The translations under genes and the position numbers were made by a program. The notes below the pieces were generated by a model. The model worked only from the letters and a program-made list of their open reading frames with translations, was not told the origin of the DNA and did not search any database. From positions 1 to 45,108 of the forward strand of contig QHUU01000086.1 in assembly GCA_003222155.1 (NCBI GenBank): a stretch of DNA of 45,108 nucleotides, read 5' to 3'. The stretch is from Gemmatimonadota bacterium. GTDB taxonomy: Bacteria; Gemmatimonadota; Gemmatimonadetes; Gemmatimonadales; GWC2-71-9. Position 1 is the first letter of the stretch, and the number at the start of each line of letters is the position of its first letter. Below are positions 1 to 45,108 of this stretch, piece after piece.

Positions 1-2
1 CG

Positions 3-362
3 GCACCTCCGCCCGTGGATGTCGCCGCCTTCCGCCGCACGATGGAAGAAGCGGGCGCGGCCGAAGCGGTCGACGGGATCCTCGCGACCTTCGTCCAGAC
101 GCTGCCGCAGCGCCTCGACGCGTTGGCCGCGGCGACCGCTGGCGACACGGCCGAGCCGATCGAACGGGCGGCCCACGCGTTCAAGTCGGCGGCCGCCACC
201 ATCGGCGCCCGTGGCCTCGCCGCGCTGCTGGATCAGATCGAAGCCGCGGCTCGCGGTGGCGACGTGCCCGGCGCACGCGATAAGCTGCAGGGTGTGCGCG
301 CCGAGGCGCAGACGGCGCTCGCGTACCTTCAGACAACGGTGAAAGGCGGTGGGGATGGTTAA
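3..362 (+). CDS. HPt phosphotransfer domain (C-terminal end of a longer protein, cut by window edge)
   Basis: This is a histidine phosphotransfer (HPt) domain, which relays phosphate between receiver domains. The readable part is about 115-119 residues of mostly helical sequence. The phosphorylatable histidine is in AHAFKSAA (residue 54 counted from the GTG at position 15), followed by the typical small-residue and glycine pattern IGARGLAALL. The frame is open to the first base of the window, with a proline-rich stretch (APPP) before the GTG. I therefore think this is the tail of a larger hybrid kinase rather than a stand-alone HPt protein. The ATG of the next response regulator (355) lies inside its last codons, so the two are translationally coupled and are likely phosphorelay partners. 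Confidence 0.8.
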   Translation, partial: APPPVDVAAFRRTMEEAGAAEAVDGILATFVQTLPQRLDALAAATAGDTAEPIERAAHAFKSAAATIGARGLAALLDQIEAAARGGDVPGARDKLQGVRAEAQTALAYLQTTVKGGGDG

Positions 363-936
363 CGCGATTCCGGTGCTGGTCGTGGACGACGATGCCGTGT
401 CGAGCTCGCAGCTGGGCGCGCTCGCCAAGGCCGCCGGGTATGATGTGAAGACGGCCCCCAACGGGCGCGAGGCGTGGGAGCTGCTCCAGCTGGCGCGCAT
501 CCCCATCGTGATCTCGGACTGGTACATGCCGGAGATGGACGGCAACGAGCTGTGCCGGCGCATCCGCGCGCGCACCCGCGAGCCGTACGTCTACTTCATT
601 TTGGTCACGTCACGCGGCGGCAAGCAGCAATACCTGGCCGGCATGGAGGCCGGCGCGGACGATTTCATCGCGAAGCCGTTCGACCCCGACGAGCTGCGCG
701 CCCGGCTCAAAGTCGCCGAGCGCATCCTCGGCCTGCGCAAGGAGCTCGAGCAGCTCGAAGTGCTGCTGCCCATCTGCTCCTATTGCAAGCGCATTCGCAA
801 CGACAACGAAGAATGGGAGGCGCTCGAGACGTACATCGAAGCCCACTTCGACAGGCTGCTGAGCCACGGCATCTGCCCGGACTGCTACGTCAAGTACGTG
901 CAACCGCAGCTCGACCAGCAGGGTGGGAGCACCTGA
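355..936 (+). CDS. Response regulator with C-terminal four-cysteine (zinc-type) tail
   Basis: A 193-residue protein with an N-terminal receiver domain (about residues 5-122). Acidic residues lie at 11-13, the phospho-acceptor is Asp55 in SDWYMPEMDG, the switch residue is in LVTS and the conserved lysine is in AKPF. A short, probably coiled-coil linker (120-138) leads to a tail with CSYCK (Cys141, Cys144) and GICPDC (Cys174, Cys177). This C-x2-C...C-x2-C tail with the SHGICPDC signature is a recognised but functionally undefined ending of bacterial response regulators and PAS proteins, and probably binds a metal. I chose ATG355 over the in-frame GTG at 349 because the receiver starts directly after it. 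It overlaps the HPt stop, so the HPt protein is a likely phosphodonor. No DNA-binding domain is present. Confidence 0.85.
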   Translation: MVNAIPVLVVDDDAVSSSQLGALAKAAGYDVKTAPNGREAWELLQLARIPIVISDWYMPEMDGNELCRRIRARTREPYVYFILVTSRGGKQQYLAGMEAGADDFIAKPFDPDELRARLKVAERILGLRKELEQLEVLLPICSYCKRIRNDNEEWEALETYIEAHFDRLLSHGICPDCYVKYVQPQLDQQGGST

Positions 937-951
937 GGTCGAAGCCCGGCC

Positions 952-2865
952 TCAGCGCGCGGGCGGCGCGTCGAGCACCTCGCGCACCTTGCGCGCCAGC
1001 GACTCCGGCGAAAACGGCTTCTGCAGATACGCGGTCCCCGACTCGAGAATGCCGTGCCGCACCACCGAGTCGTCCGTGTACCCGGAAGCGTACAGCACCC
1101 GGGTATCGGGGCGGACCCGCGCGAGCTGCTCCGCCAGCTCCCGCCCACTCACGCGCGGCATCACCACGTCGGTCAGGAGCAGGTGAATGGGGCCGCGATG
1201 CCGCTGCGCCAGCCGTACTGCCGCCTCGCCGCCCGGCGCCTCGAGCACCGCGTAGCCGTGACGCTCGAGCACTTGCTTGGTGACGGCACGAACGGCGGCG
1301 GCGTCCTCGACGAGCAACACCGTCTCGGTCCCGCCCGGCGCACGCGCGCCCGTCGCCGCCGCGGCCACCTCCGCGGTCGCGTCCACCTGCGGGAGATAGA
1401 TCTTGAAGCTCGTGCCATGGCCGGGCTCAGAGTACACCCAGATGAACCCGCCCGCCTGCTGCACGATGCCGTACACGGTCGCGAGGCCCAGACCAGTGCC
1501 TTTGCCGGGCTCCTTGGTCGTGAAGAACGGCTCGAAGATCTTGGCCTTGGTCGCATCGTCCATGCCGCACCCGGTGTCGCTCACGGCGAGCATCGCGAAA
1601 CGACGCACCGCCGCGGCGTCGTGGTCGCGGGCGTAGTCCGGGTCGTGCTCCACGTTGGCCGTCTCGATCGTGAGCCTGCCGCCCGTCGGCATCGCATCGC
1701 GCGCGTTGACGGCCAGGTTCATGAGCACCTGCTCGAGCTGCCCGACGTCGGCCCGCACCGCGCCCAGATCCGGGGCGAGGGTCGTCGTCAGCTCGACGTC
1801 CTCGCCGATCACGCGGCGGAGAATCTTCTGGAGACCCTCGACTACCGTGTTCAGGCTCACCACGCGCGGCTCGACCACCTGTTGCCGGCTGAAGGCGAGC
1901 AGCTGGCGCGTGAGCGCCGCCGCGCCGTCCGCCGCCTTCCGGACCTGCTCGAGGTCGTCGCGCTTCGGGTCGCCCGGCGACAGGTCTTCCAACAGCAGGT
2001 CCGAGTAGCTCGTGATCACGGTGAGCAGGTTGTTGAAGTCGTGCGCGATCCCCCCCGCCAGCCGTCCCACGGCTTCCAGCTTTTGCGATTGCAGCACCTG
2101 CTGCTGGAGCCGTCGCTGGTCGGTGACGTCGCGGACGAAGGTCTCGTAGTACTCCACCCGCCCCGCGGCATCGCGCACCGCGCGCACGCTCAACTGCACC
2201 GTCAGCAGGCGGCCGTCTCGGCGCTTCCAGGTCGCCTCGACGTTGTCGTACTGGCGGGCGCTGTAGCTGTCCCGCTCCACCAGCCGCTGCCGCTCGGCAG
2301 CATCGGCGTACACGTCCCGCGCCATGTGCAGCCCCAGCACGTCGGCGGCGGCATCGTATCCCAGGATCCGCACCACCGCGGCATTCACCGACAGGAACCT
2401 GCCCTCCGGGCTCGAGCGGTAGATCCCGACGGGAGCATGCTCGACCAGGGTCTCGTAGCTCGCCTCCGTCGCGCGCAGCGTGGCGCGCGCCTTCGCCTCG
2501 CGCAGCTCGCGCTCGATCGCCGGGAGCAGGCGCTTGAGCTGCCCCTTCGTGACGTAATCGTGTGCGCCCGCCTTCATGGCGGCCACGGCGAGCTCTTCGG
2601 TGATCGTGCCGGACACGCAGATGTAGGGGACGTCGAGGCCCCGCTCCCGCAGCATCGCCAGGGCCGCGGTGCCGCTGAAATGCGGCATGCTGTAGTCGCC
2701 GATCACAAGGTCCCACGGGTGGCGGTCCAGCGCAGCCTCGAGGGCTGCCGCCGTGTCGACCCGCTCGTGCGTCAGGTCGTAGCCCGCCGTCCGGAGCTCG
2801 CGCAGCACCAGACGCGCGTCGTCCTCCGAGTCCTCCACCATCAACACCCGCAACGGCTTGCCCAT
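952..2865 (-). CDS. Hybrid sensor kinase: REC-PAS-HisKA-HATPase-REC
   Basis: A soluble 637-residue hybrid histidine kinase. The N-terminal receiver (about 5-125) has Asp57 in GDYSMP. A PAS domain (about 135-250) is followed by HisKA with His275 in GGIAHDFNN, then HATPase with an N-box ([10 protein letters not shown]), a G1-type DTGCGM and a G2-type [13 protein letters not shown] (about 375-490). A C-terminal receiver follows (515-630, Asp566 in TDVVMP, lysine in QKPF). The kinase can therefore receive phosphate at one end and relay it at the other. There are no membrane segments, so the signal is cytoplasmic. The frame is open to 3003, but residues before the ATG at 2865 look like non-coding leader. 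The stop lies 15 bases from the end of the preceding response regulator, in convergent orientation. Confidence 0.9.
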   Translation of the reverse strand: MGKPLRVLMVEDSEDDARLVLRELRTAGYDLTHERVDTAAALEAALDRHPWDLVIGDYSMPHFSGTAALAMLRERGLDVPYICVSGTITEELAVAAMKAGAHDYVTKGQLKRLLPAIERELREAKARATLRATEASYETLVEHAPVGIYRSSPEGRFLSVNAAVVRILGYDAAADVLGLHMARDVYADAAERQRLVERDSYSARQYDNVEATWKRRDGRLLTVQLSVRAVRDAAGRVEYYETFVRDVTDQRRLQQQVLQSQKLEAVGRLAGGIAHDFNNLLTVITSYSDLLLEDLSPGDPKRDDLEQVRKAADGAAALTRQLLAFSRQQVVEPRVVSLNTVVEGLQKILRRVIGEDVELTTTLAPDLGAVRADVGQLEQVLMNLAVNARDAMPTGGRLTIETANVEHDPDYARDHDAAAVRRFAMLAVSDTGCGMDDATKAKIFEPFFTTKEPGKGTGLGLATVYGIVQQAGGFIWVYSEPGHGTSFKIYLPQVDATAEVAAAATGARAPGGTETVLLVEDAAAVRAVTKQVLERHGYAVLEAPGGEAAVRLAQRHRGPIHLLLTDVVMPRVSGRELAEQLARVRPDTRVLYASGYTDDSVVRHGILESGTAYLQKPFSPESLARKVREVLDAPPAR

Positions 2866-3200
2866 GCATACCAATGTCGGGTTTCCACGGGGTGCCGGAG
2901 TGAGCGTCGTCACCTGGCGGACGTGAGGCGGCCACGCCACACAAAAAACCCATAGATTGGTGGTCGCACGGGGACCAACTTGGGGGGTCACGGGGTGCGC
3001 CACCGGGGCGTTATGGCGAAAGGACGGTCAGAACGCGACACACTCCGCAGGCGACGGCAGCGACGGCGTGGTCGCGGCGGTACCCTGTTTTCGGGAAGCT
3101 GCGCGAGCCATTTTGGACGGGCGGTGCCACGAGAATAACGCGGTGTAGTACGTGCGACGAGCGCCTCCTTTTCCCTCACCCTGCCGGAGCACGGGCGCGC
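2866..3200. other. Divergent intergenic region, no gene seen
   Basis: This 335-base gap separates the minus-strand hybrid kinase from the plus-strand Rcp1-like regulator and should hold both promoters. Near 2955-2990 the minus strand has a weak candidate promoter, TTGGTC, an 18-base spacer and TATGGG. The short pair TTGGT/ACCAA around 2957-2984 could form a small imperfect hairpin. An open frame at 2957-3148 (63 codons) has no recognisable domain, no clear ribosome site and an unlikely composition, so I do not call it a gene. Confidence 0.4.
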
Positions 3201-3644
3201 ATGAATCTCCCCAACGAAGTCGAAATCCTGCTGGTGGAGGACAACCCGCACGACGAGGAGCTGACGCTGCGCGCCCTCAAGGAGCGCAACATCGCGAACC
3301 AGCTGTTCGTGGCGCACGACGGCGCCGAGGCGCTGGATTTTTTCTTCGGCCACGGCACCCACCCCTGGCGCGAGATCGGCATCGTGCCGCGCGTGATCCT
3401 GCTCGACCTGAAGCTCCCCAAGGTGGACGGCCTCGAGGTGCTGAGGCGTCTCAAGGCGGACGAGCGCACGCGCGCCCTCCCGGTGGTGGTCCTCACCTCG
3501 TCACGCGAGGAGCCCGACATCGCCGCGGCGTATCGGCTCGGCGCCAACAGCTACATCGTCAAACCGGTCGACTTCGAATCGTTCGCCCGGGCGGTCTCGG
3601 ACGTGGGGCTCTACTGGGTGCTGTTGAACGAGCTGCCCCGCTGA
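3201..3644 (+). CDS. Rcp1-like single-domain response regulator
   Basis: A stand-alone receiver of 147 residues with the features of the Rcp1/CheY-like family that pairs with phytochrome-type kinases: LLVEDNPHDE at the N-terminus, phospho-acceptor Asp69 in LLDLKLPKVDG, LTSSREE, NSYIVKPVDF, and the C-terminal signature GLYWVLLNE. It has no output domain, so it should act by docking to another protein or as a phosphate shuttle. The ATG follows an intergenic region. A PAS hybrid kinase starts only six bases after its stop, which strongly suggests one operon and a functional pair. A second, closely similar copy lies at 8084-8527, also directly before a hybrid kinase. Confidence 0.9.
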   Translation: MNLPNEVEILLVEDNPHDEELTLRALKERNIANQLFVAHDGAEALDFFFGHGTHPWREIGIVPRVILLDLKLPKVDGLEVLRRLKADERTRALPVVVLTSSREEPDIAAAYRLGANSYIVKPVDFESFARAVSDVGLYWVLLNELPR

Positions 3645-3649
3645 CGCGC

Positions 3650-5971
3650 ATGCCCACGCTCGCGCGCATCCTCATCGTGGAGGACGTCGCGGCCGACGCG
3701 GAGCTCATCGAGCGCGAGATCCGCCGCGCCGGGATCGGCTGCGCCACGCGCCGCGTCGATACGGAGACGGCCCTGCGCGACGGACTCCGCAGCTTCGCTC
3801 CCGACCTCGTCCTCACGGACCACTCGATGCCGCGGCTCACGGCGCGGGACACCCTGCAGCTCGTTCAGCAGGAGACCCCGGACACGCCGGTGATCATCGT
3901 CACGGGCAGCCTCGACGAGGAGATCGCCGCGGAATACATGAAGGCCGGCGCCACCGACTACGTCGTGAAGCATCACCTGGAGCGGCTCGGGCCCGCGGTG
4001 CAGCGCGCGCTCGACTTGAAGCGGGCGCGCGAGGAGCAGGCGCAGGCTGAGGAAGCGCGCCGCCAGGGCGAGGAGCGGTTCCGCGCTCTGATCGAGCACG
4101 GCGCCGACGCCATCGCGCTGCTCAGCCCCGCCGGCGCGGTGTTGTTCCTCAGCCATTCGGCCGAGAAATTGTTCGGCTTCACGCCCAGCGAGCTGGTCGG
4201 CCGGAGCGCGCTCGAGCTGTTGCACCCGGACGATGCTCCCCGGCTGGAGGCGCTCCTGGCGGACGTGGCCCGACGCCCCGGCGCGCCGCTCACGCTCGAG
4301 GTGCGGCTGCTGCATCGGGACGCGTCGTGGCGCGCGGCGGAAGCGGTGGTCGTCAACCGCCTGGGCGAGCCCGCCGTCGGCGCGATCGTCGTCAACTTCC
4401 GCGATATCTCGGAGCGCCAGGAGGCGGAGCAGGCGCTGCGCGACTCCGAGGAGCAATACCGCTCGCTCGTGGAGGGCGTGCGGGACGTGATCTTCGCGCT
4501 CTCACCCGACGGGGTCATCGCCTCCCTCAATCCCGCGTTCGAAACGATCACCGGTTCGCCCCGTGGCGAGTGGCTCGGCCAGCCGTTCGACCAGCTCGTG
4601 CATCCGGAAGATCTGCCGCTCGCCCTCGAGCTGTTCGGCCGGGTGGTGCGGGGCGAGCCGCGACCGACCGCCCAGTTCCGCATACACACCATCCGGGGCG
4701 ACTATCGCCTCGCCGAGTTCTCGGCCACGGCCCAGCTGCGCGACGACCGGCTCATCGGCATCCTGGGCATCGGGCGGGACGTGACCGAGCGCGTCCTGCT
4801 GGAGCAGCAGCTCCGCCAGGCGCAGAAGATGGAGGCCGTGGGACGACTGGCCGGCGGGATCGCGCATGACTTCAACAACATCCTCACCGCCATCACGGGG
4901 TACGCCGACCTGCTGCTCGAGGATCTGGCTCCCAACGACCCGCGGCGCCAGGATGCCGAGGAGATTCACAAGGCGGCGGACCGCGCCGCCGGGCTGACCC
5001 GCCAGCTGCTCGCCTTCAGCCGCCAGCAGGTGCTGCAGCCGCGCGTGGTGGATCTGAACGCGCTCGTGAGCGAGCTCGAGAAAATGCTGCGCCGCCTGCT
5101 CGGCGAAGATGTGACGCTGGCGACGGTGCTGGCCCCGACGCTGGGCCGCGTCCGGGCCGACGTCGGCCAGCTCGAGCAGGTGATCATGAACCTCGCGGTC
5201 AACGCGCGCGACGCCATGCCCACCGGCGGCAAGCTCACGATCGAGACGGCCGACATCGAATTCGACGGCGGCTACGCGGCGGAGCACTACCCCGCCCCCC
5301 CGGGCAAATACACGATGCTCGCCGTCAGCGACACCGGCACGGGCATGGACCCCGTGACGCAGGCCCACCTGTTCGAGCCGTTCTTCACCACCAAGGAGAA
5401 GGGCAAGGGCACCGGCCTCGGGCTCGCGACCGTGTACGGCATCGTGAAGCAGAGCGGTGGATTCATCTGGGTGTACAGCGAGCTCGGCGTGGGGACCACG
5501 TTTAAGATCTATCTCCCCCGCGTCGACGCGGCGGTCGAGCCGGCGAGCGGCCGCACCGCGTCCGTTCCCGTCCCCCGCGGCAGCGAGACGGTGCTCGTCG
5601 CCGAAGACGAAGCGCCGGTGCGTGCGGTGGCCCGCCACGCCCTGGAGCGCTACGGCTACCGCGTGCTCGAGGCCGCGAGCGCGGAAGCGGCCCTGGACGT
5701 CGCGCAGCGCTACTCAGGTCCCATCCACGTGCTCCTCACGGATGTCATCATGCCCGGAATCTCCGGGCGGGATCTGGCGGCCCGGCTCGCGGCGCTGCGG
5801 CCCGAGACGCGCGTCATCTACATGTCGGGCTATACGGACGACGCCATCACCCGCCACGGCGTGCTCGAGCCCGGGTTCGTGTTCGTGCAGAAGCCCTTCA
5901 CGCCGGACGCCCTGGCACGCACCGTACGCGATGTGCTGGACGGCACCACCGAGCGGCGGAAGCGCGCTTGA
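3650..5971 (+). CDS. Hybrid sensor kinase: REC-PAS-PAS-HisKA-HATPase-REC
   Basis: A 773-residue soluble hybrid kinase. The N-terminal receiver has Asp57 in LTDHSMP. Two PAS domains follow (about 140-258 and 265-382), each ending in the typical RDISER or RDVTER. HisKA has His406 in GGIAHDFNN, HATPase has [13 protein letters not shown], and the C-terminal receiver has Asp698 in LTDVIMPG and lysine in QKPF. The real start is the ATG at 3650, giving [12 protein letters not shown]. The same frame is open for about 500 bases upstream, but that stretch is the shadow of the preceding regulator. It ends TGATG, sharing one base with the ATG of the next kinase. The catalytic core is very similar to the kinases at 952 and 8538, suggesting local duplication. 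Confidence 0.9.
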
Positions 5972-8070
5972 TGGAGATGGGCCTGTCGCTCGAGCGCAGG
6001 ATCCAAATCGGCTTCGGCATCGCCGTCGCGATCATCGTGGCGGTAGGCGCGGCCGCGCTGCGGAGCACGGAGGCGACGGTGAGCAGCGCGCGCTGGGTGG
6101 CCCACACGCTGCAAGTGCGCGCGGAGCTCGAGGCCGGCTTCGCCGATCTCATCGAGGCCGAGACCGGCGTGCGCGGCTACGTGATCACGGGCGACACGAC
6201 CTACCTCGCGCCCTATCACTCGGCGCGGACGACGCTGCACAGTCGGCTGGCGGGTCTGCGGGACCTCACCGCGGACAATCCCGCGCAGCAGCGCCGGATC
6301 GACTCGCTGGAAACCCTCGTCGCGACCCGTCTCGAGCGGCTCCAGTGGACCATCGAGACGCGTCGCACCGGTGGTCCGGCCGCGGCCGGCCCGGCCGTGA
6401 TCGGCGGCCGGGGGAAGGAGCTCATACAGCGGATGCACGAGGTGATCACGCGGATGGAGGACGACGAGGGGCAGCTCCTGGCGCAGCGCTCCGCCACGCT
6501 TCAGGCCAAGGCGCGCCTGGCGCGCCTGGCGGCGTGGACCGGGGCCCTCGTCGCGCTCGCGCTCGCCGGCCTCGCGAGCGTGCTGGTGGGTCGCGAGATG
6601 GCGGGACGTCGGTTCGCGGAGGAACGGCTCCGCCTGCTGGTGGGAAGCGTGCGCGACTACGCCATTTACATGGTCGACCCTGCCGGGTACGTCAGAAGCT
6701 GGAACGCCGGAGCCGAGCGGATCAAAGGGTACACCCCGCCGGAGATCCTGGGCCAGCACTTCGCGCGCTTCTTCACGCCGGAAGACGTCGCCGCCGGACG
6801 GCCCGCGGCCGTGCTGCACGACGCGGCGGCAGAGGGGCGCTACGAGGAGGAGAACTGGCGGGTCCGCAAGGACGGCTCCCGCTTCTGGGCGGACGTCGTG
6901 ATCACCGCCGTGCGCGACGACCGCGGCGCCCTGCTGGGATTCGCCAAGGTGACGCGCGATCTCACCGAGCGGAAGCGGGCCGAGCAGGCGCTGCGCGCCA
7001 GTGAAGAGCGGTTCCGCATTCTGGCGGTGACCGCGAACGACGCCATCCTCTCGGCCGACGCCCGCGGGCACATCACCTATTTCAACCCGGGCGCCGAGCG
7101 GATCTTCGGGCTCACCGCCGACGAGGTGATCGACCGGCCGCTCACCACGCTGATGCCCGAGCGATTCCGGGAGGCGCATCGAGCGGGACTGGCGCGCTAC
7201 GTGGCCACGGGCGAGGGGCGCGTCATCGGGAAGACCGTCGAGCTCGCCGGTCGGAGAAAGGACGGAACGGAGTTTCCGCTCGAGCTGTCGCTCGCAAGCT
7301 GGAAGCATGGAGCCGATGTCGCCTTCACGGCGATCATTCGCGACATCACGACCCGCAAAGCGGGCGAGGAGCAGCTGCGACGCTACGCCGTCCAGCTCGA
7401 GGCGGCGAACCAGGAGCTAGAGGCGTTTTCCTATTCGGTGTCGCACGACCTCCGAGCGCCGCTCCGCAGCCTCGACGGCTTCAGCCAGGCGTTGCTCGAA
7501 GATTATCATGAGCGCCTCGACGACACGGGCCGCGATTTCCTGCAGCGGGTGCGCGCGGCGAGCCAGCGGATGGCGACACTCATCGACGACCTGTTGAGCC
7601 TGTCGCGGGTCACCCGCGGCGAGCTGCAGGTGGGAGACGTCGACCTGAGCGCGCTCGCCGCCGCCGTGGCCGCCGATCTGCACAGGAGCGACCAGAAGCG
7701 TGATGTCACGTTCGCGATCGCCCCCGACCTCGTCGCCCGGGCCGACCCGGGGCTCATGCGGATCGTGCTGCAGAACCTGCTCGGCAACGCCTGGAAGTTC
7801 ACCGGCAAGCGCTCGCCCGCACACGTCGAGTTCGGCGTGACGGCGCAGGACGGGCGGCGGGCATTTTTCGTGCGCGATGATGGCGCCGGCTTCGACATGG
7901 CCTACGCCGCCAAGCTGTTCGGCGCGTTTCAGCGGCTGCACGCGACCACCGAGTTCCCCGGCACGGGGATCGGGCTCGCCACCGTGCAGCGCATCATCCA
8001 CCGCCACGGCGGCCAGGTCTGGGCCGAGGGCGCCCCGGAGCGGGGCGCGACCTTCTACTTCACGCTCTGA
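5971..8070 (+). CDS. Membrane-bound CHASE3-PAS-PAS histidine kinase
   Basis: About 699 residues. A hydrophobic segment (about 12-32) and a second one (about 188-207) enclose a periplasmic domain of about 150 residues with the CHASE3 signature AETGVRGYVITGD. Two PAS domains follow (about 220-335 and 342-462). HisKA has His492 in SVSHDLRAPL, and the HATPase ends in GTGIGLATVQRI. There is no receiver domain, unlike the other kinases here. The HisKA subtype (SHDLRAPL) is the one commonly partnered with Rcp1-like regulators, and such a regulator begins 13 bases downstream (8084). The pair is thus a classic two-component unit inside a larger relay cluster. The ATG overlaps the preceding stop by one base; ATG5977 is an alternative start. 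Confidence 0.9.
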   Translation: MEMGLSLERRIQIGFGIAVAIIVAVGAAALRSTEATVSSARWVAHTLQVRAELEAGFADLIEAETGVRGYVITGDTTYLAPYHSARTTLHSRLAGLRDLTADNPAQQRRIDSLETLVATRLERLQWTIETRRTGGPAAAGPAVIGGRGKELIQRMHEVITRMEDDEGQLLAQRSATLQAKARLARLAAWTGALVALALAGLASVLVGREMAGRRFAEERLRLLVGSVRDYAIYMVDPAGYVRSWNAGAERIKGYTPPEILGQHFARFFTPEDVAAGRPAAVLHDAAAEGRYEEENWRVRKDGSRFWADVVITAVRDDRGALLGFAKVTRDLTERKRAEQALRASEERFRILAVTANDAILSADARGHITYFNPGAERIFGLTADEVIDRPLTTLMPERFREAHRAGLARYVATGEGRVIGKTVELAGRRKDGTEFPLELSLASWKHGADVAFTAIIRDITTRKAGEEQLRRYAVQLEAANQELEAFSYSVSHDLRAPLRSLDGFSQALLEDYHERLDDTGRDFLQRVRAASQRMATLIDDLLSLSRVTRGELQVGDVDLSALAAAVAADLHRSDQKRDVTFAIAPDLVARADPGLMRIVLQNLLGNAWKFTGKRSPAHVEFGVTAQDGRRAFFVRDDGAGFDMAYAAKLFGAFQRLHATTEFPGTGIGLATVQRIIHRHGGQVWAEGAPERGATFYFTL

Positions 8071-8083
8071 GCTGGAGCACACC

Positions 8084-8527
8084 ATGCACGACCGCTCGAT
8101 CCTCTTGGTGGAGGACAACCCCGACGACGAGGCGTTGACCCGCCGCGCGCTCGCCAAGAACAACATCCAGAACGAGATCCTCCTGGCCCGCGACGGGGCC
8201 GAGGCGCTCGACTGGCTGTTCGGCACCGGCGCCCACGCCGGGCGCCCCGCCGCGCCCGAGCTCGTGCTGCTCGACTTGAAACTCCCCAAGGTCGACGGCC
8301 TCGAGGTGCTGCGCCGCATCCGCGCCAACCCGAGCACGCGGCTCCTCCCGGTCGTGATCCTCACCTCGTCCCGGGAAGAGAAGGACGTGGTCACCGGGTA
8401 CGGTCTGGGCGCGAACAGCTACATCCGCAAGCCCGTCGACTTCGGCCAGTTCGTCGAGGCCGTGCGCCAGCTCGGGCTGTACTGGCTCGTCCTGAACGAG
8501 CCTCCCCCGCGCCCGGATGCGGCGTGA
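8084..8527 (+). CDS. Rcp1-like single-domain response regulator (second copy)
   Basis: A 147-residue receiver with LLVEDNPDDE, phospho-acceptor Asp64 in LLDLKLPKVDG, LTSSREE, NSYIRKPVDF and the C-terminal GLYWLVLNE. It is closely similar to the regulator at 3201-3644. I chose ATG8084 because GGAG sits about seven bases before it and the receiver starts at residue 5; the frame is open further upstream only as a shadow of the kinase gene. It lies 13 bases after the CHASE3 kinase and 10 bases before the next hybrid kinase, so the three genes are probably co-transcribed. No output domain is present. Confidence 0.9.
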   Translation: MHDRSILLVEDNPDDEALTRRALAKNNIQNEILLARDGAEALDWLFGTGAHAGRPAAPELVLLDLKLPKVDGLEVLRRIRANPSTRLLPVVILTSSREEKDVVTGYGLGANSYIRKPVDFGQFVEAVRQLGLYWLVLNEPPPRPDAA

Positions 8528-8537
8528 CGGGACTGCC

Positions 8538-10988
8538 ATGAGCACCGCCACGCCCGTTCCCCCCCCGCTGCACGGCGCCGACGCCGACCGGGAGCGCGCC
8601 GAGCGCGACCTGCGCGAGACCCTGTCGCTCTTGAACGCCACCTTCGAGTCCACGGCGGACGGGATCCTCGTCGTGGACCTCGCGGGTCACATCGTCAGCT
8701 TCAACCGCAAGTTCGCCGAGCTGTGGCGCATTCCCGACTCGATCCTCGAGACCAAGGACGCCCCCCAGACGGTGGCGTTCGTGCTGGAGCAGCTGGTGGA
8801 TCCCCAGGGGTTCATGACCAAGGTGCACGACCTGTACGCCCGCCCCGACGCCTCGAGCTTCGACGTCCTGGCGTTCAAGGACGGGCGCATCTTCGAGCGT
8901 CTCTCCCAGCCGCAGCGCATCGGCGGGAACAGCGTGGGCCGGGTGTGGAGCTTCCGCGACGTCACCGAGGCCAAGCGCGCGGAGCGGATCCAGCTCGCCA
9001 CCTACCGGATCTCCGAGGCCGCCCAAGCGGCCGGCAGCCTCCAGGAGCTGTTCCGCGCGATCCACGCGATCGTGGGCGAGCTGATGCCGGCGAAGAACTT
9101 CTACATCGCCCTGTACGACGCCGCGTCCGACCTGTTGACCTTCCCGTACTACGTGGACGAATACGACAGCGACTTCCCCTCCAAGCGGCCCGGCAAGGGG
9201 CTCACCGAATACGTGCTGCGCACCGGCGAGCCGCTGCTGGTCACGCCCGAGGTGCAGGCCGAGCTCGAGCGGCGGGGGCAGGTCGAGCTGATCGGGGCGC
9301 CGTCCATCGACTGGGTCGGCGTGCCCTTGAAGATCGGCGATCGTCCCATCGGGGTGCTCGTGGCCCAGACCTACGCCCCGGGCGTGCGCTACGGCGAGAC
9401 GGAGCGCCACGTCCTGCAGTTCGTCTCGACCCAGGTGGCCATGGCCATCGAGCGCAAACGCACCGAGGAGCAGCTGCACGAGAGCGAGCGCAAGTACCGG
9501 CTGCTGTTCGAAACCAACCCCGAGCCGATGTTCGTGTACGACTTCGAGACGCTGCGTATCATGGCGGTGAACGAAGCGGCGATCACGCGCTACGGGTACT
9601 CCGAGTCCGAGTTTCTCGCCCTCACCATCCGCGACATCCGGTCGGTGGAAGAGCAGGCCCGCCTGGAGCAGGAGCTGGCGCGCCGCACCGACGAGGGCGC
9701 CGTCCGCACGGGCGTGCGCCACCGCGCCAAGGACGGCCGGCTGTTCGAGGTCGACCTGGTCGCGCGGCCGCTCGAGTTCGCGGGCCGCCGGGCCCGCCTG
9801 GTGCTGGCGCGGGACGTGACCGCCCAGCGCCACCTGGAGCACCAGCTGCGCCAGTCGCAGAAGATGGAGGCGGTCGGCCAGCTGGCCGGAGGCATCGCCC
9901 ACGACTTCAACAACCTGCTGACCGCCATCCTGGGCTCGACCCAGCTGCTGCTGCACGCGACGCCGCCGGGCGACGCGCGCCGCGAGGACGTCGAGGAGAT
10001 CCGCAACGCCGGCTTGCGCGCCGCCGAGCTCACGCGGCAGCTGCTCGCCTTCAGCCGCCGCCAGGTGCTCGCCCCCAAGGTGCTCGAGCTGAACGCCGTC
10101 GTCGCGAACATGGACAAGATGCTGCGCCGCCTGATCGGCGACGACGTCGAGCTGGCCACCGCCCTGCACGCCGAGGCGGGCGCCGTCAACGCCGACCCGG
10201 GCCAGCTCGAGCAGGTGCTCCTGAACCTCGTCGTCAACGCCCGTGACGCCATGCCGGGTGGGGGACGCGTGCTGATCGAGACCACCCGCATGACGCTGCG
10301 CGACGAGCTGGTGGAACGGCGCCATCGCCTGCCGCCCGGGGACTACGTGTGCCTCGCCGTCGCCGACTCGGGGCTGGGGATGGACGAAGCCACCCAGGCG
10401 CACTTGTTCGAGCCGTTCTTTACGACCAAGGAAGTGGGCAAGGGCACGGGGCTGGGCCTCGCCACCGTGTACGGGATCGTGAAGCAGAGCGGCGGCTACA
10501 TCTGGGTGTATAGCGAGCCCGGGCGCGGCACCACGGTGAAGGTCTATCTGCCGCGCGTACGCGGGGCCGCGGAGCCGCCGCTGCCCGCACCCGAGCTGCC
10601 CCCGCTCCGGGGCGGGAAGGAGACGGTCCTCCTGGTCGAAGACGCGGCGCCCGTCCGCACGCTGGCGCGCCGCAGCCTCGAGGCCCGCGGCTACCGGGTG
10701 CTCGACGCGGCCGACGGGCCCAGCGCCCTCGAGCTGTCCGCGCGGCACGCCGGCGAGATCGACGTGCTCGTGACCGACGTCGTCATGCCGGGGATGAGCG
10801 GCCGCGAGCTCGCCGAGCGACTCGCGCCCACGCGGCCGCGGATGAAGGTGCTCTATACCTCGGGATATACCGACGACGCGATGGTCCGCCAGGGCGTGCT
10901 CAACGCGGGTGTCGCCTTCCTGCAGAAGCCGTTCGTGCCCGATACGCTCGCCAGGAAGGTACGTGACGTGCTCGACGGGGTGAGCTGA
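8538..10988 (+). CDS. Hybrid sensor kinase: PAS-GAF-PAS-HisKA-HATPase-REC
   Basis: An 816-residue soluble hybrid kinase. A PAS domain (about 25-145, ending FRDVTEAKRAE) is followed by a GAF domain (about 155-305, with KNFYIALYD and the final MAIERKRTEEQL). A second PAS (about 315-430) precedes HisKA with His455 in GGIAHDFNN. HATPase contains [15 protein letters not shown], and the C-terminal receiver has Asp747 in VTDVVMPG and lysine in QKPF. The ATG at 8538 follows the regulator stop by ten bases. The GAF domain suggests a small-molecule or redox input, but no ligand residue can be assigned. It meets the next, minus-strand kinase tail to tail with only 14 bases between stops and no visible terminator. 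Confidence 0.9.
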   Translation: MSTATPVPPPLHGADADRERAERDLRETLSLLNATFESTADGILVVDLAGHIVSFNRKFAELWRIPDSILETKDAPQTVAFVLEQLVDPQGFMTKVHDLYARPDASSFDVLAFKDGRIFERLSQPQRIGGNSVGRVWSFRDVTEAKRAERIQLATYRISEAAQAAGSLQELFRAIHAIVGELMPAKNFYIALYDAASDLLTFPYYVDEYDSDFPSKRPGKGLTEYVLRTGEPLLVTPEVQAELERRGQVELIGAPSIDWVGVPLKIGDRPIGVLVAQTYAPGVRYGETERHVLQFVSTQVAMAIERKRTEEQLHESERKYRLLFETNPEPMFVYDFETLRIMAVNEAAITRYGYSESEFLALTIRDIRSVEEQARLEQELARRTDEGAVRTGVRHRAKDGRLFEVDLVARPLEFAGRRARLVLARDVTAQRHLEHQLRQSQKMEAVGQLAGGIAHDFNNLLTAILGSTQLLLHATPPGDARREDVEEIRNAGLRAAELTRQLLAFSRRQVLAPKVLELNAVVANMDKMLRRLIGDDVELATALHAEAGAVNADPGQLEQVLLNLVVNARDAMPGGGRVLIETTRMTLRDELVERRHRLPPGDYVCLAVADSGLGMDEATQAHLFEPFFTTKEVGKGTGLGLATVYGIVKQSGGYIWVYSEPGRGTTVKVYLPRVRGAAEPPLPAPELPPLRGGKETVLLVEDAAPVRTLARRSLEARGYRVLDAADGPSALELSARHAGEIDVLVTDVVMPGMSGRELAERLAPTRPRMKVLYTSGYTDDAMVRQGVLNAGVAFLQKPFVPDTLARKVRDVLDGVS

Positions 10989-11002
10989 CCGGCCGCTACC
11001 GC

Positions 11003-13849
11003 TTAGCCATTATCCAGGATGTCCCGCAGGCGTGTGAGCAGGTCGTGTTCCGTCCACGGCTTGTGCAACAACGGCGTCGCGGGGTCGGGGCTCGCGGCGC
11101 GGTCGGAATCGGAGTAGCCGCTCGCGAACAGGAAGGGCACGGCGTGACCCTCGCGGCGCGCGGCGTCGTACAAGGCCCGGCCGCCGAGGCGCGGCATCAC
11201 CAGGTCCGAAAAGACGAGCCGCACGCCGGCGGTCTGGCGCAGTGCCTCGAGCGCCTCCAGCCCATCGGCCGCCGTGACGACCTGGTAGCCCGCCGACTCC
11301 AGAATCCGCTTGGCCGAGCGCCGCAGCTGGTCGTCGTCCTCGACCACCAGCACCGTTTCGGAGCCGCCGCGGGCCTCGGGCTCCGCCGGATGCGGGCGCG
11401 CGGGGGCGGCGGCTTCGTCGGCGAGCGGGAAATAGATCCGGAAACGCGTGCCTTTGCCCGGCTCGCTGTCGACCTCGATGCCGCCGCCGTGCTGCTTCAC
11501 CAGCCCGTACACGGTGGCGAGCCCCAGCCCCGTGCCCTTCCCCGGCGCCTTGGTGGTGAAGAACGGCTCGAACATGCGCGCGCGCGTCACTGCGTCCATG
11601 CCGACCCCCGTATCCTCCACGGCCAGGCAAACGTGCTCCCCCGCCCGCTGCGCCCCGCACGCCTGGCGCTGCTCCTCGGAGAGGCGCACCAGGCCCGTTG
11701 CGAGCCGCAGCACACCGCCGTCCAGCATGGCGTCGCGTGCGTTGGTGGCGAGATTGAAGAGGATCTGCTCCGCGGCGTGCACGTCGGCCCGTACGTCGGG
11801 AAGGTCCGCACCGTCGTGGGTCACGATTTCCACGTCGGCGGGCAGGATGCGCCGCAGGAACCCCGACAGGTCCCGCACCAGGCCGCCCAGCGACACGGGC
11901 TGGAGCTCGAGGCGCGAGCGCCGCGCGAAGCCGAGCAGCTCCTTCACCATGACGCGCCCGCGCAGGGCCGCCGACATCACGTCGCGCAGATCGGCGTGCG
12001 CGGGTTCCTGCGTCGAGGGGATCGCCCTCGCGAGCAGCTGCGCGTTGGCGAGGATGATCGTGAGCAGGTTGTTGAAGTCGTGGGCGATACCGCCCGTGAG
12101 CTGGCCGATCGCCTCCAGCTTCTGCGATTGCCGCAGCTGCTCTTCCAGCGCCCGGCGCTCGGTCACGTCTTCCGCGATCGTCTCGAAACACTCGATGGTC
12201 CCGTCGGGCCGCCGCACCGCCCGGCCGGCGAGCCGGACGAGAATGGATTGCCCGGTACGGCGCTTCCACGTGACTTCCACGCCGTCGATCGCGTCCCCCG
12301 AGCCTTCGAACCGGGCGAGGATGCGCGCCCGCTCCCCGGGGTCGGCGTACACGTCGGTCGCGAGGTCCACGCCGAGCAGCTGCTCGGCGGACTCGTACCC
12401 GAGCATGGCGACGAGGGCGGGGTTGACGGTGAGGAAGCGCCCGTCCGGTGTGGAACGGTAAATCGCGTAGGAGGCGTGCTGCACCAGCGCCCGGTGGCTC
12501 TCCTCCGAGCGGCGCAGGGCTTCCTCCGCCCGGCGGCGCTCGGTGATGTCCGTGCCGACGCCGATCACGCCGGCCAGCGGTCCATCCCCGTCCCGCACGG
12601 GCGAATACCATGTCTCGAACACCACGCCGAACACTTCCACGACGGACGAGAACGTCTCGCCCGCCAGGGCGCGCCGCACGTCGGCCAGCGCGTGCGGCAG
12701 GTCGGCGTACAGCTCGAACGCGGAGCGCCCGACGAGCAACGCGGGCCGCACGCCCAGGGCATCGAGCCCGCGCCCTTCGACCATGGTGAACACGCCGTGG
12801 CGATCGAGCGCGAACAGCACGAGCGGCGCCCCGGCGATCACCGTGCGCAGCCGCTCCTTGTTCTCGCGCAGCGCCCGCTCCTGGCGCCGCCGCTCGGTCA
12901 CGTCGCGCGCGTTGACGATGAGCTGCGCCGAGCCACCGTGCTCCGCGCGCGCCTGGCCCACCGCATCGAGCAGCCGCCACGAGCCGTCCTGCGCCCGGAA
13001 GCGGAACTGCGCCGCTTGCGGGCTGCCGGGACGCTGGATCGCGCGGGCCAGCGCCTCGGCCACCAGCGCGATATCGTCGGGATGCACGTAGTCGAAGGCG
13101 TTGTGCTCCAGCAGGTCGCTGGGCGCGTAGCCGAGCACCCGCTCGACCGAGGGGCTCGCGTAGCGGAACACGCCGTTCTCGCCCACGACGGTGACGATGT
13201 CGGACGCGTTTTCGATGAGCGAGCGGAAGTGCTCCTCGCTCGACCGCAGGGCGGCCTCGGTGCGGGCACGGTCGAGCGCGGTCGCGAGCACGTTGGCGAC
13301 CGCTTGCAGGAAGTGCGCGTCGTGGATGGTGAACTCGCGGCGGCGCGTCGTGTGCGTGCCCAGGATGCCGAACGGCCGGTCCTTGCCGGGCACCAGTACG
13401 CTGAGGCTCGACACCACGCCGTGCGACGTCAGCAACGGCGAGCTCCCGAACCGCCGGTCGGTGGTGAGGTCTTCCACCACCACCTGGCCGGTCGAGCGCA
13501 GCACGTACCCCGCGTGCGAATCGGCGTCGGTGGGGAGAATCGTCCGCCCCACGGCGCCGGGCCGCCACCCCACCCCCGCGCGCAGCACCAGCGTACGGCT
13601 CTCCGGCCGCAGCTCCAGGACGCTCGCGAACTCGACTTCGAGGGCGCGCGCCGCGAGCGCGACGGCGGCATCAATCAGCTCCGCCAGCGGCGCGCCGGCG
13701 AGGGCCCGCTGCCCGAGGTGCGCCACCGCCTCCTGCTGCCGCGCCGTGACACGCAGCTGCTCCTCGGTCCGCGTCAGGTGCGCTTCGCGGGCCGAGTCGT
13801 CCTGACGCAGCAGTCTGAACCGGTTCGTGCTCACACGCGAAGCTTGCAT
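11003..13849 (-). CDS. Hybrid sensor kinase: GAF-PAS-PAS-PAS-HisKA-HATPase-REC
   Basis: The largest kinase here, 948 residues from the ATG at 13849; a TTG at 13885 would add 12 basic residues and cannot be excluded. A short coiled coil (about 20-45) leads to a GAF domain (about 50-195, with VEDLTTDRRFG). Three PAS domains follow (about 205-322, 330-440 and 450-565), each closed by DVTER or DITER. HisKA has His590 in GGIAHDFNN. HATPase has NLATNARDAM and [15 protein letters not shown]. The C-terminal receiver has Asp882 in FSDLVMP, with HKPW in place of the usual KPF. There are no membrane segments. It is transcribed towards the rest of the cluster and divergently from the antiporter gene. Confidence 0.9.
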   Translation of the reverse strand: MQASRVSTNRFRLLRQDDSAREAHLTRTEEQLRVTARQQEAVAHLGQRALAGAPLAELIDAAVALAARALEVEFASVLELRPESRTLVLRAGVGWRPGAVGRTILPTDADSHAGYVLRSTGQVVVEDLTTDRRFGSSPLLTSHGVVSSLSVLVPGKDRPFGILGTHTTRRREFTIHDAHFLQAVANVLATALDRARTEAALRSSEEHFRSLIENASDIVTVVGENGVFRYASPSVERVLGYAPSDLLEHNAFDYVHPDDIALVAEALARAIQRPGSPQAAQFRFRAQDGSWRLLDAVGQARAEHGGSAQLIVNARDVTERRRQERALRENKERLRTVIAGAPLVLFALDRHGVFTMVEGRGLDALGVRPALLVGRSAFELYADLPHALADVRRALAGETFSSVVEVFGVVFETWYSPVRDGDGPLAGVIGVGTDITERRRAEEALRRSEESHRALVQHASYAIYRSTPDGRFLTVNPALVAMLGYESAEQLLGVDLATDVYADPGERARILARFEGSGDAIDGVEVTWKRRTGQSILVRLAGRAVRRPDGTIECFETIAEDVTERRALEEQLRQSQKLEAIGQLTGGIAHDFNNLLTIILANAQLLARAIPSTQEPAHADLRDVMSAALRGRVMVKELLGFARRSRLELQPVSLGGLVRDLSGFLRRILPADVEIVTHDGADLPDVRADVHAAEQILFNLATNARDAMLDGGVLRLATGLVRLSEEQRQACGAQRAGEHVCLAVEDTGVGMDAVTRARMFEPFFTTKAPGKGTGLGLATVYGLVKQHGGGIEVDSEPGKGTRFRIYFPLADEAAAPARPHPAEPEARGGSETVLVVEDDDQLRRSAKRILESAGYQVVTAADGLEALEALRQTAGVRLVFSDLVMPRLGGRALYDAARREGHAVPFLFASGYSDSDRAASPDPATPLLHKPWTEHDLLTRLRDILDNG

Positions 13850-13952
13850 CCGCCGCCGCCGCTTTCCATTATGGGCTTCACACAAACCAGGTGCGCGCCA
13901 TCACATGTGCGCCAAGTGAGTACTGGACAATGACCTACCACGCGGCCCCGTG

Positions 13953-15744
13953 ATGCAGTACCTGCTGCTCCGCGACCTGGCGATCATCTTTGCCGGCTCG
14001 CTCCTCGTCATTCTCGTCTTTCATCGCCTCAAGCTCCCGGCCCTGCCGGGCTTCATCGTGGCCGGCGTGCTGCTCGGCCCCAACGCCCTCGGCCTCGTCT
14101 CCGACGTCCATCAGGTGGAGAGCCTGGCCGAAGTGGGCGTGATCCTGCTGCTGTTCACCATCGGCATCGAATTCTCGCTCACCCGGCTGCGGGAGATGGG
14201 TCGCCAGGTGATCATCGGCGGCGGCGCGCAGGTGCTGCTCACGGTGGGGCTCGCCGCCGCCCTCGCCGCGGGGCTCGGCCTCGCGTGGCCCGTCGCCGTG
14301 CTGCTGGGGTTCCTGGTCGCGCTGTCGAGCACCGCGATCGTGCTCAAGGGACTCGCCGACAAGGGCGAGATCGACACACCGCACGGTCGCCTCGCGACGG
14401 GGGTGCTCATCTTCCAGGACCTGTGCGTCGTGCCGATGATGCTGGTGCTGCCGTTTCTGGCGGGCGACGCGGGCGGGGGAGCGGCGGGCCTGGGCTGGGC
14501 GCTCGCCAAGGCCGGGCTGGTGGTGGCGGGCGTGCTCGTGCTGGCGCGGACCGTCGTGCCGCGCGTGCTGAGCGAGATCGTCAAGACGCGCAGCCGGGAG
14601 TTGTTCCTGATCGCGGTCATCCTCGTCGGCACGCTCACCGCGCTCGGCACCGCGGCGGCGGGGGCGTCGCTCGCCCTGGGCGCGTTCCTGGCCGGGCTCG
14701 TCATCTCGGAGTCCGACTATGGGCACCAGGCCATGGCCGAGCTGCTGCCGTTCCGCGACGTGTTCATCTCCCTGTTCTTCGTGACCGTGGGGATGCTGGT
14801 GCACGTGGGGTTCCTGCGCGAGCACCCGGCGCTCGCGCTCGTCGGCGTGGCGGCGATCATGGGAGGGAAGAGCGTGCTCGCCGCGCTCGGCCCGGCACTC
14901 CTGGGATACTCGGGACGCGTGGCTCTGCTCGCCGGTCTCGCCGTCTCCCAGATCGGCGAGTTCTCGTTCGTGCTGGCGCGGCAGGGCCGCGGCACGGGGC
15001 TCTTCCCCGAGGGGCTGTACCAGACGTTCCTGGCCGTGGCGGTGCTCACGATGCTCGTGACACCGTTCGCGCTGCAGAGCGGCCCGATGCTCCTGGATGG
15101 CCTGGAGCGTCTGATTCCGCTCGACCGCCTGTTGCCCGGGTTCCGGCCGCAGACGCTCGCGGCGGGCGGCGAGCCGCTCACCGACCACGTGATCGTCGCC
15201 GGGTACGGGTTGAATGGCCGCAACCTGGCGGTGGCGCTGCGCTCGATCCGCGCGCCCTACCTGATCGTCGAGCTGAACGCCCAGACCGTGCGGCAAGCAC
15301 GGGCCCGCGGCGAGCCCGCGTTCTATGGGGACGCGACGCGCGAAGAGATCCTGCGCGGGCTCGGCGCCGAGCGGGCGCGCATGCTGGTGGTGGCGATCTC
15401 CGATCCGGCGGCGACCCGTCGCATGGTCCGGGTCGCGCGGGCCCTCAACCGGGCGCTTGAGCCTCGACGCCGTCGCCGGCGTCCCGCAGATGGCGATCGA
15501 GCGGATGCGCCTTGCTCCCCATTCGGCGCTCGCCGGTAAGCGGCTCGCCGCCACCGGTCTGCGCAGTCAGACGGGGGCTCTGGTGCTGTCGGTGGTTCGA
15601 GGAGACGAAGAAGTCGGTACTCCGGGCCCCCAATTCCGGCTCGCCGCAGGGGATGTCCTCGTCGTTGTGGGGCAGCCGCACCGGTTGCAGGCTGCCACGA
15701 GGCTTATTGCTGGCAATAATGCTGCGTTATCGCAACGAGGCTGA
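13953..15744 (+). pseudogene. KefB-type cation/proton antiporter with TrkA domains, frameshifted and internally deleted
   Basis: The first part (13953-about 15455) encodes a monovalent cation:proton antiporter 2 (CPA2) membrane domain of about 12 helices, beginning MQYLLLRDLAIIF. The start of a TrkA-N nucleotide-binding domain follows (DHVIVAGYGLNGRNLA, about residues 411-500, up to VARALN). This frame then runs into arginine-rich nonsense and stops at 15539. The next frame (about 15457-15744) resumes with SLDAVAGVPQ and a clear TrkA-C domain (SALAGKRLAATGLRSQTGA, then RLAAGDVLVVVG). In intact relatives roughly 80-100 residues lie between these points, including the end of TrkA-N. Both a frame change and a missing piece are therefore present. 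This is either a real degenerate gene or an assembly or sequencing fault. An intact protein would export K+ or Na+ in exchange for protons. Confidence 0.8.
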
Positions 15745-15832
15745 TCGCGACTGTTGCGGCACAGCACCGAACAAATGGCGAAAACATAGGTATATTGGGC
15801 ATTATCTGGCGAGTGTGCACTCACTCCAGTGC

Positions 15833-15862
15833 ATAACATAAGCAAGTACAATGGCTTATACT
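15833..15862 (+). promoter_or_regulatory. Candidate sigma-70-type promoter upstream of holB
   Basis: A -10-like TATACT (15857-15862) is preceded by an 18-base spacer and ATAACA (15833-15838, four of six -35 bases). It lies in a distinctly AT-richer gap (15745-15958) between the broken antiporter gene and holB, about 100 bases before the holB start. The remainder of the gap shows no gene. This is pattern matching only; sigma preferences in this organism are unknown. Confidence 0.35.
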
Positions 15863-15958
15863 AGCACAAGACCCAGAAAAGTGCGGTAAGCATCTGTGAA
15901 ATAGACGCTTACGTTTTCCACATCCCCCCTGTTTTCTGCCCCGGGCTAAATTCTGGCC

Positions 15959-17035
15959 ATGCCAATACCCCCCCTGTACGGCCATGAGGGGACCCGAAAC
16001 CGGCTGGTAGGCGCCATCGCCTCCGGCCGGTTGCCGCAAGCGCTCCTGTTTGAGGGTCCCCGGGGAGTCGGAAAGCAGCGGTTGGCGTTATGGCTGGCGC
16101 AGGCGCTGGTCTGTGAAAAAGCGGCGGAAAAGGCCGGGGATGAGGCCCGAGAAGGGTGTGGCGAGTGCCAGCAATGCAAGCTGGTCCTCAACCTGTCGCA
16201 CCCGGACGTGCATTGGTTCGTGCCGCTCGAGCTCACCAAGAAGAGCGGCGACGCGGACAAGCAGGTCGACGTGGTGCAGGAAGCGCTGGCCGAAGAAATG
16301 GCGGCGCGGCGAGAGCAGCCGCTGTACGAGGCGCCGTCTGGCCTGGCGAGCCACGGGATAGCAGCGGTGCGCCTGCTGTTACGGCGGCTGGCGCTCAAGC
16401 CGGCGCTGGGGCAGCGCAAGGTGTTCGTGATCGGCGATGCAGAGCGGCTGGTCCCGCAGGTGGGGGCCGAGGCGGCGGCGAACGCGCTGCTCAAGGCGCT
16501 GGAGGAGCCGCCGGCCAACACGGTGGTCGTGCTGACCGCGACGGCACCCGAGGGGCTGTTGCCGACGGTTCTGTCTCGCGTAGTGCGGGTTCGAGTGGCA
16601 AGACTTGGCGACAGCATCGTGGCAGCGTTCGTTCAGCGCGAGCTGGGTGTCACTGGTCAACGTGCTGTCGCACAACGAGTTGCAGCTGCCGAGGGATGCA
16701 TCGGCAGGATCCTTGCAACAGGGGAGCGAGGGGATCGGGGTGGGGAGGCTGCGGAGCGGTTCGCCGCAGCCGTGAACGCCGGACCGGTACGCCGCTACGC
16801 GTTTGCGCTCGGGCAGCAGCCGTTCCAAGCGCGCGGCGGATTCACCGAGATGCTCGACGGGTTGCTCGAGCGACTGCGCGAGCAGGCCCGGTCGGGGAGA
16901 GAGACGGGGACGGTCGTTCGGGCGATGGCGCAGGTGCTCGAGGCGCGTGGCCTCGCCCAGGGGAATGTGAACCCACAACTCGTCGCGGCGGTACTGGGCG
17001 GCGACTGGGAGCGAGCGGGGACGGGGCCGGAATGA
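15959..17035 (+). CDS. holB: DNA polymerase III delta prime subunit (clamp loader)
   Basis: A 358-residue AAA+ ATPase of the DnaX/HolB type. It has a Walker A-like GPRGVGK (33-39) and a cysteine cluster suited to zinc binding (Cys52, Cys67, Cys70, Cys73, with CGECQQC). A Walker B-like strand [11 protein letters not shown] and the family motif [14 protein letters not shown] follow. The single-copy size and the C-terminal region after residue 220 fit delta prime better than the longer tau/gamma subunit. In most clamp loaders the arginine finger lies in a Ser-Arg-Cys motif; here it reads SRV. The protein loads the sliding clamp during replication. Its stop overlaps the moaC start by four bases (ATGA), so the two are co-translated. 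Confidence 0.8.
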
Positions 17036-17514
17036 AGCTGTCGCACGTGGACGAGGCGGGCCGCGCCCGCATGGTGGACGTCGGCGACAAGCCGGCCACG
17101 GTGCGCACCGCGGTCGCCGAAGGAGCGATCCGGATGTCGCGGGAGGCGTTCCGGCTCGTGGCCGAGCAGCAGGTGGCCAAGGGAGACGTGCTCGGGGTGA
17201 GCGAGGTGGCGGGGACGCTCGCGGCGAAGCGCACGGCGGAGCTGATTCCGCTGTGCCATCCCCTAGGCCTCGACCACGTGGAAGTGGCAGCGACGCTCGA
17301 GGAGGGGCTTCCGGGCGTGCGGGTTCGGGCCGCCGCCAAAGCGGTGGGCCGGACGGGCGTGGAGATGGAAGCCCTTACGGCCGTGTCGGTCGCGTTGCTG
17401 ACGGTCTACGACATGGTGAAGGCCGCCGACCGCGGCATGGTGATCGAAAAGGTGCAGCTGCTGGAAAAAACCGGTGGCACGCACGGCGACTGGCGGCGCG
17501 ACACGGCCGATTGA
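17032..17514 (+). CDS. moaC: Cyclic pyranopterin monophosphate synthase MoaC
   Basis: A 160-residue protein with the full MoaC signature: [18 protein letters not shown] at the N-terminus, [15 protein letters not shown] (catalytic-region His76), [17 protein letters not shown], and LTVYDMVKA (Asp127, Lys130). Together with MoaA it converts GTP to cyclic pyranopterin monophosphate, the first step of molybdenum cofactor synthesis in the cytoplasm. Length is normal for the family. The ATG overlaps the holB stop. No other moa, moe or mob gene is in the window, so the rest of the pathway must be elsewhere. Confidence 0.95.
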
Positions 17515-17571
17515 TGGATGCTTGACGAGGCGGGGCCAGTTTGGGACCGTCTGGACTTACAAGAGAGGTCT

Positions 17572-18234
17572 ATGTACACGAAGACCCAGAAGTTGATGTT
17601 GCAGGGCGGCTTGATTCTGCTCGGCGCGCTGGTCGTGAGCAGCGTCGGCGGGTGGGCTCGACGTGCCACCGCCGACGACCAGCCCACGCCGTTGACCGCA
17701 CCCGCGATCGTGGGCGAGCTGCGCTCGCTCGAGCAGTCGCTCGAGGCGACCCGCGGTGAGCTGGCGGTCGCGCGGCTGCAACTCGAGCGGGCCAACGCGA
17801 TCATCGACTTTTCCACCCACTACGGCATCGCGGCCGACCTCGCCGCGGCGATCTACGACGTCTCCCTGGCCGAAGGCGTGGATCCGGCGCTCGCATTCCG
17901 CCTGGTGCGGGTGGAGTCGAGCTTCAACGGCAAGGCGAAGAGCAAGGTCGGGGCGATCGGCTATACGCAGGTCCTGCCCAGCACCGCACGGCTGTACGAG
18001 CCGGGGCTCACCACCGCCCAGCTCTTCGAGCGTAACACCAACCTGCGCTTGGGCTTCCGCTACCTGCGCGACCTGCTGGAGCGGTACGAGGGCAACCCCG
18101 ACGCGAAGCTGCGCCTCGCGCTGTTGGCGTACAACCGTGGGCCCGGCCGGGTGCAGGAGCTGCTCGACGCCGGGAAGGACCCGCAAAACGGCTATGCGTC
18201 CGCACTCATGAAGGGGTATCGTCGGAAAAGCTAA
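17572..18234 (+). CDS. Small lytic transglycosylase (SLT domain), membrane-anchored or secreted
   Basis: A 220-residue protein with a hydrophobic N-terminal segment (about 10-28), which is a signal anchor or signal peptide. A helical, probably coiled-coil region (45-80) precedes an SLT/goose-lysozyme-like domain (about 95-215). The catalytic glutamate is Glu115 in LVRVESSFNG, followed by GAIGYTQVLPSTAR and LALLAYNRGPGRV, the three hallmarks of lytic murein transglycosylases. It should cleave peptidoglycan in the periplasm to leave 1,6-anhydro ends. The ATG at 17572 is preceded by AGAGAGG with good spacing; upstream in-frame codons are not convincing. It is followed at once by a large inverted repeat and faces another transglycosylase gene (mltD). 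Confidence 0.85.
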   Translation: MYTKTQKLMLQGGLILLGALVVSSVGGWARRATADDQPTPLTAPAIVGELRSLEQSLEATRGELAVARLQLERANAIIDFSTHYGIAADLAAAIYDVSLAEGVDPALAFRLVRVESSFNGKAKSKVGAIGYTQVLPSTARLYEPGLTTAQLFERNTNLRLGFRYLRDLLERYEGNPDAKLRLALLAYNRGPGRVQELLDAGKDPQNGYASALMKGYRRKS

Positions 18235-18345
18235 GTACGTAGCACAAAGACGTAACACGAAGACGTAGCACAAAGGCGTAGGGGCGGTCACCCTGCGCCT
18301 TTCGTGCTACGTCTCTGTGCTACGTCGGTGTGGTACGTCTTTTTT
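18235..18345. terminator. Long imperfect inverted repeat built of tandem 13-base units; probable bidirectional terminator
   Basis: Between the convergent transglycosylase genes the left arm (about 18235-18283) contains three related units of the type GACGTAGCACAAA. The right arm (about 18291-18339) contains three units of the complement, TTTCGTGCTACGTC. The arms can pair over nearly 50 bases with a short loop (CGGTCA region) and are followed by a T-rich run (18340-18358) in the plus direction. Termination of both genes is the simplest role. The tandem units within each arm are unusual for a plain terminator. Confidence 0.65.
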
Positions 18346-18348
18346 CTT

Positions 18349-19899
18349 TTATTGTTTTTGCGGAATCTTCAGCAGGTCCCCAACTCTCAGCAAGGATCCC
18401 ATCGTCAAGCCGTTGTAGTTGAGGAGCGCCGTGAGTGACACGCCGAAGCGGCGCGCGATCTCGCTCGCCGTCTCCCCCGGCCGCACCCGGTGCGCGCCGG
18501 CGCTCGCGTCGGTGCTCGACACCCGCCGGTAGCGCGGCTCCGGCGGGACCGACCAGGCCGACGCCGGCACCACGCGCCCGCTCATCGGGATGATGATCCG
18601 CTGCCCCAGGCGCAGCGCGTGGGCCCGGACCCTGGGATTGGCGCCCTCGATCAGGGAAACGCTGACGCGATAGTGCTTCGCGATGTCCGACAGCGTCTGG
18701 CCGCGGGAGACGTAGTGGTCCACGAAGGTGATCCGCTCGGTCACGGGGAGGCTGTCGTAGCGCTCCGCCACCTGCGTCCCGTGCCCGCGCGGCACCCGCA
18801 CCACGACGCTCCGCCCCGGCGGCGTGACGCCGCGCACGAACTGCGGGTTCAAGTCGAGCAGAGCCGCGACCGTGGTGTCGGCCAGCCGGGCGACGACGTC
18901 GAGGCCCGTGGCGTCCGGCACGGTGATTTCGTCGAACACGAGCGGCGGTAGCGGCTCCGGTTGGAAGCCGTAGCGCTGTGGCTGCTTGGCGATCAGCGCC
19001 GCGGCAATGAGCTTCGGCACGTAATCGCGGGTCTCGCGGCGCAGATAACGGCGGTCGGAGAGCTGGAAAAACGTGCGATCGTCCACGGAGTCCTGCTCGC
19101 CCGGCAGGCGATCGATGCCGCGCTCGATCCGCCCCACACCCGTGTTGTACGCGGCGGCGGCGAGGTACACGCTGCCGAGGCGCTCCCGCAGGTCGGCCAG
19201 GTAATTCACGGCCGCCTCCGTCGCGCGAAACGGGTCGCGGCGCTCGTCCACCCACGGGTCCACCGTCAGCCCGTACAGCCGCCCCGTGCTCGCCATGAAT
19301 TGCCACATCCCGACCGCTTTCGCGCGACTCACCGCCGTGTTGGAGAAGCCGCTCTCGATCAGGCAGAGGTAGAGCAGGTCCTCCGGGAGGTGTTTCGCCC
19401 GGAGCCGCTCACGGATCATCCCCTCGTAGCGCCCCAGCCGGGCGAGCCAGATCTCGAACCGGTCGCGCGAGTCTACCTGGAAGAACTCGAGGTACTCGAG
19501 CACCCGCCGGTTGGTGGCGAAGCTCGAGACGTCGATGTCGAAGGTGGGCGCGGCGGTGGGTGCCGCCCCGATGGCCGTGCGACCTTCGGGTCCGAACAGC
19601 CGCACCGCCTCCCGCTCCACATCCTCTCCCTTGAGGGGGGGAGTCGGAGCCGCGTGCTGCTGCATGCTGTCGGCGGGGGGACGCGGTCCGTGCAGGCTGT
19701 CCAGTACCTTCTGATCTGCCGCGGAGTCGCGCGCCTGCCGGGCGGCCAGCGCCGCCAACGAATCCACCCCGGGCGACGGTGCCGTCGAGTCGCGAACGGG
19801 GGCGACCAGAGCCGGGTGCCCCGCGCGACCGCCCCCGCAGGCGGCACCGAGCGCCGCGCTCAAGAGCGCGACCAGGGGAGTCCCCGCGATCCGGCTCAT
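18349..19899 (-). CDS. mltD: Lytic murein transglycosylase D, lipoprotein with LysM repeats
   Basis: A 516-residue protein. The N-terminus carries a lipoprotein signal peptide with lipobox LGAAC (Cys21), so it is likely anchored in the outer membrane. A low-complexity linker rich in Ala and Pro (25-120) precedes an SLT domain (about 165-290) with catalytic Glu182 in CLIESGFSN, then KAVGMWQFM and AAAYNTGVGRI. Two LysM peptidoglycan-binding repeats are clear near the C-terminus (about 390-437, VSRGQTLSDIAKHY, and 468-513, VRPGETASEIARRFGVS). It cuts peptidoglycan in the periplasm. Its ATG overlaps the stop of the upstream 150-residue gene (ATGA), making it the last gene of a four-gene operon. 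Confidence 0.92.
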   Translation of the reverse strand: MSRIAGTPLVALLSAALGAACGGGRAGHPALVAPVRDSTAPSPGVDSLAALAARQARDSAADQKVLDSLHGPRPPADSMQQHAAPTPPLKGEDVEREAVRLFGPEGRTAIGAAPTAAPTFDIDVSSFATNRRVLEYLEFFQVDSRDRFEIWLARLGRYEGMIRERLRAKHLPEDLLYLCLIESGFSNTAVSRAKAVGMWQFMASTGRLYGLTVDPWVDERRDPFRATEAAVNYLADLRERLGSVYLAAAAYNTGVGRIERGIDRLPGEQDSVDDRTFFQLSDRRYLRRETRDYVPKLIAAALIAKQPQRYGFQPEPLPPLVFDEITVPDATGLDVVARLADTTVAALLDLNPQFVRGVTPPGRSVVVRVPRGHGTQVAERYDSLPVTERITFVDHYVSRGQTLSDIAKHYRVSVSLIEGANPRVRAHALRLGQRIIIPMSGRVVPASAWSVPPEPRYRRVSSTDASAGAHRVRPGETASEIARRFGVSLTALLNYNGLTMGSLLRVGDLLKIPQKQ

Positions 19900-20348
19900 C
19901 GGGTGGCGAAGAAGTTGCCGAGAATGCGGTTCGTGGCGTTCAGGACGGCCAGGGCCGCGCCGCGAGGGGCATCGGTCTCCGTCAGGCAGGCGCCCACCAG
20001 CCGGGAGGCCCGCGCCTCCTGTCGCGCCGACAGCGACACGATCACCACGGTCGCGTCAAACGCCCGCACGGCCTTCACGCCCAGCAGCTCGAAGCCGAGC
20101 TGCGGCTGGACCACCCGCTCCAGCGCCCGCACGGTCGCCTCGGCGCAGCACCGCAGCTCGCCCGCCTGTGAAATCACGCCTTGCGACTCCCCGGTGAACT
20201 GCCGCCCGTCGGCCCACGTCAGCACTACCTTGGCGCGGCACCGCCCATTCGCCAACCGCTGGAACTCGAAGTCCTGGAAGCGGAGGCGTTCGCCCCCCGC
20301 CCCCCCCGCCCCTACTCCGCCGGACCCCCCTGCCGCTGGCGTCGTCAC
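19896..20348 (-). CDS. 150-residue protein resembling the LeuA allosteric (dimerisation) domain
   Basis: Starting at the GTG at 20348, a glycine-rich leader (residues 3-19) is followed by a compact alpha/beta sequence. The order of strands and helices looks like the C-terminal regulatory domain of 2-isopropylmalate synthase. KVVLTWADGRQFTGES is followed by a helix (AEATVRALERV) matching one half, then LLGVKAVRAFDATVVIVSL followed by RGAALAVLNATNRIL. In LeuA the corresponding end binds leucine. The catalytic TIM barrel is absent, so this is a stand-alone domain at best. The resemblance is by eye and is inference. The frame is open much further upstream, but that part overlaps the neighbouring small gene and looks like shadow. 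The stop overlaps mltD by four bases. Confidence 0.6.
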   Translation of the reverse strand: MTTPAAGGSGGVGAGGAGGERLRFQDFEFQRLANGRCRAKVVLTWADGRQFTGESQGVISQAGELRCCAEATVRALERVVQPQLGFELLGVKAVRAFDATVVIVSLSARQEARASRLVGACLTETDAPRGAALAVLNATNRILGNFFATR

Positions 20349-20359
20349 GGTCCGCGCAC

Positions 20360-20608
20360 CTATTCGAAGCGGACTTCGAGCTGGTGGCGGGCCCCCAGCT
20401 CTTTCGGGCCCTCCACCACGTCCACCTCGAGGCGCGGGCGCCCCTGGACGTCGCGCTCCGCCGAGACGACCAGGATCAAGCCGCTCTCGAGCTCGACCTT
20501 GAGCTGGCGCAGGTCGGACCGCACCGTGACGTCGCGGACCGCCTCGCCGCGCAGCCGTGCCACCGCTCCCGCCACGCGGCGCAGCTGTTGGAGCTCCAGC
20601 GAGCTCAC
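20360..20608 (-). CDS. 82-residue conserved-looking protein of unknown function
   Basis: I do not recognise the family. The protein starts with a helical segment (MSSLELQQLRRVAGAVARLRGEA is helix-like over residues 2-22), then alternates charged and hydrophobic residues as in several beta strands (DVTVRSDL, LKVELESGLILVVSAE, RPRLEVDVVEG, HQLEVRF). It has no signal peptide, membrane segment or cysteines, so it should be cytoplasmic. Its ATG overlaps the stop of the upstream 80-residue gene by four bases (ATGA), and the next gene starts 11 bases after its stop. This tight packing is the main support for it being real. Confidence 0.65.
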   Translation of the reverse strand: MSSLELQQLRRVAGAVARLRGEAVRDVTVRSDLRQLKVELESGLILVVSAERDVQGRPRLEVDVVEGPKELGARHQLEVRFE

Positions 20609-20847
20609 GCCAGCCGCTCAGCGAGGAGCTGCGAGATGGCCGTGTCGGGGATGCGCTCGGCCTGAATGAAGAGCGACGATTTCGAAGTCGCTTCGAGCGG
20701 GTACAACGTCCAAAACGAGCGTCCGGAGCGCTCGGACGCCGATCGGAATGACAGTACCAACTGCCATGCCTCTGTGTTGGCCGGGCGCTCCGCCAAAGCG
20801 TCCACGTGCCAAACTTGATCGCCATGGGCGATCACTCGCCACGGCAT
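20605..20847 (-). CDS. 80-residue protein of unknown function, first gene of the mltD operon
   Basis: I do not recognise it. The sequence begins MPWRVIAHGDQVWHVDALAE, reads like a small beta-rich domain with several aromatic residues (WQLVLSFRSA, RSFWTLYPLEA), and ends in a helix (AISQLLAERLA). It has no signal peptide or cysteine. It has the best ribosome site of the region, GAGGTGA four bases before the ATG. It also sits about 20 bases downstream of the predicted transcription start of a near-consensus promoter. The stop overlaps the next start by four bases, so it is co-translated with the 82-residue protein, the LeuA-domain-like protein and MltD. Confidence 0.7.
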   Translation of the reverse strand: MPWRVIAHGDQVWHVDALAERPANTEAWQLVLSFRSASERSGRSFWTLYPLEATSKSSLFIQAERIPDTAISQLLAERLA

Positions 20848-20874
20848 GGATCACCTCGCTAACAAGGGCGCGAG

Positions 20875-20903
20875 AATATGCAGCTAACCCCAAGTCCTGT
20901 CAA
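20875..20903 (-). promoter_or_regulatory. Near-consensus sigma-70 promoter for the four-gene mltD operon
   Basis: On the minus strand TTGACA (20898-20903, six of six) is followed by exactly 17 bases and CATATT (20875-20880, four of six of TATAAT). Transcription would begin near 20868, giving a leader of about 20 bases that contains the GAGGTGA ribosome site before the ATG at 20847. The -35 box lies in the loop of the hairpin that follows ilvE. Confidence 0.65.
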
Positions 20904-20913
20904 TAGTTGGGGT
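20887..20913 (-). terminator. Hairpin directly after ilvE, overlapping the next promoter
   Basis: On the minus strand ACCCCAA (20907-20913) pairs with TTGGGGT (20887-20893) across a 13-base loop, starting two bases after the ilvE stop. No long T run follows, so termination would be weak or incomplete. The loop contains the complete TTGACA of the downstream promoter. Confidence 0.45.
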
Positions 20914-20914
20914 C

Positions 20915-21778
20915 TCAGTCGCCGCGTATCGCGAGCGCCTTGAATCGCTTGGCGAGCTCCTTGGTGATTGGGCCGGGTTGGCCGTGGCCGATCACGCGGC
21001 CGTCGAGCTTGGTCACCGCCACCACCTCCGCGGCGGTGCCCGTGAGGAACATCTCGTCCGCGGTGTAGAGGTCGTACCGGTTGAGGGGGAGTTCTTCGAC
21101 GCCGTAGGTCGCCTCGCGCGCCAGCTCGATCACGGCGTCGCGCGTCACACCGCGCAGGATGCCGGCGTACGCCGGCGGCGTCCGGAGCGTGCCATTGGTC
21201 ACGGCGAACAGGTTCATGCCGCTGGCTTCGGCCACATAGCCCTGCGCGTCGAGCATGATGACCTCGTCCACCCCGGCGGCGATGCCTTCCACCTTGGCGA
21301 GGATGTGTGACAGGTAGTTGAGCGATTTGATGCGAGGCGAGAGGCTCTCGCGGTGATGGATCGGTGTCGCGGCAGTGAGCGCAACGAGCCCCTTGTCGTA
21401 GCGGTCTTGCGGCCACAGCTGGATCGTGTCGACGATGCAGATGACGGACGCCTTGGGGCATTTCCGCGGGTCCAGCCCCAGGTCGCCGACGCCGCGTGTG
21501 ACCAGCAGGCGAATATAGGCCTCGTCGAGCCCGCTCTTCGTGACCGCTTCTTCCACCAGCCGGTGCAGCGCCGGCTTGGCAAGCGGCACCTCGAGCCACA
21601 CGCCTTTCGCGGAGGCGTAGAGCCGGTCCAAGTGCTGGCCCAAGCGAAAGACGCGGCGGTTGTAGACCCGGATGCCCTCGAACACGCCGTCGCCGTACAG
21701 CAGGCCGTGATCGAACACCGAGACCTTGGCCGTAGCGCGATCGTGATAGGTCCCGTCGATCCAGATGATAGGCGGCAT
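20915..21778 (-). CDS. ilvE: Branched-chain-amino-acid aminotransferase (PLP fold type IV)
   Basis: A 287-residue class IV aminotransferase. It has GDGVFEGIRVYN (30-40), the PLP-binding Lys151 in RIKSLNYLSH, the glutamate-containing VAEASGMNLF that contacts the pyridine ring, and the phosphate-binding LTGTAAEV near the end. These match the IlvE/branched-chain family; a D-amino-acid or aminodeoxychorismate lyase role is less likely but shares the fold. It moves the amino group between glutamate and the keto acids of valine, leucine and isoleucine. The ATG has GGAGA just upstream. It is followed by a hairpin and then by an operon that contains a LeuA-regulatory-domain-like protein. Confidence 0.85.
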   Translation of the reverse strand: MPPIIWIDGTYHDRATAKVSVFDHGLLYGDGVFEGIRVYNRRVFRLGQHLDRLYASAKGVWLEVPLAKPALHRLVEEAVTKSGLDEAYIRLLVTRGVGDLGLDPRKCPKASVICIVDTIQLWPQDRYDKGLVALTAATPIHHRESLSPRIKSLNYLSHILAKVEGIAAGVDEVIMLDAQGYVAEASGMNLFAVTNGTLRTPPAYAGILRGVTRDAVIELAREATYGVEELPLNRYDLYTADEMFLTGTAAEVVAVTKLDGRVIGHGQPGPITKELAKRFKALAIRGD

Positions 21779-21966
21779 AGTCTCCTTTACGTGCGCATCC
21801 GTCGTGCCAGCGTGAACCCGTCCTCGGGGCGACCGTCCACCGGCGTGCGGCAGCGCCGCTTAGGCGAATATACCCGCCCGGCCGAGCCCCCGGCTACCAG
21901 GCTCGGGCCCCGGGAATGTTACCCAGATCACGGAACGGCAGGCCGAAAACGGCAATCAGTAGGTCC

Positions 21967-22353
21967 ATGGAAGACCAACCGCTGGGCTGGGCGCGTGTGT
22001 GGTACGCGCTCAAGCGTGAGGAAGACGAGGGGCTGCTGCGCCAGGGCGCGTGGTATCCGGTCGTGAGCAGTGGCGTCACGCGCGCCGTGGTGGAGGTGTC
22101 GGGACAACGGGTGACGGTGCCGCAGGAGGCGCTGGAAGTGCGGAACAAGCGGCCGGAGAAATTCACGGTCGTGTACCGCACGCGCGAGGACCCCAACCCC
22201 GCGCGCGGCACGCGCGCCGACGTGGGGCGCCGCTACGGCGTGTGCCCCGTGTGCGCCACCCGCCTGCCGTTCCGCAACAACGTCATTCCACCGGTGGCCA
22301 CGTGCAAGCAGTGCGGGCACCAGGGGATCGTGGCGTGGTGGGAGACGGGGTGA
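21967..22353 (+). CDS. Small protein with C-terminal zinc ribbon
   Basis: A 128-residue protein. The N-terminal part (1-85) is a small alpha/beta region I do not recognise (LGWARVWYALKREEDEG, then QRVTVPQEALEVR). The C-terminus is a zinc ribbon with CPVC (about residues 96-99) and CKQCGHQG (about 116-119). The ATG at 21967 is the first good start after a structured gap and begins MEDQPLGWA; the open frame upstream lacks credible coding character. The gene is divergent from ilvE and ends 14 bases before the tRNA-Lys gene on the other strand. The zinc ribbon suggests nucleic-acid or protein binding, but nothing more can be said. Confidence 0.65.
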   Translation: MEDQPLGWARVWYALKREEDEGLLRQGAWYPVVSSGVTRAVVEVSGQRVTVPQEALEVRNKRPEKFTVVYRTREDPNPARGTRADVGRRYGVCPVCATRLPFRNNVIPPVATCKQCGHQGIVAWWETG

Positions 22354-22367
22354 GGCTTATTACTGAG

Positions 22368-22440
<73 letters not shown>

Positions 22441-22474
22441 TAACTGCGCCTCATCGCAAAAGTTAATACAGCGC

Positions 22475-23842
22475 CTACCGCTTCAAGGCCTTCATTTCGT
22501 TGCCGCCTTGGCGAAGGGTGAGAGAAGTCACCTCCCCCTTCTCGTTCTTCGCAAACTCGATTTGCGCGTCCACGGCTTTCAAGAAGAAGCTCGTCTGCGA
22601 CTCTGCGAACAGCGGCAGGGCGAGTTGGTTCGTCGCTTGGGACATCAGCCGGTTGCCCTCCAGCGTGATGACGATGCTGAACGTGGGCGCCAGTTGGTAG
22701 GTGCCCACATACTGCCGAAGCACGTCCGTCGAGACCGTGATCTCCTTCCGTTCCGACGGCAGGGCGACTTTCTCTCCGTGCAGGAGCGCCATGAGTTGCC
22801 CCGCAATCTCATCGGGTGCGCCTCCATTGAGATTGCCCAACACGATGACGGCGAGCTTGCGATCACGATCGTAGGCCAACTGGGTGTTGAACCCCTCGAT
22901 GCCACCACCGTGCTCAATGACCGTGTAGCCGTGCGCCGTCCGCACAGCGAGACCGTAGCCATAATCGTTCTTGAACGGCGTGGTCATTTTCTTCAATGAG
23001 GCCGCACTGAGAACCTTGCCTCCAAACAACCCCCGTTCCCACCGCAACAGGTCCTCAGTGGTGGAGTAGAGTGCACCGGCCGAGAAGGGGATGCTCATGT
23101 CGATGTAGCCTGCATTCACGGGCCCGTTGGCGCCGGGTGTGTAGCCCGCAGCGCGGTGGAGGATGATCGCCGCGTGCGAGTCATATCCTGATTCGGTCAT
23201 TCCGAGCGGCGCGAACAGGTTGTCCCGCACGAAGTCCTGGTAGCGTTGCCCGCTGATCTTCTCCAGGAGGTAGCCGAGGAGAACATACCCCGAGTTGCTG
23301 TACTCCCACTTCTCGCCCGGCTGGAAATTCAACGGCTTGTCGCGGAACCGCGCGACCAGTTGCTCGGGAGTTGTGGGCGTTGCTTCGGTGGTGGAATAGT
23401 CGGGGAAAGACGTGAAGTTGGGGATTCCCGACGTATGGGTCAGGAGGTTGGCAATGGTGATCGTGGCCCAGGCCGCGGGCGCGTCGGGCAGGTACTTCGC
23501 CACCAGGTCGTCTGTCCTCAGCTTGCCTCGCTCTTCCAACAGCAGGATGGCCGCCGCCGTGAATTGCTTGGTCAGCGAGCCCAAGCGGAATTTGGTATGA
23601 GGCGAATCAGGAATGTCCCATTCCAGGTTGGCTGAGCCATATCCCTTGTCCAGGAGAACGTTCCCATCCTGGGCGACGAGGACCGATCCCATGAATTGCT
23701 TGCTGTCGACGTGGGATTGAATGATCCGGACCATGCGCGAAACGTCTTGCGCAGCGCCGTCGCGAGGGCTCGCGAGTAGCAGGACGAGCGTCCCAAACAA
23801 CGATCGAAGCGATCGAAGCGATCGAGCGACGGAATGTCCCAT
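22475..23842 (-). CDS. Secreted serine hydrolase of the beta-lactamase/penicillin-binding (class C) family
   Basis: 455 residues with a signal peptide (about 1-31, ending DGAAQ). A serine-beta-lactamase-like domain carries SLTK (Ser89, Lys92), YSN (181-183) and a late HGGG motif near residue 310, equivalent to the KTG box. A small C-terminal domain after about residue 355 resembles the DUF3471-type lipocalin-like ending of such esterases. Members act as D-aminopeptidases, carboxypeptidases or esterases; true antibiotic hydrolysis is unlikely to be the main role. The ATG has AGAGGG upstream. Three near-identical 9-base units (23801-23827) encode the repeated Ser-Leu-Arg of the signal peptide. 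The tRNA-Lys gene lies just downstream on the same strand. Confidence 0.85.
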   Translation of the reverse strand: MGHSVARSLRSLRSLFGTLVLLLASPRDGAAQDVSRMVRIIQSHVDSKQFMGSVLVAQDGNVLLDKGYGSANLEWDIPDSPHTKFRLGSLTKQFTAAAILLLEERGKLRTDDLVAKYLPDAPAAWATITIANLLTHTSGIPNFTSFPDYSTTEATPTTPEQLVARFRDKPLNFQPGEKWEYSNSGYVLLGYLLEKISGQRYQDFVRDNLFAPLGMTESGYDSHAAIILHRAAGYTPGANGPVNAGYIDMSIPFSAGALYSTTEDLLRWERGLFGGKVLSAASLKKMTTPFKNDYGYGLAVRTAHGYTVIEHGGGIEGFNTQLAYDRDRKLAVIVLGNLNGGAPDEIAGQLMALLHGEKVALPSERKEITVSTDVLRQYVGTYQLAPTFSIVITLEGNRLMSQATNQLALPLFAESQTSFFLKAVDAQIEFAKNEKGEVTSLTLRQGGNEMKALKR

Positions 23843-23998
23843 GGGCCCTCTTGGGCGGTGGTGCGCGGCTCAAAACAGTCACCCTTTTCGCCTGGTTCGG
23901 CAAATGAGGTGCGCATTTCGAGGCTGTGAGCCACGCACCGATCGAATGCGCGTCCGTACCACCGATCGTGTGACGTAGCGCACGAAGGTTCTGTCTAC

Positions 23999-24027
23999 TT
24001 GGCGCGGGCGTCGCGCCGGCGTAAAGT
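23999..24027 (+). promoter_or_regulatory. Candidate promoter for the sigma-region-2 protein
   Basis: TTGGCG (23999-24004) is followed by 17 bases and TAAAGT (24022-24027), matching four of six bases at each box. The ATG at 24071 lies about 37 bases after the predicted start point. The rest of the gap 23843-24070 shows no gene. Confidence 0.4.
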
Positions 24028-24070
24028 CCACCGTTACGACGCCTCCCCTCGCAGACTCTTTAGGCCACAT

Positions 24071-24388
24071 ATGCTACTCAGCGCCCAACGCACCCGCACC
24101 CGCCCGCGTCCCCGCCCCTCGTCCGCGACCGATCGGGGCCTCGTACAGCGCCTGACTCAAGGCGACGACGCGGCGTTTTCCGAGCTGTTCGCACGCTACC
24201 GCAGCACCGTCTACGCCACCGCGTACGCCGTGCTGCTCGACCCCGAGCAGGTCGCCGCCGTCGTGACCGACGCGTTCGCGGAGGCCCGCCGCACCGCCGC
24301 GACGTTCCTGGGCACACAGGGCAGCGTCTCCGGCTGGCTGACCCACCTCACCCGCCTCCGCATCGCCGCCCGACACCACGCGGCCTGA
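24071..24388 (+). CDS. ECF-sigma-like protein with region 2 only
   Basis: 105 residues. After a basic, Arg/Pro-rich N-terminus (RTRTRPRPRP) the sequence matches sigma-70 region 2 of the ECF type: LVQRLTQGDDAAFSELFARYRSTVYATAYAVL, followed by a helix AAVVTDAFAEARRTA and the remnant WLTHLTRLRIAARHH. The protein stops there, where a full ECF factor would continue through a linker to region 4, the -35-binding domain. No continuation is visible in other frames, because the glycosyltransferase gene begins 45 bases later. It could be a truncated relic or a short regulator that binds core polymerase. The upstream in-frame start at 23999 is the promoter itself and is rejected. Confidence 0.6.
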   Translation: MLLSAQRTRTRPRPRPSSATDRGLVQRLTQGDDAAFSELFARYRSTVYATAYAVLLDPEQVAAVVTDAFAEARRTAATFLGTQGSVSGWLTHLTRLRIAARHHAA

Positions 24389-24433
24389 CGGCTTTCGCGG
24401 CACCCCGGGAGGCTTAACTTCCCGGCGTCCGCC

Positions 24434-25606
24434 ATGGTCGATCGTGCCCGCCGCTCGCTCCTCGCCCTCTACCTCGCGAGCGCCGTGTTCGTCACGGTGC
24501 AGCAGGGGATCCTCGGCCGCTCCAATAACTTCACGGTGTTCCGCGCAGCGGCGACGAACCTGCTCGCGCATCGCGACCTGTACGCCGCCCACCCCGACCA
24601 GCACTTCGACTTCTACAAGTACAGCCCCACGTTCGCGCTGCTGTTCGCCCCGCTGGCGGCGCTGCCGTTCGCACCGGCGCTCCTGATCTGGAGTCTCCTC
24701 AACTCGCTGCTGCTCTGGTACGCGGTACGGCGCCTGCTCCCCGACCGCCAGGCGACGCTGGCCCTGGCGCTCGTCTATCTCGAGGTGCTGTTCGCGATGC
24801 AGTACACCCAGAGCAACGGCCTCGTCGCGGCGCTCCTGCTGCTCGCCTTCCTCGCGCTCGAAGCGGGACGCCAGCTGCGGGCGGCGCTGCTCGTGGGCCT
24901 CGATGCATGCATCAAGGTCTTCCCGCTCGGCGGCGTCGCGCTGGCGCTGTTCCACGCCCGTCGTGCACGGTTCGCGCTCCTCCTCGCCGGCGTCGGGGTG
25001 GGTCTCGCGCTGCTGCCGCTCGTCGTGATTCCGCCTCACGAGCTGATCGCCCAGTACCGCTCCTGGTGGACCATCGAAACCGCGGACGCGAGTCGCGTGA
25101 ACCGCGGCGACTCGGTCATGCAATATCTCTATCAGTGGCTCGGCGCAGACTGGCCGCATTGGCCGGTGCAGCTCGCGGGCACGCTGCTGCTGCTGGCTCC
25201 GCTCGCCGTGCAGCGTGGGCGCTGGAGCGATCGCGCCTTCCGGCTCCGATTCCTGTGCTCGCTGCTCGTGTATCTCGTGCTCTTCAACCACCAGTCCGAG
25301 CGGGCGTCGTTCGTCATCGCCTACACGGGACTCGCTCTGTGGTACGCGGCCAGCGAGCCGGATCGCGTGCGTACCGCCATCTCGCTTGCCGGCGTGGCTG
25401 CGCTGGTGCTGCAGGACGTGGAGATTCTGCCATGGTCAGCCCACAACGCACTGGGCTATTACCGCGTCAAGGGGATTCCCTGTCTCGTCGCGTGGATCGT
25501 GATGCAGGCCGAGCTGCTCGGCTGGCGGCGCTGGTCGCCCCGCTCATACGGCCCCGAAGTGGGTCAGGCCTACGTCCCCCCGCCCGAGCCGCTCGCGAGC
25601 CGCTGA
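24434..25606 (+). CDS. GT87-family (DUF2029) integral membrane glycosyltransferase
   Basis: 390 residues, mostly hydrophobic, with roughly ten to twelve membrane helices. It carries the family signature FYKYSPTFALLFAPLA near residue 57. GT87 enzymes (for example mycobacterial PimE) use a polyprenyl-phosphate sugar as donor and work at the outer face of the inner membrane. An aspartate after helix 1 is expected to be catalytic in the family, but I cannot assign it with certainty here. The gene converges on a YdjC-type deacetylase gene and overlaps its end by 63 bases. With the GT2 enzyme next to that, this fits a lipid-linked sugar pathway. Confidence 0.75.
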   Translation: MVDRARRSLLALYLASAVFVTVQQGILGRSNNFTVFRAAATNLLAHRDLYAAHPDQHFDFYKYSPTFALLFAPLAALPFAPALLIWSLLNSLLLWYAVRRLLPDRQATLALALVYLEVLFAMQYTQSNGLVAALLLLAFLALEAGRQLRAALLVGLDACIKVFPLGGVALALFHARRARFALLLAGVGVGLALLPLVVIPPHELIAQYRSWWTIETADASRVNRGDSVMQYLYQWLGADWPHWPVQLAGTLLLLAPLAVQRGRWSDRAFRLRFLCSLLVYLVLFNHQSERASFVIAYTGLALWYAASEPDRVRTAISLAGVAALVLQDVEILPWSAHNALGYYRVKGIPCLVAWIVMQAELLGWRRWSPRSYGPEVGQAYVPPPEPLASR

Positions 25607-26347
25607 CGAGGTGAGCGCCGCCAGCTCCGCGGCCCGCGACGCCACGTAGCCGTCCCAGGCGGCCAACGCTCGATCGGGACGGCCGGGGTGGACCATGAGC
25701 TCCGTGATCCCCGGCCGGAGCCGATCGACCAGGGCGAGCAGCCGTTCGAGGAACCGCACGTCGCCGTGGAGCCCGATGCCGTGGAACCGGTCCGCATGGC
25801 GCGGCACGGCGACGCCGCGCGCCGCCACGCGCCACGCCGCTCCGATGGTCCAGCGCTTGGCCCATGCCCGCCCTGCCCCATGCTCCACCGGCACGCGGAC
25901 GAACGGTACACCGTGCGCCCGGGCGGTGGCCACCACTGGTCCCCACACACCGGGCAAGGCGTGCACGTGACGATGGCTATCGACGTGCGTGACGCGCACG
26001 CCGACGGCGCGCAACCGGGCGAGCTGCGCGGCGCACTCCTCCGCCACGTGGTCGGGATCGATGCGCCCGGTGAGCGCGCGCGTGACGAGGCCGGCCAGAC
26101 CGTGAAACCGGCCGGTGCGAGGGTGGACCAGACTGCGGCCACCACCCATCGGCTCCCCGGCGACGAGGTTGAGGTGCAGCCCGGCGCCGAGCTCCGCGCC
26201 CGCGCGGCGGAGCGCCGCGACCGCGTGCTCCCAGCCGGGCGCGTTCACGAGCACCGAGACGGACGACACCACCCCCGCGGCGTGCGCCTCCAGGATGCCC
26301 TCGTTCACACCCGGCGACAGCCCGAAATCGTCGGCGTTCACGACCAA
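25544..26347 (-). CDS. YdjC/ChbG-family carbohydrate deacetylase
   Basis: About 267 residues of a YdjC-type polysaccharide deacetylase-like fold. VVNADDFGLS at the N-terminus supplies the metal-binding aspartates, with GLHLNLV, THVDSHRHVH (metal-binding histidines) and LMVHPG further on. Family members remove acetyl groups from N-acetyl sugars (ChbG) or act in hopanoid sugar modification (HpnK). The start is uncertain: homologues begin right at the NADDFG segment, so I use the TTG at 26347, while an ATG at 26425 would overlap the GT2 gene by 68 bases. It follows the GT2 stop by about ten bases, so the two are probably one operon. The 3-prime end overlaps the convergent GT87 gene. Confidence 0.8.
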   Translation of the reverse strand: MVVNADDFGLSPGVNEGILEAHAAGVVSSVSVLVNAPGWEHAVAALRRAGAELGAGLHLNLVAGEPMGGGRSLVHPRTGRFHGLAGLVTRALTGRIDPDHVAEECAAQLARLRAVGVRVTHVDSHRHVHALPGVWGPVVATARAHGVPFVRVPVEHGAGRAWAKRWTIGAAWRVAARGVAVPRHADRFHGIGLHGDVRFLERLLALVDRLRPGITELMVHPGRPDRALAAWDGYVASRAAELAALTSSAARERLGRGDVGLTHFGAV

Positions 26348-26357
26348 GCGTCGGACG

Positions 26358-27110
26358 TCAGGCGTAGCGCCCCCGCCAGTCGTTCCAGCGGATCCGCGCC
26401 AGGTCGCGCAGCATGGCCGCCGCATCGGCGGCGAAGCGCACGTTGCTCGGCTCGTCGTCGTAACGATACTGGACCGCCGCCTGCCGCACCCGGAGCCCGT
26501 GCTTGCGCGCGATGTACAGGAGCTCGACATCGAACCCGAACCCGGCCACCGTGAGGCGCGGGAAGATCAGCTGGGCGGCGCGCGCGGTGAACGCCTTCAA
26601 GCCGGCCTGCGTGTCCAGAATGCCGGGCAGGAGCGTGACCCGCACCACGCGGTTGAACAGGCGGCTCAACAGGTGGCGGGTGTAGAGGTAATGGAAGAAC
26701 GACGGGCTCATGAGGTAGCGCGACTCGGGGAGCACGCGACAGGCGATCGCCACGTCGGCGCCGGCGTCCAGCTCGCGCACCATGGTGTCGATCTCATCGA
26801 CCGGGTAGGCGAGATCGGCGTCCGTGAACACGCGCCGGGCACCCTGCGCGGCGGCCATCCCGCGCGCCACGGAAAAGCCCTTGCCCCGGTTGGAGTCGTT
26901 GCGCAGCAGCGTCGCGCCGCTGAACGTGCGGGCGAAGTCGGCGAGCAGTCGCGCGGCGCCCGGCTCGCTGTGGTCGTCCACCAGCACCAGCTCGGTGGGC
27001 CGGGGCTGGGCGCACACGTAGCGGCGCAGTGTTTCGAGGTGCAGTGGCAGGCGGGCCGCGCCGTTCCGCACCGGCACCACAACAGAGAGATGGATCGGGG
27101 ACTCGGCCAC
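26358..27110 (-). CDS. GT2 family, dolichyl-phosphate-sugar-synthase-like glycosyltransferase
   Basis: 250 residues of a GT-A glycosyltransferase: LSVVVPVRNG at the start, ELVLVDDHS (nucleotide-sugar contact), NRGKGFSVARGM, and the metal-binding VFTDADL. The acceptor-side features YLMSPSFF and LDTQAGLKAF resemble polyprenyl-phosphate glucosyl/mannosyl synthases (Alg5/Dpm1 type). No C-terminal membrane helices follow, so it is of the short soluble or peripheral type. It would transfer a sugar from a nucleotide to undecaprenyl phosphate, giving a donor for a GT87 enzyme. It starts with GTG. It lies upstream of, and is probably co-transcribed with, the YdjC-type deacetylase. Confidence 0.8.
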   Translation of the reverse strand: MAESPIHLSVVVPVRNGAARLPLHLETLRRYVCAQPRPTELVLVDDHSEPGAARLLADFARTFSGATLLRNDSNRGKGFSVARGMAAAQGARRVFTDADLAYPVDEIDTMVRELDAGADVAIACRVLPESRYLMSPSFFHYLYTRHLLSRLFNRVVRVTLLPGILDTQAGLKAFTARAAQLIFPRLTVAGFGFDVELLYIARKHGLRVRQAAVQYRYDDEPSNVRFAADAAAMLRDLARIRWNDWRGRYA

Positions 27111-27175
27111 GCCGACAAGATACGAGTCGCCGCGGCCGCCTGGGTATCCTTACACCACCCCGAAATGGAGCCGTC

Positions 27176-28060
27176 ATGCGCGCGCCAACCCTGCTTTTGT
27201 CCCCTGTCCTTCTGGTCACCCTCGGCACCCCGATCGCCCGCGCCCAGACGCCCCCCCAGGGCGCAGCCTGGGATTCCGTGGCGCGCATCCTCCAGACGCC
27301 GCTGAGCGCGACGGGCGGTTACTACCGCTACAACCTGCCGCGGCGCGACGTCACGCTGAGGATCGGCGATGTGACGGTCTCTCCGTCGCTCGCGCTCGGC
27401 GGCTGGGCGGGGTTCAGCGGGGAGGCGGACGACGCGACCGCCATGGGCGACCTGGTGCTGCTCGCGAGCGAGGTGAAGCCGGTGCTCGCCGAGCTGGCGC
27501 ACCAGCGGCTCGACGTGACGGCGGTGCACAATCATCTCGCGGGGGAGGAGCCGCAGCTTACGTACGTGCATTTCCACGGTCAAGGCCGGGCGACGGAGCT
27601 CGCGACGCGCCTCGACCGTGTGCTCGCGCACACGGCGACGCCGCGCCCGGTGGCGGCACAGCCCGCCGCACCCCCCACGATCGACACCGCGCTGGTCTTC
27701 CGCACGCTCGGGCATTCCGGCACGGCCCGCGGAAACGTTGCGCAGGTCGGGTTCGTGCTCGTCTCGGGGGCGGTGACGCTGCACGGCCGTACAGTGGTGC
27801 CCGCGATGGCGTACGGGAGCCCGGTGAACGTGCAAATGGTCGACGGCACGCGGGCGGTCGCGACCGGAGACTTCGCAGTCGAGGGCGGCAAAGTCAGCGC
27901 CATGCTTGCGGCACTGGCGGCGCACGGCATCGCCGCGACGGCGGTCCACACGCATCTGATCGACGAGTCGCCGCGCCTCTACTACATGCACTTCTGGGCG
28001 GACGGTCCGGTGGCCGAGGTGCTCGCGGGTCTGCGGGCGGCGCTCGACGCGGCACGCTGA
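27176..28060 (+). CDS. Secreted DUF1259 (LppY/LpqO-like) protein, two tandem domains
   Basis: 294 residues with a signal peptide (about 1-24, ending ARAQ). Two repeats of the DUF1259 fold follow (about 27-150 and 170-292). Each closes with the same pattern: TAVHNHLAGEEPQLTYVHF in the first and TAVHTHLIDESPRLYYMHF in the second. The repeated His-x-His and the following histidine look like metal ligands, but no activity is established for the family. The start is fixed by GGAG six bases before the ATG at 27176. It is divergent from the GT2 gene and is followed by a small hairpin before the methyltransferase gene. Confidence 0.8.
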   Translation: MRAPTLLLSPVLLVTLGTPIARAQTPPQGAAWDSVARILQTPLSATGGYYRYNLPRRDVTLRIGDVTVSPSLALGGWAGFSGEADDATAMGDLVLLASEVKPVLAELAHQRLDVTAVHNHLAGEEPQLTYVHFHGQGRATELATRLDRVLAHTATPRPVAAQPAAPPTIDTALVFRTLGHSGTARGNVAQVGFVLVSGAVTLHGRTVVPAMAYGSPVNVQMVDGTRAVATGDFAVEGGKVSAMLAALAAHGIAATAVHTHLIDESPRLYYMHFWADGPVAEVLAGLRAALDAAR

Positions 28061-28078
28061 GGACGTCACCCCCTGACT

Positions 28079-28101
28079 CCCTCTCCGCCATGCAGAGAGG
28101 G
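28079..28101 (+). terminator. Small hairpin between the DUF1259 and methyltransferase genes
   Basis: CCCTCTC (28079-28085) pairs perfectly with GAGAGGG (28095-28101) across a nine-base loop. There is no T run, so it may be a weak terminator or an RNA stabiliser. The loop contains an ATG in the methyltransferase frame, which argues against that codon as the start. Confidence 0.4.
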
Positions 28102-28128
28102 GGAACGAACGTTACGTTTCCGGCCCCC

Positions 28129-28986
28129 ATGACGACCGCCATCGAGCACGTCTCCGACACCGCCCGCTGGGTCGCGCTGTACCGCGCCATGGAGTCGGAG
28201 CGGTCCGATGCGCTGTTCCGCGATCCCTACGCCCGCCGGCTCGCCGGCGAGCGCGGGGAGCGCATCCTCGCCTCCATGCGGAAGGGTCAGGCGTGGGCGT
28301 GGCCGATGATCGTCCGCACGGCGGTGATGGATGAGCTGATCCTGCGAGCGATCGAGCGCGACGGCGCCGACACGGTGCTCAACCTGGCCGCCGGTCTCGA
28401 CACCCGGCCGTACCGGCTGCCCCTGAAGGCGACGCTACGCTGGGTGGAGGTCGATTTTCCGGACGTGATCGCCTACAAGCAGGAGCAGCTCGCCGGAGAG
28501 CGCCCGGCCTGCGCGCTGGAGCAGGTGGGGATCGACCTCACCGACGTGGCAGGCCGCCGGGCGCTGTTCGGCCAGATCGGCGCGGCGCCGCGGCGGGTGC
28601 TGGTCGTGAGCGAGGGGCTGCTCATCTATCTCAACCCCGAGCAGGTCGCGGCCCTCGCAGCCGACCTCGCCGTCCCCCGGTCGTTCCGCTGGTGGCTGAT
28701 CGACCTGGGGTCTCCCCGGCTACTCAAGATGATGGAGAAGACGTGGGGGCGGGCCGTGGCCGCGGGGAACGCGCCGTTCCGGTTCGCTCCCGCCGAGGGC
28801 ACACGATTCTTCGAGCCGCACGGCTGGCGCGAGGCGGAGTACCGGTCGATGTGGGAGGAGTCGCTGCGGCTGAAGCGGACGATGCGGGGGGCCTGGCTCT
28901 GGGGCCTCATCGGACGGCTGTACCCCAAGGCCAAGCGGGAGCAGTTCCGGCGCATGTCCGGGATCGTCCTGCTCCAGCGCGTTTGA
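28129..28986 (+). CDS. Class I SAM-dependent methyltransferase (TIGR00027/LCM family)
   Basis: 285 residues. The N-terminus EHVSDTARWVALYRAMESER and LFRDPYARRLAGERG are typical of the TIGR00027 group related to leucine carboxyl methyltransferases. The SAM-binding glycine motif is VLNLAAGLDTRPYRL, the acidic strand is LRWVEVDFPDVI, and VLVVSEGLLIYL follows. The substrate is unknown; members are often linked to secondary metabolism or to O-methylation of small molecules. I chose ATG28129 because homologues begin close to the HVSDTARW segment. The ATG at 28090 lies in a hairpin loop. The stop overlaps the TTG start of the next gene by four bases. Confidence 0.85.
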   Translation: MTTAIEHVSDTARWVALYRAMESERSDALFRDPYARRLAGERGERILASMRKGQAWAWPMIVRTAVMDELILRAIERDGADTVLNLAAGLDTRPYRLPLKATLRWVEVDFPDVIAYKQEQLAGERPACALEQVGIDLTDVAGRRALFGQIGAAPRRVLVVSEGLLIYLNPEQVAALAADLAVPRSFRWWLIDLGSPRLLKMMEKTWGRAVAAGNAPFRFAPAEGTRFFEPHGWREAEYRSMWEESLRLKRTMRGAWLWGLIGRLYPKAKREQFRRMSGIVLLQRV

Positions 28987-29825
28987 ATCACACGGCGGCC
29001 CGCAGACGCACCTGCCGCCTGGCGCTCGCGGGCCTTGTCGGAACGGTGGCGTGCGCCAGACACTCCCCGCGCGCCGCGAGCCCGAACGTCATCACGATCA
29101 CAGCCACGGACTACGCCTTCGGCGGACCCGACACGATCCCTGCCGGCCTCGCGACGCTGCGCCTGGTCAACGCGGGCAAAGAGCCGCATCAGGCCGGGCT
29201 GGTCCGGGTCGACAGTGGGAAGAGCAGCGCAGCAGTGGAGGCCGCGATGAAGGCGCCCGGGCCGCCGCCGGAGTGGGTGGCGTTCGTCGGGGGCCCCGAT
29301 GTCGTGCTGCCGGGCGACACCGCGAATTCCACGCAGCCTCTCACGGCCGGCCGCTATTTCCTGGTGTGCTTCTTCCCGAGTCCCGACGGCAAGCTGCACC
29401 TCGAGAAGGGGATGTTTCGCTGGCTGGTGGTGCGGGGGCCGGCTCCGCCGGCCGAGTCCGACCCCGCGGGCGATGGGACCATCACGCTGAACGACTACGG
29501 CTTCGAGATCGCGCCGCCGCTGACCGCCGGGGCTCACACCCTGCGCGTGGCGAATGCTGGGCCGCAGTTGCACGAGGTGATGCTGCTGGCGCTCGCGCCG
29601 GGGAAGGGTGCTGCCGACGTGGTCGCCTGGGACAAGGGCGGCATGAAAGGGGCCCCGCCGGCCCGCCCGCTCGGCGGCATCGTGGGGCTCACGCCCGGGC
29701 GGCGCGCGGCGTTCACGGTGACGCTCGCGCCCGGCAGGTACGTGCTGGCGTGCTTCGTGCCCGACGCCGTTGACGGGAAGTCGCACGCCGTGCACGGGAT
29801 GGTGAAGGAGATCACGGTAAGCTAG
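28983..29825 (+). CDS. Lipoprotein-like protein with two cupredoxin domains
   Basis: 280 residues from a TTG start that overlaps the methyltransferase stop (TTGA). A basic N-terminus and hydrophobic stretch end in VAC, a weak lipobox. Two cupredoxin-like beta domains follow (about 30-150 and 160-280). Each shows a possible copper ligand set: KEPHQAG with CFFPSPDGKLHLEKGM in the first, and PQLHEVM with CFVPDAVDGKSHAVHGM in the second. The Cys-to-His spacing (9 and 10 residues) is longer than the 2-4 found in plastocyanin and auracyanin, so copper binding needs testing. A periplasmic electron-transfer or copper-binding role is the best guess. Its stop codon overlaps that of the TonB receptor gene at CTAG. 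Confidence 0.75.
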   Translation: MNHTAARRRTCRLALAGLVGTVACARHSPRAASPNVITITATDYAFGGPDTIPAGLATLRLVNAGKEPHQAGLVRVDSGKSSAAVEAAMKAPGPPPEWVAFVGGPDVVLPGDTANSTQPLTAGRYFLVCFFPSPDGKLHLEKGMFRWLVVRGPAPPAESDPAGDGTITLNDYGFEIAPPLTAGAHTLRVANAGPQLHEVMLLALAPGKGAADVVAWDKGGMKGAPPARPLGGIVGLTPGRRAAFTVTLAPGRYVLACFVPDAVDGKSHAVHGMVKEITVS

Positions 29826-32800
29826 AACACCCACCGCACTCCCGCCTGCAGCTGCCGCGGGTCCCCCAACCCCGAGCGGATCGTGCCGTCGAAGTTGAAG
29901 AGCAACCCGCCGTAGGCGGGGTCTTTGAAGTTGTCGGTGTTCGTGAGATTGAACACCTCGACCATCAGCTCCACCTGCCCCTGGCGCCCGGTATTGACGG
30001 GCCGCGAGACGCGCACGTCCCAGGAGAAGTATGCGTTGTCCTTCCGCAGGGTATTGCGGGGCAGGACCGACCCGTTCGGGCAAATGCGGTCCTGCGGACT
30101 CCCGGCCCGCTGCCCGGTGCCGACGTTGCCGGCGCCGCACTTCTCCGACACGGGCTGTGCCGAGTAGTAGCTCACCCTGTTGTTCAGATAAATCTCGCCC
30201 GGCAGCTTCACCAGCGCCCAGCCGTTGAACCGGTGCCGCTGGTCGCGGTCGCTCCAGTTGTACTCGGGTGCCAGGTCGTTCGCCTTGGCGTAGCGGAACG
30301 TGAACGGATCGCGCTCGTTGTCGTCGTCCGATTTGTCGAACGAGAGCGTGTAGTTCGCCGCGAACTGGAGGTGCGGAGAGGCGACGCGTTTCAGGCCGAG
30401 TGTGATGCCGTTGTAGCGAGACTTGGCGCTCGACTGCACGACGGTGAGCGTCCCGAGCGCCTTCGGTCCGGTGCCCCACGGGCCGACGTTGGCCACCCCG
30501 AACAGCGAATCGTTTGCGTTGAAGAAGCGGGTGAGGAAGTCGGTGCGGGCGTGCGTGTAGGTCAGCGAGACGGCCAGATCCGAGCCGATCTGCCGCTCGT
30601 AGCCGACGGTCGCGCTGAACGTCCGGGGGTTGCGGAAGTCCTTGTCGAACACGAACACTCCCGGAACTGAGACGGCGCTCGCCGGCACCGAGTCCGGGAA
30701 CAGGCTCCCGTACGCCGGCGCCCCGGGGCCACCCGCGCCATAGGTCATGCCTTGAGCCCCGTCGGTGCTGCGGCTTGACGCCAGGTTCAGGCCCGGGATG
30801 CGCGCGTAATAGAGCCCCGCGTTGCCGCGGAAGACCTCTCGGCCCGACCCGTCCGGGTCGTAGGCGACGCCCAGGCGGGGCTGGAACATCTTCCAGTCGG
30901 AGGGGATCGTCCCATCGGACGGAAACGCGAACGTGCCCTTCGCGTTGGTCACCGTCGAGTCGTAGTAGACCGCGTAGTACGTCTGATTTTTCGGCGTGAT
31001 CAAACTCGGCTCGACCTGGGCCTCCCACCGCAGCCCATAGTCCACGGTCCACCGCGGGTTCGGCTTCCAGGAATCCTGCAGGTAGACCGCGAGCTCGTTC
31101 TGTGGAATGGACTGTGTGCCCGCGGCGCGGACGCTGCGGTCTATGCCCGCCTGCTGCAGGTACAGGAGCGGCCCGCCCGTCGTGGAGTCGGCAAGGTAAT
31201 TGAGGAACGCAGTCACCGAGGCAAAGATGTATCGGCTGTTCGCGAACCCGATGAAGGTCTGCACCGAGTTCACCCGGTTCCACTCAGCCCCGAACTTTAT
31301 CAGATGGTCGCCCTTGGCGATCGACACGTTGTCGAGCGCCTGAATGCGAGTGTCGTAGTAATCGATCGGCAAGAAGAACGGCAGGCCGAAGCGGAATCCG
31401 GTGGTGTCCATCCCGGTGTCTGGAAACGGCCGCTTCGCCGGCGGGTCCGCGGGATTGGCACCGAGCGCCGCGGAGCGGGCCCCGCCGTAGGGCCGGGGAC
31501 GGTCCTCGCGGGAGTACTGGAAGCGGAATTCGTTCGTCACTGCGGGAGACAGGTACGACGCGAGCGCCAGATTGCCGGCATTCGAATGGTCCTTCTCGAT
31601 CCCGTTGGCGCTGCGACCCCAGGCGTCGACGTCGAAGGTGCCGTTGTCCTGCTGGGACCACGTGTAGTTGTACTTGAGCGACAGGTTATGCCGGTCGGAG
31701 AGCCGCCAGTCGATCTTCACGAGACCCGCGCGGGCGTCGTTGGTCCGGGAGATCGGCCCGAAGTCTCCGCGCAGCGCGCCGGCAAACGCCGTGTCCATCC
31801 AGCGGGTGAGCGAGTCGAGTGCGGGACTCGAGGGGCGCGTCTTCTGCTTGATCTCGTCGTACACCTGCTGATCGTAGGCGACGAAGAAGAAGGCCTTGTC
31901 GCGTTTCAGAGGGCCGCCGAGCGTGAAGCCGAACTGGTGCTGGCGGAAGTCGGGCGTGAGCGTCTGCGTGCCGTGCGCGAGGTCGGCCGAGAGCCAGTCG
32001 TACTTGCCGAAGTAGTGCAGCGAGCCCTTGAGCTCGTTCGTGCCGGACTTGGTAATCACGTTCACGAACCCCGAGCCCGAGCGGCCGAACTCGGCGGACG
32101 CTCCGCCTGCCGTGACGACCACTTCCTGAACGGCGTCGAGGTTGAAGGTGAACGGCGGGCGTTGCCCACCCCGCTGCTCCCCGAAGAACGGGTTGTTGAA
32201 GTCCGCTCCATCCACGGACACGTTGTTGTGGATGCCGCGCTGTCCCGCCACGGTGAGCTCGTCGCCATCCGGGCCCTGCACGGTCGCGACGTTCGGCGTG
32301 AGGAGCGTGAGATTGAGGAAATTGCGCCCGTTGTTCGGCAGCCCCCCCACGGCCTGGTTGGGCAGCCTGGTGGACGACTCGACCTTGCTCACGTCGACCA
32401 CCGGCGTCGCCGTGACCGTGACCGCGGCGAGCTCAACCGGCTCGAGCTTCAAGGTCAGGTCGACCGTCTCGCCCACCCGCAACACGATCCCCGTCTGCCG
32501 CCGCTCGCCCAGGCCCACAGCCCGGGCCCTGACCTCGTAGGTGCCGAGCGGGAGCAGCGGCGCCACGAACACGCCCTTCTCGTTGGTGGTCACCGTCCGC
32601 TGGAACCGCGTCTGCACGTCGGTGACGGTGACCTGCGCCCCCACGACGACATTGCCGGACGGATCCGAGACGATCCCCCGGATCACACCGGTCGTCGCTT
32701 GGGCCTGCGCTGCGAGCGAGGTGGGCCAGCACGCCAGCGCCAGCACCGCGCCGACCGCCGCGATGCACGGGCGCCACCGGGTGCGAATGCCGCACGTCAT
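29822..32800 (-). CDS. TonB-dependent receptor with carboxypeptidase-regulatory-like N-terminal domain (Oar-like)
   Basis: 992 residues from the ATG at 32800, with a signal peptide (about 1-31, ending SLAAQ). A carboxypeptidase-D regulatory-like beta domain lies at about 36-118 (GVIRGIVSDPSGNVVVGAQVTV). A plug domain follows (about 130-245, with RGIHNNVSVDGADFNNPFF), then a long beta-barrel ending in aromatic Phe (GVRWVF), the outer-membrane assembly signal. The barrel segments and N-terminal extension resemble Oar-type receptors of Bacteroidota, Acidobacteriota and Gemmatimonadota. No SusD-like lipoprotein or TonB/ExbBD gene is adjacent, so the substrate cannot be inferred. Upstream open codons to 32911 precede the signal peptide and look non-coding. 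Confidence 0.9.
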   Translation of the reverse strand: MTCGIRTRWRPCIAAVGAVLALACWPTSLAAQAQATTGVIRGIVSDPSGNVVVGAQVTVTDVQTRFQRTVTTNEKGVFVAPLLPLGTYEVRARAVGLGERRQTGIVLRVGETVDLTLKLEPVELAAVTVTATPVVDVSKVESSTRLPNQAVGGLPNNGRNFLNLTLLTPNVATVQGPDGDELTVAGQRGIHNNVSVDGADFNNPFFGEQRGGQRPPFTFNLDAVQEVVVTAGGASAEFGRSGSGFVNVITKSGTNELKGSLHYFGKYDWLSADLAHGTQTLTPDFRQHQFGFTLGGPLKRDKAFFFVAYDQQVYDEIKQKTRPSSPALDSLTRWMDTAFAGALRGDFGPISRTNDARAGLVKIDWRLSDRHNLSLKYNYTWSQQDNGTFDVDAWGRSANGIEKDHSNAGNLALASYLSPAVTNEFRFQYSREDRPRPYGGARSAALGANPADPPAKRPFPDTGMDTTGFRFGLPFFLPIDYYDTRIQALDNVSIAKGDHLIKFGAEWNRVNSVQTFIGFANSRYIFASVTAFLNYLADSTTGGPLLYLQQAGIDRSVRAAGTQSIPQNELAVYLQDSWKPNPRWTVDYGLRWEAQVEPSLITPKNQTYYAVYYDSTVTNAKGTFAFPSDGTIPSDWKMFQPRLGVAYDPDGSGREVFRGNAGLYYARIPGLNLASSRSTDGAQGMTYGAGGPGAPAYGSLFPDSVPASAVSVPGVFVFDKDFRNPRTFSATVGYERQIGSDLAVSLTYTHARTDFLTRFFNANDSLFGVANVGPWGTGPKALGTLTVVQSSAKSRYNGITLGLKRVASPHLQFAANYTLSFDKSDDDNERDPFTFRYAKANDLAPEYNWSDRDQRHRFNGWALVKLPGEIYLNNRVSYYSAQPVSEKCGAGNVGTGQRAGSPQDRICPNGSVLPRNTLRKDNAYFSWDVRVSRPVNTGRQGQVELMVEVFNLTNTDNFKDPAYGGLLFNFDGTIRSGLGDPRQLQAGVRWVF

Positions 32801-32863
32801 GGTGTAGGGTCTCCGGGAGGAGGTGGTGCGCAAGGGCGCGGGTGAATTAGCACGGTTATGCAA

Positions 32864-32901
32864 GGGCGGCAAGGGCGGCACGGTTGCCGCCCCTGCCGCC
32901 C
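32864..32901. repeat. Strong GC-rich hairpin in the divergent receptor/polX promoter region
   Basis: GGGCGGCAAGGGCGGCA (32864-32880) is followed by a three-base loop and a nearly perfect complement, TTGCCGCCCCTGCCGCC (32884-32900). It lies between the starts of the TonB receptor (minus) and polX (plus). It contains a tandem GGGCGGCAA unit. It could be an operator, an attenuator or an intergenic repeat. Confidence 0.5.
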
Positions 32902-32928
32902 CGCTAGGCAAGGCCCATCTTAGTACCG

Positions 32929-34653
32929 ATGCAGAATCCCGACATCGCCCGCCTGTTCGATGAGGTGGCCGACCTCCTCGAGATCCAGGACGCCAACCCG
33001 TTCCGGGTGCGGGCGTACCGCAACGCCGCCCGCACCATCCGCGACTTTCCCGAGCCGCTCACGGACCTGGTCCGCGCCGGCACCAAGGACCTGACCGAGA
33101 TCCCCGGCATCGGCGACGACCTGGCGGAGAAAATCACCGAGATCGTCACCAGCGGCGCGCTACCGCTGCAGCAGCAGCTGGCACGCAAGCTCCCCGCGGG
33201 CCTGCTCGACCTGCTGCGCATCCCGGGGCTCGGCCCCAAGCGCGTGAAGCTGCTCTACAAGAAGCTCAAGGTGAAATCCGCCGCCGACCTGGCGAAGGCG
33301 CTCGACGCAGGGAAGGTCCAGAAGCTCAAGGGCTTCGGTCCTAAAATGGAAGAGAAGATGCGAGCCGGCCTGGGCCAGGCCCAGGTGACCGAGCGGCGCA
33401 TGCTGCTGAACGAAGCGGAAACCCAGGCGACCGCCGTCGTGGCGTACCTCCAGGCCGGCGGCGGTGTGCGCCAGATCGAGGTCGCCGGCAGCTATCGGCG
33501 GCGCCGGGAGACGATCGGCGACCTGGACATCCTCGTCACGTCCGACTCGAGCGCCCAGGTCATGGACCGCTTCGCCACGTACGGCGACGTGGCGGACGTG
33601 GTCTCGAAGGGCGACACCCGCGCCACGGTCAAGCTGCGGGGCGGGCTGCAGGTGGATCTGCGGGCCGTGGAGCCGGCCGCCTACGGCGCCGCCCTGCAGT
33701 ATTTCACCGGGTCCAAGGCACACAACGTCGAGCTTCGCAAGATCGCCCAGGAGCAGGGCTACAAGCTCAACGAGTACGGCCTGTTCAAAGGGACGCGGCG
33801 CGTCGCCGGGAAGACCGAAGCGGAGATCTATAACACGCTCGGCCTCGACTGGATGCCGCCGGAGCTGCGCGAGGCGCGCGGCGAGATCGCGCTCGCCCGC
33901 GAGCATCGCCTGCCTCGGCTCGTCGAGCTCACGGACATGCGCGGCGACCTGCAGATGCATACGTCCGCCACCGACGGCAAAGGGACGTTCGAGGAAATGG
34001 CCCAGGCGGCGCGGGCGCTCGACTACCAGTATATCGCGATCACCGACCACTCGCAGCGCGTCACCATGACGCACGGCCTCGACCCCAGGCGGTTGCGCGC
34101 CCAGTGGAAAGCGATCGACGCGTGGAACGCCGCGGCGCGCGGCTTCACCATCTTGAAGAGCGTCGAGCTCGACATCCTCGAGAACGGCAAACTCGATCTG
34201 CCCGACGACGTGCTGGCCGAGGCCGACTACGTCGTCGCGACCATTCACTACGGCCTCACGCAAGCCGAGCAGCAGCTGACGCGGCGCCTGGTGGACGCGG
34301 CGGAGCACCCATTCGTGGACGCCATCGGACATCCCACCGGGCGCCTCGTCGGCAAACGCGAGCCCTACCCCGCCGACTTCGAGGCCGTGAGCCGTGCCTG
34401 CGCCGCCGCGGGGTGTGCGCTCGAGCTCAACGGCCACCCCGAGCGGATGGACCTTCCGGACACGCTCGCGGCCGCAGCGAAGCAGTGGGGCGTGCGCTTC
34501 GTGCTCTCGACCGACAGCCACCAGCCCGGCAATCTCACGTTCATGCGCTACGCCGTGGACCTGGCGCGGCGCGCCGGGCTCGAGGCGCGAGACATCCTCA
34601 ATACCCGTCCGCTTGCCGCGTTCCAACGAGAATTGAAGCGCGCGCGACAGTAG
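32929..34653 (+). CDS. polX: DNA polymerase/3-prime-5-prime exonuclease PolX with PHP domain
   Basis: 574 residues. The N-terminal helix-hairpin-helix region (about 1-145) contains [15 protein letters not shown] and [19 protein letters not shown]. The polymerase X nucleotidyltransferase core carries [17 protein letters not shown], with catalytic aspartates Asp198 and Asp200. The C-terminal PHP phosphoesterase domain starts near residue 335 ([14 protein letters not shown], His344; [16 protein letters not shown]). This is the standard bacterial PolX layout, which acts in base-excision repair gap filling with a metal-dependent exonuclease. Length is normal for the family. The ATG at 32929 has no strong ribosome site, but the conserved N-terminus begins right there. 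Confidence 0.95.
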
Positions 34654-34808
34654 CGCCGCACCATCCTGAGGCCGAGTCCGCGCCCGCCGTGCCCGCTGTT
34701 TCGGCACGCCGGATGCACGCGGTGCGGTGCCGTCCCGCGACCGCCGGCGATGGCGGCGCGTTGCACACCGCAACCGACGCTGGTGAGTCGCTGCAGGAGG
34801 GCGAAGGT

Positions 34809-35708
34809 ATGAATCGAGTGCCGCGAGAAACCGGTCTGGACGTCGTGTACGACGGCCTGTGTCGCTTCTGCGAGCGGTCGCTGGCAACGGTGCAACGCAT
34901 CGCGCGACGACCGCTGTTGCGCCTGCACGACGCGAACGATCACGGGACGATCAAGGCGAAGTTCCCGATGCTCGCCGACGCGGACACCAGCAACGCGATG
35001 TTCGTGGTCACGCCGCGCGGCGAGGTGTTCCGGGGGTTCTTCGCATACCGGCGGATCATGTGGGAGAGCCCGCGGCTCTACCCCCTCCTGCCGCTGTTCT
35101 ACGCGCCCGGGGCGGGCCTGATCGGCCCCTTGATCTACGCGTGGGTGGCGCGGCATCGCCGCCACTTCGGCTGCTCGCTGGACGGTGTCGCGCAGTGCAG
35201 CGTCGCGTCCGACCGAGTCGGGCGCCTGGACTGGGCCAAAGGGATCGCCGGCGCGCTGGGCGCGCTCCTCCTGGCCGCGACGCTCGCTCCGGTGGCGCAG
35301 AACTGGAGCCCCGCGCCGAGAGACAACTTCCCGTTTTCGTACTACCCGATGTTCTCCGCGAAGCGGAGCGACACCTACCACGTGAGCTACATCGTCGGTC
35401 TCGACGCGCACGGTCAGCGCCACCAGATCTCGCACTACTTCGCCGGGAACGGCGGCTTCAACCAGACCCGCCGCCAGATCGACAAGCTCATCCGCAACGA
35501 CCGGGCGACGACTCTGTGTCAGGCGATCGCCGGCGCCATCGCGCGGGAAGCGGGACCGCCCTACACTGAGGTCGCGACCGTACAGATCGTGACGGGCGCG
35601 TTCCGGTTCGCGGATTACTTCCGCGCGAACAAGGCTCCCTTGGCGGAGCGGGTGCGCGCGTCCTGCCCGGTCGCCCGCGGCCAGTGGGCGGAGCGCGGCA
35701 GCCGGTGA
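34809..35708 (+). CDS. DCC-type thiol protein fused to a membrane segment and a C-terminal domain
   Basis: 299 residues. The N-terminus (about 8-130) is a DCC/DUF393 thioredoxin-like domain with the signature VVYDGLCRFCERS (Cys18 and Cys21 as a C-x2-C pair, preceded by Asp15-Gly16). A single membrane helix follows (about 140-160, GALGALLLAATLAPVA). The C-terminal part of about 135 residues (FPFSYYPMFSAKRSD onwards) I do not recognise. DUF393 proteins are thought to be thiol-disulfide oxidoreductase-like, but their substrate is unknown. The ATG has GGAGG nine bases upstream. It overlaps the next gene, an HTTM membrane protein, by four bases (GTGA). DCC and HTTM domains are often encoded together. 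Confidence 0.78.
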   Translation: MNRVPRETGLDVVYDGLCRFCERSLATVQRIARRPLLRLHDANDHGTIKAKFPMLADADTSNAMFVVTPRGEVFRGFFAYRRIMWESPRLYPLLPLFYAPGAGLIGPLIYAWVARHRRHFGCSLDGVAQCSVASDRVGRLDWAKGIAGALGALLLAATLAPVAQNWSPAPRDNFPFSYYPMFSAKRSDTYHVSYIVGLDAHGQRHQISHYFAGNGGFNQTRRQIDKLIRNDRATTLCQAIAGAIAREAGPPYTEVATVQIVTGAFRFADYFRANKAPLAERVRASCPVARGQWAERGSR

Positions 35709-36658
35709 CTCGGCTGCTCCGAGCGCTCGACGCGTTCTGGTTCCCGCCGGCGCCGGCGGCCCGGCTGGCCGTGCTCCGCATCCTGGTCGGGGCGTTCGCC
35801 CTCTGGCTCGTGGGCTCGCACTACGCGATGTGGGTGGAGATCGGTCGCTCCAGCCCGACCTTGTTCGCACCCGTGGGTCCCGTGGCCCTGCTGCGCCACC
35901 CGCTGTCGCCGGAGGTGAACCAGGGCGTGATCGTGGCCACCGTCGTCGCGAACGTGCTCTTCGTGCTCGGGTGGCGTCACCGCTTCACCGGGCCGGCGTT
36001 CGCCGCCTTGCTCATGTGGGTGATCTCCTACCGCCTGTCCTGGTCCATGATCTACCACTCCATGAACCTGGTGGCGCTGCACGCCCTTGTGCTCGGTTTT
36101 ACGCCCGCGGCGGACGCACTGTCGTTGGATGCGCGTCGCGCGAGCACGGTGGCGGCGGGGCGCGATCCGGCGGGCGCATGGCAGTACGGCTTCGCGATCC
36201 GGCTGCTGTGCGCCGTCACGGCGCTCGCCTACTTCGTGACCGGTCTCGCCAAGGTCGCGAGTCCGATGGGATGGTCGTGGGCCACGGGCGAGGTGATTCG
36301 CAGCCAGGTGGCCGCCGACGCGCTTCGGAAGGGAGTGCTCGGGGAGACGGGCGGGCCGCTGTTTCAGCTGCTGTACGATCACGTGTGGCTCTTCACGGTG
36401 ATGGGGATCCTGACGTTCGTGGTGGAGCTGGGGGCCCCCCTGGCGCTCCTCAACAAGCGGGCGGGGCAGATCTGGGCCGTCGTCGCCTTCATGATGCACT
36501 GGGGTATCCTCTTCATCATGGGGATCACGTTCCGCTACCATCTCTCGGGCATCCTGTACGCCCCGTTCTTCGACGTGGAGCGCCTGGTCGGCTGGCGTCA
36601 GGCCCGGGGTCGCCGGCGGTCGAGCCGCCTGATCCCCCTGTATCCGGGGACGCCGTGA
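35705..36658 (+). CDS. HTTM-domain membrane protein (vitamin K-dependent carboxylase-like)
   Basis: 317 residues from a GTG start inside the preceding stop (GTGA). The sequence is rich in membrane helices, about six or seven (VLRILVGAFALWLVGSHYAM, VIVATVVANVLFVLGW, FAALLMWVISYRLSW, the run around 170-190, FTVMGILTFVVELGAP, and IWAVVAFMMHWGILFIMG). It resembles the HTTM domain, the membrane part of vitamin K gamma-glutamyl carboxylase found widely in bacteria with unknown substrates. Without the lumenal carboxylase portion it is unlikely to be a complete carboxylase. It is part of a tight operon with a DCC-type thiol protein and two M14 peptidases. Confidence 0.7.
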   Translation: MTRLLRALDAFWFPPAPAARLAVLRILVGAFALWLVGSHYAMWVEIGRSSPTLFAPVGPVALLRHPLSPEVNQGVIVATVVANVLFVLGWRHRFTGPAFAALLMWVISYRLSWSMIYHSMNLVALHALVLGFTPAADALSLDARRASTVAAGRDPAGAWQYGFAIRLLCAVTALAYFVTGLAKVASPMGWSWATGEVIRSQVAADALRKGVLGETGGPLFQLLYDHVWLFTVMGILTFVVELGAPLALLNKRAGQIWAVVAFMMHWGILFIMGITFRYHLSGILYAPFFDVERLVGWRQARGRRRSSRLIPLYPGTP

Positions 36659-36667
36659 GCCGGCCGC

Positions 36668-37957
36668 ATGAGAGAAGATCTGATCGGGCATTCCGAAGCA
36701 GGCAGACCCATCTCCGTCGTCCATGTCGGCGGTGAAACGGCCCCGCTCCGGATCCTGATCGTCGCCGGCCAGCACGGAGACGAGCGCCGGGGACGGCAGG
36801 CGGTCACGCAGTTCGTCGAGCACGGCCAACCGGCTCAGGACCGAGCGGCGCCCGTCGGCATCGCCGTCGTGCCCGATGCCAACCCGGATGGGACGGCACA
36901 AGGCGTCCGGACCAACGCGCGCGGCGTGGATCTCAATCGGGACCACCTGCGGCTCGCCGCGGCGGAAACGCGGGCGCTGCACCAGTTCGTGCGGAGCTGG
37001 CGGCCCCACCTCGTGGTCGATGTGCACGACTTCCCCCCACGGCGCCGCCACCTGCTGGCGCAACAGCTGGTTTACTGCCACGACGTGTTTCTGGACGTGC
37101 CCACGCACCCGGTGGCGCGACATCCGGCGCTGGGCCCGAAGGGGAGCCGCCTGCTGCAGCCGGTCCTGGGAGCGCTGAACGCCGCCGGCTACCGCAGCGC
37201 CCGCTACACTCGGGTCACCAGGTCGGGACGCGTGCGCCACAGCACGCCCGACGTGGTGGATGCACGGAATGGCCTGGCGCTGCGCTACGGGGTGCCGACG
37301 ATCCTGGTCGAGACGCGGGGTCCGTCGCGGCGCGACGATCCGACGGTCGAATCCCACGTGGTCGCGGGCGTACAGCTGGCCCTCGCCCTGATCGTCCGTT
37401 GGGCCCAGGAGCACCGGGTCCCGCTGACCGAAGCCCGGCCCCGGATGCCGGCCGACGACTCGGTGCCGGTGCGTACGCGCTATCGCCACGCGGCCCGCCC
37501 CTGCCGGCTGGCGTTCGCCGACCCACACTCGGGTGAGATTCGCACCGTGGTAGTGCCGGGGCGGTTCACGCCGCACCTCGAGGCCACCTGGCGCGTGCGC
37601 CTCCCCCGGGCATACGCGGTGCCGCGCGACCGTGCGGCCCTGCTCGAGGTGCTACGCCGTCATGCGTTCGCTCTCGTGCCGCCCTCGCCTGACGGGATCC
37701 AACGGATCGAGCGGTACTGGATCGAGCGGCTCAAGCCCTCCCGGCGGCCCGACCGTTCCCCCCATGACCTGACGCTGAGCGTGCAGCTCGAGTCCGGGTC
37801 GCTCGACGAGCACGTGCTCGTCCCCGTCGGCGCGGACGGCGGTGCCGCCCTCGCCGTGCTGCTCGAGCCCGCCTCGAAGCACGGGCTGGCGCGCTTCGCC
37901 GAAATGGAGCTGCCGGTGGCGCCGCAGGCGGCCTATCCCATATGGCGCGTGGTGTGA
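36668..37957 (+). CDS. M14-family zinc carboxypeptidase-like protein, no signal peptide
   Basis: 429 residues with the M14/succinylglutamate-desuccinylase-like catalytic set. HGDE supplies zinc ligands His36 and Glu39. GVDLNRD contains the substrate-binding asparagine-arginine pair, VDVHDF gives zinc ligand His120, and LVETRG has a candidate general base, Glu215. There is no signal peptide or membrane helix, so it is probably cytoplasmic. The C-terminal 180 residues form a separate domain with DPHSGEIRTVVVPGRF that I cannot name. It starts nine bases after the HTTM gene. Its last 16 bases overlap the next M14 gene, so co-translation is likely. Its substrate could be a C-terminally modified peptide. 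Confidence 0.78.
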   Translation: MREDLIGHSEAGRPISVVHVGGETAPLRILIVAGQHGDERRGRQAVTQFVEHGQPAQDRAAPVGIAVVPDANPDGTAQGVRTNARGVDLNRDHLRLAAAETRALHQFVRSWRPHLVVDVHDFPPRRRHLLAQQLVYCHDVFLDVPTHPVARHPALGPKGSRLLQPVLGALNAAGYRSARYTRVTRSGRVRHSTPDVVDARNGLALRYGVPTILVETRGPSRRDDPTVESHVVAGVQLALALIVRWAQEHRVPLTEARPRMPADDSVPVRTRYRHAARPCRLAFADPHSGEIRTVVVPGRFTPHLEATWRVRLPRAYAVPRDRAALLEVLRRHAFALVPPSPDGIQRIERYWIERLKPSRRPDRSPHDLTLSVQLESGSLDEHVLVPVGADGGAALAVLLEPASKHGLARFAEMELPVAPQAAYPIWRVV

Positions 37958-40269
37958 CACCGCTTTTGGTCGCGGCGTGCCTCGGCGGCGCAGCCGCCGC
38001 CGCCCAGGTTCCGTCGCCGGCGTCGTTTCTCGGGTTCGCCGTCGGCGCCGACCGCTCGCTCGCCGACTGGCGCCAGCTCACCGCTTACTTCAACCGGCTG
38101 GCCGCGGCGAGCGACCGGGTGAAGCTCGATACGCTGGGGACGTCGACGCTCGGGAAGCCGTTCGTCCTGCTGACGATCTCGTCTCCCGCGAACCTCCGAC
38201 GCCTCTCGCATTACCGCGACATCCAGCGGAAGCTCGCGGACCCGAGAACGATCGCGTCGACGGCGGAGCGCGAGCAGCTGCTGCGCGACGGCCGGGTGAT
38301 CGTGCTGATCACCGCAGCGATTCACTCGATCGAGGTGGGCTCGGGCCAGGTCCCGGTGCGCATCGCGTATCGGCTGGCCAGCGACACCAGCGCGGAGATT
38401 CGGCGGATCCTGGACGAGGCGATCGTTCTGCTCGTGCCGTCCCTCAATCCCGACGGACTGCAGAAAGTCGTCGACTGGTACAAGTCCACCCTGGACGAGC
38501 CGTGGGAGGGCGCCAAGCCGCCGTTCCTGTACCATCCCTACCTCGGTCACGACAACAATCGCGATTGGTACACGTTCACCCAGAAAGAGACACAGCTCAC
38601 GGTCTCGAAGATCGAGAATGTGTGGCATCCGCAGATCGTGCAGGACATCCATCAGACGGACACGCGCGGGGCACGGTTTTTCGTCCCGCCCTGGCTCGAC
38701 CCCATCGAGCCCAACGTCGACCCGCTCGTCGTGTCCGCCGCCAACGCCCTGGGCACGGCCGTCGCCTGGGACCTGGAGACGGAGGGGAAGCAGGGAGTCG
38801 TCGTGAACGCCCAATACGACGCGTGGACGCCGTCCCGGGCATACACCCATTACCACGCCGGCATCCGCCTGCTCACCGAAACGGCGAGCGCGCGGATGGC
38901 AACGCCACTCGAGATGCCGCTCGACTCGCTGCGGCCCGGCTTGGGGTTCGACCCGCGGGAGCCCTCCTGGAATTTCCCCGACCCCTGGCCCGGCGGGCGC
39001 TGGCGGCTCGCGGACATCGTCGACTACATGGAAGCAGGGACGTTCGCGGTACTGCGGCACGCCGCGGCCGACCGCGAGCACTGGCTGCGCACGTTCTATA
39101 CGATCGGCGAGCGGGCCGTGCGGGGCCGGCCCGGCTGGCCCAAGGCCATCGTGGTCCCGGCCGAGGACCAGAACCCCGACGGTCTGGCAGAGGCGCTCCG
39201 CATCCTCCGGACCGGGGGCGTCGAGGTGGGACGGGCACGCGCGCCGTTCCGAGCCGCCGGCGGGGCGTTTCCGGCCGGCACGTACGTGATCCCCTTGAAT
39301 CAGCCGTACGGGGCGTTCGCGAAGGCGCTGCTCGAGCCCCAGCGATATCCCCAGCTGCGCGAGTACCCCGACGGCCCGCTGCGACGGCCGCACGACGTGA
39401 CGGCCCATTCGATCGGCCTGCTCATGGGAGTGCGCGCCGTGCCCGTGGCGGAGCCGGTATCGGTGGCACTCGACGAGGTGGCGGACGCGCCGGTCGTTCG
39501 CACCGTCGCAGCCGGGCTGCGCGACGCGCGGCCGGCGCCCCGCATCGGCCTGTACGAGAGCTACAGACCCTCCCTCGACGCGGGCTGGACCCGCTGGATC
39601 TTCGACCATTACGGCATTCCGTATGCGACCCTGCACGACACGGACGTGCGCGCCGGCGGGCTGGCTCGACGCCTGGACGTGGTATTGCTCCCCAGTCAGT
39701 CGACCAGGCGGCTCGTGCGGGGCCGCAAGGCCGGTCGGGTGCCGCCGCAGTTCGCCGGCGGTCTCGGGGCGGCCGGCGTGGCCGCGCTGCAGGAGTTCGT
39801 CGAAGCAGGCGGCACGCTGATCACCTTGAACCAGGCGTCGCAGCTTCCCCTCAAGCGCTTCGACCTGCCGATCCGGAACGCGCTGGCCGGCCTCACGCCC
39901 GCCCAGTACTACGCGCCCGGCTCGATCCTCGCCCTCGAGGTGGACCCGCGCCATCCCATCGCGCGCGGCATGTCTCACGAGTCGATCGCGTGGATGGAGG
40001 GCGGGCCCGCGTTCGAGCTCAAGCCCGGGGCCGATTCCAGCCGGGTGACCTGGGTGGCTCGCTTCCCCGACTCGGACTCATTGCTGCTGAGCGGCTGGCT
40101 GGACGGCGCCGACCGCCTCAAGGGCAAGGGCGCGCTCGCCGTCGTGCGCATGGGCAAGGGGCGCGTGGTCCTGTTCGCGTTCCGGCCGCAGTACCGCGCG
40201 CAGTCGATCGCCACGTATCCGCTGTTGTTCAACGCGCTGCGCTGGGCCGGGGACCACCACCTCGACTGA
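37942..40269 (+). CDS. Secreted M14-family zinc metallopeptidase
   Basis: 775 residues with a signal peptide (about 1-21, ending AAAAAQ). The M14 domain (about 30-330) has HSIE (His128, Glu131 as zinc ligands), DNNRDW (substrate-binding Asn/Arg), QDIHQTD (zinc ligand His237) and LLTETASA (Glu313, candidate general base). The C-terminal 400 residues carry a further region ending in a domain resembling the glutamine-amidotransferase-like fold seen in such long M14 proteins (VVLFAFRPQYRAQ). It is larger than most carboxypeptidases and should act in the periplasm or outside the cell. The ATG lies within the preceding gene; this is the last gene of the four-gene DCC-HTTM-M14-M14 operon. Confidence 0.85.
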   Translation: MARGVTPLLVAACLGGAAAAAQVPSPASFLGFAVGADRSLADWRQLTAYFNRLAAASDRVKLDTLGTSTLGKPFVLLTISSPANLRRLSHYRDIQRKLADPRTIASTAEREQLLRDGRVIVLITAAIHSIEVGSGQVPVRIAYRLASDTSAEIRRILDEAIVLLVPSLNPDGLQKVVDWYKSTLDEPWEGAKPPFLYHPYLGHDNNRDWYTFTQKETQLTVSKIENVWHPQIVQDIHQTDTRGARFFVPPWLDPIEPNVDPLVVSAANALGTAVAWDLETEGKQGVVVNAQYDAWTPSRAYTHYHAGIRLLTETASARMATPLEMPLDSLRPGLGFDPREPSWNFPDPWPGGRWRLADIVDYMEAGTFAVLRHAAADREHWLRTFYTIGERAVRGRPGWPKAIVVPAEDQNPDGLAEALRILRTGGVEVGRARAPFRAAGGAFPAGTYVIPLNQPYGAFAKALLEPQRYPQLREYPDGPLRRPHDVTAHSIGLLMGVRAVPVAEPVSVALDEVADAPVVRTVAAGLRDARPAPRIGLYESYRPSLDAGWTRWIFDHYGIPYATLHDTDVRAGGLARRLDVVLLPSQSTRRLVRGRKAGRVPPQFAGGLGAAGVAALQEFVEAGGTLITLNQASQLPLKRFDLPIRNALAGLTPAQYYAPGSILALEVDPRHPIARGMSHESIAWMEGGPAFELKPGADSSRVTWVARFPDSDSLLLSGWLDGADRLKGKGALAVVRMGKGRVVLFAFRPQYRAQSIATYPLLFNALRWAGDHHLD

Positions 40270-40451
40270 CGCGCGCGCGCCGCGAGCCGCGGCACTACGC
40301 TGAGGCTCGCGCCGCACCGCACGCGCCTCAATTGTGTGCGCCGCTCCGCGATCCCCCCTCTGTGCAGTGCGCGACAGAAACGAGAACCCGACATGGCACA
40401 CGCTTTGCCTCCCGGCCCGCACCCGATGCGAGACGGCGTGTGAAACATCCA

Positions 40452-41588
40452 ATGTCGGAGGCGAACTCCTTACGCGAAGCGCCGGTCGTGGTGTCCGACG
40501 ACCGGGGCAGCATGCGCGCGTGCGTCATCCGCTCCACGGGCGGCCTCGATCGCATCGAAATCGCCGACGTCGCGGCTCCGGGCTCACCCGCCTTGCTGGG
40601 CGGGCGCGACGTGCGGGTCGCCATCCGGGCCGTGGCGCTCAACCATCTGGACCTGTTCGTCGTGCGTGGCCTGCCCGGCGAGTATCAGTTCCCCCACATC
40701 CTCGGATCCGACGGGGCGGGCGTCGTGGAAACCGCCGGCCCCGACGTCACCACGGTCAAACCGGGAGACGCCGTGATGATCAACCCCGGCATCTGGGACG
40801 GGACGTGCGCTTTCTGTCGCGCCGGGGAGCATTCGCTGTGCGTGAATTACCAGGTCTTGGGCGAGCACCTGCCCGGCACCCTTGCCGAATCGGTGCTGGT
40901 GCCCGAGGACAACCTCGCCAAGGTGCCGGCGCTCGACCCGCCGATCTCCTGGGCCGAAGCGGCCGCCTTCTCCCTGGTGTCGCTCACCGCATGGCGCATG
41001 ATCGTGACCCGCGCGCGGGTCGAGGCCGGGGAAACCGTGCTGGTCTGGGGCATCGGCGGGGGGGTGTCGCTCGCGGCCATGCGGATCGCCAAGCTGCGCG
41101 GGGCGCGCGTGATCGTGACCAGCTCGAGCGACGCGAAGCTCGCGCAGGCCCGCCAGCTGGGGGCAGACGTCACGCTCAACCACCGGACGCAGTCGGTCGT
41201 CCAGGAAGTCCGGGCGCTCACGGCGCGGCGCGGCGTGGACGTCGTCGTCGAGAACGTCGGTGAGGCGACGTGGGAAGACTCGCTGCGCTGCCTCGCCAAG
41301 GGCGGCCGCCTGGTCACGTGCGGGGCCACGACGGGCCCGCGCGTCGTGACCGATGTGCGACGCCTGTTCTGGAACCAGTACACGATCCTCGGCTCGACGC
41401 TCGGCAACGCGACGGAATATGCGGCGGTGGTGCGCGTGCTCTCGAGCGGCGCGCTGCGCCCTCTCGTGGATCGGGTGTACCCGCTCGCGGAGGCGCGCAC
41501 CGCGTTCGAGCGGCTCGCGCGTGGCGAGCAGCTCGGCAAGGTGCTGGTGGAAGTCCGCGGGTCAGCCGCGGATCCCGTTGTACCCTGA
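40452..41588 (+). CDS. Zinc-binding medium-chain dehydrogenase/reductase (alcohol dehydrogenase-like)
   Basis: 378 residues. A GroES-like domain (about 22-150) precedes a Rossmann fold with GIGGGVSLAAMRIAKLRGA (cofactor NAD(P)H). A structural-zinc lobe is present, but only three of the four cysteines are seen (Cys119, Cys122, Cys130); Asp116 stands where the first is usual. The catalytic zinc cysteine is replaced as in the N-H-x-D variants (ALNHLDLFV). A quinone-oxidoreductase or alcohol/enoyl reductase role is likely. The start is uncertain: ATG at 40512 gives the usual family N-terminus MRACVIRSTGGLD. A 15-base gap leads to the enoyl-CoA hydratase gene, suggesting co-transcription. Confidence 0.85.
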   Translation: MSEANSLREAPVVVSDDRGSMRACVIRSTGGLDRIEIADVAAPGSPALLGGRDVRVAIRAVALNHLDLFVVRGLPGEYQFPHILGSDGAGVVETAGPDVTTVKPGDAVMINPGIWDGTCAFCRAGEHSLCVNYQVLGEHLPGTLAESVLVPEDNLAKVPALDPPISWAEAAAFSLVSLTAWRMIVTRARVEAGETVLVWGIGGGVSLAAMRIAKLRGARVIVTSSSDAKLAQARQLGADVTLNHRTQSVVQEVRALTARRGVDVVVENVGEATWEDSLRCLAKGGRLVTCGATTGPRVVTDVRRLFWNQYTILGSTLGNATEYAAVVRVLSSGALRPLVDRVYPLAEARTAFERLARGEQLGKVLVEVRGSAADPVVP

Positions 41589-41603
41589 CATGGGAAGACT
41601 ACC

Positions 41604-42425
41604 ATGACGACCATGATCGATATCCCAGAGCGCGAGCAGCAGGAGAAGCTCGTGGACTACCGGGTGGAGGACGGCATCGCCTTCATCGAGCTCGACAACC
41701 CCCCGGCCAACACCTACAACTACGACCTGATGCAGCAGCTCGATCAGTCGATCGTGCAGGCGCGGTTCGACGACGATGTATACGTGCTGGTCGTGAGCGG
41801 CCACGGCGACCGGTTCTTTTCCGCCGGCGCGAACATCGCGATGATGCAGCGGGTCACGCCGCGCTTCCTGTACCAGTTCTCGCTGTACGCGAACGAGACG
41901 CTCAACCGGCTGGAGCACACGCCCAAGCTCACGATCGCCGCGCTCAACGGCCACACCGTCGGGGGCGGGCTGGAAATGGCGCTGGCGTGCGACGTGCGCC
42001 TCGCCAAGCAAGGCGCCAGCCGGATCGGCCTGCCGGAGGTCAACCTCGGCGTGCTGCCGGGGCTCGGGGGCACGCAGCGGCTCGCCAAGGTGGTGGGCAA
42101 GGCGTTGGCGATCGAGATGATGGCAAAGGGCGAGACGTTCTCGGTCGACCGCGGGAAGGAGCTCGGACTCGTCAACGAAATCCTCCCGGCCCAGGGATTT
42201 CGGGAGGTGGTGGCCCTGTACGCGCAGCAGTTCTGCCCGCCGCACAAGGCGGCCCGGGCGGTGGGCCTCATCAAGCGCGCGGTGCAATCGGGGGCGGAGC
42301 TGCCGCTCGCCTCCGGCCAGGCGCTCGAGCGCGAGCTGCAGCAGCAGCTGTTCCAGAGCGCGGACGCTCGGGAGGGCATCGCCGCCTTCAACGACAAGCG
42401 CGTCGCGCTGTTCACCGCGGAGTAG
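41604..42425 (+). CDS. Enoyl-CoA hydratase/isomerase family protein
   Basis: 273 residues of the crotonase superfamily. SAGANIAMMQ and NGHTVGGGLEMALACDVRLA form the oxyanion-hole region, and GLPEVNLGVLPGLGGTQRLA carries the typical glutamate. The N-terminal extension (MTTMIDIPEREQQEKLV) is unusual but short. It would hydrate or isomerise enoyl-CoA esters in fatty-acid or branched-chain degradation, in the cytoplasm. The ATG is 15 bases after the dehydrogenase stop, and the patatin-like lipase starts 17 bases after its own stop, so the three genes look like one acyl-CoA/lipid operon. The exact reaction cannot be fixed. Confidence 0.88.
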   Translation: MTTMIDIPEREQQEKLVDYRVEDGIAFIELDNPPANTYNYDLMQQLDQSIVQARFDDDVYVLVVSGHGDRFFSAGANIAMMQRVTPRFLYQFSLYANETLNRLEHTPKLTIAALNGHTVGGGLEMALACDVRLAKQGASRIGLPEVNLGVLPGLGGTQRLAKVVGKALAIEMMAKGETFSVDRGKELGLVNEILPAQGFREVVALYAQQFCPPHKAARAVGLIKRAVQSGAELPLASGQALERELQQQLFQSADAREGIAAFNDKRVALFTAE

Positions 42426-42442
42426 CCGGTCCCGACCGCACC

Positions 42443-43378
42443 ATGCGCAGGGCACTGGTCTTGTCGGGCGGCGGGGCGAAGGGAAGCTGGCAGGTCGGCG
42501 CTTGCCAGCATCTCATCGTCGAGCGTGGACTGTGGTTCGACGTGATCGCCGGCGTCAGCGCCGGCGCCGTCAACGCCGCGGCGCTCGCCCAGGCCCGCGA
42601 TCCCGACGAGCTCGCCGCCGAGCTCGAGCATCTCCGCTCGGTCTGGTTCGGTCTGCGGGGCAGCCACGATATCTACCGGCGACGCTGGCTCGGAGCCCTC
42701 GGCACCGTGCTGGCCCGACGCGCCAGCCTGTACCACGCCGCGCCGCTGCACGCCATCCTCACGCGGCACGTCGACCCCGCGCGCGTGGCGACGTCGCCGA
42801 TCCGCCTGCGCATCGGCTATGTGGATCTCCTGTCCGGCCGCTACCGCACGGCCGGCAACGAGCACCCGACGCTCGTGGACGCGGTGCTGGCGAGCTGCGC
42901 CCTCCCACTGATCTTCCCGCCGGTGCCGCTCGGCGACGGCCACGAGCTGGCCGTGGACGGCGGCCTCCGCAGCGCCACACCGCTCGCCGATGCGCTGGAC
43001 GTCCTGGCGGAGACCCGCGCCCCCCCTCCGGGCGACGAGCCCGACGAGGTCTGGGTGCTCGCCCCGCACGTGGCCGGTCCGATCGCCCAGCCGCGGCTCC
43101 ACAACTGGCTGTGGGTGGCCCTGCGCTCCATTTCGGTTCTGACGAGCGCCCCGCTCCCCGACGGAGACGCGCGCGCCGCGGACGCCGCGACCGCACCGCC
43201 CGCCGGCGTACGGCTGCACGTGCTGCATCCGCGCGAACAGTTGCGCGGCCCGAGTCTCGACTTCGACCCGCGCAAGGTACGGCGGTGGTACGAGGACGGG
43301 CTCGACACCGCGCGTCGCGTGGCCGACGCAGCCGACCTGCGGCTCGAGCCGGAGCTGCAACATGACGTGCCGCCCTGA
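42443..43378 (+). CDS. Patatin-like phospholipase
   Basis: 311 residues of a patatin fold: the oxyanion-binding GGGAKGS at the N-terminus (9-15), the nucleophile Ser39 in GVSAG, and the catalytic aspartate in VDGGL (Asp172). It has no signal peptide. Patatins hydrolyse acyl groups from phospholipids or triglycerides; the neighbouring enoyl-CoA hydratase and dehydrogenase could process the released chains. The C-terminal region (180-311) is rich in Arg/Ala and lacks a recognised domain. It ends 17 bases from the rnhB stop on the opposite strand, a compact convergent junction without an obvious terminator. Confidence 0.88.
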   Translation: MRRALVLSGGGAKGSWQVGACQHLIVERGLWFDVIAGVSAGAVNAAALAQARDPDELAAELEHLRSVWFGLRGSHDIYRRRWLGALGTVLARRASLYHAAPLHAILTRHVDPARVATSPIRLRIGYVDLLSGRYRTAGNEHPTLVDAVLASCALPLIFPPVPLGDGHELAVDGGLRSATPLADALDVLAETRAPPPGDEPDEVWVLAPHVAGPIAQPRLHNWLWVALRSISVLTSAPLPDGDARAADAATAPPAGVRLHVLHPREQLRGPSLDFDPRKVRRWYEDGLDTARRVADAADLRLEPELQHDVPP

Positions 43379-43395
43379 TGCCGCCCTCTGCCGCT

Positions 43396-44028
43396 CTATT
43401 GCCGCCCGATCAACTCCAGCTGGACGACCGGCGCAAACGACTTGCGATGATGGGGCGTGAAACCCCAAGCGGCGAGCGCGGCCAGGTGATCCGGAGTGCC
43501 GTAGCCTTTGTTGCTCTCCCACGCGTACGACGGATGGTGCCGCGCCAACAACTCCATCAGGCGGTCGCGCACGGTCTTGGCGATCACCGACGCGGCGGCG
43601 ATCGAATGGCAGTGCGCATCGCCGTCGATGATCGCGTCGTGTGCGCAGCCCAGCTCGGGACACGGCAGGCCGTCCACCAGGACCAGGCCGGGCGTCAGGC
43701 GCAGGCGGGCGAGCGCGCGCCGCATGGCGAGGATGGACGCTCGGCGGATGTTGAGGCGGTCGATCTCGCGCACACTGGCGGCCCCGACGCCCACCGCCAG
43801 CGCGCGCGCGCGCACCACACCGGCCAGCCGCAGGCGGCGCGGGGGCGGGAGCAGCTTGGAGTCGCGCAAGCCCCGGATGACCTTGCAATGCGGTGGCAAC
43901 ACGACGGCCGCGGCCACCACCGGACCGGCGAGGGGACCGCGACCTGCTTCATCGACACCGGCGACGAGTCCGCCCCCCGCTTCCCAGAACGCGATTTCGC
44001 GCTCGAGCGTGGGGCGGGGACCTCTCAC
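43396..44028 (-). CDS. rnhB: Ribonuclease HII
   Basis: 210 residues starting at a GTG that overlaps the rplS stop (GTGA). The RNase HII motifs are complete: [15 protein letters not shown] (Asp26, Glu27 as metal ligands), LRDSKLL, VLVDG, and [17 protein letters not shown]. It removes RNA from RNA-DNA hybrids and single ribonucleotides from DNA. An open frame upstream to 44271 is only the shadow of rplS. It is the third gene of a trmD-rplS-rnhB unit, a common bacterial arrangement. Confidence 0.94.
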
Positions 44029-44405
44029 GCCTCCTGCTTCTCCGCCGTTTCCGGGACCACGACGCCGCGCTTCTCGCGGATCCGCGCCGCTTTGCCGGCG
44101 AGGCGGCGCAGGAAGTACAGTTTGGCGCGCCGCACCCGCCCCTTGCGCAGCAGCTCGATTTCCGCGATCGACGGCGAGTGCAGGGGAAAAATCCGCTCCA
44201 CGCCCACGCCGGCGGAAATCTTCCGCACGGTGAAGGTCTGGTTGATGCCGGCGCCGCGGCGGGCGATGCACACGCCCTCGAACGCCTGCAGCCGCTCCTT
44301 GTCGCCTTCGCGCACGCGCACCATGACTCGCACCGTGTCGCCCGGGTCGAACGCCTGAAGGTTCGTCTTCAAGCCCTCGCGCTCGATCGCTCTCAGTCGG
44401 TCCAT
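44025..44405 (-). CDS. rplS: 50S ribosomal protein L19
   Basis: 126 residues with the family hallmarks: [12 protein letters not shown] at the N-terminus, [24 protein letters not shown]-type strand, [15 protein letters not shown], and [15 protein letters not shown]. It sits at the 30S-50S interface. The ATG has a strong ribosome site (GGGGGAAGG). It follows trmD by 21 bases, as in many bacteria, and its stop overlaps the rnhB start. The C-terminal tail ([16 protein letters not shown]) is slightly extended. Confidence 0.97.
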
Positions 44406-44426
44406 AACCTTCCCCCTATTCCCGGT

Positions 44427-45108
44427 CTACGCGTCTGCGCGTCTAGCCTGTTCCCACAAGTCGGGGCGTCGCTCGCGCGTCAAGCGCTCGGCTTCGGCCG
44501 CGCGCCATCCGGCGATCTGCTCGTGATTCCCGCTCAACAATACCGCGGGCACATCCATTCCGCGATAGCTCGGCGGCCGCGTGTAGCTCGGCGGCGACAG
44601 CAGCCCGTCGTAATGCGAGTCCGTCGCTGCGGACTCGTGGTCGCCCAGCGCGCCCGGGAGCAGCCGTACCACCGCGTCGAGCACGCACAGCGCCGCCGGC
44701 TCGCCACCCGAAAGCACGAAATCGCCCACCGACAGCTCTTCCGCTCCCAGACCGTCCGCCACCCGCTGGTCCACGTCCTTGTAGTGGCCGCACAACAGCG
44801 TCAGCTCCGTCCCGACCGCGAACCGGACCGCGTCCCGGTGGGTGAAGCGCCGCCCGCGCGCCGACAGCAGGACGATGGGCGGGCCCACCCGCAGGTCCTC
44901 CACCGCTTCGAAGAACGGCTCGGGTTTGAGCACCATCCCCGCGCCGCCGCCGTAGGGGTAGTCGTCCACCGTCTTGTGGCGGTCGTGCGTGTAGCTGCGC
45001 AGCTGCACGATCCGGTAGCGCACCAGCTGCTGCTCCGCCGCGCGCCCCGGAATGCTGACGGCGAGGGCCGCCTCGAACACCTCGGGGAAGAGCGTCACCA
45101 CGTTAATC
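44427..45108 (-). CDS. trmD: tRNA (guanine-N1)-methyltransferase TrmD, N-terminus cut by window edge
   Basis: The readable part is 227 residues beginning INVVTLFPEVF; the true start codon lies just beyond the window. The hallmarks are the SAM-binding trefoil-knot segments DDYPYGGGAGMV, LLSARG, LCGHYKDVDQRV, SVGDFVLSGGE and SYTRPPSYRGMDVP. The enzyme methylates G37 of tRNAs to prevent frameshifting. It precedes rplS and rnhB on the same strand; rimM and rpsP would be expected upstream, outside the window. The C-terminus, at about 227 residues, is near normal length. Confidence 0.95.
   Translation of the reverse strand, partial: INVVTLFPEVFEAALAVSIPGRAAEQQLVRYRIVQLRSYTHDRHKTVDDYPYGGGAGMVLKPEPFFEAVEDLRVGPPIVLLSARGRRFTHRDAVRFAVGTELTLLCGHYKDVDQRVADGLGAEELSVGDFVLSGGEPAALCVLDAVVRLLPGALGDHESAATDSHYDGLLSPPSYTRPPSYRGMDVPAVLLSGNHEQIAGWRAAEAERLTRERRPDLWEQARRADA

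What the first reader, a model, noticed from the sequence alone, without database searches (positions are those of the whole stretch)
34809..40269. DCC-HTTM-M14-M14 operon: candidate undescribed system
A thiol (C-x2-C) protein with a membrane helix, a vitamin-K-carboxylase-like membrane protein, a cytoplasmic M14-like peptidase and a secreted M14 peptidase are coupled by a 4-base overlap, a 9-base gap and a 16-base overlap. DCC and HTTM association is known, but its role is not; joining it to two peptidases, one on each side of the membrane, suggests a pathway that modifies and trims a peptide or amino-acid conjugate. I found no precursor peptide gene, so the substrate is open.
Basis: partly seen in the sequence, partly recalled or inferred. 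Interest (0 to 1): 0.65.

Follow-up and report, generated by a model that had tools for sequence, protein, structure and literature searches.

The report
Split vitamin-K-carboxylase-like gene module with peptidases
Four genes that are present or missing as one block encode a two-part membrane enzyme related to the human vitamin-K carboxylase, a thiol partner and two peptidases; the same core, joined to a ligase-like protein and an exporter, recurs in other bacterial phyla, which points to an undescribed pathway that makes, modifies and exports an unknown compound.

Summary
The four genes are real and the coordinates exact. They sit on a 5.59 kb block (34665-40254) that is missing whole from a sister species whose flanks match on both sides. 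HTTM relatives at 53-67% identity were found in only four other loci. In two Acidobacteriota loci HTTM lies beside a cytoplasmic M14 peptidase (39-41% identical to the window's); with it the window's M14a forms one supported clade, apart from the M14s of its own phylum. The secreted M14 is not conserved there. The "DCC" gene is two domains fused: a CxxC domain and a TM-anchored periplasmic domain ("YPMFS"). HTTM aligns with human GGCX, His118 and Lys183 falling on catalytic His160/Lys218. The periplasmic domain weakly matches the GGCX lumenal domain in fold, so the pair looks like a VKGC split into two chains. Best reading: quinol- and thiol-coupled modification of an exported, possibly glutamate-type conjugate that M14a hydrolyses in the cytoplasm. 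The module is well supported; the chemistry is inferred.

The parts
34665..40254 (+). presence/absence block: absent from sister genome G059, where the PolX and ADH flanks (about 89% DNA identity) are joined with ~10 bases between them
34654..34808 (+). 155-base leader with a good ribosome-binding sequence (aggagggcgaaggt) before the DCC start; no precursor gene, no Rfam hit
34809..35708 (+). DCC/YPMFS fusion: N-terminal DCC1-like thiol domain (aa 12-121, CRFC 18-21), TM (aa 145-163), C-terminal periplasmic domain
   Evidence: the two halves are encoded apart in L133 and L139
35328..35669 (+). YPMFS domain (motif FPFSYYPMFS), proposed split counterpart of the VKGC/GGCX lumenal domain; no Pfam or NCBIfam match
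   Evidence: fold match weak (Z 3-3.7)
35705..36658 (+). HTTM membrane protein, homologous to the GGCX transmembrane domain
36056..36058 (+). His118 codon, aligned with GGCX His160; invariant in 5 of 5 relatives
36251..36253 (+). Lys183 codon, aligned with GGCX Lys218 (catalytic base); invariant in 5 of 5 relatives
   Evidence: role of K218 from PMC12589487
36668..37957 (+). M14a: cytoplasmic zinc peptidase/amidohydrolase (nearest solved structures: cytosolic carboxypeptidases, MpaA, more weakly succinylglutamate desuccinylase)
37942..40269 (+). M14b: secreted M14 peptidase with a DUF4350-like C-terminal domain; optional member
   Evidence: common family in the phylum, not seen in the L133/L139 loci

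Best explanation
The block encodes the membrane-modification and hydrolysis half of an undescribed, patchily distributed small-molecule or peptide pathway. HTTM plus the periplasmic YPMFS domain form a vitamin-K-carboxylase-like enzyme split into two chains: HTTM supplies the quinol pocket and the catalytic Lys and His, YPMFS the linker and lumenal cap. The cytoplasm-facing DCC domain (CxxC) feeds or resets it with electrons or thiols. In the full module a BioD/DUF1611-like P-loop protein activates or conjugates the substrate in the cytoplasm, an ABC exporter passes it out, the HTTM enzyme modifies it at the outer face of the membrane, and M14a (replaced by an alpha/beta hydrolase in other lineages) cleaves the conjugate in the cytoplasm, for turnover or self-protection. 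M14b trims or scavenges the product outside. Shown here: the module's existence, co-inheritance of HTTM and M14a, HTTM/GGCX homology with the catalytic residues kept, and domain fusions and splits linking DCC, YPMFS and HTTM. Inferred: YPMFS as lumenal domain, quinol-coupled chemistry, a glutamate-type conjugate as substrate, order of steps.
For: Block absent as one unit from a sister genome. HTTM relatives 53-67% identical in the own-genome paralogue C45, a Chloroflexota MAG and two Acidobacteriota genomes, against 32% or less for other members of the order. Each of those loci has a YPMFS domain beside HTTM; DCC is fused to YPMFS (window, C45), fused to HTTM (L133) or a separate gene (L139). 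M14a orthologues adjoin in L133 and L139 (tblastn E 2e-67 and 1e-97), form one clade with the window's (96/94), and the L133 genome has only that copy at E <= 1e-8. A DUF1611-like protein lies in L133, L139 and C45 and an ABC exporter in L132, L133 and L139. HTTM against GGCX-type HTTMs: HHalign 97.8%, E 1e-12, H118/H160 and K183/K218 aligned. Paracoccus albus has an HTTM with a fused VKGC lumenal domain plus DUF393 next to a DUF1611-like/ABC/hydrolase trio. YPMFS model residues 43-156 match GGCX 396-490, the lumenal domain, at Z 3-3.7, with several GGCX chains among the top rows. M14a relatives of known structure include MpaA and succinylglutamate desuccinylase.
Against: No DUF1611-like or ABC exporter gene lies beside the window block; the genome's two DUF1611-like genes are on other contigs and the exporter was not searched for there. 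M14a has no orthologue in the Chloroflexota genome, and what follows HTTM in C45 is unknown because the contig ends. YPMFS against lumenal-domain profiles is not significant (HHalign E 0.2-0.9); Z under 4 and a model pLDDT of 71 from 3 sequences are weak, and Foldseek alone found nothing. No substrate, precursor or biochemical data. M14b is not conserved in the relatives. Only five loci of this HTTM subfamily are known, all in draft genomes. A profile of this HTTM subfamily did not itself reach GGCX in the PDB sequence search.
Confidence: 0.5

Rival explanations
1. Peptide-toxin or RiPP maturation locus of the SDP or linaridin sort: HTTM and partner mature a ribosomal peptide, the peptidases remove a leader, and the precursor gene lies elsewhere or is too short to see.
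For: HTTM proteins occur in linaridin clusters together with an alpha/beta hydrolase (PMC9927463), as in L132 and near the alphaproteobacterial loci. An ABC exporter is present in the relatives. That SdpB is an HTTM-type protein with a TM-anchored partner SdpA is my own knowledge.
Against: No short precursor ORF in the leader; no NCBIfam match for HTTM or YPMFS even at E 10, where SdpA/SdpB models exist to my knowledge; no linaridin dehydration genes seen; the DUF1611/BioD-like partner is not a RiPP enzyme known to me. Short ORFs in L133 and L139 were not searched systematically.
Confidence: 0.2
2. Pure redox housekeeping: DCC, YPMFS and HTTM form a thiol-quinone oxidoreductase (VKOR/DsbB-like role), and the peptidases are operon passengers used for nutrition.
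For: DCC has a CxxC motif, HTTM a probable quinone site, and secreted M14 peptidases are common in this phylum. The L133 exporter's best NCBIfam score is to CydD, a thiol-reductant exporter, though far below its cut-off.
Against: M14a orthologues accompany HTTM in two Acidobacteriota loci and form one clade. The module is patchy, not housekeeping: 2 of 297 Acidobacteriota and 1 of 251 Chloroflexota genomes, and missing from the sister species.
Confidence: 0.15
3. Self-resistance or detoxification unit: M14a and the P-loop protein inactivate a foreign or self-made amino-acid antibiotic and the exporter removes it; HTTM/DCC protect or repair the envelope.
For: Patchy presence and plasmid-borne relatives of the P-loop/exporter pair in Rhodobacterales; a DUF1611-like relative sits in a Priestia cluster with PEP-mutase-family and ATP-grasp genes, which looks like a phosphonate antibiotic cluster.
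Against: Does not explain the conserved HTTM/YPMFS/DCC enzyme; no defence-family match for the four window proteins.
Confidence: 0.12

Closest known systems
Vitamin K-dependent gamma-glutamyl carboxylase (GGCX/VKGC)
   Same: HTTM homologous over about 262 columns; residues aligned with His160 and Lys218 conserved; periplasmic partner domain in the place of the lumenal domain (weak fold match)
   Different: two chains, no Arch domain, no propeptide-bearing substrate gene, linked to DCC, M14a, P-loop protein and exporter
Linaridin biosynthetic clusters (e.g. corynaridin crdG HTTM, crdE hydrolase)
   Same: HTTM with an alpha/beta hydrolase (as in L132) and transport
   Different: no precursor peptide or dehydration enzymes seen; DCC, YPMFS, M14a and DUF1611-like partners
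Bacillus SdpA/SdpB (SDP toxin maturation)
   Same: HTTM-type protein with a small single-TM partner exposed outside (own knowledge)
   Different: no NCBIfam match to HTTM or YPMFS; no SdpC-like gene noticed
Rhodobacterales plasmid unit: alpha/beta hydrolase + DUF1611-like + ABC exporter
   Same: P-loop protein (about 31-39% identity) and exporter; P. albus also has HTTM-VKGC lumenal and DUF393 adjacent
   Different: usually without HTTM nearby; alpha/beta hydrolase in place of M14a

Membership tests
VKGC/GGCX-like enzyme | HTTM transmembrane domain homologous to GGCX | tested here: met
   Pfam PF05090 over cut-off; HHalign prob 97.8, E 1e-12
VKGC/GGCX-like enzyme | catalytic Lys218 and His160 equivalents | tested here: met
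   K183 and H118 aligned and invariant in five relatives
VKGC/GGCX-like enzyme | lumenal/periplasmic domain of the VKGC type (PF22777) | tested here: inconclusive
   no Pfam hit, HHalign E 0.2-0.9, VIA Z 3-3.7 to GGCX 396-490
VKGC/GGCX-like enzyme | quinol-dependent carboxylation or epoxidation activity | not testable with these tools
   needs biochemistry
DCC1-like thiol oxidoreductase | PF04134 domain with CxxC | tested here: met
   E 1e-12; CRFC 18-21
M14 metallocarboxypeptidase (M14a, M14b) | HxxE...H zinc site and catalytic Glu | tested here: met
Linaridin cluster | precursor peptide and linaridin modification enzymes | tested here: not met
   no precursor in the leader; the block holds only the four genes
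SDP (SdpABC) system | SdpA/SdpB family match and SdpC-like toxin gene | tested here: inconclusive
   no NCBIfam hit at E up to 10 for HTTM and YPMFS; no search for a toxin gene was made
Known anti-phage defence system | PADLOC model match | tested here: not met
   no match for the four window proteins

The most novel reading that the evidence does not exclude
A complete, undescribed pathway in which a VKGC split into two chains, served by its own thiol protein, uses quinol chemistry to carboxylate or oxidise a small exported glutamate-type conjugate made by a BioD/DUF1611-like ligase, rather than a protein, with M14 enzymes as its dedicated deconjugases.
Probability: 0.22. Interest if true: 0.85.

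Novelty: new variant of a known kind. Interest (0 to 1): 0.6.

Why it matters
What bacterial HTTM proteins do is largely unknown although the human relative is central to blood clotting. This module gives HTTM fixed partners (split periplasmic domain, CxxC protein, cytoplasmic hydrolase, ligase-like protein, exporter) and a natural present/absent species pair, so substrate and chemistry become directly testable. It would also show that the VKGC enzyme can exist as two chains and perhaps work on something other than a large protein substrate.

Tried and rejected
Scans of viral contigs with the P-loop and HTTM profiles found nothing, and with M14a only distant M14s. Plasmids hold no close HTTM or DCC relative. 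PDB sequence search with the HTTM profile: nothing; phmmer hits of HTTM to elastase are chance. Foldseek with the YPMFS model gave nothing under E 0.2. The M14a model was unusable (pLDDT 40). HHalign of YPMFS to the VKGC lumenal domain not significant. No further split-lumenal intermediates beside other HTTMs of the order; only L154 (G033) shows a split PF22777 protein beside an HTTM. Defence-system reading rejected. Literature: no paper with DUF393 and HTTM together, nor DUF1611 with N-acetyltransferase; the few papers naming DUF1611 or DUF393 alone looked irrelevant from their titles and abstracts.

Full report
Observation. Pfam names them DCC1-like, HTTM, Peptidase_M14 and Peptidase_M14 plus DUF4350. 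Flanking genes are a PolX-type DNA polymerase (32929-34653) and a zinc-type alcohol dehydrogenase (40452-41588).

A block. In G059, a species of the same genus, PolX and ADH (96% protein identity) are neighbours; its DNA matches window 31185-34664 and 40255-45108 at about 89%, with about 10 bases between. So 5,590 bases holding most of the leader and all four genes bar the last 15 bases of M14b are present or absent as one unit. G059 keeps about 15 bases resembling the 3' end of M14b (CACGACGTCCACTGA against CACCACCTCGACTGA), which favours loss there rather than gain here. G+C and GC3 of the block are like the flanks.

Relatives. In 121 genomes of the order no HTTM exceeds 32% identity to the window's except a paralogue in the same genome, contig C45. 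C45 (3.8 kb) reads: the C-terminal end of an AMP-binding enzyme, a DUF1611-like P-loop protein, DCC/YPMFS (64%), HTTM (67%), contig end. A scan of 84,980 species genomes found two more: L132, a Chloroflexota MAG (ABC exporter, YPMFS, HTTM, alpha/beta hydrolase), and L133, a Bryobacteraceae MAG (DUF1611-like, ABC exporter, YPMFS, HTTM fused to DCC, M14a, then an uncharacterised protein and an oligopeptide-type ABC system). That scan used only two short HTTM peptide patterns, so the count is a lower bound. Profile search of 297 Acidobacteriota gave one more, G671 (L139): DUF1611-like, ABC exporter, M14a, YPMFS, HTTM fused to an M48-type peptidase, DCC alone. 251 Chloroflexota gave none beyond L132.

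Reading the set. HTTM and YPMFS are adjacent in all five loci; DCC is fused to one or the other or stands alone in four of the five (no DCC hit on the short L132 contig). Such fusions and splits argue that the three act together. M14a is next to them in three of the five. Of the other two, C45 ends inside HTTM, and L132 carries an alpha/beta hydrolase homologous to one found with DUF1611-like/ABC pairs in Rhodobacterales. The L133 genome has a single M14a at E <= 1e-8, the linked one. A tree of 40 M14 proteins puts the three module M14as in one supported group (96/94), apart from all sampled M14s of the window's own phylum. The window's M14a has no hydrophobic N-terminus and the other two lack one by eye; zinc and catalytic residues are invariant.

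What the enzyme looks like. HTTM aligns with GGCX and GGCX-type HTTMs (prob 97.8, E 1e-12), with H118 on H160 and K183 on K218. In GGCX K218 is the base that deprotonates vitamin K hydroquinone, H160 helps hold the Glu, and linker residues Met401/Met402 line the pocket (PMC12589487). The YPMFS domain follows one TM; its AlphaFold model (pLDDT 71) aligns, weakly (Z 3-3.7), with GGCX 396-490, putting the FPFSYYPMFS motif at about the GGCX linker YSWDMM (the motif placement is read from the range ends). G033 has a Pfam-recognised VKGC lumenal domain as a separate TM protein beside an HTTM (FTWNMFS motif), so split enzymes exist. In Paracoccus albus an unsplit HTTM-lumenal protein plus DUF393 stands by the DUF1611-like/ABC/hydrolase trio. 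Together these make the split-VKGC reading likely but not shown.

Substrate. The DUF1611-like protein has a BioD/MobB-type P-loop (weak matches); M14a's solved relatives are cytosolic carboxypeptidases, MpaA and, weaker, succinylglutamate desuccinylase, several of which act at Glu bonds (own knowledge). A glutamate-type conjugate is therefore a fair guess, no more. No precursor gene was found.

Doubts. The window itself lacks the P-loop and exporter genes; whether the copies on C45 or C14 serve it is unknown. M14b has no counterpart in the other module loci; secreted M14a-like and M14b-like genes occur close together elsewhere in the phylum without HTTM, so M14b may be an add-on. Draft genomes and few loci limit all of this. 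The window's own taxon is not named by the tools.

Noticed in passing
L075 (own genome contig C45, 1-3809, minus strand): Paralogous DCC/YPMFS-HTTM pair (64-67% identity) preceded by a DUF1611-like P-loop gene and the end of an AMP-binding enzyme; its HTTM carries a ~60-residue insertion and is cut by the contig end.
   Followed up: partly
L147, L148, L149, L150, L159, L160 (alphaproteobacterial plasmids): Recurrent alpha/beta hydrolase + DUF1611-like + ABC exporter unit (in Microvirga the P-loop gene is annotated as a transposase), in Paracoccus near an ECF sigma factor and an S8 peptidase; I found no description of it.
   Followed up: partly
L151 (Priestia megaterium plasmid NZ_CP085446.1) 4730-13418: A DUF1611-like gene inside a cluster with PEP-mutase-family, TPP-enzyme, ATP-grasp and M20 genes, resembling a phosphonate antibiotic cluster.
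   Followed up: no
L139:8974-11637: HTTM fused in one frame to an M48 peptidase with a TPR-like tail.
   Followed up: no
L154 1048-2894 (G033:C128): A VKGC lumenal domain as a separate single-TM protein overlapping a downstream HTTM gene: a recognisable split VKGC.
   Followed up: partly
L087, L089, L092, L093, L094: Secreted M14a-like and M14b-like peptidases about 1.5-2 kb apart, without HTTM or DCC.
   Followed up: partly
L146:10182-11315 (own genome contig C14): Second DUF1611-like gene, 67% identical to the C45 one, alone beside dnaJ/grpE-type genes.
   Followed up: no
window 29822-32911 (-): Large carboxypeptidase-regulatory-like/TonB-receptor-type outer membrane protein upstream of the block, by eye from its sequence.
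   Followed up: no
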